Origin: Panicum virgatum
Lineage: Eukaryota > Streptophyta > Magnoliopsida > Poales > Poaceae
Assembly (NCBI RefSeq): GCF_016808335.1
Contig: NC_053139.1
Span: 39,862,464 to 39,926,463 of the forward strand
DNA length: 64,000 bases
Direction: 5' to 3'
The translations under genes were made by a program, and so were the position numbers. A model generated the notes under the pieces. That model was given only the letters and a program-made list of their open reading frames with translations, was not told the origin of the DNA and made no database searches. The first letter of the stretch is position 1. Each line of letters begins with the position of its first letter. Positions 1 through 64,000 of this stretch are shown one piece after another.

Positions 1-183
1 GCAATGAGAAAAGGCAGTTCATTCTTGCCACATTCTAGTGTTCAGCTCTCAGCCAGCGCAGAGAGCAGACAGCAGAGTGTATATGTGTGCAGAAGAGCTC
101 AGCTCTTCTTCTACCTTGGAGCCAAAGAGAGGGAGAGGAAGGTGACTAGGTTGCTTACCTGACCCTTGATTGCAGGACCAACA
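1..183 (+). repeat. 5' LTR, 3' portion only
   Basis: This sequence repeats at 4680-4863 with a few differences. It ends in ACCAACA just before the primer-binding site. The left part of the LTR lies outside the window. Confidence 0.93.
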
Positions 184-185
184 AG

Positions 186-198
186 TGGTATCAGAGCC
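186..198 (+). other. Primer-binding site (initiator tRNA-Met)
   Basis: TGGTATCAGAGCC lies two bases after the LTR end. It is the complement of the 3' end of plant initiator methionine tRNA, the usual primer of copia elements. Confidence 0.9.
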
Positions 199-230
199 GT
201 ACGGTGTCGTTCTAGCCCAGCGGCTGAACG

Positions 231-3200
231 ATGGCTGGCGAAAACTCCCCGGCGTCCAGTGCAGGCGACAAGGGGAAGGATGTCTCGGAGGTTGTGATCA
301 GGACGGTGCGGGAGACGAGCTCGCGGGACTGGCCGCAGCTCATTCGCACCAACTATGGCGAGTGGGTGGTGCTGATGAAGTGGCGGCTCAAGGCGCGCAA
401 GTTCTGGACAGCCGTGGAAGTCGGCACCAAAGAAGAGGATGAAGACGTCCAGGCCATGGACGCACTGCTGTCATCCACGCCACCAGAGTTCCACGAGGCC
501 ATCGGCAACAAGAAGACGGCGAAGGAGGCGTGGGACATGCTGGCTTCATTCCGAGTTGGCTCGGATCGAGCCAAGAGGGCCAAGGCGCAGTAGCTGCGCA
601 GGGACTTCGACGACCTGAAGTTCCGCCACGGCGAGGCTGTGGAGGACTTTGCGCTCCGACTCCAGTCGTTGGCAAGCCAGTTGGCAACGCTGGGGAAGAA
701 GTTGGAGGAGGAGGACGTCGTCTGCAAGCTGCTCCGCGCGTGCCCGGTCAAGTACAGCCAGATGGCGGTTACAATCGAGGCCACCTTGGACCTGGATCAG
801 GTCTCGCTCGATGACGTCGTCGGTCGACTTCGCCTGGCCGAAGGGCGTTCTGATGCGCCACTGGAGCGGAGGCAGGAGAGCGGCAAGTTGCTGCTCACCG
901 AGGAGTGGAACACGCGCATGAAGCTGCGGACCGGGGAGAACTCCTCAAGCCGCGGCGGGTATGCCGGCGGCAACAAGGCGCGCGGGAATCCGCGCGGGAA
1001 GGGGAAAAAGAAGAAGAACTTCGACCCCGATGTCTGCCGCAAGTGCGGCAAGATCGGGCACTGGGCTAAGGAGTGCCCGGAGCGGAAAGAGAAGAAGGAG
1101 GAGGCCCACCTAGCTCAAGAAGAGAGCGACGACGACCACGCGCTGTTGATGGTGCAGTACTGCGCGCTGAAGGATGGCGAAGCAGAGGAGGCGGACACGG
1201 AGCAGAGGACTGCGCCGCAGCCCGTCAACCTTGACGAGCCAGAGGCGCGGGTGTTGCTGGGCGCGGTCGGCGACGAGCTGGAGCAGAGGTGGTACCTGGA
1301 CTCTGGGGCCAGCAACCACATGACGGGGAGCAGGGCCGCCTTCTCTGACCTCGACGAAACCAAGACCGGGATGGTCAAGTTCGGCGATGGCTCGCGGGTC
1401 ATCATCCGCTGGCAGGGCACGGTCCTCTTCAGGTGCCGCAACGGCGAGCACCGTGCACTCCAGGAAGTGTATTACATTCCCCAGCTGCGCTCAAACATTG
1501 TGAGCTTGGGGCAGCTGGATGAGCACGGGTCGGAGGTGCTCGTCAAGGCCGGAGTACTAAGCATCAGGGACCGCGAACGGCGTCTTCTCGCCAAGGTAAC
1601 ACGTTCCCGTAACCGGCTTTATCTCCTGGATTTGAAGGTGGAGCAGCCGGTGTGTCTCGCGGCTGCGTGCACGGAGGAACCATGGCTGTGGCATGGGAGG
1701 TTCGGCCACTTGAGCTTTGAGGCGCTTGGACGCCTGGGCAAGATGGTGACCGGGCTGCCGCAGATCAAGCACGTCTACGAGCTCTGCGACAGCTGCTTGG
1801 CCGGGAAGCAGAGGCGTCTGCCGTTCCCAAAGGCGGCCAAGTACCGGGCGCAGGAGGTGCTCCAGCTGGTCCACGGGGACTTGTGCGGGCCCATCACGCC
1901 GACGACGCATGGTGGTCGGAGATACTTCATCCTGCTCGTGGACGACTGCAGTCGGTATATGTGGCTGCAGCTCCTGACGAGCAAAGATGAGGCGGCGGAG
2001 GCCATCAGGCGCTTCAAGGCGCGGGCAGAGGCAGACTCCGGGAAGAGGCTGCGCGTCCTCAGAACCGACCGTGGCGGCGAGTTCACAGCGGTGGAATTCG
2101 CCAGCTACTGCGCAGGAGAGGGAGTGGCGCGTCAACTGACGGCACCATATTCGCCACAGCAGAATGACGTAGTCGAGCGGCGAAATCAAACCATCGTTGG
2201 GATGGCATGCTCGATGATGAAGGCGAAGGTGATGCCGGCGGAATTCTGGGGCGAGGCGGTGAGCACGGCGGTGTTCATCTTGAACCGCTCACCGACCAAG
2301 GCCCTGAAGGGGATGACGCCGTATCAGGCGTGGTATGGGCGTAAGCCAAACGTCTCGTATCTACGCACGTTCGGCTGCATCGGGCACGTGAAGACCGTCA
2401 AGCCAGGCCTTGGGAAGCTTGAAGATCGGAGCACCAAGATGGTGTTCCTGGGCTATGAAGATGGGACGAAGGCCTATCGGCTCTACGACCCCGCCCGGGG
2501 GAAGGTGGTGGTGTCCCGGGATGTCATTTTCGACGAGGTGGCGGCATGGAGTTGGAGCACGCCCGCGGCAGGGGAAGCAGAGGGGTCCGGCGGCGGCTTG
2601 ACGGGCGAATTCGTCGTCGAGCAGCTGGTGATCGAGCGCCGGAGTGGCGCAGAGGAGGCAGCGCAGGAGCCAGAAGTGGAGGCGGTGGAGCCTCCAAGTC
2701 CTGGCACGGCGGAGGTTCCGCCAAGTCCTGGCGCGGCGAGTTCAGCGTCCCTAGCCTCCCCTGTTTTTCCAGAACAGGGGACCCCGACAGCGGCGGCGGA
2801 TCCTGAGTTCGCATCCCCCCCGTCCTCCTACTCGGAGTTCGTGGATGGCTACCACGACGGAGAGGAGCTCCGATTCAGGCGAGTGGACGACGTCATCGGT
2901 GATGCAGAGCTGCCGGGGCTGGCCTCGCGTCTCACCGATCCAGAGCTCATGCTCATGAGCGCGGAGGAGCCGGCCACGTTTGCGGTTGCGGAGCGTGACG
3001 CGGACTGGCGGAAGGCCATGATGGAGGAGATGCGGTCAATCGAGGACAACCGCACCTGGGAGCTGGTCGATCCGCCGGCGGGATGCAGGCCGATTGGCCT
3101 GAAATGGGTCTACAAGGCACGGCTCGTTGCCCGTGGTTTTGTGCAGCGTGAAGGGATTGATTTCGAGGAGGTGTTCGCACCGGTAGCTCGGATGGAGTCG

Positions 3201-4460
3201 GTGCGGTTGCTGCTAGCTCTTGCGGCAGCAAAGGACTGGCAGGTCCATCACCTCGACGTCAAATCGGCGTTCTTGAACGGCGACCTGGAGGAGAAGGTCT
3301 ACGTCAAGCAGGCGCCGGGCTTCGCGATGCCGGGGGCAGAGCACAAGGTGCTCCGGCTGCGGAAGGCTCTGTATGGGCTGCGCCAAGCTCCCAGGGCGTG
3401 GAACGCCAAGCTCGACACCACCATGGGTGAGCTTGGGTTCGCACGCTGCGCCACCGAGCATGCGCTGTACACACGACGACGGGGGAAGGAAGAGCTCATC
3501 GTCGGCGTGTACGTGGACGACCTGATCGTCACCGGAGCTCGGGCGCAGGACATTGAAGAGTTCAAATGCGAGATGGCGGCTCGTTTCAAAATGAGCAATC
3601 TCGGCGCACTCTCCTACTACCTCGGCATCGAGGTAAAGCAGGGGAGGGACTCCATCAAGCTGGGCCAGCGCGCCTATGCGCTCAAGCTGCTGGAGCAGGC
3701 CGGGATGACGGGCTGCAAGCCCATGGCGACGCCAATGGAGGAGCGGATCAAGCTGTCGAAGAACAGCACGGCGGCGAGGGTGGACGCAACGCGTTACCGG
3801 AGCATCGTCGGCGGGCTGCGGTGGCTGACGCATACGCGGCCGGACATCACGTTCGCAGTCGGGTATGTGAGCCGTTTCCTCGAAGACCCGCGGGAGGACC
3901 ACTGGACAGTGGTCAAGTGGGTGCTGCGCTACGTCTAGGGCTCTCTGGACATGGGCGTCATCTTCCCCAGGCACGGCGGGCTTCAGCTGACGGCATTCAG
4001 CGATGCGGACATGGCTGGAGATGTGGATGGACGGAAGAGCACCACAGGTGTGCTCGTCTCCCTTGGAACCGCACCGGTGGCTTGGCAGTCACTGAAGCAG
4101 AAGGTGGTGGCGCTGTCAACCTGTGAATCGGAGTACATTGCAGCGGCCACCGCGGCGTGCCAAGTTGTTTGGCTGCGCCGGCTGTTGGGTGAGCTCACTG
4201 GCGTTGAAGCTCGCCCACCAGCACTCAAGGTGGACAACCAGCCGGCCATTACGCTGGCAAAGAACCCCGTCTTTCACAACCGAAGCAAGTATATCGATGT
4301 GAAGTTCCATTTTCTTTGGGACTGCGTCGATGGGGGGCACCTTGTCATCGAGTTCGTCGACATCGGACGGCAACTCGCTGACATCCTCACCAAATCGCTC
4401 GGGCGTCTTCGGTTCTCGGAATTGAGGAAGATGATCGGCATGGATGAGGTCCAGGGCTAG
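231..4460 (+). pseudogene. Copia gag-pol polyprotein with two in-frame amber stops
   Basis: One reading frame of 1410 codons runs from ATG 231 to the stop at 4458-4460, interrupted only by TAG at 591-593 (gag) and TAG at 3936-3938 (start of RNase H). Domains in order: UBN2-type gag; CCHC zinc knuckle CRKCGKIGHWAKEC near 1037-1078; aspartic protease motif DSGASNHMTG near 1300; GAG-pre-integrase and integrase zinc finger (near 1690-1800); integrase core with DDCSRY, RTDRGGEF and VVERRNQ; reverse transcriptase with YVDDLIVTG near 3511; RNase H with SDADMAGD near 4000. Anomaly: near 3110 the usual spacer of about 15 residues between KWVYK and ARLVARG is absent, an in-frame deletion inside reverse transcriptase. 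The two stops and this deletion mean the copy is probably not autonomous. Confidence 0.93.
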
Positions 4461-4481
4461 CAGCAGGATTAGGGAAAGTAA

Positions 4482-4863
4482 TGTAAGATTTAATCTGCAG
4501 CTGTCCCTTTTCTGATTTTGGTCAAGGAAGTCTGCAGTTTGCTAGCAGCCTTTGTTGACTTGCAGCCTTTGTTGACTTATGGCTCTAGGCCACTAATGTT
4601 CAGATAGTGATAGAAGTTATTAGCCATAACTGGTAGCACCTTAGAGTAGGTAGCAATGGTGTATAAATATGAATGCAATGCAATGAGAAAATGCAGTTCA
4701 TTCTTGCCACATTCTAGTGTTCAGCTCTCAGCCTGCGCAGAGAGCAGACAGCAGAGTGTATGTGTGTGCAGAAGAGCTCAGCTCTTCTTCTACCTTGGAG
4801 CCAAAGAGAGGGAGAGGAAGGTGACCAGGTTGCTTACCTGGCCCTTGATTGCAGGGACCAACA
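4482..4863 (+). repeat. 3' LTR of the copia element
   Basis: It begins TGTAAGATTT shortly after the gag-pol stop and a purine-rich stretch (4467-4478), and ends ACCAACA. Its 3' half matches 1-183. The length is about 382 bases. The left boundary is inferred because the upstream end of the 5' LTR is not in the window. The 5-base target duplication should begin at 4864 (CAAGT). Confidence 0.85.
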
Positions 4864-6725
4864 CAAGTGAGATGTTGTTTCAGAATCTTGGTGGCAAAGG
4901 CTGCAGATTGGGTCGCACTAAATGCCTTTCATGATCAAGTTGTCCGCAGTCTGAATTTTCCCTTGCACCAACAGCCAAGTAAAGAAACGATGCTTGCCTT
5001 CAGTTTTGGCCTTCCAGATCGCCTGGGCGTTGAACGTGCAGTAAGAACCAGAGAACTGAACTTCATAAGCTGATTTGGATGAGTAAAGTCCATTTGCAGT
5101 CCACTTCCACGTGATAAGATCTGGCACATCTGAAAAATTAACCCCTTGCACCACTTCCCACAGAAAAATGAACTCAGATATCTCGGTTGCCGTCGACATC
5201 CGCCAGAGGCCTCTCGTCCATGTTTGATTGTCCACCTCATCTCTGAGTTTGAGCCCCTTCCTCCATGCTAACTTATACAGATTTGGTACCAGGTCCCTCG
5301 GAGCATGACCATTCACCCATGTTGAATCCCAAAACATTGTTGTTCGCCCATCACCGATCGTGACCATGGTAGAAGCACGGAACAGCTGCTTATCATTTTC
5401 AGAACAGGGAACCGGTGAACCTACCCAGGGCCTTTCAGGGTCCACCCAACTGTACCAGAGCCATCTCAGGCGTAAAGCCTGACTGAATTTAGCAAGATCA
5501 AGCACTCCAAGCCCCCATTTGCTTTCGGTTTCTTACAGTTGTCCCATGCAACCAGGCATTTACTGCCATTAGCCTCAGATGTTCCATTCCAAAGAAATGC
5601 CCGGCGAATCTTATCAATTTTTTTCAGTGCCCATTTCTTGAGATAAAAAACAGTCAGGAAATAAACAGGCATAGATGAGAGTACCGAATTAACCAGTTTC
5701 AACCGGCCGGCCCTATTGATGAAAGAGCCCTTCCAAGTTGGTAATCGATTGGCCACCTTGTCGATTACAGGCTGGATGTCGACTCTTCTCAGTTGCCTGA
5801 TATGCAGTGGCAGGCCAAGGTAGCTACAAGGAAAAAATTTTACTGGACATTGAAACCCCGACATGATGTCCTCCAGGTCGTAGCCGTCGCATCTTATGGG
5901 AAATACAGCACATTTGAATATATTAATATATAGTCCAGAAGCTTGGCCAAACATATTGAGAATATCTGCCACCAATTGCACCTCCTCCTTGACTGGATTC
6001 AGAAAGATGGCTGCATCATCGGCGTAGAGGCTTGCACGTAGTTTGGTGACAGTTGCACCCAAAGGTGACAACAGTCCATCCATAGTTGCAATGTGAAATA
6101 GCCTCTGTAATGGTTCCATAACCATGATGAATAACATTGGGGAGAGAGGATCACCCTGCCGAAGACCTTTGAAATGCTTAAACCAGTTGCCCCTAGAACC
6201 ATTCAAAAGTACAGATGTGGAGCTTGTTGCCAGGAGAATGGAGACCCAAGCTCGCCATTTTGGTTGGAACCCAAATTGCTCCAAAACTTCCATGAGAAAA
6301 TCCCACCTGACACTGTCAAATGCCTTTGCTATATCTAGCTTCAGGAATAGCCCTGGGCGCTTGTGCCGCTGGAGATCCTTAATGAGGTTCTGTGTATATA
6401 AGAAATTATCTTGAATGCCCCGTCTCCTAATGAATGCACTCTGTGCCCTTGAAATCAGATCATTTAGCACTAAAGATAATCTGGTTGCAAGAATCTTGGA
6501 AAACAAACTAGCAATGGAATGTGTCAAACTGATCAGCCGAAAATCCCCTAAGCAACGTGCATCTTCCTTTTTAGGTAGCAAAACCATATGAGCTTTGTTC
6601 AGGTGTTGAAAGTGTTGATCATGCTGCTGATGAAAGTAGAGCAGTGCTGCCATAATATCCTCCTTGATAGTCAACCAACTCTTTTTGAAAAAGATACCGA
6701 TATTCTCTGAGTTTGTGAAGAGATG
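4864..6725 (-). pseudogene. L1-type LINE ORF2 remnant (reverse transcriptase and zf-RVT)
   Basis: Reading leftward, 6725 to about 5505 encodes a non-LTR reverse transcriptase: FRLISLTHSIASLFSKILA, SAFIRRRGIQDN, LKLDIAKAFDSVRWDF, GLRQGDPLSPMLF and the catalytic SLYADDAAIF near 6020. A one-base indel near 5505-5515 shifts the frame into the downstream connection domain (TIGDGRTTMFWDSTWVNG). A TAG at 4918-4920 precedes CDPICSLC, the start of the zinc-knuckle zf-RVT motif, and coding similarity stops abruptly at 4864 where the copia LTR begins. The 5' part (endonuclease) is absent, as expected for a 5'-truncated LINE. It is an inactive copy, older than the copia insertion. Confidence 0.92.
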
Positions 6726-6860
6726 AACAGCAAGAGGATTCACCTGATCACCACAGCCGCCTGTAGGCTGTAGCTGCCGAGCTGTTATAGCCAACCCATG
6801 CTTCATTCTGTGGACTCGACTATAGAACAGCCGAACAGGGTAAACGTTTAGATCTTGAAC

Positions 6861-6911
6861 GCACGCACACACACCCACCCCCACACACGCACACACGCGC
6901 GCACACACACA
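6861..6911. repeat. CA-rich microsatellite
   Basis: Imperfect (CA)n with CG and CC interruptions, just upstream (in LINE orientation) of the LINE remnant. Confidence 0.8.
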
Positions 6912-7249
6912 GTTGTCATTTCCACCTCAGTACAGCTTCAGATCGAGGCATGCAAAATTTAGGGTATTCCTTTCAGGGCGTATTACATATCTGACCTGTG
7001 GCATGGAACTTGCATCAATTACTTGGTTTGTGTTGCGCAGAAGTCGCATTGAAATCTCATCAGCAGTGGTGAAAGGTAGTATCAGTCACAGCCTCACAGG
7101 ACTTTGAGCGGTATCATCAGCAAAAAAATGCAAGAAACCTTCATCAGATATGCCTAGAGCAGAGCCCGAATGAGGAAAATAAAAGAGATCCACGATCAGT
7201 TCAAAGCTTGGAAATTAGAAGTGGGAAAACTAAAAAAAATGACCATTAT

Positions 7250-8165
7250 GGAACAGCATGGGCACTTATAATTATGAACTACTACAAATCTAGAAGTGGG
7301 AACACATAAAGGAGGTCTAAAGGTCAAAACTATAGAAAATTGTCAGCAGAATGATGTTCATATCAGATCAGCCGAATGATCAATAGTGTTTACTTAAAAC
7401 TCCCAGCTGGCAACTAGGCTTTAGAAGAGCATTAATTCAGCGCAAGGCTTAGTATAAGCATCGAGTAAATTCTAATGTAACATCAATGTTATGTCTCCTT
7501 ATTTTTCTTGCTACCTCCATCCCAAATTACAATTCATTTTGGCTTCTCTAGATACATATATTTTTTGTATGGACCTACGTGTACACTATATCTATATACA
7601 TAGCAAAAACTATGTATCTAAAAAGACCAAAACAAACTGTAATTTGGGACGGAGGGAATATATGAGAAGCTTCATCTCATACTACAACAAGTCAACAATT
7701 ACAAGATTGTTTTCTTCCAGCAAACTCCTGCAGATTGATCTAGCCTAACAGATACCCATTGTGTGAAGAACATCACGTTACATGCTAGTAACAGAGCAAG
7801 CTGAAGTCAATGACGGTTGAAAATCAAGAGGGTATTTTGCAAAGACTATTTTACATTTCAAAACAACCATCTACTGCTGCCATAACCAGTGTTATTAAGT
7901 CATCTGACCTGATATGGTCGTCTGTTAATTGTCCAAACAGTCAGTGGGCACAGATTACTGAACAGCATGGACAGTTACATGGTAGTACTCTAGAAAAGGG
8001 CACACATGAAGGAAATGCAAAAGCCAAAACTATTGAAATAGTCAGCAGGCCACCATTTGTATCAAGATCATCAGAATAATTTAGCTGCTGATCAAGGTTT
8101 CATAAGAGCTATTCACCGCAATGCAGATTCTGAGTAAACACTGAGTACATTTTAATACAAAAAAT
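7250..8165. repeat. Diverged direct duplication around a MITE
   Basis: The block from about 7250 (GAACAGCATGGGCA) to 7480 matches the block from about 7958 (GAACAGCATGGACA) to 8165. Shared landmarks follow in the same order: ACACATRAAGGA, CAAAACTAT, TCAGCAG, and later GCATTAATTCAGCGCA against GCTATTCACCGCA. The copies are visibly diverged. The Stowaway element lies between them. Confidence 0.6.
7514..7658. mobile_element. Stowaway-like MITE
   Basis: The ends are complementary: CCTCCATCCCAAATTAC at the left and GTAATTTGGGACGGAGGGAA at the right. TA dinucleotides flank both, as expected for Tc1/Mariner-type Stowaway elements. Confidence 0.8.
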
Positions 8166-9296
8166 GTTGTCTCACGTTATTTTCCTGAATAAGCATAAGA
8201 GAACCCATCTTTTATTCTAATAATACTGTTTTTATTCCAGCTGTAACCAAGTACAGAAAATACATAAACCAAATGTACTTTTTTAAATTTCTGAACAATC
8301 ACCTACTACTAAGCAGTGATTGCATGCTTCATTTGCCCACTTGCCTTTCAAAGCACTTGTAACGGTTTCAACTTTTTTGGGGGTTAACCAAATGTTCAAA
8401 TTTCAATACATCAATTAGGATTATGCTCTGAGCAAAACTGAAAAATTACACCCTCAAAATAAGAGGGCAAAGTAATATTCGACTACAATATTAGTGTAAA
8501 TATTTGCAAAAAGAAAGTCATACCATTGATAGATGTTTCCTACCAGTATAAATATCATATGTGGTTAGTGTTTATAGATAAAGAGAAATATTTGAGAAAA
8601 TCATAGCAATAGAATATTTTCTGGACCTCAATTTAGTGGACACTAATTATTATATTCCCATTCACTGGTCCTAACCTATTTGTGAAATAATATTGGATCC
8701 AAAGAAATCGATCTAGATAAGTTCTGGCTTGGGAAGAGTCCGTGTATATAATCTATATACAGTTTTAAGCAATTGAACAGCTATCAAAATCCAGTTGCAC
8801 CTATGTACCATAAATGAAAACATATAAGCAATTGTAATATGGATGCATCAAATATCCACCCAAGAATGCATGTAACAGTAGCCTAGAGAGAGGGGCAGGT
8901 CAATGGCCAAGTTAATGCACGTGGACCTAATTAACCTGTAATAGCAGAGATTAACCTAATGAAGCTACTGCTTTGTGACAAGAAAATGGGGCTCCTTGTA
9001 GGGTGGGGGCCCTCTGCACTCTCCCAACTTTCACTTGCTCATTGACAGGCCTGCTTATGCTAGTTGGAGAATTGTACTATTTATAGTGGGGCAGACAAGT
9101 TCGCATAAGCAAATAACTACATAAAAATAAAAATAACAGTCTATGCAATAGCTTAATACACTATAATGTCAGTTGAAGCCAACAGATAGGTATGCTAAAT
9201 TGAAACCTCGCGCACATAAAACAAGCAGCTATGATGTTTATTCTGGTATTATGATGGACGCCACTTGTTCAGCATGCAAACACTAGTAAACATTCT

Positions 9297-9745
9297 AATA
9301 ACAATTCTCTGAAACATCAATGAGAAAAAGTTTGCTACTCGTATATTATTGAAGCAACAAGACATGTATAGATGCTACAACAATTGTTCTTACCAACTCC
9401 CAAGCACAACTACTAAATCATGAAAATTTTGAAGACCATACAAATACGGTTCTATTGGCATGCCATGCACCCAATTAGTGAGGTTTCTGGTTTCTCACTT
9501 CTGTGAAATAATGGAATTGCATCCAGTTTACTAACAATTTTCTGAAACAACAATGAGAAAGAGTTTGCTATATTATTGAAGCAACAAGACATATGTACAA
9601 ATGTTACCACAATTGTTCTTACCCCAACTCCCAAGCACAACAACTAAATCCTGAAAAAATTGAAGATCATAGAAGTACTGTTCTATTGGCATGCACCCAA
9701 TTAGTGAGGTTTCTCACTTCCGTGAAATAATGGAATTGCATCCAA
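9297..9745. repeat. Tandem duplication, period about 231 bp
   Basis: Two adjacent copies begin near 9298 and 9529. They share AACAATTYTCTGAAACA, GAAGCAACAAGACAT, CACAATTGTTCTTACC, CCCAAGCACAAC and CACCCAATTAGTGAGGTTTC. They lie immediately downstream of the RING gene (minus strand), so they may be part of its 3' UTR. On the minus strand both copies contain a GGTAAGAAC that looks like a splice donor. Confidence 0.8.
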
Positions 9746-9769
9746 CACATACCACCAAGTCGCCCTAGT

Positions 9770-10693
9770 TCAAATTTGCATCGGCGCACCCAACTGCGCC
9801 GTCGAGCCGCCGGTGGAACGGCGCCTCGCCCTTCGCCGCTCGTACTCAGGGTCGTCAGTGGGCAGCTCGTACCGGCACACCGGGCACGAGTTCCGTATGG
9901 CGAGCCACGGCCCAATGCACGCCCCGTGGTAGAAATGCCCGCAGGGCAGCCGCGTGGCGAGCTCCCCCTGCGTCATCCCGTCCTTGCACACGGCGCACCC
10001 CTGCGCGGCCTCCTCCCCGCGGACGGGCACCACCTGGAGCCGCTCCACCGCCGCGCGAGCCGCCGGCGGGGCCCCGCCCGCCGCCGCGTCCGCGAGGTGC
10101 CCCGGCAGCACCTCGAAGTCGTCCTCGTCCAGCGGCACCGGGAGCAGCTCCCACCCGACGCCGCTCCGGAAGATGCCGTCGAGCTCCTCGTCGCCGTCGC
10201 CGAAGTCGAACGGCGGCTCGTGGGAGAAGATCGAGTCGTCGTCCCCGCTGTCGATCCCCTCCATCGCGCCCAGCAACTCCCGCTCGTCGAGGAACCCGAA
10301 CACGTCGGCGTCGACATCGACATCGACTTCTAGTCCTCCCCCTCCGCCACCACCACCAGCAGCAGCAACTCCACCCCTGCCGCCGACGCCGGGGGCAGCG
10401 TCGGCGATCTCCTCCCACTCGAAACCGTGGTCGGCGAGCTCGTCCTCGAGGCAGTCCCAGAAGGGCGGGGAGCGGGGCCGCGAGGGGGAGAGGGCGCCGA
10501 GGTCGGGGTCGGAGTCGAAGGAGAAGGGGGAGCCCGGGGTGGGGGTTAGGGTTCCCAGGTCGAAGCCCGGGGAGAGGAGGTTGCGCGGGCAGGCGAGATC
10601 CTCCTCGATGGACTGGGAGAAGGAGACGTAGGAGAGGTCGCCGAACCCGTCGTCGCCGACCTCGAGGAAGAGCTCGTCGCCGAAGTCCGCCAT
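9770..10693 (-). CDS. RING-H2 E3 ubiquitin ligase, single coding exon
   Basis: The protein is 307 residues, probably a cytosolic or nuclear E3 that moves ubiquitin from an E2 to substrates. The C-terminal RING-H2 finger spans about residues 233-273: CAVC, then CGHFYHGAC, then CPVC, giving a C-x2-C, C-x-H-x2-H-x2-C, C-x2-C ligand series (H2 type). The block before it (AARAAVERLQVVPV) is typical of the CIP8/RNF115/RNF126-like plant group. The N-terminal 230 residues are acidic, low in complexity and Gly/Asp-rich, with no membrane segment. I chose the ATG at 10693 (MADFGDEL) because upstream in-frame sequence is a proline run from the poly-G tract and has no family look. A basic tail (ERRRARRR) follows the RING. 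The substrate is unknown. Confidence 0.9.
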   Translation of the reverse strand: MADFGDELFLEVGDDGFGDLSYVSFSQSIEEDLACPRNLLSPGFDLGTLTPTPGSPFSFDSDPDLGALSPSRPRSPPFWDCLEDELADHGFEWEEIADAAPGVGGRGGVAAAGGGGGGGGLEVDVDVDADVFGFLDERELLGAMEGIDSGDDDSIFSHEPPFDFGDGDEELDGIFRSGVGWELLPVPLDEDDFEVLPGHLADAAAGGAPPAARAAVERLQVVPVRGEEAAQGCAVCKDGMTQGELATRLPCGHFYHGACIGPWLAIRNSCPVCRYELPTDDPEYERRRARRRSTGGSTAQLGAPMQI

Positions 10694-11290
10694 GGGAGGC
10701 GGCGGCGGGGAGGGGGTTGATGGGGGGGGGGGGGGGGGGGGGGGGGTGCGGCGGTCGCCGCGTGAGGCGAGGCGTCGAGTTGGTGTCAGGGTTAACCTTA
10801 CCGGTGGGAACCGGTTCGGACCGGTTCCGGTTCCGGCCGGTATCCAACTGGTCAAAATTTAAAATTTAAATTTAAATTCAAAAAATAAAAAATTCTCAAA
10901 AAAAATCCTAAAAATACTTCAAGTTGTGATGAATCTAATGGTACCAAATTTTCTCAAAAATTCGTTTATTTAGTATAGTTTGCGAGGATTTAAAGTTAAA
11001 TCAAAAAAGAAAAAGAACAAAAGATAGAGGCATAATATAACTTTAGATATTTAAAGTTAAATTTAGATATTTTATGTTATCATAATGGTCATCTAAGCAC
11101 AATATAACTTTTTTCTTAGAAATCCGTTGACTTTTAGGTGTGAGTAAAAATTGCTGACAGACTGACGTATAAAATTAGTGATGAAAGAATAATTGATCCT
11201 ATTTTTTGAATTTATGTACGGGAAATAAACTATAAAAAGTATTAGAGCTATCGTAGATGAACGTGGTGTACGAAGTTATTATTTTTATAT
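10694..11290. other. RING-gene upstream region, then AT-rich DNA
   Basis: Next to the gene is a cluster of palindromic ACCGGT/CCGGTTCCGG words (10790-10845). Then follows AT-rich sequence (AATTTAAATTTAAATT and similar) with no coding signal. The ACCGGT cluster resembles dispersed grass repeat ends, but I could not classify it. Confidence 0.5.
10722..10746. repeat. Uninterrupted run of 25 G
   Basis: The run lies 29 bases upstream of the RING-gene start codon, in the presumed 5' UTR or core promoter. The transcript would carry C25. The plus strand can form G-quadruplexes. Confidence 0.95.
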
Positions 11291-11449
11291 ATAGGAAAAG
11301 TTAAATTTATTCTATATTTTCTGTACGAAATCACCATCGATGTTTTTTTTTCAAAAGATAGAGGCACCTAATAGGGAAAGTTAAATTTATTTTATATTTT
11401 CTATACGAAATCACCATCGATGTTTTTTTTCAAAAGATAGAGGCACCTA
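11291..11449. repeat. Tandem duplication, 80-bp unit
   Basis: Two copies (11291-11370 and 11371-11449) share GTTAAATTTATT, TACGAAATCACCATCGATG and CAAAAGATAGAGGCACC. They differ by a few bases, so the duplication is fairly recent. Confidence 0.85.
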
Positions 11450-11459
11450 ATAGTACCAT

Positions 11460-11790
11460 GGGTCCATTAAGTGGGGCACACTAAATGTGCATGGGTCCCA
11501 AATGGTGTGGCCCCCACTAAGTAGTATACAAACAGCAGGGCTACTACTATATGTGAACGCAGCATACAAAATTATATTATTTTTTATATGAAAATAATTA
11601 AATATATTTTATACGCGGGCCCAATTGAATAGTACACAGGCCACGCGGGTGGCCCACTTAAATAGTAGGCGGGCCCACTTAAACAGTACACATGGGCCAA
11701 TGAACAGTATACGAGCCCACGTGGGCCCACTTAAACAGTCACGTGGGCCCCGATGAACAGTACCCCGGGCCCCACGTGGGCCAGAACGAA
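11460..11790 (+). promoter_or_regulatory. Repeated GGGCCCAC / CACGTGGG cluster upstream of the AVT6 gene
   Basis: GGGCCC, GCCCAC and CACGTGGG words recur about every 25-35 bases, alternating with AAACAGTA or GAACAGTA. CACGTG is the G-box core and GGCCCA is a site-II/UP1-type promoter element (established plant motifs). Here they form degenerate repeats, so the cluster may be a repeat-derived promoter or only a transposon relic. The transcription start is not known. Confidence 0.45.
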
Positions 11791-13005
11791 CGGCAGCGCG
11801 CCGATTCCTGGCGCTTTAGTATTTAGTATAGTACTCAATACGGAATGCGTCTTCCGGAGGCGTTTGCGTAGTCCAAGCCCAAGCAGCCGTCGCGAACTCG
11901 CAGCAGCCGCCAGCCACACTGCGGGCGAGAGCGAAGAGCGCGACGGCAAGCAAGCGACGCGGTCTAGGAGAAGCGGAAGCGGAGCTGCAAGCCAGCCGAT
12001 CCAATCGCCTGACGCCACCTCGTCCCCCGCAAGATTCCAAGGCCAGTCAGCTCTTGCGTCGACATCGACGGGGGGAATCACCGTGGGGCGTGGGCGGGGG
12101 GAGAACTGTAGCGCGTGGACAGCGACGGGGTTTGTTTGGATCCATTGCTCGGCTGGTGTTTGATTGCATCGCCTGGATGCAGCTCTGCGTCTCCTGGCTA
12201 TAAAGCGACGGGGCCTGCAGCTCGAGCTGCGGGGACCGGAGACGGGGGGGAGAGAGAGGTCCCCCGCAAATTCTGCCAGCTTGGCTCTGGTTCAGTATCA
12301 GTGGCTCATTGTTTGGCTGCAGATCCGGAAGGGATCTCATAACTCAGAGAGCTGAGGTGTCGCAAGGTTTGGTCCTCATCTCTCTTCACATCTTCTTTGC
12401 GTCGAGTTCGTGGTGGGGGGAGCTGATGGTTCTTGCTTGGATTGGGTTTGTCTGAGGTGAATTTCGGTAGATGATGATGAAGGCTGTTCTTATTATTTCA
12501 CCTGTATGGTCCCGTCCTAGTGCGGCGATTTTAAGCTAATCACGAATGTATTTGCTATTTGCAATGGTGGATCGCCTCCAAGTTGTTTGTGGTGTGAATT
12601 TTGTTGGAAAGATTGGAATTTGGGGCAAGTTTAACTGGCCAGCTTCCTGGTATCTAGTGCGATCAACTCGTTGATCAGCACTTCGATTCTCTTCTTTCCT
12701 TTTATTTGAGGAAGCTAATGTTTTCTGCATACTCTAACTGCGAACTGAAGACCTGCTATCATTTCTTTTCTTTTAGTGGAGCTTTATTGATTTATCAAAA
12801 CTGCACATCTACTTAAGGTGATTTTTATTTCTAAATAGTGTAAGAAATGGAACTGCAAACTGAGCGTCACAACTTAGAGCAAGATGTATTTCATATAATA
12901 TTTGAGTAAAAAACATGTAATATAAATGGTCATTTAAATCAGTAATCTATTGCACTGAATTGCTGAGTTCAAATGTTTCCCATCCAGGGGAGTGAGAGAT
13001 AAAAA

Positions 13006-14733
13006 ATGGGGATCGGAGATGGATCCTCAAATGGGAGCCAACAATCAGCGCGTAAGGAAATAAGAGATGAGACCACGCCACTTCTTCCAGTCAAGGTGGA
13101 GGAGGATGACGGGTTTCATGAGTTCAACGGTGCTTCATTCTCAGGGGCAGTTTTCAATCTGTCGACCACCATAGTTGGGGCTGGAATTATGGCCCTGCCA
13201 GCAAGTATCAAGATGCTGGGAATCATCCCAGGAATTCTGATGATCATCATTGTGGCACTGCTCACAGAGGCATCCATCGACATGCTTGTCAGGTGCAGCC
13301 ACCAGGGCAAGATTACATCGTATGGGTGGCTGATGGGTGAGGTTTTTGGACAGTGGGGAAGAATAGCACTGCAGGCATCCGTCATCATAAACAACGTTGG
13401 TGTGCTAATTGTTTACATGATTATCATTGGTACTCTTAAACTCACCTTGCTCCTTAAAATGAACAACTTTATATGCAATGAACCTTGATTAACGCCGGCT
13501 CTTATAAACTTTTAATAGGTGATGTATTGTCGGGAATGACATCAGCTGGCGTTCATCATCGCGGTATATTGGAGGGCTGGTTTGGAGCTCATTTGTGGAA
13601 TTCCCGTCCTATTGTTCTTCTTGCTACAGCTCTTCTGGTGTTTGCTCCACTGGTGAGCTTTAAGCGTTTAGGTATGTATACATGTTTGCATGTTGGGAAA
13701 AATATCCTTCAATATATTTCCTGTTAAGCTGCATCTTATTAAAACAAATCTTGTCATTTCCTGCAGATTCATTGAGGTACACATCTGCGCTATCAGTTGC
13801 CCTGGCAGTGGTTTTTGTCGTAATTACTGCTGGAATTGCTATCATCAAGCTCTTCAATGGAACTGTTGCAATGCCTAAACTTTTTCCAGAATTAGATGGT
13901 CTTAATTCTATATGGAATCTTTTTACAGCTGTCCCTGTTCTTGTTACTGCTTACATCTGCCACTATAACGGTATGCACTACCATTGCACAGATACTTTTC
14001 TGATTCTTCAAATATTCAGATTCTAAATTTATCCTTTCATGATTCCGCAGTTCACAGTATTGACAATGAACTTGAAGACAGAACACAGATCAAACCGATC
14101 GTGCGAACATCTCTGGTCCTGTGCTCCAGTGTTTACATTGCCACAAGCTTCTTTGCATATCTCCTCTTTGGTGAGGGCACACTGGATGACGTGCTTGCCA
14201 ACTTTGATGCAAATCTTGGCATCCCGTTCAGCTCAGTCTTTGATGATATAGTGCGAGTGAGCTATGCTGCACATGTCATGCTTGTCTTTCCCATTGTCTT
14301 CTTTGCCCTTCGGCTCAACTTGGATGGATTGCTCTTCCCCACATCGAGGCACATTTCTCGTGACAATAAGAGATTTGCGATCATCACCATCTCTCTCCTC
14401 ACAGTAATTTATCTTGCTGCAATTCTTATACCAAGCATCTGGGACGCATTCCAGTTTACTGGTGCCACAGCCGCTGTCCTTATCGGTTTCATCTTTCCTG
14501 CCATGGTCATACTTAGGTAACTAAATGTTTATTCTTGTGTATATACCTGCTAGCCTGTGCATTTTACATAACACGTAATAACATGACTTAATTTTTGCAG
14601 GGATTCTTATGGAATAGCTACCAAGCGTGACAAGATCCTTGCTGTGACTATGATCGTGCTTGCTGTTCTCTCAAATTCTGTCGCCTTATACAGTGACGCA
14701 ATGAACATCTTCCGTAAAAAGGAGGTGGCCTAA
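13006..14733 (+). CDS. AVT6-type vacuolar amino-acid transporter (AAAP/SLC38 family)
   Basis: Five coding exons: 13006-13429, 13519-13671, 13767-13970, 14051-14516 and 14601-14733, all GT-AG, giving 459 residues. The length fits plant AVT6 proteins, which export amino acids from the vacuole (family knowledge). A short acidic cytosolic N-terminus (TPLLPVKVEEDDG) is followed by the family signature SGAVFNLSTTIVGAGIMALP at the first transmembrane helix. About ten further hydrophobic helices follow, including IIPGILMIIIVALLTEASID and the C-terminal TMIVLAVLSNSVALY. The start is preceded by an intron acceptor (ending 12987) in the 5' UTR, so a leader intron of about 600 bases is likely, perhaps from 12367. 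The 3' UTR probably extends to about 15050. Confidence 0.93.
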
Positions 14734-16003
14734 ACTTCAGACTTAAAAGGAGAGCTGTCGTCGATGCAGGAAGCACAGATTCATATTGCAAAATTCAGAT
14801 TCTATGAAGGAAGATGCCGATACAATTGGATGCATGAAGGGATATGATCTCTTTGTTCACGCCTGAGAATCCAGCCACTTGAAAGAATTGGATGATTGAA
14901 GTTGTGTGGTTTTCTGTACACAAATCGGCTCAGCGTCCAGTTGAGTCGCTTGCAATATATGTGTATTCGATGTGCTTGTATTAGCGGAGAAGAGAGTATG
15001 GCACGGAAAAGGCTTTCTTCCACAATAATGTAAAGTTGTACCAATGTCCGTGTTTAATTAAAATGTTTCAAATGTGGATGGCAAGAATAAGAAGAATATA
15101 ATGATTACTGTTCCCATGTTACCTTCATATCATTTATACGAGAACTAGCAAAATTCCTTGATTTCCTGTGGTGTTCCATTTTCTTGAAAGTGCGTTGCAA
15201 AACCATTGAGGCCTGAAATATGTATTCAGAAATACAAATACTACACCTTTGCACAATGAGTACTGAAAGACTGGTCATGTGTTCTTGCCCTCTGTTGGGG
15301 CCAAGAGGCACGCCCTCTTGGCCTCTTGTGCTGAATCTTTCTGCATCTTGAAAGGTCAGGGCGCCAAGCAATCAAGAGCCGAAATTAGGCACTCCGGGGC
15401 CCAGACTGCTTCTGATCGACAGCTTCTGAGATGAGGGACCCCTAGGACAATCAAAAATTTTTTTTTTTTGGCACAATTTATAGAATCCAAGTCGGCCAAT
15501 GAGTACCTTGTAGAATCGTTGGGATCTCTAATTGCGATTGGCTTATCTTTTCTGTCACTATCACCCTGTTTTTTTTTAATCCTAAGAAGCAAAGATGAAG
15601 AAAAATATTAGCAACTCGTTTGAGGTGTCACACCAGCAGCCCTAGAGTCCTAGTGCACGAGTAGGATTGAGGTGTTGCCTTGCCTATAAAAGTAGTATGT
15701 TATAGTAGATGAGTTTGGTTAGGCGGAAACTCGTCACATAACGACAGTTCAATCAACGCAAATGAGTATGACTTTATGATAAACTAGCTGCAGGTGGCTC
15801 GATTAGAGCCACAAGTTCGAGACGTTGAGACAGGAATCAACAAGAGAATGATTTACCGATGGACGCAGACGTGTTTTGCAGCTCGGTTAACTTTTGCGAT
15901 GTAAAAGATTTGTGGCCATTTGCTTCTCGATAATCTACACTAATTAGTTGGTGAAAAAGACGGTAAGGGCTCGTTGATAGGACTTAATCGCTTGGAGAGA
16001 ATC
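14734..16003. other. 3' UTR of the transporter, then unclassified intergenic DNA
   Basis: The first 300 or so bases are the likely 3' UTR. From 15100 to 16003 I see no conserved protein, RNA or clear terminal repeats. Confidence 0.5.
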
Positions 16004-16350
16004 AGGTGGTGTTTGGATCTACGAACTAAACTTTAGTCCCTGTCATTCAAAGAGAATCTTGCTATTTAAAAATATTAAATAAAGTCTTATTACAAAACTA
16101 ATTGCAGAACTCTATGGCTAAACTACGAGATGAATTAAATGAGATATATTAATTTATAATTAGTGAATGATTATTGTAGCATTACTGTTGCAAATTATGA
16201 ATTAATTAACCTCATTAGATTCGTCTCGTGAATTAGCACTCATATGTGAAAAAAAATTATAATTAAATTTTATTTAATACTCCTAAATAGCAAGATTCTT
16301 TTTGATGCGACAGGGACTAAAATTTAGTCCTTGAAAAACAAACAGATCCT
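16004..16350. mobile_element. MITE with GTTTGG / TTTAGTCCCTGTC terminal repeats
   Basis: The left end contains GAACTAAACTTTAGTCCCTGTC. The right end reads the complement, GACAGGGACTAAAATTTAGTCC. The interior has the AATTAGCA/ATTCGTCTCG words shared with the other MITEs in this window. It is a non-autonomous DNA element, superfamily inferred as Tourist-like. Confidence 0.75.
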
Positions 16351-16354
16351 CGTA

Positions 16355-16428
16355 CTAATATCTAGATGCATAGCAAAAATTATGTATCTAAAAAGTCAAA
16401 ATAAATTATAATTTGGGACGGGAGTGTA
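16355..16428. mobile_element. Stowaway-like MITE, right half only
   Basis: It shares TAGCAAAAATTATGTATCTA and TAATTTGGGACGG with the right half of the element at 7514-7658. No left terminus is present. Confidence 0.6.
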
Positions 16429-16433
16429 CATTC

Positions 16434-17915
16434 GATTCCTTGGGCTTGTTGCCGGGAATGAAGTTACGAAAAATCCGTTGTCTCGACTGATGTATTATGA
16501 CTTACGATTCGGAGCACCATCGGTTGAAAGTTGAATGAATATTCTGGTTGGTGAGAATACGCCTTCTCACGGCGTTTACGTGTTCCGATAGCACGTCTTG
16601 AGTTTTGCTTGACTCTTGTTCGGTTTCAGATCCTTTGAACCTTGGTAGCGCGCCTGCTTCCTTCAAGGTATCGAATGAGCATGCACTGCCTGCTCTTGAG
16701 CCGACGCGTCATGCTGAAAGCAACTGTTTCTGACCTCCTCGCCCAGGTACTCTCCTCCCCTGTCCGAAACTTCTGCTTCTTGCCGATGCTCTCTGCGTTG
16801 TTCCCGTGTTTCAGATGTTGCGTTCTCTGTTTCACGTACCAAGTTCCACTAGAAATATTGGCACCCTAACACCGCGCCTGTACGTGATGCGCGTATACGG
16901 CCGTGTGGCCTGGGAGGTTCTTTTTTTTGCAGCAGAAGCCAGAGAGAGAACCGGACAGAGCAAAGCAATATGTATGTGTGTACCGCCGCGTCTCCTCAGC
17001 TTCCGTGCACCGAACCTCACACAGGCGGGGCTTACGCCGACGCCCTCGGCTTCCCGTGGCCTTGCGACACAGCCGGCCGGGGGGCCCCTCCTCGATCGGC
17101 TTCCGCGCGCCAGGCCTCGCACAAGCGGGTGAGCGCCGGCGCCGTCGACCTCCCGTCGTGGCCTGGCGACGAAACCGGGCAGAGCCTCCTCTCAGGTGTC
17201 GGCCGCGGAGGCGACGACAGATCAGAATCCAAAGGCCGATGCTCGCCGCTGTCGGACATGGTCCGATAGATGAGGGCCCCCACCTGCGGCCGGGAGGGGC
17301 CCCTCTCGTGCTCCCTGGAGGACGGCAGCGCAAAGGTAAAAAGGACAGCAACAATCGCAAGTAGTCAAGGAGAATCCACATAGGGAAAAAAAAACCCTCC
17401 GACCCTTTGGCTTCGTTTGCGTGCCCTAGTATGAAAAAGAAAACAAATATAGAAACCAGAAGGGGAAGGAACGAACAGAAGAAAACAACAATGACCAACA
17501 AGGAGCGGAGGGAACTAAGCAAGGCAAATGGCTCAAGAAAAGCCGACAGATCGTAGAGGTCAGCAAAAAGAAATGATGCAAAGGATCATAATAAATAGAT
17601 TTACCCAGGAAGGAAAGAGGAATGATGGCTAGGAGATGCAGCGGAGATAAATGACGCACATGTGGAGAGTGAAGGAGGGTGAGGGCTAGGATAGCAGGAA
17701 CCAAGGCTGAAATAATACAGATTCACGGATGGTGCAGTGAGCAGGAACAAAAATGAGAAGCACGGAACACAAAAAAGCAAGCCAGCGACGGCGTTGAGAG
17801 ACCATGGGACAATAAGCGAGGCAAACCAAGTAAACTTGATTTTTTTTTAGGCAAGGATGACGCGTTGGTCGAACGCAACTGACCGATGGGCGCCAGCACG
17901 ACACCGGAGGCACGT
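16434..17915. other. Unclassified intergenic DNA with a GC-rich block
   Basis: 16880-17340 is GC-rich and open in several frames, but no frame matches a known family. Two diverged copies of a segment of about 65 bp are visible (near 16998 and 17104; shared CTCRCACA-GCGGG, CCTCGGCTTCCCGTGG against CGACCTCCCGTCGTGG, GGCGAC). The remainder is AG-rich on the plus strand with no gene recognised. Confidence 0.45.
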
Positions 17916-17921
17916 GCCTAG

Positions 17922-18037
17922 CAAGCAGGCGCCTAACCACATATGAGCACTTTTTCTTTCCGCGATATAGATTTACATACAAGCAGGCGTCTAACCACGG
18001 ATGAGCACCCTTTCTTCCAGCGATATAGATTTACATA
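17922..18037. repeat. Tandem duplication, 58-bp unit
   Basis: Two adjacent copies share CAAGCAGGCG, CTAACCAC, ATGAGCAC and GCGATATAGATTTACATA. Confidence 0.85.
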
Positions 18038-18618
18038 TTCATCAAGAATCCAGCTTAAGCTTCACGTACCATTGAGTTTGCACCTCATATTTTTTTCCAT
18101 CTTAAATTATCTAAAACATCGTGGGTACAACCTTATTTGATCATCTCAAACATCCGTGGAAGTATGGTAAGTTTATAATGTGTGTGGGACGAAGAATATA
18201 ACACGAGAGGGGGTAGATATACTCCGTAAGGCCATGAGATTCTTGATCCAAACGCAGCAGCAGGATCTCAACGAGTAGGTCGTTCCTCTTCAACATACCT
18301 TTGCCGCTGCAAGGCGTGGTGGGTGAAAATAACCCTGTGGAGCGTTGAAAGCCTTCTCATCCATGATGCCGGCATCACGGGCTTCAACTGCTTTACGGGG
18401 GAATGCAAAAAACAAAAGTCAAAGTCAAACTTTGTTCCCAAAAATTTAGGTTGCATAAAGAAGCAAGTGTACTCTCATATTACTACCGTGGTTGGGAGGA
18501 TTTCCCTTTCTTCCACTCTCAAGGATGGGTGTGCTCTGGAGTTCATCACCTCGAACGACAGCTCCGGCAAAGACATGGCCGACGACGAGTGCGGTCAGCG
18601 CCAAAGCAAGGATAACGA
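18038..18618. other. Intergenic DNA, no recognised gene
   Basis: A 105-codon open frame at 18323-18640 has no recognisable family, runs into the MITE that follows and was not accepted as a gene. Confidence 0.5.
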
Positions 18619-18723
18619 GGCTGTTCGGCTGATCCAGTGAATAGTGTTCGGCTGGTAGAATAAATAGTATTATGTGAGAGGAGATAAACCTAGACAAGCT
18701 AAGATTGGATCAGCCGAACAGCC
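18619..18723. mobile_element. Short MITE with 18-bp perfect terminal inverted repeats
   Basis: GGCTGTTCGGCTGATCCA at the left is matched by TGGATCAGCCGAACAGCC at the right, enclosing about 70 bases. Flanking bases do not show an obvious long target duplication. Confidence 0.8.
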
Positions 18724-20249
18724 CCAACCTTGTAGCCACCCATACTTGTCCCCTCAACTCTTTCTTTGCTCACAAATTGTTGCTGAGAAAGTTTAAGTGC
18801 TATTCGGTTGTATGAGCTTCTGAGGCTGTGACTTATATATAGGAGAGAGTCTTAACAATTCAGTCCAGCAGTTAAGTTGTTTGGTAACTGATCTTTATAG
18901 CTACATAATTAAGAAAATGATTTTAATGATGACTAGTAAACAGTACAGGCTGGTGCTCGGCGCTCGATGTTTACCCGTTATGACATTACGGCTCAGCTCC
19001 CACAGGATCAGACTGGTCCATAACCTTTGATGGAATGGAATCGGCATAGATGTAGGCTGCATCCACCATCGAGGAATCAATATCTTGTAGTAGGTATGAC
19101 TAGCTTGATTGTTTTTAGTAGATCACATACCGCTTCTTTGTTTGGTTTCAGAAAAGGACATGTAGATTGGCAGAAGATTTCTTGGTGTACGACTTCAAGA
19201 AAAGGTACAGGAGTAAGGTGTGCGTACGTGACGGTCACTTACTCAGTTGATTCAAGTCTCTTAACCCCTGCTTGGCCGGCCTGCAGATCATCATTTACAG
19301 GATGCTTACAGGATGCTTACCGGAGCCTGAGCTGTTTGTTTGCGTGTGAAGCGTCGTCGGCCGTTGACAAGCTCCTGCATTCCCGATGAGATGCAGCAGC
19401 AGTAACATGCAATGCAACACCCCGTGCCTTATGCTTCACATCACATACGAACGCAATGCAAATCTATGCTCCCAATTCAAACTTCTTTTTTTTTTTTGGA
19501 AGGAAACGGGCAGCGAGCGACCTCCTTGCCAGCCTGACATTCTTTCCAAAAGACACAAGCTGTTCCTGTCCCAGAGTTCAGTTGACATTTGATCACATGA
19601 GTGCGATCAAACCGAGAAAAAAAAAGTTGAGCGAAGAAAATGAGTGGTTTAACCCTAGCTAACGATCTGTCCGAATCTGTACTGCCCAGCCGCCCCACCC
19701 CGGTACAAAAATAAACTGCCAGGTGGGGCCCACCGCGCCCCGGCCCCGCTTGTCGGTGACAGGCGCTGCCGATCACCTCGAGTCTGCAAAAGCGAAGGCC
19801 GACGTGACTTTTCCCGAAAGCGCCGGCGTCCCTGCCGCCGCACCTTTCCGTGTTCTTTTACTGAGGCGACGCCAAAAAAGAAAAAAAAACAGAGACTTTT
19901 TTCACCCGTTTTTGCTTGAGAATGCATCCAAATTTGCCCCGAATTTAGCGGGCTTTTGGTTTGTAGATTCAAAAACCCTCCCTGAAGCTCCGGTCGCCGA
20001 CTCGCCGGCCAAGCCAGCCAGCCAGGCCAAACACCAGACGGCGGGGCCCACCTCCGTTTCGCATTAACAAACCACCACCCCGCCCGCCGCTCCGCTTCCC
20101 CCTTTCCCCTCCGATCGCGGCGGCAGCTTCCGCGAAAGCCTCCGCTAAAAAAACCGAGCCCGCCACGCCGCGCGCGCATCTCCTCCGCCGCCCGGAGGCC
20201 GGAGCCTCACTCACTCCTAGCAGCGCTGCGGTCGCGGGGGGCTCCCCCG
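18724..20249. other. Intergenic DNA and promoter of the hydrolase gene
   Basis: 18724-19680 shows nothing recognisable. 19700-20249 becomes GC-rich and is the likely promoter and 5' UTR of the gene starting at 20250. Confidence 0.5.
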
Positions 20250-23200
20250 ATGGGCGCCGTGGCGTCGACGGTGGCGGCGCGGTTCGCGTTCTTCCCGCCG
20301 AGCCCGCCGTCGTACGGGGTGGAGCCGCCGCCGTCGCCGGCGGCCGCGGCGGTGGACTCCGAGGTGGTGGAGCTCAGCGGGGTGCCCGTGCCGCGGGGCC
20401 GCGGCGTGGAGGCGCGCCGGCTGCCCACCAAGCGCGGCACGGAGGTGGTGGCCATGTACGTGCGCCAGCCCGGGGCGCGCCTCACGCTGCTCTACTCCCA
20501 CGGCAACGCCGCCGACCTGGGGCAGATGTACGAGCTCTTCGTCGAGCTCAGCACGCACCTCAACGTCAACCTCATGGGGTACGTGCCGTCCCGTCGCGCC
20601 GCGCTTTGCTGCGGGCATTGGGTGCTTCTCGTCGAGATCCTGCCTGTCGTGGGCAGCTTATTTTCATTAGTACGCTGTGTTGTTAGTATCAGGTCGCTTG
20701 ATTGGGTAAAAAGGAATGCATCTTTTTAGGACTGTTATTGTTGGCATTGCAAGTCCTGTATGTTCTAGTTTAGAACTTGCTTGCCTGCATATGATTGTTC
20801 GGGTAAATTTGGGATCTTGCGATTCATCGAGCAATGTTCGACTCCGTAGCGGCTTTTTAGGAGCTTAATTGGATGCTTCATTTTCATTAGTAGAAATCTT
20901 TCATGTCCATTGATAGAAATTGTAATCTAGAATTGAAGTTAACTTTGGGGGGGGGGGGGGGGGGTCGTCCAAGGTCGTGCACGCAGTTGGATTGTGTATC
21001 TGTGGAAGTTTAGTGTCAGACTCTGTTGCAAAATGTACTTGTTTGGGAAGTTTGTGCCACAGGGCAAATGTTGAGATATTATGTGGTGTTAATTGTTATA
21101 TCGGTGGGAATGTCCTAGGCTGCGACAGTGCAGCTTATCTGGATGTGTGGTTCAGAAAGTTAGGCGGTTCTGGTGTACAGTGTCTGGGTTTTATTGAAGC
21201 TGGTAATTGTTTGCTAGTGCATACTTAAGCTGACTGGAAAGTTTGGATGTTGATGTGCTGTACTGTTGGGCACGTCTGCTTCATTGTCATCAGTACCAGA
21301 GTTGCTCGGAACTTCTTGGGCTTCTTGGATCTGGGGTAGGAAGACTGGTCGTCTATATTGGAGCTTCTGGTTGTTAATCGAGTTTGACTTGTTATCGAGT
21401 GTTAAATAATCCGGTTGGTATTATAGAGCTGCTATGTTAGTTGTAGTTTTAGTGGGAGTGTGGGACCCATGTTGCCTAGGTAATCTTTGGTTAGAATCTG
21501 AACAATATCACTAATCTATGGATTCTAGTTGTGCCTGATTGAGATCGACTGTCCATTCACTTAACGTAGTGACTGGAAGCTGCATATGTAGGGATAGAGT
21601 CATGCTTGATGCTCACTTCTTACTCCTTGTTTGCTTGCGCTCTACCAAATTTACTTGCTGTTACCAACCCATGGCTACCAAATTTCACTTGGCTAACATA
21701 AGCTACATTCTGCCTCGCTGGCCCTGCGGTGACACACTGTCACTGGCAGCATGAACTTTAACTTTCCCTGTTGCCATTCTATTGGGTAAAACCCTCAGTA
21801 ACAACCTCCATGTCCAAGTGAAATGTGCTACAGCATGCTTCCTTGGAGGTGTTTATCCTCTTTCCACTTGACTCCCATGGTTAGCCACTGTTGAAAGTTG
21901 TCAACATTGCCCAGCTGAAGTCCAGTTTCTCAATTTAAAAGTTTTATGTTCGAATTGGAGGTTTGAAATATCTACAATACTTCATATTTGGTTTCTCTTT
22001 GTTCCAATAGCTGTCCATTGGCTTCTCTAATCCAAGTTTTGCCCTTGTTTTTAAGTTTGGAGGACATGCTTATAGATTTTGCCCTACAAAGACATTTTAG
22101 TTATCAGGTTTTGCTGAGGGCTTAGGCATTTCTGGTTTGCTGGCTATATTTACTAATGGGCTGGGAAGAGCTGTTGGTTGAAATGTTTTACAGTCGTCTA
22201 TTCGGACCTAGTCGCCATGGCACCGATAAGGTGATTAGTCGAGATTAGTCGTCGATCAGGCCGATTAGTCGAGCCTAGTCGTCTGTATAGTCGTCCTATC
22301 ATGCTAGGACCGATATGATATGTATACTATTCATTACATAATGTATATCAAGCATGAACACCGCAATGATGGTCAGTTGGTCACTCACTTGTGAGATTTG
22401 GGTGACAGCAGGTCTGAGGCACATGCATTTGTGCATATATACCTAAAACCTAATGGGCCTAATGCCAGCCCAGCAGCCCAACCACACAGTTGACGCGGCC
22501 CATTACTACAAATCTGATCGTTTTCCTACCTAGTCGAACGACTAATCGCGACTAATCGACGACTAATCGGACGACTAGAATTCTAGTCGCTCATACCTAG
22601 TCGTTGCTCCTTATCGGCACCAAGGGAACGATAAGCCTGACTAATCGCGACTAATCGCGATTAGTCGGACGACCGTAAAATATTGGGTTGATCAGAATCA
22701 TTGAACTTTACAGTAGATCTAATACTTCATTAACTAATTTACAATCTTGTGGTATGAAGTATCTGGTCAGCTCTTTACTCCAACATAAATTTTCTGATTT
22801 GCCCTTTTGTTTCGTACTGGAAACATTATTTTTTGCCATATTATAGCTTTCATCCTAGTTTAACTTTTCTATGGTAGAGAACTAGCTACAATTTGATATG
22901 TAGTTTGACTTTTTAACTGGTGTACCTATCAGACTGTTGCCTTGACACAGTGAAAGCTATACCGTGATTGGTTATTATGCATTATCTCTATGGTTTTTTT
23001 TTGAACTTCCTATTGTGCTCACGATATATATGCTTCTCATTTTGATGCCTCATCAGTCATGAACTTTGTGTGCCTATATTACTCGGCGTTAGTAACCTCT
23101 GAATTGATATTTTCCTGCAGTTACGATTATTCGGGGTACGGACAATCATCTGGGAAGGTATAAACTCACATTTTTCTAGGAAAGTACTTTCCCTTTCCCT

Positions 23201-24961
23201 GTTTTCTTTCATGCTATTGTCTGAGTTCCAGGCCCCCTTATATAACATGACTGATCTGTTTAGTTCCTTTTGATTCTGCAGCCAAGTGAGCAAAACACTT
23301 ATGCTGATATAGAAGCTGTCTATAGATGTCTTATTGAAACATATGGAGCCTCTGAGGAAAACATCATTTTATATGGTCAATCAGTTGGAAGTGGCCCTAC
23401 TTTGGATTTAGCATCCCGTTTGTCTCATTTGCGAGCAGTTGTACTACACAGCCCAATTTCATCCGGTTTAAGAGTGATGTATCCTGTGAAACATACGTAT
23501 TGGTTTGACATATATAAGGTGAGTACTTTACTTCATTCCTTCTAATTTGATCATATACTTGATCTAATCACTACCAAATTATTTACAGAACATTGACAAA
23601 ATTCCTCTGGTCAAATGTCCTGTGTTAGTAATCCATGTGAGTATTCTTCTGACAGCATATTTTAAAATAATGTTCAACTCCATGTGCGCACATGCATGGT
23701 GTGTTTCTGTTATCATTAGATTCTGTACTGCAGATAGGGAACTTGGGTTCAAGGCTTTTACATTTGATGGCTATATATGCTTTCGTACTGTGTTATTTTC
23801 AAAATATGTTCCAAGATTGTTGTTACCACCGATGTTCTGACATTTTTATTAAGCTCTGCACTTTTTTATCTCAGTGGAGAGACCTAATGCAATTTTGTGT
23901 ATACACAGTTTCCTCGTGGGGGCATGCTACTTTTTGGGGTCCATAAATTGATTTAAATGTTAGACAATCTCTCTGTACCATCATACCTTCTCCCACTGTT
24001 GACTGAAGGAATACATTATTCTATCACTGTACTAGAATAGTGTTTTTAGTTTCCAGAGTTCAGGCCATAAGGTCCTTTGCCTGTATTTTTGACTGAGATG
24101 TCATAAATTCCTGCATATAAAATGGTGGTTATGGGTGCCATACACGAGTGACATAAGTATTTCATAATCTTTCATCACTGTTAGACTGTCCTAATGTTTA
24201 TATTGTAATTGCTGCCATTTTGAAAGGTACACGTTTCCTTTTTAATAACTAGTAGGTCAAATTACTGCGTTACAAGATTTTCTGCCGATTGGTTTTGTAA
24301 AGATTTTTTTTTACCACCTCAAGGCGCTAAACATATCTCGTTGCAGGGTACAGCTGACGAGGTTGTTGACTGTTCTCATGGGAGGACACTTTGGGAGCTA
24401 TCTAAAGTGAAGTATGAGCCTCTGTGGGTCAAAGGGGGAAACCACTGTAATTTGGAGCTATATCCAGAATACATTAAGCACCTGAAAAGGTTTGTTACAG
24501 CAATAGAGAAATTGCCACCAGTGAAAGATGAATCTCCGGAGAGTTCAGGTCCTTTGGATCCGAGCGAAACTGGATCTGATGGCGCAGAGAACTCAAGGCG
24601 AAGCACAGATATTAGGGATAAACCGAGGTCAAGCATTGATCATAGACCAAGCACAGATCGACGGGAGAAACCGAGGGGCAGCATAGACCGTAGAGATAAA
24701 AGCAGAAAAAGTGTGGATCAACCTGACAAACCACGGGCTAGTGTGGATCAACTTGACAGGCCACGGAAGAGCATTGACCGGTTTGTCTATTCGCTTCTAT
24801 GCATTCTGTTTTACGTTTCATTGTGGATTTGTATTCCACGAGATATCCCGTTTTATGTCCTCCTGACTCCTGCAATGGCTCGATGTCGCAGATTTGGAGG
24901 GATGATGAGATCAGTCAAGTTGTGCAATATTGACTGCTTCACTGCGGCTTCTGGGAGCTGA
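20250..24961 (+). CDS. ABHD17-like alpha/beta hydrolase
   Basis: Six coding exons: 20250-20578, 23121-23157, 23282-23518, 23589-23636, 24347-24780 and 24892-24961, all GT-AG, giving 384 residues. It belongs to the alpha/beta-hydrolase group related to animal ABHD17 depalmitoylases; the plant substrate is not established. Nucleophile motif GQSVGSG puts Ser at about residue 156, acid Asp in GTADE at about 221, and His in KGGNHCN at about 250. [13 protein letters not shown] forms the oxyanion side. The N-terminus MGAVAST fits an N-myristoylation signal, suggesting membrane attachment. The tail (about residues 285-360) is a charged repeat of (K/R)-x-S-x-D units with KPR, ending [13 protein letters not shown]. 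The last splice (24780 to 24892) restores this conserved end; reading through gives a different hydrophobic tail. Intron 1 is 2.54 kb. Confidence 0.92.
20947..20964. repeat. Run of 18 G in intron 1
   Basis: An uninterrupted homopolymer inside the first intron of the hydrolase gene. It is the second long poly-G run of the window. Confidence 0.95.
22182..22682. mobile_element. Fold-back-like element built of ATTAGTCG words
   Basis: The terminal inverted repeats are TTTTACAGTCGTC (left) and GACGACCGTAAAA (right). Both arms contain many copies of GATTAGTCG or its complement CGACTAATC, so the two ends can pair over about 100 bases. TTGGTTGA (22174-22181) and TTGGGTTGA (22683-22691) flank it and may be an imperfect 8- or 9-base target duplication (hAT- or Mutator-like). 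It lies in intron 1 of the hydrolase gene. Confidence 0.75.
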
Positions 24962-27605
24962 AAGTAACGGTAGGTTAGTGCCTGATAGTCATCTGTATGT
25001 ATTACATTTTGTATACTTTTTTTTGAAAAAATCATTTTGTATACTTCATTCAATTGGGTGTTTTTAGTGTGACTGGAAAAGGTGTATTGGCTTGAATGAG
25101 GGTTTGCATTTTTTTCCTTCCCTGAATTGCTCCCCTTCCTGTTTGGAAGACATTCACTTCTTATCTGACGATGTCCAAAGAAAAGCCGCCCCTGCAACCG
25201 CAAGGCAATGGGGAGCACTGTTCTTGTGTAACTGTAAATACGCTGTACTATTGCACTTTTTTTTAATTTCCTGTTCAACAGAAACACGTTCATTAATGTT
25301 TTCCCTCTGTGGGCAATTACATTCTGTTGAAAGAGTGGTTTTCTGCTACTACTTTGCATCATGGACTCCTGTATCGCGGTAAGCAAAGCTACCTTTCACC
25401 TTCACTCTCATCACTGTTTTCCATCCGATTTGTGGGGCCGCTCCAGTTTTTTTTAGCAAGTTTATTAGTTCACCATATTAGTGCATCGCTTTGCTTCCCC
25501 TGGGCCGGTGGCACTCTCTTGTGCCCGGCTGAAATGGTTGGCAGAGGCTATGAGATTGGTTTAAAAAAAGGCTAATTCACCAACTAGGTCGCCGAAATCT
25601 CTTGGTGAACTAATGACTTATGAAAGTAGGAAAAAAAGAAGAAGCTATTTTGAGTGATGAATCTGGCAATGTGGTTAGTACAGCGTGCGCCACTGGTGCT
25701 CTGGAGGCTGTTGTGGTCTGGCAAATCAGTTTTACCTCTCGCCATTTATGCGAGATGGGGCAGTTTTCTTTCCTGCAACCCGCGAGCTTCTTCGGCAGGC
25801 GGAGGGGAGGGGAACTCGCCGCACCAGCTGGCTGGCTCGACGGGACGGCCCTGCTTGTCTACGGGAGGGAGAGCAGCGCGGCCGCCGAGACGTCGCTGGG
25901 CACGGCCGCGACCCACATGGGGCGGCCGCTGCGGCTGCCGCGAGGAGGAAAATTTGTCGCCCGCCGCCTGCCACGACGATCGAGCTCCGCGGCGAGGCGG
26001 GAATCGGGACCTCGCACGCCCTCGTGCTCCTCCTCCCAGTAAAATGAGTGCAAATGATGATGCGCCCGCCGGAGCCCGAGGGCCGAGGCGCCCCCGGCGC
26101 ACGTTCGCCGGCGCGCCGCCCGATGCTTCTCCATCGGTTTCCCCAGCCGCCCGGATCGGACCCCGTAGCCGGCTCCGCCGCGGCCCACGGCGTCGCCCGC
26201 CGGACGCCGTTCACGGGGTGTGCCGTTGACGCCATGCGAGATGGCGACGGTTGCTTGCTCCTGTCCGTTTTTCAGCTGCGCGTGTCAGCCTGTCATGCCT
26301 TGGTTTGATCCAATTCAGTAAACAGACTAAACACTAACAAGCAGCACGTAAGAGTTCTGCTTTCTCGTTTGATCCATTCCATCAAGTTGCCGGCACGACG
26401 AATCCAACAGGCTCCAGGGCAAATCTCTGTCCTCCTCGGTAATGGTTCAAAAACTTCTATTACTGGAAACTTCAAAGCTACTACAGTCATGCATCTCAGT
26501 GAAAGGGCCCAAAGTTAGGCTGTTCACATCACAGTGCCTAGAAGGAAACAAATTCCATCAGTTCCATGATTCTATCACAAATACAGCATGACAAGCAAAT
26601 GCCCCAGCATCCCAAGGACGGATTTCGGACGGCCTCGGTCTGGACAAAATGAATTATGCAGTACTCTGAATCATTTGGCTTCAGCCTTCAGATGCTCGAA
26701 ACAGGCGAACCACGATGCCGAGACATGGGCTGCACAGCTGGTACCACTTGAGTCCCAGAAGACCGTGTTGACTGTCTCAGATAGTACATTCCAGCCACAG
26801 TACCGTCTGTATGAATCTTCACACCAGGTGCAAAGCGGCCTGGGAGGCTGGGACTTGTTCCCCAGCAGTACAATCAGGCAGAGGACCCCAAGCTCAAGCT
26901 GGCATCCTGCTCATGCTTTTCGCAGCCACTTGTCACGCCCAACACCTGAAAAGAGGAAAATCTGGTTAGTCTACGCTCAAATCATGTGCTAAGAAACGGG
27001 ACCAAATTCAACCCGATGAAAAGGAAGACGGATTCTTCATGCGTTCACTCTCCCAAGTACTCCTGATTCAATGCAACCGACAACGGCGGTCGAACACAAG
27101 GTGTGCCCTTGCGTGCCGAGGGCGTCTGGTTCACTCCCACCAATTCACCACCAGTTAAATTTTGTGCTACCACCTAGGAGTCTGACAGATCAATATGGTT
27201 TAATGTACATGTGGGGGCACCGAGGGCATTACTTAAGATCAACGGGAGGTGAAACTCTAGGTTCCGGCCTTGGTCCCGGGAAAACTTTCTAGTTGGCCAC
27301 TGAAGTTTGCCTCTTCTTCCTCACTGCCTGCATTGGCAGCAGCACTGTGGGCAGAGGCCCAAGGCACCCAAAATCTTCTATCCCAAGCAATTTGCCGATC
27401 CTTGGAGCACTTTTACAATGCATGAGATCCTTGGAAACTAGTGCTTGGCAAATGGCAATGGACAAACTTTGAGTAGTTCCAAGCACATGAATATACTCAA
27501 GCCAATAAGAAATGGTGAGGCCACAGAATATTGTATGGATTAAAAGTACAGATGCAGCATTCTAGGAACAGGAGATATTGCAACTCTACCTTGAGTCTTT
27601 GACCA
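24962..27605. other. 3' UTR, then intergenic DNA with a GC-rich island
   Basis: 24962 to about 25400 is probable 3' UTR. 25750-26240 is GC-rich and open in all frames, without a recognised domain. 26300-27600 has no coding signal I can support. Confidence 0.45.
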
Positions 27606-27630
27606 ATGGAGGGCCCATGTCTCTGCAACC

Positions 27631-27638
27631 CTATAAAT
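27631..27638 (+). promoter_or_regulatory. TATA box of the RGF-like gene
   Basis: CTATAAAT lies 53 bases upstream of the first ATG used below (27684) and is followed by a pyrimidine-rich stretch, a normal plant core-promoter layout. It implies a transcription start near 27660-27670. Confidence 0.6.
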
Positions 27639-27683
27639 CTACCCTTCTTTGTTCTTCTTTCTCCTTCCCTTTCCGTTAGTTAC

Positions 27684-28372
27684 ATGACAGACATACCTAA
27701 AAGCAGTAGACAGTTAGTTATGCAGCCGTTAAACTGTATAAGCTTCTTGCTCGGGCTGGCCATCCTCTCAGCCACCCTTGGCCCCTTTGTCACTATTGCA
27801 CATAGAGGTCGATATCAGCACTTCTTTTGTGTTTGCATACTTGAGTCAAGTTCATTTTCCCTCTTTCATTCTCTTTTCAGTGTAAGAAAGGATGTTTGGC
27901 AAACTGACACACATGTCTGTTTTCAGAATTGCTGATGGTAACTGGCAGCAAGAGAGGAGCAGAAATCAAGCTGGTAAGAATCGGGAGCACTTCCATTTAA
28001 GTTTTTAGAATTATGTAGCCAATAGCCATGACTCATCCCAAAATACAGTAATTAATGATGAGTCAAATGCAGGACCTGAGTGTTGACAAAACCAGCACAG
28101 ATGAGGATGTTAGAAGCAATGTATTGACAGGACGAAAGCTAGCTTTTGGACATGCAGTCACGGAGCAGAAGGATGCAAATAATTCTGGAAGCAAAACAAG
28201 CTCAGGTGCAAAAAAATCTGTTGGAAAATGTGGGCAAGGAGGAGGGAAGGATTTGAGTATGAACTGTTATTTTAGAAGTAGAAAACCTCCACCAAAGGTT
28301 TACTTTGATGGCCACATTCCCTTCACTGCTGATTACCGTTCACCCCGGAAACACCCTCCCAAGAACAACTAG
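27684..28372 (+). CDS. RGF/GOLVEN/CLEL peptide-hormone precursor, cassette 1
   Basis: Three exons: 27684-27807, 27927-27973 and 28073-28372, giving 156 residues (144 if ATG 27720 is used). Exon 1 encodes a secretory signal (MQPLNC followed by the hydrophobic FLLGLAILSATLGPF). Exon 3 ends exactly at DYRSPRKHPPKNN followed by TAG. This matches the RGF/GLV/CLEL consensus: DY at the start for tyrosine sulfation, then basic residues, PP and a terminal N at the extreme C-terminus. Family members are secreted, sulfated by TPST, cut from the precursor and perceived by RGFR/RGI receptor kinases to control root meristem and gravitropic growth (established). The propeptide is variable, as usual. The first ATG is preferred by position; the second fits the signal peptide equally well. 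Splice phases are 1 then 0. Confidence 0.85.
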
Positions 28373-28715
28373 AAGTAGATAGGGTACAGACAAGAAACTA
28401 TAACTAGCTTGTTTTCCTTTTTTTCTCTCTTCTGGTCTGCCATCCTATATGTCAAATATGGCCTTCCTTCTTGTTAGATACATGTGTTTAGTTATGATAA
28501 AATAATAATTTGTTGTCTTTTCCCATGTCTTGATACTGAAGTTATTTTTGGGAAAGGTTCAACAATTCTGCATCATTTTATTCAAGGTTTACCTGTATTC
28601 TTCAATTTTCTAGCTGTTACATTTGCAAAACACCAATATTTCTAAAAAAGAAAAGAAGGAAATCCTAAATCAACATTGTATGTTCAATTTGAATATTGTT
28701 ACATTCTTAATGCAG

Positions 28716-29498
28716 GAGAAATTAAGAATTATCCAACTAATCCACGCGCGCCTTCAAACCTAAAGGTGATCTCCTGCTCCTTCCTGACATCCTATATCTA
28801 CATGTTTTCTTGGTCAAGAGCTAGCATGAATTTATAATTAATAGTACTTTCATGAATTTTTTCTTTTAGAAAAATGCAAGTTCATACTTCCGCACTTCAT
28901 GCTATCGGAGTGTTCTTACCAGCAATATGTGGACTTGCACCTGTACGTGTTAGATAGGTCAAAACTCTACACGATCTTGTCAGATAGTAATGATTTTGAA
29001 ATTCATGAACACACAATTTCGAGGAACTGCTACTCTATAACAGACAAATATTTTCTACGAACCGCTATCCAAACATCCCAGAAAGTCATCATGACAATTA
29101 TCATCTATTTATCTATCTTTTATTTGCCCTGTGTTTTCCTTAATTAGTGGATTATGGGCCACTACTAATTTCCTAGTAAAATGTCTCAGGATAGTAGTAG
29201 CTCCAGGATGCAGGCAGGACCATCCATGAAAAGAATAAAACCAGAAGGAAGCACATCTGTGATAGCACTCAACATGCCAAATCCTCAACAATTCAGAATA
29301 TTGCCATCAAAGCATTCTGCCATGAATTCAAATGCAGGCTTCAAACAAAAGTTGAGGGATTCAATCGTGCGCAACACATTATATAGAATAAATGAGGATT
29401 CAAAGGAGAAAATGCTAGAGGCCAGTGATGAGGTTCTGAAATTTCTTAACAGAGACTACCATGTCTCTCCCCATAAGAGGAGACCTGTTCATAACTAA
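28716..29498 (+). CDS. Second RGF/GOLVEN-type peptide cassette (alternative 3' exons or gene lacking its own exon 1)
   Basis: Exon 28716-28765 (50 bases, acceptor TTAATGCAG, donor AAGGTGATC) enters at phase 1 and leaves at phase 0. Exon 29190-29498 (acceptor ATGTCTCAG) enters at phase 0 and ends DYHVSPHKRRPVHN followed by TAA. That C-terminus fits the RGF/GLV consensus, with DY near the start, basic residues, P and a terminal HN. I found no convincing signal-peptide exon between 28372 and 28716. Exon 1 of cassette 1 (ending at 27807, phase 1) would join this pair in frame and give a secreted precursor of about 160 residues. The acceptors of both last exons look related (AAATGCAG-GAC against AAATGTCTCAG-GAT), which supports an ancient duplication of the exon pair. 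The alternative is a separate gene with an undetected first exon. Confidence 0.7.
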
Positions 29499-30884
29499 GG
29501 ATAAGGAACTTATGCTAAGCTAAATCCTAGTCTTTTAACCTAAGTTAATGATCTAGTGGTGAGCCAGTATGATCAAGTGATATTTCCCGTTCTATTGTGT
29601 TGCAAGGAATAATATGCCCCGTTCATGATGACCCATGGTGTTTTCACTTTTTTCCTTTAAAAGAAATCCACTGTGCAACCTTTCAAACTTTTGAAATAAA
29701 ACCTTCAGAGTTAACATGGCGTAGACACATAATCAAGCCCAAGCAATGATCTTATAAAGAGATCGCACGTGAAACGTATTTTATAAGAACTAGTTCATGA
29801 TCTAGATGACAGGCTAAATAAACTATAAAGAAGTATGCAAGAAGAAAACAATTATCACAAGAAAGCTACCTTTACCCAAGTCTATCACCATGGGAAATGC
29901 AACATGTGATTGCAACCACCTCTTGTGAACCTGAGTGCATTCTGCACTTCTCTCCATGAACAGTTCTCATTGGATCAGATCAGATCAGATCAACCCGCTT
30001 TTTCCTTCAGTTCTGTTTATACAGTTTGCTGCCTGATTCAGTTAGGAACTTGTCACACGACAACTGCCTCTGTATACGAGTTACAACCAGTGAAACAGTC
30101 CAGGCCTTGCAATGCAATAGCCTGTCAAACGAACTTGAGTTTCAGCAGATATTATTACTCACATATGTATATGCAGGAGAAGCAGAAATTTCTGAAAAGT
30201 AATTGTATGTGTACTGTTTCATCATTATTTAAGGTCCAAAAGTTGATTGGTTTCTTGATCTTGTAATATCATGAAAGAGATGGTAAAGTTTGATATGAAA
30301 ATTACCATGACAAGAACCAGAAAGCACCAGAAGGGCTCAAAGCAAATTTGCGTTCCACTACACATGAATACGCTACATCCATTTCTTTTTTCTTTGAGAT
30401 AGGTGAGTTTAAAGAGCCAAACTCTTTTTTTTCTAAAATACGTGCAACAAATTTGCACAAATTTTAGAAATGCTATGATTTTTTTTAAAACTAGAAATGC
30501 TATGATTAAATCAAGGTTCAGCAACCATCTAACTTAGAAAACGTCTAGCACCTAATCACCATCCAGCCTACTTACGGAGTGCTTAGGCGCCACCCCATGG
30601 TTCACCTAGTGCCAAGCGCATTTTATAACATTGGAGAACTGCCGAGTAAAATTGAACTTTGTTTGTAAGTCTGAACCACTCACCAAAAAGAAGCCGCTTT
30701 CAAAATGTAGGCTCATTTTCAGTTTGAAGTCCACAAACATACCACTTAAGTTATCTCTCACAAAATGAGTACTATGGTTAGCCTTAGCTACAACCATATA
30801 TGGATTTACAAGCACTGAACATGCTATTCTGTGAGTCAGTAGAAAGCCTTCATCTATTGGAAAATGACAGGTATCATCTTCGAG
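29499..30884. other. 3' UTR and intergenic DNA
   Basis: It includes a short GATCA repeat at 29967-29990. No gene was recognised. The converging maturase gene ends at 30885. Confidence 0.5.
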
Positions 30885-33458
30885 TCATCTAACCAGGGAA
30901 CCAAAATCAACTGATTGAAGAGAGATGTGTCCCAAATATAGATCTTTAACATGCTGGGTGCACAATCCAATTCGTCTACCATCCAAACTCCCATGAATCG
31001 ATGACGAGAAACCTGTCCTCCATCCAGGAAAACGTTGTTTCTCCTTCACGTGAAGCAAATACATACTTGGTGATGCAGATTGGCAGCCCATGACAAAGCA
31101 GTTGAATTGTCGAGTAGGGACTCTAACTCTTGACAGTGTTAACACAAATAAACCACTACTAGAAATGCCATACATCAAAGCTTCATCAGTGGAAGCAAAA
31201 GAGTAACTAGATTCTAGAGGTTTAATTGTTGCCTCAAAATCCTCGACCATTGGGATGCCATGATCATCAAGTTCAAACCGCTTTTCTGTCAATTTTTCAT
31301 ACATCCGATACTTTGCAGATAGTGTCCTGATGCAGGATTTTCTGACACTTTCAACAAACATAAGCTGAAGTTCTTTAAAATTGTCAACCTCAGAAAACCA
31401 TCTTATCCAACGATGAATTATTCCTGCAAACCAACTTACTATTAACTCATCATCTTGCAAGACAAGGGCCGAAACATGTCTAGGGAAACCTTCGAGATTA
31501 ATTAGACCATATCGATAAAGGCACTTCTGAATATAGCTAAGAGAAGCATGGATTTTAATGATACCACCGTCAGTGCACGTACTAATTGATTCCACCCTCT
31601 TTAAATTGGACAACAATGCTTCCGTAGCAGCAGTTTCTGATGAGATGTAATCTTTAGCTTGCTTCTGAAAGTTGTAGAACGCATCCCTAAGGTCTTGCGC
31701 AAGTGCTGGTTCAGCAATATATTTAGATACGAGAACATCCTCATTTAGCTCATTTTTGGCATTGACATCCTGCATCCATACCTTCAGTAAAGTTTTGAAC
31801 CAGTGATCTGTCTTCATTCCCTCTTTCCTGAATTTTGCAATATGATCCAGCAAAGGGGTGCTAAGGCCAAGTGGCTTGATCTCACTCTCTTTTATTCTTC
31901 TCAAACCATATGCCAACCACTTCTTTCCTAATCTAAGATTCATAGCATCCCAAATCTCTTGCTTCTGAGAAGCAAACAAACCAATCTTCTCCTTAAGCTT
32001 ATGCACAGCTTTCAGTTTAGCATTCTCCTTTGTTTCCACCCTGACGAAAACACCACAAAACTGTAACCCCTGCATATTCCTTTTGACTGGCATAAGACGC
32101 AACCTATCATCAACTTCCAAGTAAAGTGATTTTCTTAAGTAAGCGACAATTTCAGATTTCACATCTTCTGCAACATCTCTGGATCCAGAAACTGCGACAA
32201 AAATCTCATCCATATACCTACAAGCATATAGCTTTATCTTTGTCTGACAACCTGTTTGATCTTCACTATTTTCATCTTTCTCCTTAAGTTGACTCCGAAA
32301 CCAGCGACGCAAATTTGACCCATGGTCCTCTGAAACATTTGTTGCCTCTGAACCAAGGCCTTCATGTTTCAAGCAAATCTTAAACACCTCATGGTCAAAA
32401 CTGTCAAGATATATGTTCATCAGGATTGGTGCAAGTACTCCTTCTTGGGGCAGCCCATGGCCCTTTGGGTATCCACCAAATACCAAATTGATAACCTTGG
32501 CATCAAACATTTTTTGCATGAATGCAACTAACTGGATGTCCTCGATCTTCTCCTGTATCAGATAAATAAGCTTAGAGTTTACATTGCTATCAACCTCTTT
32601 GTGCAGTGGGACAGTAAAGAACCAATCTGGAACCCCGATTTCATCTGATACAAACCTGAGGGCTGAGTGATACCCTCGCCCACTGCGGCAACCATGTGAT
32701 ATCTTTGAGAATTGAGGCCTGTAGACAACCTCAAGGACTACCCTTATCGCTTCCTGAACCACTTTCAAGTTCAGCCTAGGAAGAACAAGGCACCCTTCTC
32801 CTCTTCTCTTCGCCACCACTGAGAAAGCATTTGCTCTGACATCAAACTCACCACTCCTCAGATGCTCTGCCAGCGTGACAAAGCAGACATCGTCCTTTGC
32901 AGACGCTAGATCAACGTTCGAATTGAGCCGGACAATGTCGTACGCATCCTCCAGTGTCTCGGCACTCGCCACGACCTTACCCATGAGGTCGTAGAACTTG
33001 CCGTTCAGGTACTGCGCTTTGACCCTCTTCTTGATGCGGAGCTCGGCTAACCGCTTCCGCTCCATCCGCGTGAGCGGCTTCCTCTGCCTCTGGACGGCCT
33101 CGGCTGACTCCTCCGCGAGAAAGGCCAGGCTCTTTGCCAAAGACACCGGCGGCGGCGAAGGCCGCGGTTCGACGGCTTGCTCCGCTGCGTCCTCTACTCC
33201 ATCCAGCGAGAGGTGATGCGCACTGTACCGCCGGACAAGCGTGGCGTAGACTCCTGTTACAGCAAAGAAAACGGCAAAAACATTATGCAGCGTTTCGACG
33301 GCGCTGGGGTTGGCCGTTGGCGTTGGGATGAGGGAGAAGTGAGGAGTACCTTGCCGTTGATGCCGCTGCGTGGGTCGCCTGCAGAGCTCCCGGAGGAGGC
33401 AGCCACGACCGGACGCCACAATGGATATGGCGCCAGCCGCCAGGCGTCCTGGGGGCAT
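30885..33458 (-). CDS. Nuclear-encoded mitochondrial group II intron maturase (nMAT3/nMAT4 class)
   Basis: Two exons: 33350-33458 and 30885-33253, separated by a 96-base GT-AG intron, giving 825 residues. These proteins enter mitochondria and help splice group II introns in organelle transcripts (established for plant nMATs). The N-terminus MPPGRLAAGAISIVASGRG looks like a targeting peptide. Next comes a reverse-transcriptase region (LPRLNLKVVQEAIRVVLEVV, GCRSGRGYHSAL, GLPQEGVLAPILMNIYLD) in which the catalytic YADD box reads RYMDE, so polymerase activity is doubtful. Then come the X/thumb maturase domain (about residues 450-600) and an HNH-like C-terminal domain (CFVMGC, then GLCTQH). Having that last domain argues for the type-2 nMATs rather than nMAT1/2. 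The intron is open and divisible by three, so retention would insert 32 residues. Confidence 0.9.
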   Translation of the reverse strand: MPPGRLAAGAISIVASGRGCLLRELCRRPTQRHQRQGTPHFSLIPTPTANPSAVETLHNVFAVFFAVTGVYATLVRRYSAHHLSLDGVEDAAEQAVEPRPSPPPVSLAKSLAFLAEESAEAVQRQRKPLTRMERKRLAELRIKKRVKAQYLNGKFYDLMGKVVASAETLEDAYDIVRLNSNVDLASAKDDVCFVTLAEHLRSGEFDVRANAFSVVAKRRGEGCLVLPRLNLKVVQEAIRVVLEVVYRPQFSKISHGCRSGRGYHSALRFVSDEIGVPDWFFTVPLHKEVDSNVNSKLIYLIQEKIEDIQLVAFMQKMFDAKVINLVFGGYPKGHGLPQEGVLAPILMNIYLDSFDHEVFKICLKHEGLGSEATNVSEDHGSNLRRWFRSQLKEKDENSEDQTGCQTKIKLYACRYMDEIFVAVSGSRDVAEDVKSEIVAYLRKSLYLEVDDRLRLMPVKRNMQGLQFCGVFVRVETKENAKLKAVHKLKEKIGLFASQKQEIWDAMNLRLGKKWLAYGLRRIKESEIKPLGLSTPLLDHIAKFRKEGMKTDHWFKTLLKVWMQDVNAKNELNEDVLVSKYIAEPALAQDLRDAFYNFQKQAKDYISSETAATEALLSNLKRVESISTCTDGGIIKIHASLSYIQKCLYRYGLINLEGFPRHVSALVLQDDELIVSWFAGIIHRWIRWFSEVDNFKELQLMFVESVRKSCIRTLSAKYRMYEKLTEKRFELDDHGIPMVEDFEATIKPLESSYSFASTDEALMYGISSSGLFVLTLSRVRVPTRQFNCFVMGCQSASPSMYLLHVKEKQRFPGWRTGFSSSIHGSLDGRRIGLCTQHVKDLYLGHISLQSVDFGSLVR

Positions 33459-34496
33459 TTCGTCGAGCAGGTGGTGTGCGCGGCGGGGACGAGGCGGCTG
33501 GCTCCGTTTCCTCCCAGAATGAATCGTGACTTCGGCGAGTTCAGCTCCCACGCGACCGAGGCGGCGAGGCTCGTAGCACGTTTACCTGCAGGGAGCCGAG
33601 TCCAGACCTCAATTCAACAGGTATGCATCGGCCGCCGGACTCGTGATCGAGTTTGCGCAGACCTCAATTCAACAGTGAAAAATCGAGTTCGAGTATGATG
33701 CATGCCTGCACGCAGAGCTCGGCCAGCCGAGGGGAAGGCTCGGGCAGCAGCGGCGCGCACAGATCGTCGTTCGCCCTCGCCCATTGCCATCCTTCGTTCT
33801 TGAAACGAAACCCGTTGCCATCACTGGTCCGTGCGCACTACTCTGCCACCAATGTAAAGCAACGGCTGGCACACGACGGCGGTGGTTGAGGGACCAGAGG
33901 GAGGCAGCGAACGTGGCGGCAGCCGGCGGCGGAAGCCCGATGCGTACACGGGACGACGGCGAACTGGGGAAAAGAATGGAGAGAGCTGAGGGGCTGCACG
34001 AGCCGTCGAGCCGCAAGTTGAGCGAGCGGCTGGACAGGGAGCCGAGCACAGCATTCCTGAGACGCGTGTTACAATTGGAGCCACAGCCACCACCACCACG
34101 CCAGAAGAGCGGGCCCACGAGTCAGCGTCATGTAGAACCCATCTCGTAATACTAAAAGCTAAATTAAAAATAGAATAAAAACAAAAATTCAGGGTTTAGC
34201 GCAAAGACCAAGCAAAAGTCTCCTGCCAACCCCAACCAGCATTTTTTTATTGTCTGTATGTATACCTATACAAAGACAAATCCATAAGCACACCAGTTTC
34301 AGCTGTACTTTTGGACTGCTATATCTCCTTTGAATTACAGACACAAGCGGCAGGCAACATACGCTCAAAGTCATGTGCCGAAGGCCCCTACCAATTGGTG
34401 AACAAAACAATCAAGTATGAACGATTCAAAGTTTCAGACCCTTTTCACAGACCAAAGTGAAATTTCAAGTTTTCAACTATCTTGAATTCGTGTGTA
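33459..34496. other. Intergenic DNA between two minus-strand genes
   Basis: 33459-34150 is GC-rich (promoter and 5' UTR of the maturase gene) with no recognised protein. 34190-34496 is the likely 3' UTR of the Nudix gene. Confidence 0.5.
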
Positions 34497-37400
34497 TTAC
34501 TGACTGCTTGATCCTGAAGCCCTGTCGAGGTCCCTCCGGTTCATGTAAAAGGAGGACAGTTTATCTGTGAATGCCGATTTTACGGAGATCGGCAAAAACC
34601 CGGCATATTCCTTGTCCACTTTAGCTAAACCGACTTTGAGGATGTACTTCACGAATTCGTGTTTCTGGACAAATGGCTGCGCTGCAAATTCCTCCACGGG
34701 CACCCACTGCAATTGAGAAGTAGTGTGTCATCAAAGCAAATATTTGGTCAAATGCTGCTTGAAGAACTGAAGTAAACCCTTTAAGAGGTAGGTTTTTTGG
34801 ATGAAATAATCGTTAAATTTGATGTTGGAGTTTTGGTTCCAAGTACCTGGCATGCCTCTATTTCTGAGTCTTGCTTAGTAATCTCATATGAAAGTGGTCG
34901 TAGCAGGCATACAAAAAATAGATCCGATTTATCAAAAAAGGCTTTGTGGCTCTGCCTGCAAATGATACAGAGATTTATCAATAGATTGCATCAGCACAAT
35001 GAAAATAAAGGAAAAAGGGAGTCAGCTAAATTTCATATTGAATGGAAATGCAAGCAATGACTTTTTTCCCCTTTTTGGTTCTCTAATATCACAACAGTAG
35101 CTAAGAAATAAAAATATCTGCACGTAGTATGTTGAACAGTACTTCTCTTTCTTTCTGTTGTCGGTATATTTGGTAAGTGTGACAAGATACCTGGTAAGTC
35201 TATGCTAGATAAATGTAGGAAAGAACTGGGATCAGAAGTCGAAAATCATTACCTGAAGGCAAGCACTTCAACAAATTCTGCATCAATCTGAGATTCAGAA
35301 AAGAAAAACAAATGAGTATGAGCAACCATGACATGATTTTACCAGACAAAGTTTATTACAAACTTGGACTTCTGTTTACACTAATACATACCCCTGTCTC
35401 TTCTTTTACTTCTCTTACAGCACCAGCATTTATATCTTCCCCCTGTATGTACCAACATCTTGTGAATTACAACAGGACAAGTTGGCAATGAACAGACAAC
35501 GGATATTATCTCTACATGTTCAGATCAGAATTATTACTGGTTCAACTACGCCAGTCGGAAATTTCCATACACCAAGGCCTCGAAGTACACCACTCTTTTC
35601 TTGTACAGCCAAGACCTGAACAAGGAAGAATTTCAGGGATAAGGAAGATAAAAAAACTTGTTTAAAGATGATGCTTAATAGAATATCCGGTAGTCATAAC
35701 TCATAGTGATAGATAATTGATTAACAAAGTTAATTAGGATCCGTAAAGGAGGTAACAGAGTAATAACAAGCTAAATCCTTGGAAGCTATCACATTCATTT
35801 TGTACCTCTCTTTTGTCATTCATTATAAAAGCTCCAACACCCACACGGTGGGTTGCATTTACTGGTAGCGTATGTGTTGTATTTGGAAGCCAGTACGCAA
35901 GCATCAAGTATGTTTCCTCTGCATGATGGTACCAGAAACCTTCCTACATACACAATGAAGTTAAAAGTATTTCAGAGATAAAATCAACTGAATCAAACTG
36001 TGGATGTTAGCAACTACTATCTAAACAGTAAAAAACAATAGAGTTATGGTGACTCAAATATTGTATTAATATTCTTCATTTTTGAATACACAGGTTACAT
36101 CAAGTCATACAACTATAAATATTGAAAAGGTGAGTTTAATTACCTCCACAGCTGGTGTAATAAGGTTGGAAAGGGTAATAGGCAATTTGATCCAGACACC
36201 TCTTATTCCCTACAACGAGAAAATAAATTACAACCATGGGGATGTTAAATGTAAATTTCTGATAATTCTACTTCAATGACAAGCAAGGGCAGGCTATGCA
36301 TTCTAACCGCATGTCGGAACCTCTCCCCCTTAAGACACCCATGAATAACTAAAATTATTTTTAAAAAAAACTTGGGCTTGGGCAGCGAATGGTGACGAAA
36401 ATGATAATGTGCAAGTACAGTTCTGCGTGTCTATGTTAGATGCCTTGGATATGGTTGGTGGCTCCTCAGCCCTGATAGAAAATATTAAATCTTTAGCATA
36501 GTCACTATTACAGAGCACCAAGAAATTTTAACTTCATGATCCTACTATACACTGTTGCCACCATGGATCTTTGAAATAGATTATCCGCGCTTCAAATTTA
36601 AAATCTTGGGATATTTATATCACAAATTCATCCTCAACTTAGAGACTGATGGATTTCGAACAAGTCATCACAGCATGATAGAATACATGGCAACTTAGAG
36701 GTCGAGGGGGGTCACCTGCTCCCTCCATTTTGCCAATGCTGCTTTCAGTGAAGCCGAAAACACTCCAGGATCCATCGGCGTCACCATCTCAATAATAACA
36801 CCTCCGTGCTTGTCATTCACAAAAGGCAATTGCTCGACATTCCTCTCAGCCACAGCCAGCTCCGCGGCCACTGTTGAACTCGTCGAACCTGACATGGCTC
36901 TGCGGCTGAGCTCGCCTAGCCGTCCTCCCCTTGCACCTGCCAAAGTCAGACGAAACAAAAATCATGAACTGCAGCTGCGCAAAAAGGCGCACATCTACAG
37001 CATTTAGCTAGCCCTGTTTAGATCTTTACCCGTAAATCTCGTAAACGAAAAAAAATCACATCGAATATTTTGACACATGCATAGAGTACTAAATGAAGTC
37101 TATTTACAAAACTTTTTGCATGGATGGGCTGTAAATCGCGAGACGAATCTAATGAGCCTACTTAATCCATGATTTGCAACAATGATGCTACAGTAACCAT
37201 CCGCTAATCATGGATTAATTAGCATCATTAAATTCGTCTCGCGATTTACAACCCATCTGTGCAAAAAGTTTTATAAATAGACTTTATTTAGTACTTCAAA
37301 TTAGCAAGATTCCGTCGCAAAAAAATTTTGCTCTAAACACGGTAGTTCCAAAAAAAATTCTACAGTACCCGTCACATCGAATTTTTGGATACATGCATGG

Positions 37401-38727
37401 AGAATTAAATGCAGTTGAAAAAAATAACTAATTACACAGTCTAATTGATTAGCACGAGATGAATCTTTTAAGCCTAATTAGTCCATGATTGAATATTATT
37501 TGTCAAATAACAACGAAATGTGCTACAGTACCAAAACCCAAACTTTTTTGCGAACTAAACACAGCCAGCTGCGGATTTATGGGTGGCGCGAACAGTCTCG
37601 CCGTACCATGCCCAAACGAATTGACAATCCGAAAAGGGGTAGTCAGCAGTGTGGGGAAGGTGAGTGAGTGCCACTAAGGCGGTGTTTAGTTTCGCGAAAA
37701 GTTTCCAAAATTTTTCACTGACGCACATCACATCAAATCTTATGATACATGCATGGAGTATTAAATGTAGTTAAAAATATAACTAATTGCACAGTTTGGT
37801 TGTAAATGACGAGACGAATATTTTGAGACTAATTACTCCATAGTTGGACAATAGTTGTCAAATAAAATCAAAACATAGTATAGCAACTTTTTCGCAAAAT
37901 TTTCGCGAACTAAACACACCCTAATTGGGGATGGGCGGGAAAGGCAGCAGCCACTAAATTGTCATCATGCGTGTTCCACTCTTTCACTGTCCATCGTGGT
38001 CACCCATTCCCCTTCCCGTTCCCCTAGAATCTATAGATCCATGACCAAGGCCAAGACCCGGGATCCCAGAATATGGGAGTGGGCGCCGTCCACGTCTAAT
38101 CTAATCACCCGTACCATACACCAATTCCACTTCCTGTGCGAATTCAGGAATTCCGGTTGGTACCAGATGAGATGACCACGGTTCAAGCGCCGCCGCCGTC
38201 AGACGTACAGGACGCCACGTGGGGAGGAACTAGCATACTGTAGGCACCGACGGATGGATCATGGATGATGATCCAAAAGTCAAACCGAATGCGGCGAAAA
38301 ACCATGTGGCTGTGTTGGGAGCGGCGAGGAACAGTGCCCGAGCGAGCGATCCGCCGCCGAGGCCGAGGCCACGTACCAGGCACCCCCCCTGCCTTCCCCG
38401 CGACGAGAGCCTGCTGAAGCAGGCGGCCGGGCACGGGCGCGGGCGCGGGCGCGGCGGGGGGCGCTGAGCGAGTCGAGAAGGGAAGGGAGACGACGCACCT
38501 CCGGTGCCGTGGAGCGCGGCGCGGGGCGGGCAGCCGGCGAGGCGGAGGGGCCGCGGCCGGGAGGAGGAGGATGAGGAGAGGCCTCGGTGGGCCCGGACCG
38601 GGGCGGCGGCGAGGCCTGGCACCGCCTGGAGGCGGCGCGGGAGGAGGGGCAGGCGGCGGAGTGCGAGGGGCGCGCGCGGGCGCGTGGTGGGGAGGGAGAG
38701 CCAGAGCCGGAGCGAGTGGGCGGCCAT
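34497..38727 (-). CDS. Nudix hydrolase, NUDT8-like with N-terminal transit peptide
   Basis: Nine coding exons, read right to left: 38499-38727, 36716-36936, 36144-36209, 35806-35943, 35538-35615, 35392-35442, 35253-35287, 34847-34955 and 34497-34706. All are GT-AG and total 378 residues, close to the Arabidopsis NUDT8 length. The Nudix box is perfect: G240-x5-E246-x7-REVKEETG-I, with the metal-binding glutamates present, so pyrophosphohydrolase activity on a nucleotide-linked substrate is expected. The pre-Nudix domain has the plant signature GGVIIEM, then RGVWIKLP and GFWYHHAEETYLMLAYWLP. The first exon encodes an Arg/Ser/Pro-rich leader (MAAHSLRLWLSLPTTR, GLSSSSSSRPRP), a probable plastid or mitochondrial transit peptide. 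It joins exon 2 at phase 1 (donor GAGGTGCGTC, acceptor GGCAG). The leader exon is 1.56 kb from exon 2; an internal ATG at 36895 could give a cytosolic form. Confidence 0.9.
37012..37342. mobile_element. Tourist-like MITE A in intron 1 of the Nudix gene
   Basis: Ends CCCTGTTTAGA and TCTAAACACGG are complementary. TAG (37009-37011 and 37343-37345) flanks both sides as a 3-base target duplication. Internal long inverted repeats centre on GTAAATCGCGAGACGAAT and ATTCGTCTCGCGATTTAC. Confidence 0.8.
37343..37565. mobile_element. Tourist-like MITE B, adjacent to MITE A
   Basis: It contains the family words GTCACATCGAATTTTTGGA, ACATGCATGGAG, TTAGTCCATGATTG and TGCTACAGTA, and ends GCGAACTAAACACAGCC. 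The left terminus is decayed. Confidence 0.7.
37678..37921. mobile_element. Tourist-like MITE C with TAA target duplication
   Basis: GGCGGTGTTTAGTTTCGCG at the left is matched by CGCGAACTAAACACACCC at the right, flanked by TAA on both sides. The 3-base TAA duplication and the G-rich termini are diagnostic of PIF/Harbinger-type Tourist elements and help classify the related copies elsewhere in the window. Confidence 0.85.
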
Positions 38728-39404
38728 CCAGCTCGGCGCGTCCCCACCCCGCTTTATTTGGGAGCGAGGCGGAGCAGGTGGCAGCAAGCAGCTGCCCAGC
38801 CGCCCAGGGGAGGGAGGGAGCTGCCGGCCGCGGGCACAGTGGCAGTGGCGCACTGGCACGCGCGGCGCGGGGAAGAGGTTGGGGGGGCGCGGTTGCCGGC
38901 TCGCTCGCTCGTCGGTTTTGGTTTGCCCGGGGCGAAGCGAAGAGGGGCCCGCGGCCGCGGGTGCGTGGCCGTGTCTGTGTGGCGTGGCCCGGCACGCACG
39001 GCCGGCCAGCGGCCACGGCGCGGGTCCGCGGCTGCCTTTTGCTGGGTGGGAAGTGGGAACGGGGTGGCGGGCGGCGACGCGGCTGGCTGGGGGACCGAGC
39101 GGGAAAGCGACGCGGCGGCGGCGGCTCGGTGGCCGTTGACGCTGGAGCACCCGCCGGGTGGGAAAGAAAGAGAAAAAAAAAAGGCAACGCTACGCTAGTA
39201 CGCTACGCGCCGCTCCTGAGCCTAGGCTTTTACGTGTTGGTGCAAGCTTGGGTGAGGACTGGACGTCGTACCACTCCGCGATCCGTCGGCCACTCCGGCG
39301 CCGGGACGTGACCATCTGACTAAGAATCTGTCGTTACGCGCCGGCCTAATCCTCCCTATCGCGTCGATCCAATCCACTCGCTCAAGTATCAAAATAAAAA
39401 GAAA
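38728..39404. promoter_or_regulatory. GC-rich promoter region of the Nudix gene
   Basis: GC-rich CpG-island-like DNA continues to about 39200 upstream of the leader exon. All six frames are open here, but only because of base composition. Confidence 0.5.
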
Positions 39405-40251
39405 GTAAATTGCACAGGTGATCCAAATTTGTCCCGAATCCCCATTCTGATTCCAATAATTTTAAAATGCTCATAATAATTTTTAAACTTGCCGCCCGCT
39501 CTCATTCAGTCCTTAAACTTGTCTTGAGTATTCATCCTGATCCTCGCACTCTCAAATGCACATAATGATCCGCCTTAAACTTATCCAACACCCATCAAGG
39601 TCCATATGCTTCTAAAATACTTTATTTATTTAGAATTTTTTTTGCAAATTGTTTCAAATTTGTTTGGATTTGAAATCAAATTTGATTCCCACTCAAAGTG
39701 AATCCAAAATTTATGGATAAATTATCACAAATTGAATGTGAAATATCAAAATCTCTAGATAACCTATATTCGAATTCTTTTTGTGATGTTCTCAAGATTG
39801 ATAAATAATTTTAATATTATTTTAATCTCTAAAATGAAATCAGCTATTAAATAAGTATAAATCATCAAATATTGTATCCAAGATGATTACCTCATTAATT
39901 TTTAATCAATTTTGAGTGAGATTAGAACTTCATTTGAAATTCTAAAAGTTTGAAATAATTCGTAAAAGTTTTTTCTAAATATTTTGGAAGTATATGAACT
40001 TGTTTGAGAATGTGGGACAAGTTTACGGATCATTGTGTGCATTTGGAGAGTATAAGTATCGGGATGAGAATTCGGGACAAGTTTAAGGACCAAGATGAGA
40101 GCGTGGGACAAGAACTATTATGTGCATTTTAGGAGGACCAGAACCGGAATGAGAACTTGGGATAAGTTTAACGATTATTATGCGCATTTTAAGAGTACGA
40201 AGACGGAGATGAAAACTAGGAACAAATTTAAGGACCGCCTTTGAAATTTAC
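39405..40251. mobile_element. Fold-back element with 250-bp arms made of tandem units
   Basis: The arms at 39405-39650 and about 39965-40251 are inverted copies of each other. Terminal pair: GTAAATTGCACAGGTGATCC against the complement of GGACCGCCTTTGAAATTTAC. Within each arm a unit of 50-60 bp repeats, built of ACTTGTCCCGAATTCTCAT, CTCTCAAATGCACATAATGA and variants. About 310 bases of AT-rich unique DNA form the loop. Tandem repeats inside long arms are typical of Foldback-class transposons. No coding capacity was seen. Confidence 0.8.
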
Positions 40252-41161
40252 TTAAAAAAATCCACTCACTAGTCAGTCTCAGTGGGACCACGCCGCCTCG
40301 CCCACGCCGCGCGAGCAGCAGCAGGGCCGTGGCGCCGGCGAGCTCGAGCAGGGAGCAACGTGCAGGGGAGGGGGCGGGGAGGGGATGCGCGCGGCCGGCC
40401 TTGCTTCGCTGAGCCTCTGCCTCGCCGGGCGACGCCGCGGCCTGCCTCGCCTCGCCGCGCCTTTGCCACGCCGACGCCGTGAGCAGAGGAGGAAAAGGCC
40501 CTTGGGCTCGCCCAAGGCTGCGGAAGGGGGAGCGGTGCCCTGCTCCGCCCAAATCCTCCCTATCGTGGCCGCGCGCGCGAAGAAGGCGGAGGAGGACGGG
40601 GCGGAGAGGACTCGTCGGGGGCCGTCGCCATCAGGAGAGGGGAGCCGGGAGCAGAGAGGACCTCTGCGTCGTCCCGCGCCGCGCGGACCTCTGCTGCAGC
40701 CCTGTGCTGCCACCCCGCCCATCCGTTCCCCACCGCCAAGCTCTGCTGCTGGCCCGCGACCGCACTCAACTGCCGGACGATATGGGCATGTCGACGCTCA
40801 AATGGACCATCCATTTGAGCTGCGTGTAAGAGCGATGGAGGAGGCCTGAGACTGGTCCAGAGGGCAGCAGGCCCCACAGCCACTCCATGTTGACCCGGAC
40901 CGGCGGGTATCAGCAGCGGAGACCGATGGGCGATGGTGGTGGCCGCCGGTCTGACGACGGAGCAAGCAACCGGACGAATATCCCAAAGCCATCGGCGTCG
41001 AGCGGATCCCCATCTTATCTTTATTATATCGCGTTTGACACATGGGCACCGGGCGGATCGCTATGCGTTCCAGGCAACGGGCCAGCCGAATCCCGGCGCC
41101 GGGAACCGGGGAAGCTTGCCTCGCCGCCGAGTAACGCCGTCTGCGTCCAAGAGGCGCATAG
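40252..41161. other. GC-rich unclassified DNA between two transposons
   Basis: Several open frames exist in 40280-40850, but none resembles a known protein. It could be a captured gene fragment or promoter remnant. Confidence 0.4.
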
Positions 41162-43391
41162 GGGTGTGTTTGATATGGTCCAAAAGGGGGAGGCCGAGCC
41201 CGTGGCATGCAGAGCGGGTGTTTGATTTACTTGGCCCAGATTGGGAGCCTGGCCTGCGGCGTGCAAAATCCCTTCTCTCTCCTGGCTCTGGCCATACGCT
41301 CTAAGTTTTCGTTTCTCCTCGGCCATGCTTTTGCGGCACTTGCGCTGGCGATTCTGGCGGCTGCGCGCGACTCTGGCGGGCTTGCGCAGGAAGAAGGAAA
41401 CTTCCGCGCGCTCCCTTTCCCGCCGAAATCCATGGCCTATATTAACCCCCCTTCTCCCTCTCTCTGCTCTTCTCCTCCTCTCCACACTCCACTCCCGTTG
41501 AGGTACTGTCGTCGAGGTGAGCTCCATTGCCGACGCGTCAGTTGCGTTCCGCGGGCTTCGTCTCCGTTCTCCCGGTGTGGATCTGCGTCCAGGCGGCGCG
41601 GCTCCCTCTGTTGGCGGGCTCCGGCGAGGCGGTCTTCTTCCTTCTTCTTCTTCTCCGACGAGGCGGTGTTTCTGTTCGTGGATCTTGCGTCTCTTGTGCT
41701 TCGTCGTCCAGATCTGCTCCTTCCTCCCCACCACCTTCCGATTTGAGCAGCATCTGCACCCCTCCGACTCACCCGAGGTGAAATCGGTTTTCCCCCCCAA
41801 CCTTCTCGGTCTACTTTTAATGTTTGCCTCGGATCTCTATACTTTTTGTTGATGTTTACTATACTCATGGTCAATCCTGCCTATTGTCGTCCATGGTTAC
41901 TTGTTCTTATTGTTGGTACTTCGTTGATTTGTTTCATAGTGTTACTATTCTTGCCGATGTTCATGTTTTGTTGGTACTGGGAGATGAATGGTCGATGATG
42001 AATAGCTTATGTGGCACAGGGAGGCATTTTTTATGCGGGCCGTGCCTTTTTATGAATGCTTACACTACCATGCAGAGGCCAGCCAGGGTCTACCTAAATT
42101 ACTTATACATTTGTGAATGAATGTAGATGGATGCAAATGCACAACATGCTTTGATGGCTAGGCAAGCAGCTGGGATGGTTGTTGTGATGGCGACCTTTGT
42201 AGTAAATAGGCTTAGAAGGATTAGAGGAGAAGAGGCAATCCCTTATGGCCCTAAGACTCATGCTGAGAGGCATAGGCAGAGCACACTGCAATTGATGTAC
42301 AATTACAACGATGTTGAATGCGTTGTAATATTGCGCATGAGAAGAGTCCTTTTTTTCTTTATGTAACCTGCTCAGAAATAGAGGCCTTGTACCTGAGACA
42401 GTAGGGTGTCCTGTGGAAGAGCAGGTGGCAATGTTTTTGCATGTGGTTGGTCACAACCAGAGATTTAGGGTAGTGCACCAATCTTTTAGGAGGTCCATTG
42501 AGACTGTGAGTAGAGTCTTTCACCAAGTGTTGTATGCAATTGGTGAGTTAAGGGCTGACATGATGATGCCTCCTTCCACTGCCACACATCCAAAGATTTT
42601 GGGGAGCCACAGATGGTTTCCTTTTTTGAAGGTACTTGTTCATTAGATGCACATGTTGTGCAGATAGCACTTAGAGAGGGTTGACTGTTGAGAAGTATAA
42701 TTCCTCCACCTCCCTCCCCCACTCTCTTCTCTTTTGGGTTCCATTTTGGCTAGAAACTGTGCATGGTAAATGGCTGACCAGCACCTGTTCTTTTGGGTTT
42801 ACTTAGCAGGAGGGTGGCTAACTAAGGATAGTGTACTTATATTTCAACTTGTTGTATTCAAATGCAGCCTCTGTTGGCTTGCTGTTGCACTGATATGAAG
42901 TTGTATGCTATTACGATCCATTCCTGTTTCATTACTTCATAATATGTTTACTCATGCCACCTGATTATTTTTTACACCCATGATGATTAGTTGATGATAA
43001 CTGTGTGATGATGAAAACTGGTGTTGATCAACTCTAACTCCAACTCAATGTTGTTATTTTGAAATGGCCGATGATGTTGGGTAATTAGCTTAGGCTATTA
43101 TTTCAGACCTGATCATGTGAACTTTGCTATTTTCATGTGTTGCTGTTGAAATATGTTGAGTTGTGACTCCATGGGCCATGCTGGATTGGCTGGAATCAAA
43201 CACCATCTCGTTTTGGTAGTTGGGGTTGGGCCAGGCTGCTGGCTGTGAATCAAACACAGAAAAGTAATAACTTGGCCCAAATGATGCATGCAAATCAAAC
43301 AAGAACACTTGTGCACCGCAGGCCGGGCCATGGCTGGCCTGGGCCTGGCTGGCTGGCCAGGCCTTGCACAGGCCTGATATCAAACACGCCC
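41162..43391 (+). mobile_element. PIF/Harbinger transposon, 2.2 kb, internally deleted
   Basis: Terminal inverted repeats GGGTGTGTTTGATAT (left) and ATATCAAACACGCCC (right) are flanked by TAG on both sides (41159-41161 and 43392-43394), a 3-base target duplication. Inside is a HARBI1-like transposase N-terminus (see 42127-42632). The catalytic DDE half, normally introduced by a CIGAIDGTH-like motif, is missing. Confidence 0.82.
42127..42632 (+). pseudogene. HARBI1-like transposase, N-terminal half
   Basis: 42127-42290 encodes MDANAQHALMARQAAGM and on to RLRRIRGEE. After a frame change, 42365-42632 encodes LLRNRGLVPETVGCPVEEQ, then FLHVVGHNQRFRVVHQSFRR, ETVSRVFHQVL and LGSHRWFPFLK, where a GGTACTTG donor-like site follows. 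This is the conserved N-terminal region of plant Harbinger transposases, which bind DNA and position the nuclease. No downstream exon carrying the DDE triad is present, so the protein is non-functional. Confidence 0.8.
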
Positions 43392-43440
43392 TAGATGTCC
43401 CAAGCCAAGCCATCCAATTAACCCCAAAACACTGCACATC

Positions 43441-44430
43441 ACGTTAACAGAGCACAAGCGCAGGGCACAAACAAAAACGAAAACCTGATGACCCAGCACC
43501 CAACGGTGACCAGATCACCTTCTTGCCCTTCTTTGTTCCGAATCCAAGTAGTATGCCAGCTGAAAATGAGCTTTGGTATCAGTCTGAACCTTCAGAAGGC
43601 GTCGCCTGCGGCGCCCTCGCGCTCGGGGACCCTGTACGAGTACCCGAGATCGTCGGATTGCCGCCGGATGATAGATGCCAGGCCCGTATCCGGGCACGTG
43701 CGGACCGTGCGACCGCACAGGGCCCCCGAATTCGAAGGGCCCCCAAAATATTAGGTATACATCAGATATAGTCATGTAAAGACTTTAATTTAGTTGATTG
43801 TTTGACCCAATTTGTGGTAAAACATGGCCCAAATTGCTCCTAAAAGATAAATCGTCGTAAACATATCACTTGTCACTTCTTTTTACATGGGTGCTGCTCG
43901 GGGTCACGTGTGTGATCTCGAGTGGACCTGTCACAGCATCCCAACCTCTCCAAGATTCCGTCTTTTGGACTTAAAATCGGCCTAATAAACCAGACCCTTC
44001 AATGCTTTGTTGCTAGAACAAACTTTTTTTCGGAAATTTTTTTTGTTGCTCAAACAATAAATATTGTTCTAGCAACAAAAAAAATTGTTTCGGAACAAAA
44101 AAACAGTTATTGGGCCTTTTGTGATGATTTAACTGGCAGTCACACGTGTGACTTGTAACATTTGTGCTTTCACACAGCACATCGTGCTTGCCGGCTGCTA
44201 TCGCTTAGTATTCATGATCCTGTACTAGGCCACTAGAGCCCCGGTCCATTGTTTCGCACAGGGCCCCCGAATTTGCTGGTACGGCCCTGATAGATGCAGC
44301 CCTCTGCGGCTCTGCATGCATCAGCTGCGCCACCTCTCCCTGGAGCTGCAGAAACAGTCACCCAAAATCGCACCAAGAACATGCGTCTTGGTTTCTGAAA
44401 GTTTCAGCGACAATAAGAATCTATCAGGTC
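43441..44430 (-). pseudogene. Partial duplicate of the 3' end of the SRF receptor kinase gene
   Basis: 43441-43678 matches about 52337-52530, which is the 3' UTR and last exon of the gene at 52451-56803 (shared ACAGAGCACAAG, CAGAAGGCGTCGCCTGCG, GTACGAGTACCCGAGATCGT, TTGCCGCCG). 44298-44430 continues with pieces of the last and penultimate exons (CATCAGCTGCGCCACC; CCTCTCCCTGGAGCTGCAG). Most of the kinase sequence between is missing, and the hAT element at 43679-44289 is inserted. It keeps the orientation of the parent gene, about 9 kb away. Confidence 0.85.
43679..44289. mobile_element. Non-autonomous hAT element with perfect 8-bp target duplication
   Basis: It begins CAGGCCCGTATCC and ends GCTGGTACGGCCCTG, complementary CAGGG-type hAT termini. 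Subterminal CGCACAGGGCCCCCGAATT occurs near both ends. ATAGATGC flanks both sides (43671-43678 and 44290-44297). The length is 611 bp, with no transposase. Confidence 0.92.
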
Positions 44431-45222
44431 AGAAAACGGCGAGCACTGCTGCAAACTCCTTCCACTCTTTAGATGTTCCGGCCTTCAAAAAATCAGCTCG
44501 GCCAATATTGTTTTGCTGCCAAAAAAAAAGATGGTGCTGCAGCGATAACGGACTTCCGGCCAATTAGCTTGATTCACTCCTTTGTCAAGATAATCACGAA
44601 GGCACTAGTTCTTCGCCTTGCTGGCTTGCTCCTTTCATGAACAGCTCTGTCTCAACGAATCAAAGTGCATTCATTAAAAAGAGAAGTATCCATGACAATT
44701 ACTTGGCAGTAAAATATATGGCAAGACTGCTTCCACAAAAACCGAACTCCAACCCTCTTCTTCAAGCTACATATTGCTAAGGCTTTCGATTCCCTGTGCT
44801 GGGACTACCTGCTCACTTTACCTAGAAATTGGGATTCCCTGATAGATGAAGGGAGACGATCGCACGCATACTCTCAACTTCTTGCTCGCGGGTACTGCTC
44901 AATGGAATTCCGACACGGCCAACGCAACACTAGACACCGGGTATCCGAATCTCCTTGTATGCAGATGACGCCGCACTTTTCACTCTGACCGAGTCCTGAG
45001 ATCGATTTTCACTCTGACAACGACAGTTCGACCGTCACAGTGTGTATTGTTCGGTTTTGAATGCCCACAATTCGATTTTACCACACACTGGAGCTGGCCT
45101 AAGGGCAAGCCAATGAGCACCTCCAGTGCTTGTTCGACTTGTACATGCCACGGTAATCGAAGAATGATTCGGTTCGACAGCTACAGTGCTAACATAGGTA
45201 AGTGGGACCCTCATAAAACTAA

Positions 45223-45577
45223 GGTCCTGTTTAGTTCCAGCGTAAAAAATTTTACGTTGGAATCTTACTAATTTGAAGTAATAAATAAAATTTATTTACA
45301 AAACTTTTTATACAGATGGGTTGTAAACCACGAGACGAATCTAATGATGCTAATTAATTCATAATTAATCAGCAATTAGCCGATGGTTACTGTAGCATCA
45401 CTGTTGCAAATCATGGATTAAGTAGGCTCATTAGATTCGTCTCGCGACTTACAGCCTATCTATGAAAAAAAATTTATAAATAGACTTTATTTATTACTCT
45501 ATGCATGTGTCGAAATATTCGATGTGTTGGTTTTGTTTTGTGTTTACGGAGTTTATGGAGTGTGAACTAAATATGCC
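45223..45577. mobile_element. Tourist-like MITE D
   Basis: Left end GGTCCTGTTTAGTTCC, right end GAACTAAATATGCC. Interior pair CCACGAGACGAATCTAATGA and TCATTAGATTCGTCTCGCGA is shared with MITE A. It lies inside the broken LINE. Confidence 0.75.
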
Positions 45578-46081
45578 TTTAAAAAAATCTCAACTAGCCA
45601 CATCTGTTCTTTGCCCCGCTCGCACTGACACAAAAAACACCAGCGCCGGATCCGGCCACAGTGCATTGTTGACGATTATTTTATTGCCCTCGCGTCGAAT
45701 CGAGTTCTATGGTCGATTTTCGACCTGACAGCAAAATGCCGCCCCTCACTGCGTGCTTTGTTCGATTTGGGCAGCCCCCGATTCGATTTAGGTAGGAAGC
45801 GAGCTCCCTTACAATGAAACAGATCTTCTGTTCGCAGCAGCAACTACCATCACATTTGGGAATGGAAGAAAAATAGCATTCTGGAAGAGCGCACGGACGA
45901 ATGGCATTCGTCCTAGAGACCTGGGCACATCCATGATGAAATCTGAGGCCGCACATGCATGATGAAATCTATTTCTATATTTATATATGATAGCCCTGAG
46001 GGGCGGCGCGCGGCGGATAGGTCCACGTCGGCCAAAAAAAATGGGTCGTCCGATCGCGATCCGATGACTACGGATGAAAAT

Positions 46082-46386
46082 GAATCTTGTTATTTCGGGG
46101 TACTAAATAAAATTTATTTATAAAACTTTTTGTACGGATGGGTTGTAAATCACGAGACGAATCTAATGAGCATACTTATTTCATGATTAACTCATAATTA
46201 GTGAATGGTTAATGTAGCATCATTGTTGCAAATCATAGATTAACTAGGCTCATTAGATTCGTCTCGCGATTTACAATCTACCAGTATAAAAAGTTTTGTA
46301 AATAGATTTTACTTAGTATTCTATGCATGTGCTCAAATATTCGATGTGACGTTTTTGGGATAAAATTTTTGAATCTAATCACGGCC
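46082..46386. mobile_element. Tourist-like MITE E, left terminus decayed
   Basis: It has the same internal inverted pair as MITEs A and D (AATCACGAGACGAATCTAAT and ATTAGATTCGTCTCGCGATT). Its right end is AATCTAATCACGGCC. Confidence 0.7.
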
Positions 46387-47600
46387 CTAATTTCTATATA
46401 TGATAGCCCCGAAGTTCGGCGCAAGGGCATACCGGCCACGTCAGTAAAAAAGATTCCCACCATTCGATCCTAAATTGACGGTGCATGTGATTGGCCGTGC
46501 CATCGTTATCTTTGAAGCCTTGAGACACGAATAGTCCACGCGTCAGCTCTTCATTCGGTCAGTGCAAAATATCTGAATCTAGAACTCTCGACTGGTAATT
46601 TTGGTGGCCTCCGAATGGGTGTGCGCTCTACTGCAACGACGGCAGTGAAGCTAGGCCGGAGAGCCATGCGGCGAGTTTGGGCGGGCCGCCGGGCACGCCC
46701 TCGACGGGTGCGGCGAGTTCATGCCGTCACCGGCGGGCGACCCGGCCTCGCTTCGGTACGCTGCGGTGCCGCAGGTCGGGCATGATAGCCGCGCATTGCA
46801 TGGTGAGGAGATGCCCGAGGACCGCTCCTGGCCACCTTCGACGGCGAGATTGAGACGTCGGATTTCAGCTACTATTTTTTTTTACCTTTTTGCTTTAAAA
46901 ATAAATGTCCTATTTTTGTCTTTGTATATTCATTTGTCTATACATCTACTACAAATCTCTATATAAACTTATATTGTCAAACGGAAACAAGTAAATAAAT
47001 TACGCGCGCCTCGCGCAAGGCACTCGTTGGAAACTAAACAAGTCTGGATAGTACTCAGCAAGTTTAACATACCGTGCGCAGTTCGCAGGGGCAATCAGCA
47101 CCAATCTCAACGAGATCATCTGGTCAGCCTGGGCATCTTCAAAGTGCAAATTCTTCGAAGAAGCTTGCTGTCCAAAATAGAATTTGGACCGCAGACAGGC
47201 TGTGCGTGAGAGGTTGGCCGCCAAACCTAACCCATTGTGCCCACTATGCCATAGGGTTCGTGAGACTGGTAAGCATCTTTTCACCGAGTGCAGGTTCACT
47301 AGACACATTTGGACTGATTTATCCGCATGGCTCACGAAGTCATCATTGCAACCGACAAATTGGGAAGACACAACCTCGGTTCACGAGTGGTGGTCAGCGT
47401 TGGCCAGAACACAAGAAGTCTCATGCAAAGGATTCAAATCTCTAACCATTCTAGTGTGCTGGGAGGTTTTGGAATGAGCGTAATGCCCGCATTTTCAATT
47501 ATAGAGAGACACCTTCTTTTGTGGTGTTTACCAAGATAAAGAACGAGGCTTCGGCGTGGATTTTGGCGGGTCCTTCAAGCAGGCGCCAGCAACCGTGAGC

Positions 47601-47953
47601 ACCTCGAGCTCGCCACCGTCGCTGCCACTCCGCTAGCTCGCAAGACTCCGCACTGCGATGGCCGAATGCCACCCTTACCACACCAATCCGGCTCGTCCAG
47701 CGCCTTCGCCCGACCGAGGAGACTAAGAAGATCGCGGTCGACCAGTTCGCGACCTCTTTCATCACTTTGTTTGGCTCATATTGTTACTGTTACGTACTTA
47801 CGTTACCATGACATTCGACTTGAAAAACGCTGGTGCCACTACTAGTGCTGCATGCAGAAATGCTTTGCCGACCAAATCGACACCCCCCAAGGCAGCTCGA
47901 CCAGCTTCTCTCTCGCACACACGCAGAGAGAGGGGGGGGGGGGGGGGGGGGGG

Positions 47954-48015
<62 letters not shown>

Positions 48016-48407
48016 CCTACTTGATTCCTAAAAAAATCGTTTTGTTAGTTTAGCCACCATCCTCGAGCTTAATCATGACCAGTTAAGATATTATGCACGC
48101 CATACTCTCGCAAAGTTTTTGCATTGTGCCAATGTGCGCACAGGTCACAGGCCCTGCATGTGTGCATTTCGCTTGACAGGTATAGGAATCAGGAACAAGT
48201 TGATCGATGACAGGCTGCACAACACTCAGTGCTGACATCTAATAATCAAGTACTACGCTTGAATTTTGTCCGTTTGTCTAGTCCTACACAGCGGATTATC
48301 TCCGTCGCCCAGAACATGGGCAGATCTACAGATGATGAAATACTGTCCGGGACTGTAGGGCACTTCGTTTGTTTATCTATATTGTAACTTGCAAGGACAT
48401 ATCTCCG
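47601..48407. other. Intergenic DNA around a G/AG microsatellite
   Basis: Apart from the microsatellite at 47932-48012, no gene or transposon end was recognised. Confidence 0.45.
47932..48012. repeat. Compound microsatellite G25 then (AG)28
   Basis: 25 G (47932-47956) are followed without a break by 28 AG units (47957-48012). The preceding ACACACGCAGAGAGA suggests it grew from an AC/AG tract. Confidence 0.95.
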
Positions 48408-48656
48408 TCTCTACTATTTTTAAAGTAAGTAATAATTTCACGGTTCGTCAATCAGAATTCTAACTAATAGGAGTATGAATAAATCAATCAGAATACTAAT
48501 CAGAACCCGAACAAAAATCAATCTTAATCTCTATCGGAATGTGGACAATCAATATCTAGAGCGGTCATGGACCGACTTGTACACGGAGTTAAAAAGCACA
48601 AAATCGGAAAAAAAAATTATATTATCCGTAGTAGCAATGCACGGACACTATGCTAA
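48408..48656 (+). mobile_element. Small Helitron-like element (tentative)
   Basis: The left end TCTCTACTATTTTTAAAG and the right end CCGTAGTAGCAATGCACGGA, then CACTATGCTAA, resemble the 5' TCTCTACTA and 3' CCGYAGCAACGCACGGGC-CTRR ends of grass Helitrons. The flanking bases are not the expected A and T, so the ends may be mutated. No Rep/helicase is present. Confidence 0.5.
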
Positions 48657-49010
48657 CCTAAAAAAATTAGACGTATAGCCCACGCATTTGCAGAAGGCCC
48701 ACGACGATGGCCCGCCCCGCCCCGCCGCGTCAACCTTCCCATCTCCGGCGGCAGCCGCCGCCCTGCAACCCGCCACCGCTGTCGAGCTGCTGGGCGTCCC
48801 GCCCGGTGCCTAGCCCACTGGCGGCTCCCGGCGCCTTGCCGCACCGCGCCCCCTCAACCCGCCACCGCACCCTTTTCTAAGCCCGGAACCCACGGCAGCC
48901 CCCCTCCCGAACTCCGGCCATTGCTGCGCAAGAAAGAAGAAGAATAGAAGTTTGAGCCACCTGACAGCATCGTCGACGCGGCTTCTGCAACATCCCGTCT
49001 CGCAGTAGTA
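48657..49010. other. GC-rich unclassified DNA
   Basis: Pro/Arg-rich open frames are present on both strands with no family match. No feature is supported. Confidence 0.4.
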
Positions 49011-49268
49011 CACCCTCCGTCCAAAAAAAAATATAAATTTCGTTTCTCGAGGAATCAAACTATTTTAATTTTGACTATATGTATTCAAAAAATTACTAAC
49101 ATTTGTGTCTCCATATTGATATAGTATAGAAATATATTACATAATTAATCTAAAAATACTTATGCTGTAATACAAATATTAATATTATTTTGTATAAATC
49201 CGGTCAAATTTGAAATTGTTTGACTCCTCGAAAAGCAAAATTTACTCTCTTTTTTTTGACGGAGGGAG
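49011..49268. mobile_element. Stowaway MITE with TA target duplication
   Basis: CACCCTCCGTCCAAAAA at the left is matched by TTTTTTTGACGGAGGGAG at the right. Further internal pairing (TTTCGTTTCTCGAGGA with GACTCCTCGAAAAGCAAA) gives a long hairpin. TA flanks both ends (49009-49010, 49269-49270). Confidence 0.9.
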
Positions 49269-49516
49269 TAACACGTGCGAACTTCTAGTATTCGCGCTGC
49301 CTGCTGGGTAGCCTACCTTGCTGGAGATGCTACCATGATGCACGTACGGATCGGATTAAGCTCAAGGCCTGTATGGCTTGCAAAAAACTTTATTTTTGTG
49401 CCGAGTCAAAATTTGACACGAGCCCACGACCAAAACCAGTTCACCGCCAAATTTGGACGTTTGTGCTATGCTATGAATTATATCAACTTTGACCGCTAAT
49501 TAGAGGTATTAAATTA

Positions 49517-49772
49517 AGGTAGTTTCTAAAACCAACTTCAGAACTCCTGCGCCAGGAACCCTGAAGAATCTAATAAGACCTTTCGCGTGATTAGAGGATG
49601 ATTATTGTAGCATCACTGTAGCCAATTATCGATTAATTAACATCATTAAATTCGTCGCGAAAATTACACTCATCACTAAATTTTTTTTACAAATAGACTT
49701 CATATAGTACTCCATGCATGTGAGATTCTCTTCTCGGGAGTCGTGTGATTGGGAATGGAAACCAAACAAGGC
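49517..49772. mobile_element. Tourist-like MITE F
   Basis: The right terminus is CCAAACAAGGCC. The interior has GATTATTGTAGCATCACTGTAG, AATTCGTCGCGAAAATTAC and ACTCCATGCATGTGA. The left end near 49517 is decayed, so that boundary is approximate. Confidence 0.6.
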
Positions 49773-49924
49773 CTTTATTATGCAGGACGTATTTGGATTG
49801 TAACAGCTAAATTTTGTTGTTAGTACAACATTGACATCTTTTTAACACTAGAAATATGTATTAACATAACTAACGTAGATCCTGATTGTAATTTCAAAAC
49901 GTCAGTTGTTCAGGTGATGCACCT

Positions 49925-50165
49925 CTAGGTATGGTTGAAAACGGACGGGAAAAAATCTCACTTCCATCCGTCCGTTTTTTTGTATTTGTCTCATATTTTG
50001 ATCTATATAGAAACAGGACGAGAAACGGGATGTGTGTATCCGGGAGTGGGACGAAAAAGGGGATGCGTGTATCCAGGAGCGGGACGGGAAACGGAAGAGA
50101 AATATCTGCCCATATTTGCGGGATCTTGTTTTTCGACGGGAATATTCCGTTTTCAACATATACAA
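49925..50165. mobile_element. Possible MITE with GTTGAAAACGG termini
   Basis: GTATGGTTGAAAACGGACGG near 49929 and CCGTTTTCAACATATAC near 50148 are inverted. The interior repeats GGGATGYGTGTATCCRGGAG twice. No target duplication was resolved. Confidence 0.5.
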
Positions 50166-50234
50166 AATAGGTCCAGTTAATAAAGGCCGCATGTTACAAT
50201 ATCCAGTCCAGCCCAACACATCATGACATATAAA

Positions 50235-50536
50235 GGCCCCGTTTGGGAGGGCTTCTGGAGCGGCTTCACGAGCGGCTCCAGGTGAAGCCCTTCCAAACGT
50301 TTGTTTTGTAACCGGCTTCACGTGTGAAGCCGGTTCTGAAGCCAGCGGCGGCTTACACATGCAAGGTGAAGCCATGAAATTGTGGCTTCACGCGGCTTAC
50401 ACATCAATCTAACAAGTAAAGCTATTTTGCCAAACATTTTCTAAAACGGCTCCAACTCCACCAGAGAAGCCGCTCCATCTGAGGAGCCAGAGCCGGAGCT
50501 GTTTTTGAAAGAGCCGGAGCCCTGCCAAACGGGGCC
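50235..50536. mobile_element. MITE with GGCCCCGTTTGG terminal repeats
   Basis: GGCCCCGTTTGGGAGGGCT at the left pairs with AGCCCTGCCAAACGGGGCC at the right. The interior is full of GGCTTCACG/CGTGAAGCC pairs, so the whole element folds back on itself. Confidence 0.85.
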
Positions 50537-51860
50537 AAAGTCACCCGTTCACTCTCCAACCCTAATGTCCTAATCCCACACACCCATCCGCATCCCTAGC
50601 CTCCAACTCTAGCTTGGATAGAGTCCTGCGTGGTTTTCATCTTTCTTCCGTGACCTTGTTGGCCAGCCCGGTGGGCCGGGAGTAGTAGTTATGTGTGTAT
50701 ACACACATGTTGTCTATTTTACTCTCAACGTGTACGTCGACAGAGCGGCGGTCCCCACGAAACTAAGGTCTCTTCCAACAGTCGACGGCTAAACAATCTT
50801 ATCTTACTATTACTAATTGGAGGCATCTTTTGAAGCTTTCAGGTAATGCTACTTAAAATCCTAGGTGGACAGTCTAAAAAAATAGAGAAATTTTATAAAT
50901 TCTCATAAAAATCAGAAATATCTAGCCATCAATTCGGCAACTCTAATCATAATAGCCACTGGATCTGTTATCTTTTTCTAATAAATTACCCACCTTTGCT
51001 ATTATGAAAATAAACTAAAGTAACCCCGTACACATGTATCTAAATTACCCACCTCTGCCATTATAAAAGATAATCTAAAGTAACCCCTAATCTTCATGTA
51101 AATTAGCCACTTATGCCATTATAAAATAATATCAAATAACCCCCTAAGTATTCGTATATATTATCCAATAATATCATAATATTATAATAAAAATTAAAAT
51201 AAACCCCAAATCTGAATCAAAATTATAATATTATAATAAAATCTTAAAAACATCAATATAAAATTCTAAATTACTATTTCTTTCATTATTAGTATATTAT
51301 TTATCTTATTATTTATATAAAAATACTAATCATAATAGGTGTCACCATATATTCATGTATAAGAGAGAAGATAAGAATACCAATTTTTATGTTATTCACA
51401 TAGCTCAAACAAAATGTTCAATTAAATACATATCAAACATATACGAAAGTATGATGCAAAGTAAGAAAAAAATTATTAGTAACTAAACATATCACATTTA
51501 TTATAATTAAATAATGATAAATATGTAGCCCAGCGACGAGCCTGTCCTCCTCACATGCACATGACCCGAGGTCTGCTTACAACTATGCCGTCCAGCGACG
51601 TCGCCCGCGCTGGCTCTAACCGATGGAGAAGGCCTAAATGCCGCAACCGTGAAAACCTCATATGAAATCGTAATATCTGCAACTATATTTACTCGTATTG
51701 AGAAATATATTAGTGGAGGGCCCCAAGAGGGCCCTTTTCCCGCAAACTGCAATTACTGCTGTGATTCTGCATTCGGCAATGACTGCATGGATCTGGATGG
51801 TGTTCAACTCGGTCGACGGTGAACCGGCCCTTGCCTCACGCAATTTGTAAATTTGTTTAA
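50537..51860. other. AT-rich intergenic DNA with a short tandem array
   Basis: It contains the 58-bp array at 50983-51149. The remainder (51160-51500) is extremely AT-rich with no gene recognised. Confidence 0.5.
50983..51149. repeat. Three diverged tandem units of about 58 bp
   Basis: Each unit begins AAATTACCCACCTCTGCCAT (or AAATTAGCCACTTATGCCAT) and continues ATAAAA, then ATCTAAAGTAACCCC. Confidence 0.75.
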
Positions 51861-52187
51861 GGCTTTGTTAGATCCAAAAAAATTTGACAAAAAATGTCAC
51901 ATCAAATGTTTGGATACATGCATGAAATATTAAGTGCAGACAAAAGAAAAAACCAATTGTACAGTTCACGTATAAATTGCGAGACGAATCTTTTGAGTCT
52001 AATTGCGCCATGATTTGACAATGTAGTGCTATAGTAAACATTTGTTAATGAAAGATTAATTAGGCTTAATAAATCATCTCGCAGTTTACAGACGGAATCT
52101 GTAATTTGTTTTGCTATTAGTCTATATTTAATACTTCAAATGTGTGTCCGTATATTTTAAAAAATTTTACACCAAAAGTAACTCTGT
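51861..52187. mobile_element. Tourist-like MITE G
   Basis: It begins GGCTTTGTTAGATCC after TTTAA and carries the family words GTCACATCAAATGTTTGGA, ACATGCATGAAAT, GCGAGACGAATCTTTTGAG and AATAAATCATCTCGC. The right end is approximate. Confidence 0.65.
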
Positions 52188-52450
52188 TCTTTTTTTTGAT
52201 ATTGGTGTAGAATAAACTGTGGCACCTAATGTGTAAAATAGCGTATGGTTATACACACTGTAATCACCACTTGCAAGAGCGCACACTATACATGCACGTC
52301 CCTCTCCCAATCGACCTGATCGCAAACACTGTACAAACACATTAACAGAGCACAAGTACAGGACACAAACAAAAAATAAAAACCTGAAGGATCAGCACTT
52401 GATGCCTTTCTTTGTCCCGATTCTTTGTTCTCATCTCAGTCCTTCAGTCT

Positions 52451-55400
52451 TCAGAAGGCGTCGCCTGCGCCCCCCTCGCGATCGGGCACCCTGTACGAGT
52501 ACCCGAGATCGTCGGATTGCCGCCGAATGATGCTGGCCCGCTGCATCAGCCGCACCAGTTGCTGCACCACCTCGGACATGGGCGGCCGGAACTCCGGCTC
52601 CGACTGCAAACATTGAACGATGTCGGCTCCGACAATGGCAGATAGCGAGATCGATGTGCATGCGGTGGAAAAGGATTAAAGAACGTGCCTGGACGCAGAT
52701 CGCGATGATGTCGGCGAAGCGGGAGAGCGATTTCGCAGGGTAGAGCCCGTCCATGGCCGGATCCACCATCCTGGCGAGCAGGTCGATGTCGTGGAGCTGC
52801 GGGGTCGCCCACCGGACAAGGGACTGCTCGGACCTCTCCCTGGAGCTGCAGAACACGAGCAGGTTGAATTGCCATCTTGATTTCTGAAGATCGCAGTGCT
52901 AAGAATCTGCCATGTTTACCTATCCAGCGGCTTGCGGCCGGTCAGCAGCTCCAGCATCACCACTCCGAAGCTGTACACGTCGCTCTTGGTGGTGTACGTT
53001 CCTGACATGGCGAACTCGGGGGCGCTGTACCCGAACGAGCCAACCATCTCAGCTGAAACCTGGCACAGCATCACAGTACCTTCTTGAACCCAAGTGCTAG
53101 CAACTTCGGAAAACCTGAAGACGACGCTTCAGAAACGATTAGCACTGACGGGCTGGCTTGCAGCCACATCGCTTACCTCCCTCTCAGGATTTGGTGAGAG
53201 AGCAGCAAGCCCGCAGTCAGACAGGTGCGGGCTGTACTCCTCATCGAGCAGGATGTTAGACGATTTGAAGCTCCTGTGCACGACAGGGGGCACGCACACC
53301 TCGTGCAGGTACCTGGAGAATCAGATCAGATGCTGCATGTCAGATCAGAGTAACATGGGGTTCTGAAGATGCTAAGATTGCTGTAGTGGCGACGCACTCT
53401 AGAGCGCGGGCGGCGCCCAGTGCTATCCTCACGCGGGTGTTCCATGTGAGTTTCTTGCTCATGCCGTCAGAGAAGTGCAGTATGTCATGAAGCGTGCCAT
53501 TTCCAATGTACTCGTACACAAGGAGCCTTTGCCCGTGTTCAATGCAGTAGCCTGTGAGAGGCACGACGTTTGGATGCCTGAGCCGTGAAATGTTGGAGAT
53601 GGCCTCGAGGAAATTTTCTTCTTCATACAGAGACAGTGAGGCACTGTCTATCTTCTTGACAGCAAGTACCTGTGATCACAAGAGCAATTCAGTTTCAGAG
53701 CGACGATGAAACAGAACTCATGAATGAAATAGCATAGAAAAAGGGGAATGCAGGGCTATGTTGTAAGCAATGCTATGTGAGCAAATTTGTATTTGGCCAT
53801 ATGTAAGGAGTAAATCTGAAAAACAAATGACATCTCGCAATTTTCAGTTAGTCAAGTATTTGGGTATGCTGCTACCTTCCCGTTGGGAAAATCGGCCTTG
53901 TAAACACGACCAAGCGAGCCCTCGCCTAGGAGGGAGTCTTGACAGAAGCTATTCGTAGCGACTTGGAGAGCAGCAACCGTATATGAAGTTGCCGTCACAG
54001 GAACCTTTGCCTTTTTTGCAGTAGAACCATTTGCACCATAAACTCTCTCAGGAGTCATTTTTTGGAGATCTGAAGTTGCTACCACAACATTTTCATGGCT
54101 GTTGTTCGGGATCGGGATTTCCCTATTAGATGCTGCAACAGAGAAACATGACGGAGTGAGAAGATACAAAGTAGCATTTACAGATTAGGAAGTCAGGCCT
54201 CCATAATCTGGTTCGTTTTACATTTTAGCAAAAAGTTACTGTTGCATCTTTTCTCACCAAATTGCTATAGTTACATTTTCTAGAAGTACATCTTTTTAAT
54301 TTATTTTCTATTCACTAACTAGCAATAATAGAACAATCTCATGGTTTCTATCCAATGAATTATGAATCACTAAATGGCAAGAATGCTAGTATGATAACAG
54401 AACACTACAATGCACAAAGAAATACTAGGAGCTTACCTCTATCTATATTTACTGCAAGAGAACCTACAATATCTTTTGGTTCACTACTCCCATCGTCATT
54501 TCTTTTCCGGGCCTTGTAAAGGCAGAATACCAACGTGAAAAGTACGCAGGAGGCAACAGCTATTGAGCCAACAGCTATCCCTACAAGAGGACCTGTTTGC
54601 AGCTTCTTGTCATCTTGATCAATAGGAGTGTCAAGGACAGTTGGAGCACTAACAGGTCCTTGAGGATGGTTTGGCTGATCCCGTGGATTCTTTGGTGGTG
54701 TGAGAGCTGGCAGCGGGGAGGCAGGCATATTGACAAATGAGTTTCCTCCAACTCTATGGTACAATTGCACTAAACATCAGCACAGAATATACAAATGATT
54801 TCCATAAAGAAAAGGGAAGTAAAGCATATTGGTGCATACATCAAATTTGGAATTGAGCTGAATTCTTGTGGTATCATGCCGCTGAAATTGTTGTTTGCAA
54901 TATTTCTGTTTAAAGGTAGTTCACAATACATAATAAGTTCCCAGATAAAATGCTATGAAGGGAAAATTAGCAGTCATATTGATATGTGGGAAGTCACTTA
55001 CAGTGTCGCAAGGCTTAGGTTGCTGAGGACATCAACTGTGCCTGATAGTTGATTATTTTGCATGTAACTACATGTCCGGTTAGAAGAAAACTATCAGAAG
55101 TTCAGAACCATGAAACTGAAAATCTGAAATACAAATGATGGAAGATCTAAATACTTACAGGCTAGAAACTTTTGACAGAGATCCCATTGAAATTGGAAGA
55201 TTGCCCGTCAGGTTGTTGAAAGATATGTCTCTGAAAGGATTTTAAATACTGAAATATTTTTTTAGGGCAAATCTATGCCTATTTGATAAGGAAGAGGATA
55301 TGCAATACTGAAATAGTATGTGCATGACTAATAATTCAACGGCTCAGTAGACCTTACAGTTCTGAAAGTGAATTGAGGCTTCCAAATAGTTCGCCAATTT

Positions 55401-56803
55401 CCTGAAATAACGAGTTGTGGCTGAGATTGCTGCACGCAGCGGTTCTCTTGCAGTTAGATTGTGTTAACTAAAAAGATCATCACAGAACGAATTACATCTT
55501 TGTAATGTGCAGCAACTTACAGGTATTCAAGTGAAACCAAGGTGGATATGGAGTACGGGAGATTACCAGACAAGTTATTTTTCGCCAAATTCCTGTATTC
55601 ATTTTAAATTAAAAAAAATTGCCAGATCCAAATAGAAAGAATCAACATGTACGGGTTTGGGAGAATTTACAGATAGGTAAGGTTTGATGGCAACTGGTAA
55701 GGAATTGCATCATGCAAGAAGTTGTCACTTAAATCCCTGCAAGTTAAGAAATGAAAGCTATAAATTATGAAAAGGACACTAAACGCTGAAGAATTGTAAT
55801 CTCAAGTGTTAGCTCATACATTGTTTTCAATGCCTGTAGACTGGACAGTTCGTAACCAAGAGTACCATTCAGCTCCATACCAGAAAGCTTGCTGCAAAGC
55901 GTCGAATGAAATAGAATAATTTAGTGTACTTTATTCATAACTTTTTAACTAAGAATTGTGGTTAGAAGGTTATGAACTTCAGTTATAAACGCTGAGCAAC
56001 ATTTACCATTTTACCGGAGCAGATTTACATAATCTCTAACCATATACAACTCTCTTCATAGCAAGCATGAAAAGGCAGTACACTATATCTATATTATCCC
56101 ATGGACCAAGACAGTATGATGATTGCGCTTACAATATTAATTTGGCCATAACAGCAGCAGCAGCAGCAACCCTTCTTTTGGGAAAAAGCAGAGTAGCAGC
56201 AGTAGTGGATGTACTACTTCTAAATGCTAGGCACCACTAACAAACTTTCCAGCAAGCATGAGATGAGAATAAAGATTCAGATACATCGGCGCCTTTCCTC
56301 TATCCCATTGCATGGAGAGCAAGGCAGAACTTCCACGGTGGGGAGTTGCAGTTGGGGAGGAAAAGAAAGGGCCAAAAATGAAGCACCGACAGTTCAGATT
56401 TCGTCAAAGCAAGAACAGAACGTGGCAGAATATCTTGTCGTCTTCATGGGTACAAAGTTCAGAATTGGCGAGTGAGCGAGCGAAGAGTGTCTTTACAGTG
56501 AGGTGACGGCGGTGCCGGAGCAGGAGACGCCCGTCCACGCGGCGCCGCAGGGGTCGCCGCCGGCGGCGGACCAGCCGGCGAGCTGCGCCGGGCTGTTCCA
56601 GGAGCTGTAGAGGATCCCCAGGGCCGCGACTGCAGAGAACCAGAGGCGCCGATCACACACGATGCACCGGCAAACGGAAAAAGCGACGCGGCATCCTGAT
56701 GAACAGCATTACCGTCGCCGGCGTCGGTGTCGGCTCGCGCGGCCGCCGCCAGAAGCGCGAGGACGAAGAGGACGCCGGCCGAAGCGGCGCCCGGCGCCGC
56801 CAT
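52451..56803 (-). CDS. STRUBBELIG-family LRR receptor-like kinase (SRF)
   Basis: Sixteen coding exons, right to left: 56713-56803, 56497-56629, 55820-55891, 55671-55736, 55521-55592, 55358-55429, 55159-55230, 55002-55067, 54840-54905, 54437-54753, 53876-54132, 53398-53669, 53177-53312, 52920-53059, 52689-52845, 52451-52603. They total 713 residues, the usual SRF length. After a signal peptide comes a SRF-type LRR cap ([14 protein letters not shown]) and about six LRRs, one per 66- or 72-base exon. A Pro-rich stretch follows, then one transmembrane helix near residues 291-316 ([20 protein letters not shown]) and an intracellular kinase. The kinase is atypical: loop [11 protein letters not shown] and AVKKID are present, but HRD reads HRS and DFG reads DCG, as in catalytically impaired STRUBBELIG proteins. 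SRFs act at the plasma membrane in tissue patterning and wall signalling (established). The last intron starts GC, not GT. Confidence 0.93.
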
Positions 56804-59209
56804 TCCCGACCTCTCCCCCTGCCCTGCTCTCCCTCTTCTCCGCCCCCTTCTCCCTCGGCAGGGGAAAAAAATCCCTTTCCGACCGCAGTGCTTGCTCCTC
56901 TACGATATCACACGACCACGGCGATCGCCATGGCACCAATGCCCTGCTTTATCCATCAGCGCCAGCTCACGCGCTGGGCAGCCGCGCGCGATGCCATGCT
57001 TGCCCGGGGCGCCCTGCTGTGGGAGCAGGGATGCAGTGTGGTGTCGGCAAAGCTTAATGCCTCTCTCTCTCTCTCCGCTTCTCTGTGCTGTGCAGTGTGG
57101 GCGCACGGTGGGTTGTATCTAAATGCGGCAGCGGGCGGGGGTGAAGGAAGGGGATGAAGAGGGAGGTGGCCGGAGCCGACGGCGTGATGGGCACTACCAA
57201 ATGTGGAGTGCGACCCGGGTCTCGCACCGATGCTCGTGCTCGTGCCTGCGCTGCCGGTCGAGGACGATCGTGAGCCCTAAACTACTGAAAAAAAAAGAGC
57301 GGATTGATTGGTGATTATTCGTCGTCGGCGTCGGGTGGCACGTCAGAATTGAAACCATTTGGACAAGCATGCTGGTTGCTGGGTCCGCTGCTCCAGCCCA
57401 AAAAGGTTCAGACCGACAGCTCGCCTCTGCAGAGGACGGATGAAACTCGGAACGGCACCATTTGCCTTGTACCGTCAGTAGGCAGCAGTAATGTTCAGAG
57501 CAGAGAGCTTAACGCACTCAGTGCAGCAGCAGCTCACGACGACAAGTTGGTGGCGACCGGTAAGTCGGTAACCCTCTTGTTGATTCCCCCCCTCCACGGT
57601 GTCGATGGACATGCCCATGTGCCGAGGGAATTCTGATTTGGACGCTGCTTGCTTGCTCGTGTACCACCAGCTTGTCCTGCCCGCGGGCCGCGGCGAGATT
57701 CACCCCCACCTCCCTGGCCGGCGAGAAGCAGCCAGCCAGCCAGCCACACCCCCGATGCCGCGATCGGCGCCCCCGTCGCGTTCGGCCTCGGCACGTGCTG
57801 GCCGTTCCAGCCGCGGCGGCGTCGCCACTCTGTGAATGAGCCGCGCTAGCTAGCTACCAAAACAAATCCGCGCGTCCGTCTTGTCGGCGGCCTCCGGCGA
57901 GGCATCGTCGTGCTCTCGTGCGCGGCGGTGCCGCCAGCTTCGGCGGCGCGTACGGAACGGGGGGAGGAATTGCTCGGAGGGCGAGGCGTGATCCAGGGAT
58001 CCCGGATGGGGCACCATCATGCCGGTGCCTGCCCACTGGCGCAGCCCACAGGGATGGGGAAGCGCGAGGTTCTCTCTGGCGCCGGGGCGGCCGAGCGGAC
58101 CGGACGCGGGCCACTCACTGTCACCGACTTGTTGGGTGGTGTTCGATTGACTCGGCTCAGGTGGACCGACCTGGATCAGAGCTGATAATTACTCATCTGC
58201 TGCGGTCACTGGCACTCCCAGTCCGCTTACTGTCGACGCTTCGGAAGCCACGCCGCGGCCACCGGCACGGTGACAGGACGGCGTTGAAAAGGAAGGACTA
58301 ACGGAACAGTGATGGCGACGACGACGCAGCTAGCTAGCTAAAACCGGATGCGAGGTTTTTCGCCATTGAAACCCGGATAGCGACGCGCGGCTAGCTAAAG
58401 CAATGATGCAGGGTTTCACTGAATTATTAGATAGCGACCGGCAAATTTTGAAATGGAAATTTGATGCAAAAGCCTAGGAGGATAGGATAAGTTCCGGCGA
58501 TCTACAGCATTGAGGTTTAACCGTCCCCACGAGAAAAGATTAAAGGAAACGATACAGCGGAGATACAACGGTGCCACCTCCCATGCACAGTAGTTTTTTT
58601 TTTTGAAGAAACCATGCACAGTAGTATTAAGAATTGGATTCTTTTTTTGAAGAAACCATGCACAGTAGTATTAAGAATTGGATTCTTGATCAAGCAACAA
58701 TGGTCAACAAAGGAATGGCCATTTTGCATTGGAAAAGACTAGCGATCGACCAGACTGGACCAAAAAGGAGTAAACAAAAATTAGCCCAGCATGTTATCAT
58801 ATGCGACCTAGACCACAACTCACCTCGCAGATCGCCATCGTCCGGACACCAGTAACCGCAATCAGGAATAAATTGGCCATCTGGTGCAACCAACCTTGTC
58901 CACAGGTGCCGACATTTTCTACCAACCAGCGGGGGATCAGATAAGAACAAGTGGGCACTTTAACCCACCAAACACTGAGGGAGACATGCAAGCCAAGTGA
59001 TTAGTATGTGCTATAGATGAATAAGACGGGCACACCCAGATCCCACTGTTTTACAATCCCAATACCTCAAGTAGCTAATGAACGACGAAGCAATGTAAGG
59101 TTGGAAGCTAAATTTGAGAAACAAAATGAGGGAAGAGAAGAGCAAGGAAGGTGCTAGCTTCAGATGCCTAGCATGTTTGACAAATACGGCTGACACCTGT
59201 TCCGCGGAG
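56804..59209. other. SRF promoter and intergenic DNA
   Basis: 56804 to about 57130 is the GC-rich 5' region of the SRF gene, with a CT microsatellite at 57059-57077. 57130-58300 is GC-rich with no recognised gene. 58581-58688 is a short tandem repeat. 58700-59200 is the probable 3' UTR side of the next gene. Confidence 0.5.
58581..58688. repeat. Short tandem duplication, unit about 44 bp
   Basis: CCATGCACAGTAG occurs three times, and TATTAAGAATTGGATTCTT follows it twice, separated by T-runs and GAAGAAA. Confidence 0.85.
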
Positions 59210-62200
59210 CTAGACTGACTGAATGATCACCGAGTTGGCTAAGCCGGCCTCCTCAATGGTCTTGGTCTCGTCCTCAAGCGGCTTAGGGGGGAATCCGGCT
59301 TGCAGCGTGTATTCGCTGGCTTCTGGCCTGGTTGCGTCAATGAATGCCCGCACATCGCTAATTGTGTGGCTCATGTTGAAACGTGCAACCAAGCGGCTGC
59401 CATCTGCGAATCTGATTTGGAGGGAGGTTGATGGCAAAGAATCGTCCACTGTGATTGTCCTTGGGGCAGTGTCTGTACTGGAAGCGGCGGCACTCGAGGT
59501 GTTATTATCAGAAGGGGCCATGAGAGTTCTTCGTTCCCCTTGAAATGGAGCAGGACGCTTGACTGGCTCCTGTATCAAGGCAGTGATGGATATTGTTCAG
59601 TTTAAGGTTAAGCACTTCAAGGTACAATCGAAGCAGTGTACCATTTTAGGATAATGAAACTTACAGTAAATTCTTCTTCCTTCCGCACAAGATTCACATT
59701 CACCTTAGATTTCCCATCAGCCGGCTCAAGTTCAGTTGGGCAGTCAGAATTCTTGATGCTCTAATCAGAAGAAAAAAAAGGCAATTAAGATTATTAACAT
59801 GCAGCAACCAAGCTGTCCAAGCAAACACAATCGTGCATGGAAAAAGCAACAAACCAAAGGAGAGAACAATCCAAGACACAACAAAATTAAACAAAAATAT
59901 TACAAGAATATGCTACAATTGGTGAGTATTCTATGCACCAGCGTAAAGCTTTTGGCTGAAGAATTACTGTATTAGAGCAAAGAAATCCTGAGTTCGAGAC
60001 ATGAACTATGCAATTTTAAGAGAGAGAAAAACGGTGGCCCTCTTCTACTATGTCAAATACAAGGTCGACCTTATGTATGAGGCAAGCGTTCAAGTATAAA
60101 ACTCAATTAGCACTTGCTTAACAGCTTAATGTTTCCCAGAATTAGCTGGTCCATATAACTTGGTAAACACAAGTCAAAGTGTTACTTCCATTTTGACATT
60201 GGGTTGAATGGTTTTCCTTTCTTCATTCTAAATTCAAATGTGACTTCACTGAGTCAGATTTCTCAAACAGAAACAATCTGCTCCCTAGTAGAGAAATCTG
60301 AAGCTATTGATTAATGGTTATTAAAACTCCCCCCTCACCTACCAAACAGCTCCAGCTATACATTAAATTAATAGGGGGCCAGTTAAAAATCAAACAGTTG
60401 CGAGATGTTATGATAAAAACCAGCTGAGGCAATAATGCTCAGTCGATTGAAAACAAAAGAATATTACACATGATCTATTGATTTAACTCCGTCAGAAATC
60501 TATTTCAATTAAGTCTGACACACCGTGGGTGCAAATGCTGGGATGTGTCCACTGCTTTTTTTAATAAAAAAAATCATAATAAAAGGTTCCATTTTGGATT
60601 CAGAACAAAGGGAAAAGCTGAAGAAAAGTTATATATATAATTGATGAAAAAGGTGGGTGGTACCTAACATAAAATCATAGTAAGCAGAAATATGATGTGT
60701 GAAGTTGGAAAGAACAAAGTTCTTTACCTCTAAAAAGGATGCATTTGCTGGATCATCAAAACTTCTAAGTGGACCATCATTTACTGTAAAGCCATTGCTC
60801 CAGAAGTAGATGTTATGAACAATTTCTTCTGGCGGCTGTGGTGTATCACGCTGTACAGTTTCACCTGTCAGAAGTCTGCCAGTCCCAGTAAAGTTCCTTG
60901 AAGTAGATCTCCGGCGAGGCTCAAAATGGCCTTGCTTTGCCCCCTTCCTTTTAGCTTGCTTGAATACCTCATCCGTATTGTTTTTACGTTTTGATTGATC
61001 TCTAACGACCATTCCACTGAAGATAGAGAAACAAAAGTTAATAGGAATAAAATATAAATAAAAAATAAGAGCATTTAATTAAGTTACTGACAGGTACAGG
61101 TCAAAAAAGTTGGTTACTGAGTTTTTTTTCCATGCTTGCCAGAGTTAACAGTATACTACAAATAGCAGACGTAGGCTTTCCTTGCAACTTGATGATTTTA
61201 CTAGTCTAGTCAAGATGGCCCACGTCGAAATGTACAGATCAGATACACTAGCAGCCAACTGATGCCTGGTTCCTGTACAGCAGTGCAGCCATACACAATA
61301 TGACATGGCAATATAGCTCCTCCATAACAGTTCAATAAAAAGCAAAACAGGAACACATAACTATTACAATCTGCAACTAGCATGCAACAGAACTTGTGCT
61401 ATTCCAATTTCCTGTTCCGATGAGGCAAGCATGAAAATTTTAACAGGTTACTTGCAGATGCATTAATAAGAAAAATTCCATGACTCAACTTAGCGCCAAA
61501 AAAGGGCTGATTACAAAGCCATCCAGAATGCACCAACATCAGAACTCAGGCGTAGTTCATTCTCCTTATTATTATAATAGCGAAAAGATTCAAATTAAGG
61601 AGTTAGTTATACTTAAACAAGTATGGGTAGAAAGATGCCAACTATTTTTGAACCTGATAACTCACCAACAACACATAATAAATTGCTAACCAACAAGTTT
61701 AACCATTATTGGGGTTCCCCAATTCAACCTACTATCATCAGCAATTAGTTGTCATTGTAAATGTTTCCAGAGGTCCGTCACTGACAATGGTATACAGCCA
61801 TCAATAACTCAGCTAAGCACTAGGCCTTATCGTCCTAGCTGGGGCCTAATGCCGATGAACCTTAGCCTGCCTAATCAGCTATCACTGCAGGTGGCGCCCG
61901 ACCATTCACCTGTCATACAGTTTAGAACATTGAAAGACAAAAGTATAATATATTTCTTAACTACACACCATCCGTACTACTAGGAGCTCATGACTGTATT
62001 ATTCTAAGGGTCACTGCTGCAGTTCCTGTGCTGTGCTGCACCACAGTTGTTTTTAAGCTGCTGTAAAAAGCAATATGTGAAAATAAAATAAGTTCAATCG
62101 TAAAATACTGTACTCTTGGTCCTCATTGGTGTCACTTTCTGCAATTTGATCCACATTAATATCTTCATTTGCAATTTTATACTAAATGGAACACAGTTAG

Positions 62201-63685
62201 CCAAACACTTAAATATATAAATATAAAAGCAGATAAACAGAAAGAGATTATCATAACCCACCCCCAGTGCCATACAGAGGTTATTAGAAGTAAATTATTA
62301 TGATTACAAGAACTCAAGAAGCATACATTATACGTCCAAGAAAAACACGCAACAAAATAAAAGGAGATGGCAAGTATTATTCATCCGCATCATATGCCAA
62401 GATTGCCAGATTGGTAATTCCATAATGAAACCTGGAACAACACTTGGATGATTTCAGAACTACAGGCTACTCTTAGAAATAATGAAATCACTATTGTGAC
62501 ATCTTTGGGTTCCCACCAAATTTTGCAAATGTTTTGAGGCCATTAGCAAATGATTGATCTTATGTTTTTCTAGCTAGTTTGGGCCAATGGCTTCTGAGTG
62601 CTGCATATCACGGGATAAGCAACTTCAGAACTTAACATATTGTTAGCATTCAGGCTTGATGCTCAAGTTATGAACGCCTTCTCTCATTATTAACTTCGCA
62701 ACCAACACATAGCCCTCCAGCTCAGTACTAAAGCATAACCTCTAGCACTTTATCATAAGAACATAAACTCCTAGCCTATGCAAGGGCATTGCAGCACTGT
62801 CAAGCAACATGGTTACATGCATCCTCAATTGTGTGGTTAATATAATGCTGAAGAACAGATCAGGACATGAACTAGGGTCCAAAACAACTTTATGCAGCAG
62901 AGCCTGCGCAAGATTAAAATTCAGTAAAATGGATATTAATCGAAACACAAAGATCCTAACAGCAGTAGGACACCCCTGCAAACCTCAGCACGCAATTCTA
63001 GGTCACAAATTTTACAGAAATAAGGTAAACAAGACAACCTAAACCCTAGATATCGGTGCCTCTATGATCTACTAGTTCAGAACGAGAGAATTATCCCCAA
63101 ACCCAGTAGAACAGGTAGAAATCACCTCTTCTCGCCGCCGGTGTAGTACTCTGGTGGTGGCGCCCACTCGTCATCCTCTCCGGAGTCCTCGTCGGACCCC
63201 GCGCCTCGCTTGCCCCCACCGAGATCGGAGAGCGTCCTGACATTCCCCCGGCCATTCGCACGCCCACCCGCCCTACTGCCGCTACCGCTCCCACCCGGCG
63301 CGTCATGGCTCCTCTTCAGCCTCTTCCACGGCCTCCTCCTCTCCTCCGCCGGGGCAGGGGCAGATACGAGCGCGTCGTCCTCATCGTCGCCGTCGTCCTC
63401 CCCGACGTAGTCCTCGTCGTCCTCGTCCTCCGAATCCTCGTCGCCCCGGTCGGCGGGAGGGGGCGGCTGCGGGGGCGCCGGATCGGCCGCGCCGGCTTCG
63501 CCGGCGCCGGCGTCGCCGTCCGCGGAGTCGTAGTAGGAGCGGACCGCGGATTCGAGCGCCCAGTTGTGGCTCTCGAGGAAGAAGGCGGCCTCCTCGGCGG
63601 CCGCGGAGGTGATGCCGCAGAAGGACTCCACCAGCGACTGCGCGTCCGCCGGCGTCGGCGCGCGGCCGGCGTCTCCGGCGGCCAT
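59210..63685 (-). CDS. Plant UBX-domain protein, UBA-SEP-UBX (PUX3/4/5, p47-like)
   Basis: Four coding exons: 63126-63685, 60728-61016, 59665-59760 and 59210-59569, all GT-AG, giving 434 residues. It is an adaptor of the AAA ATPase CDC48/p97: the N-terminal UBA-like helix bundle ([20 protein letters not shown], residues about 15-50) binds ubiquitin, the SEP domain ([18 protein letters not shown], about 250-300) and the C-terminal UBX domain ([20 protein letters not shown] to VIIQSV, about 355-434) bind CDC48. The UBX loop AGFPPKPL carries the FPP/FPR-type contact. Between UBA and SEP lies a highly acidic linker ([12 protein letters not shown]) and a basic patch ([11 protein letters not shown]). 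Intron 1 is 2.1 kb. Closest class is PUX3/PUX4/PUX5; the exact orthologue cannot be set from sequence alone. Confidence 0.92.
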
Positions 63686-64000
63686 CTCGTCCGCGGCGGC
63701 CGCGTGTCGAGCTGGTCTGGCGGCTGGCGGCTGGGGCCGGGGCTGGGGTTTGGCCGTCTGCTTTTTCCCAATTTTTTCCCCTGCCCTTTTTGACCTTCCG
63801 GAGTCTTGGCGTCTGGGCCTTGGCGTGGTTTGGTTCTGGGCCTTGTGGCGGGGGAATGGGGAAGAGGAGGCGGCTTTAGGCCGAAATGGTTGGCCTTTGC
63901 AGGTTGAGAGTTAAATGGGCTTTCAAGCCTCGCTTTTCTGACTGCGGGCTACTGGGCTCGATAGTTTTACCAGGCTTTTCATTTAGTTGAGCGCGTGAAC
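63686..64000. promoter_or_regulatory. 5' UTR and promoter side of the PUX gene
   Basis: GC-rich sequence directly upstream of the PUX start codon. No further gene is visible before the window ends. Confidence 0.5.

What the first reader, a model, noticed from the sequence alone, without database searches (positions are those of the whole stretch)
27631..29498. One signal-peptide exon followed by two exon pairs that encode two different RGF/GOLVEN-type peptide hormones
Exon 1 (ends 27807, phase 1) carries the secretion signal. Exons 27927-27973 plus 28073-28372 end in DYRSPRKHPPKNN. Exons 28716-28765 plus 29190-29498 have the same phases (1 to 0, then 0) and end in DYHVSPHKRRPVHN. Both C-termini fit the RGF/GLV/CLEL consensus with DY at the start and N at the end. 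No second signal-peptide exon is visible between the cassettes. The simplest reading is that alternative splicing from a shared exon 1 makes two secreted hormones with different receptor-facing ends. I know of no described RGF locus with this design.
Basis: partly seen in the sequence, partly recalled or inferred. Interest (0 to 1): 0.88.

Follow-up and report, generated by a model that had tools for sequence, protein, structure and literature searches.

The report
One grass gene, two root hormones
A single switchgrass gene appears to make one of two different root-growth peptide hormones depending on whether a splice site inside its third exon is used, an arrangement proposed before in spruce and seen here in relatives from several grass subfamilies.

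Summary
One signal-peptide exon (ATG 27684, ends 27807) precedes two exon sets ending in RGF/GOLVEN/CLEL peptides: A, DYRSPRKHPPKNN, and B, DYHVSPHKRRPVHN. Of 21 grass B precursors with sequence upstream of the B exons, none joins 27807 to 28716: 18 use a donor inside the A exon (window 28205), 2 use one at 28256, and 1 another nearby donor. B therefore shares exon 1, exon 2a and the first part of exon 3a, and splicing removes the A peptide as part of an intron. A results when that intron stays. In Zizania, A and B carry one locus tag and agree at 111 of 111 residues up to this donor. The homeologous copy in the same genome keeps every exon, frame and splice site; its annotated protein shows this join but then loses the B frame. 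A is a Group H type peptide, B Group R. Spruce CLEL14/CLEL22 has the same design (PMC4016512), so the kind is known. My searches found no grass report. No RNA reads were available.

The parts
27632..27638 (+). TATA box (TATAAAT), the only TATAAA from 27500 to the end of the B exon
   Evidence: also present in the homeologous copy
27684..27807 (+). Exon 1, coding part (ATG 27684, second in-frame ATG 27720): signal peptide core MQPLNCISFLLGLAILSATLGPFVTIA; ends phase 1
   Evidence: 124/124 aligned bases identical in the homeologue plus one 3-base gap
27927..27973 (+). Exon 2a, 47 nt, used by both A and B
   Evidence: 47/47 identical in the homeologue
28073..28205 (+). Exon 3a, part shared by A and B precursors
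   Evidence: paired A/B proteins identical or nearly so up to this point
28205..28206 (+). Alternative donor d1 (AGCTCAG|GTGCAA), phase 1; joins to 28716 to make B
   Evidence: 18 of 21 informative B precursors; kept in the homeologue
28206..28372 (+). Exon 3a, A-only part: exon in A, intron in B; carries the A peptide and stop
28256..28257 (+). Second alternative donor d2 (GATTTGA|GTATGA), phase 1
   Evidence: used in Dichanthelium P0010 and Oryza punctata P0033
28331..28369 (+). Mature peptide A, DYRSPRKHPPKNN (Group H type); ends predicted by family resemblance
   Evidence: group rule from PMC8329595
28373..28715 (+). Non-coding rest of intron 3, AT 70%; 3' UTR of A or intron of B
28716..28765 (+). 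Exon 2b, 50 nt, B only
29190..29498 (+). Exon 3b, B only; carries the B peptide and stop
29454..29495 (+). Mature peptide B, DYHVSPHKRRPVHN (14 residues, Group R type); ends predicted by family resemblance
   Evidence: group rule from PMC8329595

Best explanation
This is one RGF/GOLVEN/CLEL gene with a peptide-choice switch in its third coding exon. One promoter and one signal-peptide exon feed both products. If the transcript keeps exon 3a to its stop, the precursor (156 aa) ends in the Group H type peptide DYRSPRKHPPKNN. If splicing uses a donor inside exon 3a (28205, less often 28256), the A-coding stretch leaves with the intron (510 nt from 28205) and exons 2b and 3b are added, so the precursor (220 or 237 aa) ends in the Group R type peptide DYHVSPHKRRPVHN. 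The two choices exclude each other on one RNA; with the 28205 donor both precursors share their first 102 residues. Shown here: exon structure, open frames, conservation, and relatives that diverge exactly at this donor. Inferred: that both RNAs are made in this plant, that the peptides are sulfated, cleaved and perceived by RGI/RGFR receptors, and that the ratio is regulated.
For: Three homology searches gave 63 distinct proteins: 25 end like A (one, P0005, is the window's own), 32 like B, 6 like neither. Of the 32 B-ends, 21 carry sequence upstream of exon 2b: 18 at d1, 2 at d2, 1 at another nearby donor (Eleusine P0047), 0 direct. Two of the 6 others, P0016 and P0023, also show the d1-to-2b join. 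Zizania locus tag GUJ93_ZPchr0006g40852 has both A (P0009) and B (P0045), identical for 111/111 residues, then splitting at SSG|, the d1 codon. Oryza-type P0006 (A) and P0046 (B) agree at 102/102, Urochloa P0001/P0025 at 100/101, P0020/P0030 at 87/88. P0006 (2202-nt contig) and P0015 (1524-nt contig) read e1-e2a-e3a as one frame, so those contigs look like spliced RNA for A. Switchgrass protein PVAP13_4NG243200 (P0016) shows SSG|EIKKDPTNPRAPSNLK; its contig length, 50,680,782, equals that of C13, which holds the homeologue. That homeologue keeps all exons, frames, d1, d2 and the acceptors; gaps inside exons are 3 and 6 bases. No second signal-peptide exon found.
Against: No RNA reads could be examined. 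The B precursors are database gene models whose evidence I cannot see; models can prefer long frames. No contig-level spliced B was found, only exon-3b frames and genome annotations. P0016 and P0023 continue out of the B frame after exon 2b. Aristida and Stipagrostis annotations list A and B as neighbouring separate genes. Triticum, Hordeum, Alopecurus and Festuca gave A but no B. Maize A and B hits look like different copies. Ka/Ks between homeologues rests on few changes: A-only 0.26, B-only 0.46, but shared part 0.70.
Confidence: 0.85

Rival explanations
1. One reading: exon 1 (27807) splices directly to exon 2b (28716), skipping 2a and 3a, giving a 160-aa B precursor.
For: The join is in frame in both the window copy and the homeologue because donor and acceptor are both phase 1.
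Against: 0 of 21 informative B precursors use it. The two of 63 proteins that scored best for it (P0044, P0063) are unspliced reads through intron 1, not this join.
Confidence: 0.07
2. Two neighbouring genes with separate promoters; B has its own start.
For: Aristida (ACP4OV_014144/014145) and Stipagrostis (ACP70R_043388/043389) are annotated as two genes with consecutive tags.
Against: Those B models start inside exon 3b and show no signal peptide by eye. There is no TATAAA and no usable signal-peptide exon between the cassettes in the window. In 19 of 21 informative B precursors the exon 1 core is present upstream.
Confidence: 0.05
3. The B cassette is a decaying relic of a duplicated gene and makes no hormone.
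For: P0016 carries a frame-shifted B end; no B found in Triticum, Hordeum, Alopecurus or Festuca; the maize B model P0048 lacks exon 1 as annotated.
Against: The B end is kept in full-length precursors of 18 named species. Mean major-residue frequency is 0.87 in the B peptide against 0.78 in the exon 3b pro-region, 11 sequences. Frames and splice sites are intact in both homeologues.
Confidence: 0.03

Closest known systems
Spruce CLEL14/CLEL22, CLEL18/CLEL23/CLEL24, CLEL15/CLEL25 and CLEL20/CLEL26 (Strabala et al. 2014, PMC4016512; abstract, passages and sections 5 and 6 read)
   [quoted passage not shown] shared 5' part.
   Different: Conifer, partly EST-guided; two genes. Here it is a grass locus kept in several grass subfamilies. 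No sequence comparison with the spruce genes was made here.
Paired Group H / Group R RGF-like sequences of gymnosperms (Furumizu and Sawa 2021, PMC8329595; passages read)
   Same: One H-type and one R-type peptide on precursors that are otherwise strikingly similar.
   Different: The paper had seen such pairs only in gymnosperms and asked how common they are within and outside them; this is a grass case.
Ordinary single-peptide RGF/GLV/CLEL genes (Arabidopsis, maize ZmRGF1; PMC8708909, passages read)
   Same: C-terminal DY...N peptide, introns in most members; secreted precursor.

Membership tests
RGF/GLV/CLEL peptide hormones | C-terminal 13-16 residue peptide beginning DY, proline in second half, ending in N | tested here: met
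   Both ends fit; 25 A-ends and 32 B-ends among 63 proteins; length range from PMC4016512
RGF/GLV/CLEL peptide hormones | N-terminal signal peptide | tested here: met
   Hydropathy only (best 12-residue mean 2.44); no SignalP available
RGF/GLV/CLEL peptide hormones | Tyrosine sulfation and proteolytic release | not testable with these tools
   Needs mass spectrometry
RGF/GLV/CLEL peptide hormones | Perception by RGI/RGFR receptors | not testable with these tools
   Needs binding or genetic assay
Group H and Group R subtypes (PMC8329595) | H: His at position 8. R: central R/K residues, and H before the last N in seed plants | tested here: met
   A has H8; B has K-R-R and ends HN, with one residue more than the usual 13
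Alternatively spliced two-peptide CLEL genes (conifer type) | Alternative donor inside the terminal coding exon leading to another exon with a different CLEL peptide | tested here: met
   d1/d2 in sequence and in relatives
Alternatively spliced two-peptide CLEL genes (conifer type) | Transcripts of both kinds observed | tested here: inconclusive
   A: contig-level spliced frames (P0006, P0015). B: gene models only
Alternatively spliced two-peptide CLEL genes (conifer type) | Common descent with the spruce loci | not tested
   Spruce sequences were not fetched; PMC8329595 reports no conservation between pairs of different gymnosperm groups outside the mature peptide

The most novel reading that the evidence does not exclude
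Grasses have kept a splice switch that chooses between a Group H and a Group R root hormone from one promoter since before the rice and sorghum lineages split. The A-coding stretch is exon in one product and intron in the other, and A-type RNAs may run on through the B exons as a long 3' UTR, so the switch is a single intron-retention decision under selection. This would be the first such RGF locus recognised in flowering plants.
Probability: 0.6. Interest if true: 0.72.

Novelty: new member of a known kind. Interest (0 to 1): 0.62.

Why it matters
A published study of the family asked how common paired H/R peptides are within and outside gymnosperms (PMC8329595). This locus answers that they occur in grasses, and it gives a testable switch in crops and models (rice, sorghum, Setaria, Brachypodium). 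One splice decision would set the ratio of two ligands in the same cells, so splicing, not promoter choice, could tune root meristem signalling. It also warns that surveys with one model per gene, or with a length limit of 200 aa as in PMC4526923 (passages), can miss one of the two hormones: 19 of the 21 informative B precursors exceed 200 aa (lengths).

Tried and rejected
Direct e1-to-2b splicing was tested against 63 proteins and not seen. A separate signal-peptide exon for B was sought and not found. Chance was tested by simulation. The first test for A-ends, was badly written and flagged none; one search has the corrected count. Pfam gave no family for the A or B precursor or for three B relatives; the PF27951 label on most B relatives is precomputed in the protein database and I could not read what it stands for. 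Scans of bacterial/archaeal and viral contigs found no relatives, as expected for a plant gene. Nine literature searches listed no report of this grass locus that I recognised; six peptide strings from the family occur in no held paper; passages of the review PMC11756074 (first 300,000 characters held) contain no word beginning 'splic'. Most listed papers were seen as listings only, and subscription papers and figures are not covered. I considered that A RNAs run through the B exons, because the A contigs P0006 and P0015 are 2202 and 1524 nt for about 0.5 kb of coding sequence, but could not read those contigs.

Splice-site strength was judged by eye only. Ka/Ks rests on few changes and is weak; in the shared part it is 0.70.

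Full report
What was checked. The coding part of exon 1 starts at ATG 27684 (second ATG 27720), 46 bases after a TATA box. Joined in frame, e1+2a+3a gives a 156-aa precursor ending DYRSPRKHPPKNN (A). ORF ends of the form DY-x(9,10)-[HN]N-stop occur twice in the window and 0 times in 60 simulated sequences. The structure is not chance.

Which plant. The window lies on contig C4 (48,084,986 bases) of a 1.13-Gb genome. The only other match to the locus in that genome is on C13, whose length (50,680,782) equals the contig length given for Panicum virgatum protein PVAP13_4NG243200. The window is therefore most likely switchgrass, and C13 carries the homeologous copy. The labels K and N used in my scripts are inferred.

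How B is made. Three protein searches returned 44, 28 and 46 rows, 63 distinct proteins together; those with an organism name are grasses. 25 end like A (one of them, P0005, is encoded by the window itself), 32 like B, 6 like neither (the neither set is P0016, P0020, P0023, P0044, P0062, P0063). Eleven B-end proteins are exon-3b frames alone (P0051-P0061) and cannot inform the junction. The other 21, from 18 named species, carry sequence upstream of exon 2b: 18 join at a donor inside exon 3a equal to window 28205 (AGCTCAG|GTGCAA), 2 at 28256 (GATTTGA|GTATGA; Dichanthelium P0010, Oryza punctata P0033), 1 (Eleusine P0047) at another nearby donor, and none joins exon 1 directly to 2b. Two of the 21, P0048 (maize) and P0050 (Leersia), lack exon 1 as annotated. 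P0016 and P0023, which do not end like B, also show the d1-to-2b join. Both donors are phase 1 and give open frames of 220 and 237 aa in the window.

Paired products of one locus. In Zizania palustris one locus tag (GUJ93_ZPchr0006g40852) has an A protein (P0009) and a B protein (P0045) that agree at 111 of 111 residues and then split at SSG|, the codon cut by d1. Oryza-type P0006 (A) and O. nivara P0046 (B) agree at 102 of 102, Urochloa P0001/P0025 (two species) at 100 of 101, and U. humidicola P0020/P0030 at 87 of 88, splitting at the same place. P0006 and P0015 come from single contigs of 2202 and 1524 nt and read through both early splice junctions without introns, so they look like spliced RNA of the A kind; this is inferred from the frames. 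P0062 (2206-nt contig) reads e1-e2a joined with intron 2 still present. P0015 (A) and Brachypodium P0049 (B) split at the same place. Of the 13 A-end relatives aligned, 11 show the e1-e2a join; P0018 and P0037 do not. Aristida and Stipagrostis are annotated as two genes with consecutive tags, with B starting inside exon 3b and no signal peptide, which I read as incomplete models.

The second copy in the same genome. The homeologue keeps every exon, both stops, d1, d2 and all acceptors, with gaps of 3 and 6 bases inside exons. Coding exons 1 and 2a are identical in all aligned bases (124/124 and 47/47, plus one 3-base gap in exon 1), against 89% and 94% in introns 1 and 2 and 92% in intron 4. 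The non-coding part of intron 3 differs at 13 of 338 sites against 54 of 631 in introns 1, 2 and 4 (Fisher p 0.005), with 44 gap columns not counted; this may reflect control of the splice choice, but it is one comparison. Ka/Ks is 0.26 for the A-only part and 0.46 for B-only, on 3.5+3.5 and 4+7 synonymous and non-synonymous changes, and 0.70 for the shared part on 1.5+3.5. These numbers are too small to prove selection. The annotated PVAP13_4NG243200 (P0016) shows the d1-to-2b join, so the join is annotated in switchgrass, but that model then uses an acceptor a few bases inside exon 3b and loses the B frame.

Conservation. Mean major-residue frequency for the A set (14 sequences: the window and 13 of the 25 A-ends) is 0.88 in the mature peptide and 0.86 in the A-only pro-region, against 0.66 to 0.73 in the three shared segments. 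For the B set (11 sequences: the window and 10 of the 21 informative precursors) it is 0.87 in the mature peptide, 0.78 in the exon 3b pro-region, 0.85 in exon 2b, 0.75 to 0.80 in exons 2a and 3a, and 0.91 in exon 1. B was found in Panicoideae, Chloridoideae, Arundinoideae, Aristidoideae, Oryzoideae and Brachypodium (subfamily placement recalled). Triticum, Hordeum, Alopecurus and Festuca gave A but no B; in the last search only the 7993 candidates sharing most words were scored, so this is weak evidence of loss.

What it is. By the published rule (PMC8329595, passages), A is Group H (His at position 8) and B is Group R (central R/K, HN at the end, one residue longer than usual). The best reading is one gene whose third coding exon holds an optional intron start. 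If the intron stays, the RNA encodes A; if it is removed, the A stretch is lost and B is added. That both RNAs are made in this plant, and that the peptides are sulfated, released and sensed by RGI/RGFR receptors, is inferred from the family.

Compared with what is known. Strabala et al. 2014 (PMC4016512; abstract, passages, sections 5 and 6; [quoted passage not shown] They also state that Arabidopsis splice variants do not change the active peptide. Furumizu and Sawa 2021 (PMC8329595, passages) saw H/R pairs only in gymnosperms and asked how common they are elsewhere. PMC8708909 (passages) describes one RGF domain per protein and no tandem duplicates in monocots. A 2026 paper detected no RGF in nine monocots (PMC13074997, passages), which shows how easily grass members are missed. 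My nine literature searches listed no report of the grass case. It is a new member of a known kind, in a new lineage.

Verdict. Observation confirmed; interpretation right in outline, wrong in the junction and in the claim of no precedent. The main gap is direct RNA evidence for B.

Noticed in passing
window 29183-29206; L003 homeologue: Tandem acceptors at exon 3b: CAG|GATAG...AG|CTCCAG, 11 nt apart in the window and 5 nt in the homeologue. The annotated P0016 uses the second one and loses the B frame, so a third, peptide-less product is possible.
   Followed up: partly
window 28373-28715: Non-coding part of intron 3 diverges less between homeologues (13/338) than introns 1, 2 and 4 (54/631); the C13 copy carries a tandem duplication of about 30 bases there.
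   Followed up: partly
proteins P0004, P0018 (A) and P0048 (B), Zea mays: Maize A and B hits differ in their shared part, so A and B may have been split between duplicated copies; the B model lacks exon 1.
   Followed up: no
proteins P0012, P0013, P0019, P0021, P0037: Triticum, Hordeum, Alopecurus and Festuca show A only; possible loss of B in core Pooideae.
   Followed up: no
window 30885-33551 (-): Single ORF of 888 aa with reverse transcriptase (PF00078) and type II intron maturase (PF01348) domains, like a nuclear-encoded organelle maturase (resemblance recalled).
   Followed up: partly
window 20250-24961 (+): Multi-exon gene that reads like an ABHD17-type serine hydrolase; recalled resemblance, no Pfam hit on the two pieces scanned.
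   Followed up: no
window 639-4460 (+) and 4918-6908 (-): Long ORFs that read like a Ty1/copia element and a LINE-type reverse transcriptase; labels recalled.
   Followed up: no
window 9770-10855 (-); 13984-14520 (+): RING-H2 zinc finger protein; part of an amino acid transporter gene (Aa_trans).
   Followed up: no
B-type relatives, exon 3b region: The protein database labels most B relatives, including frames with exon 3b alone, with PF27951, which the local Pfam copy did not report.
   Followed up: no
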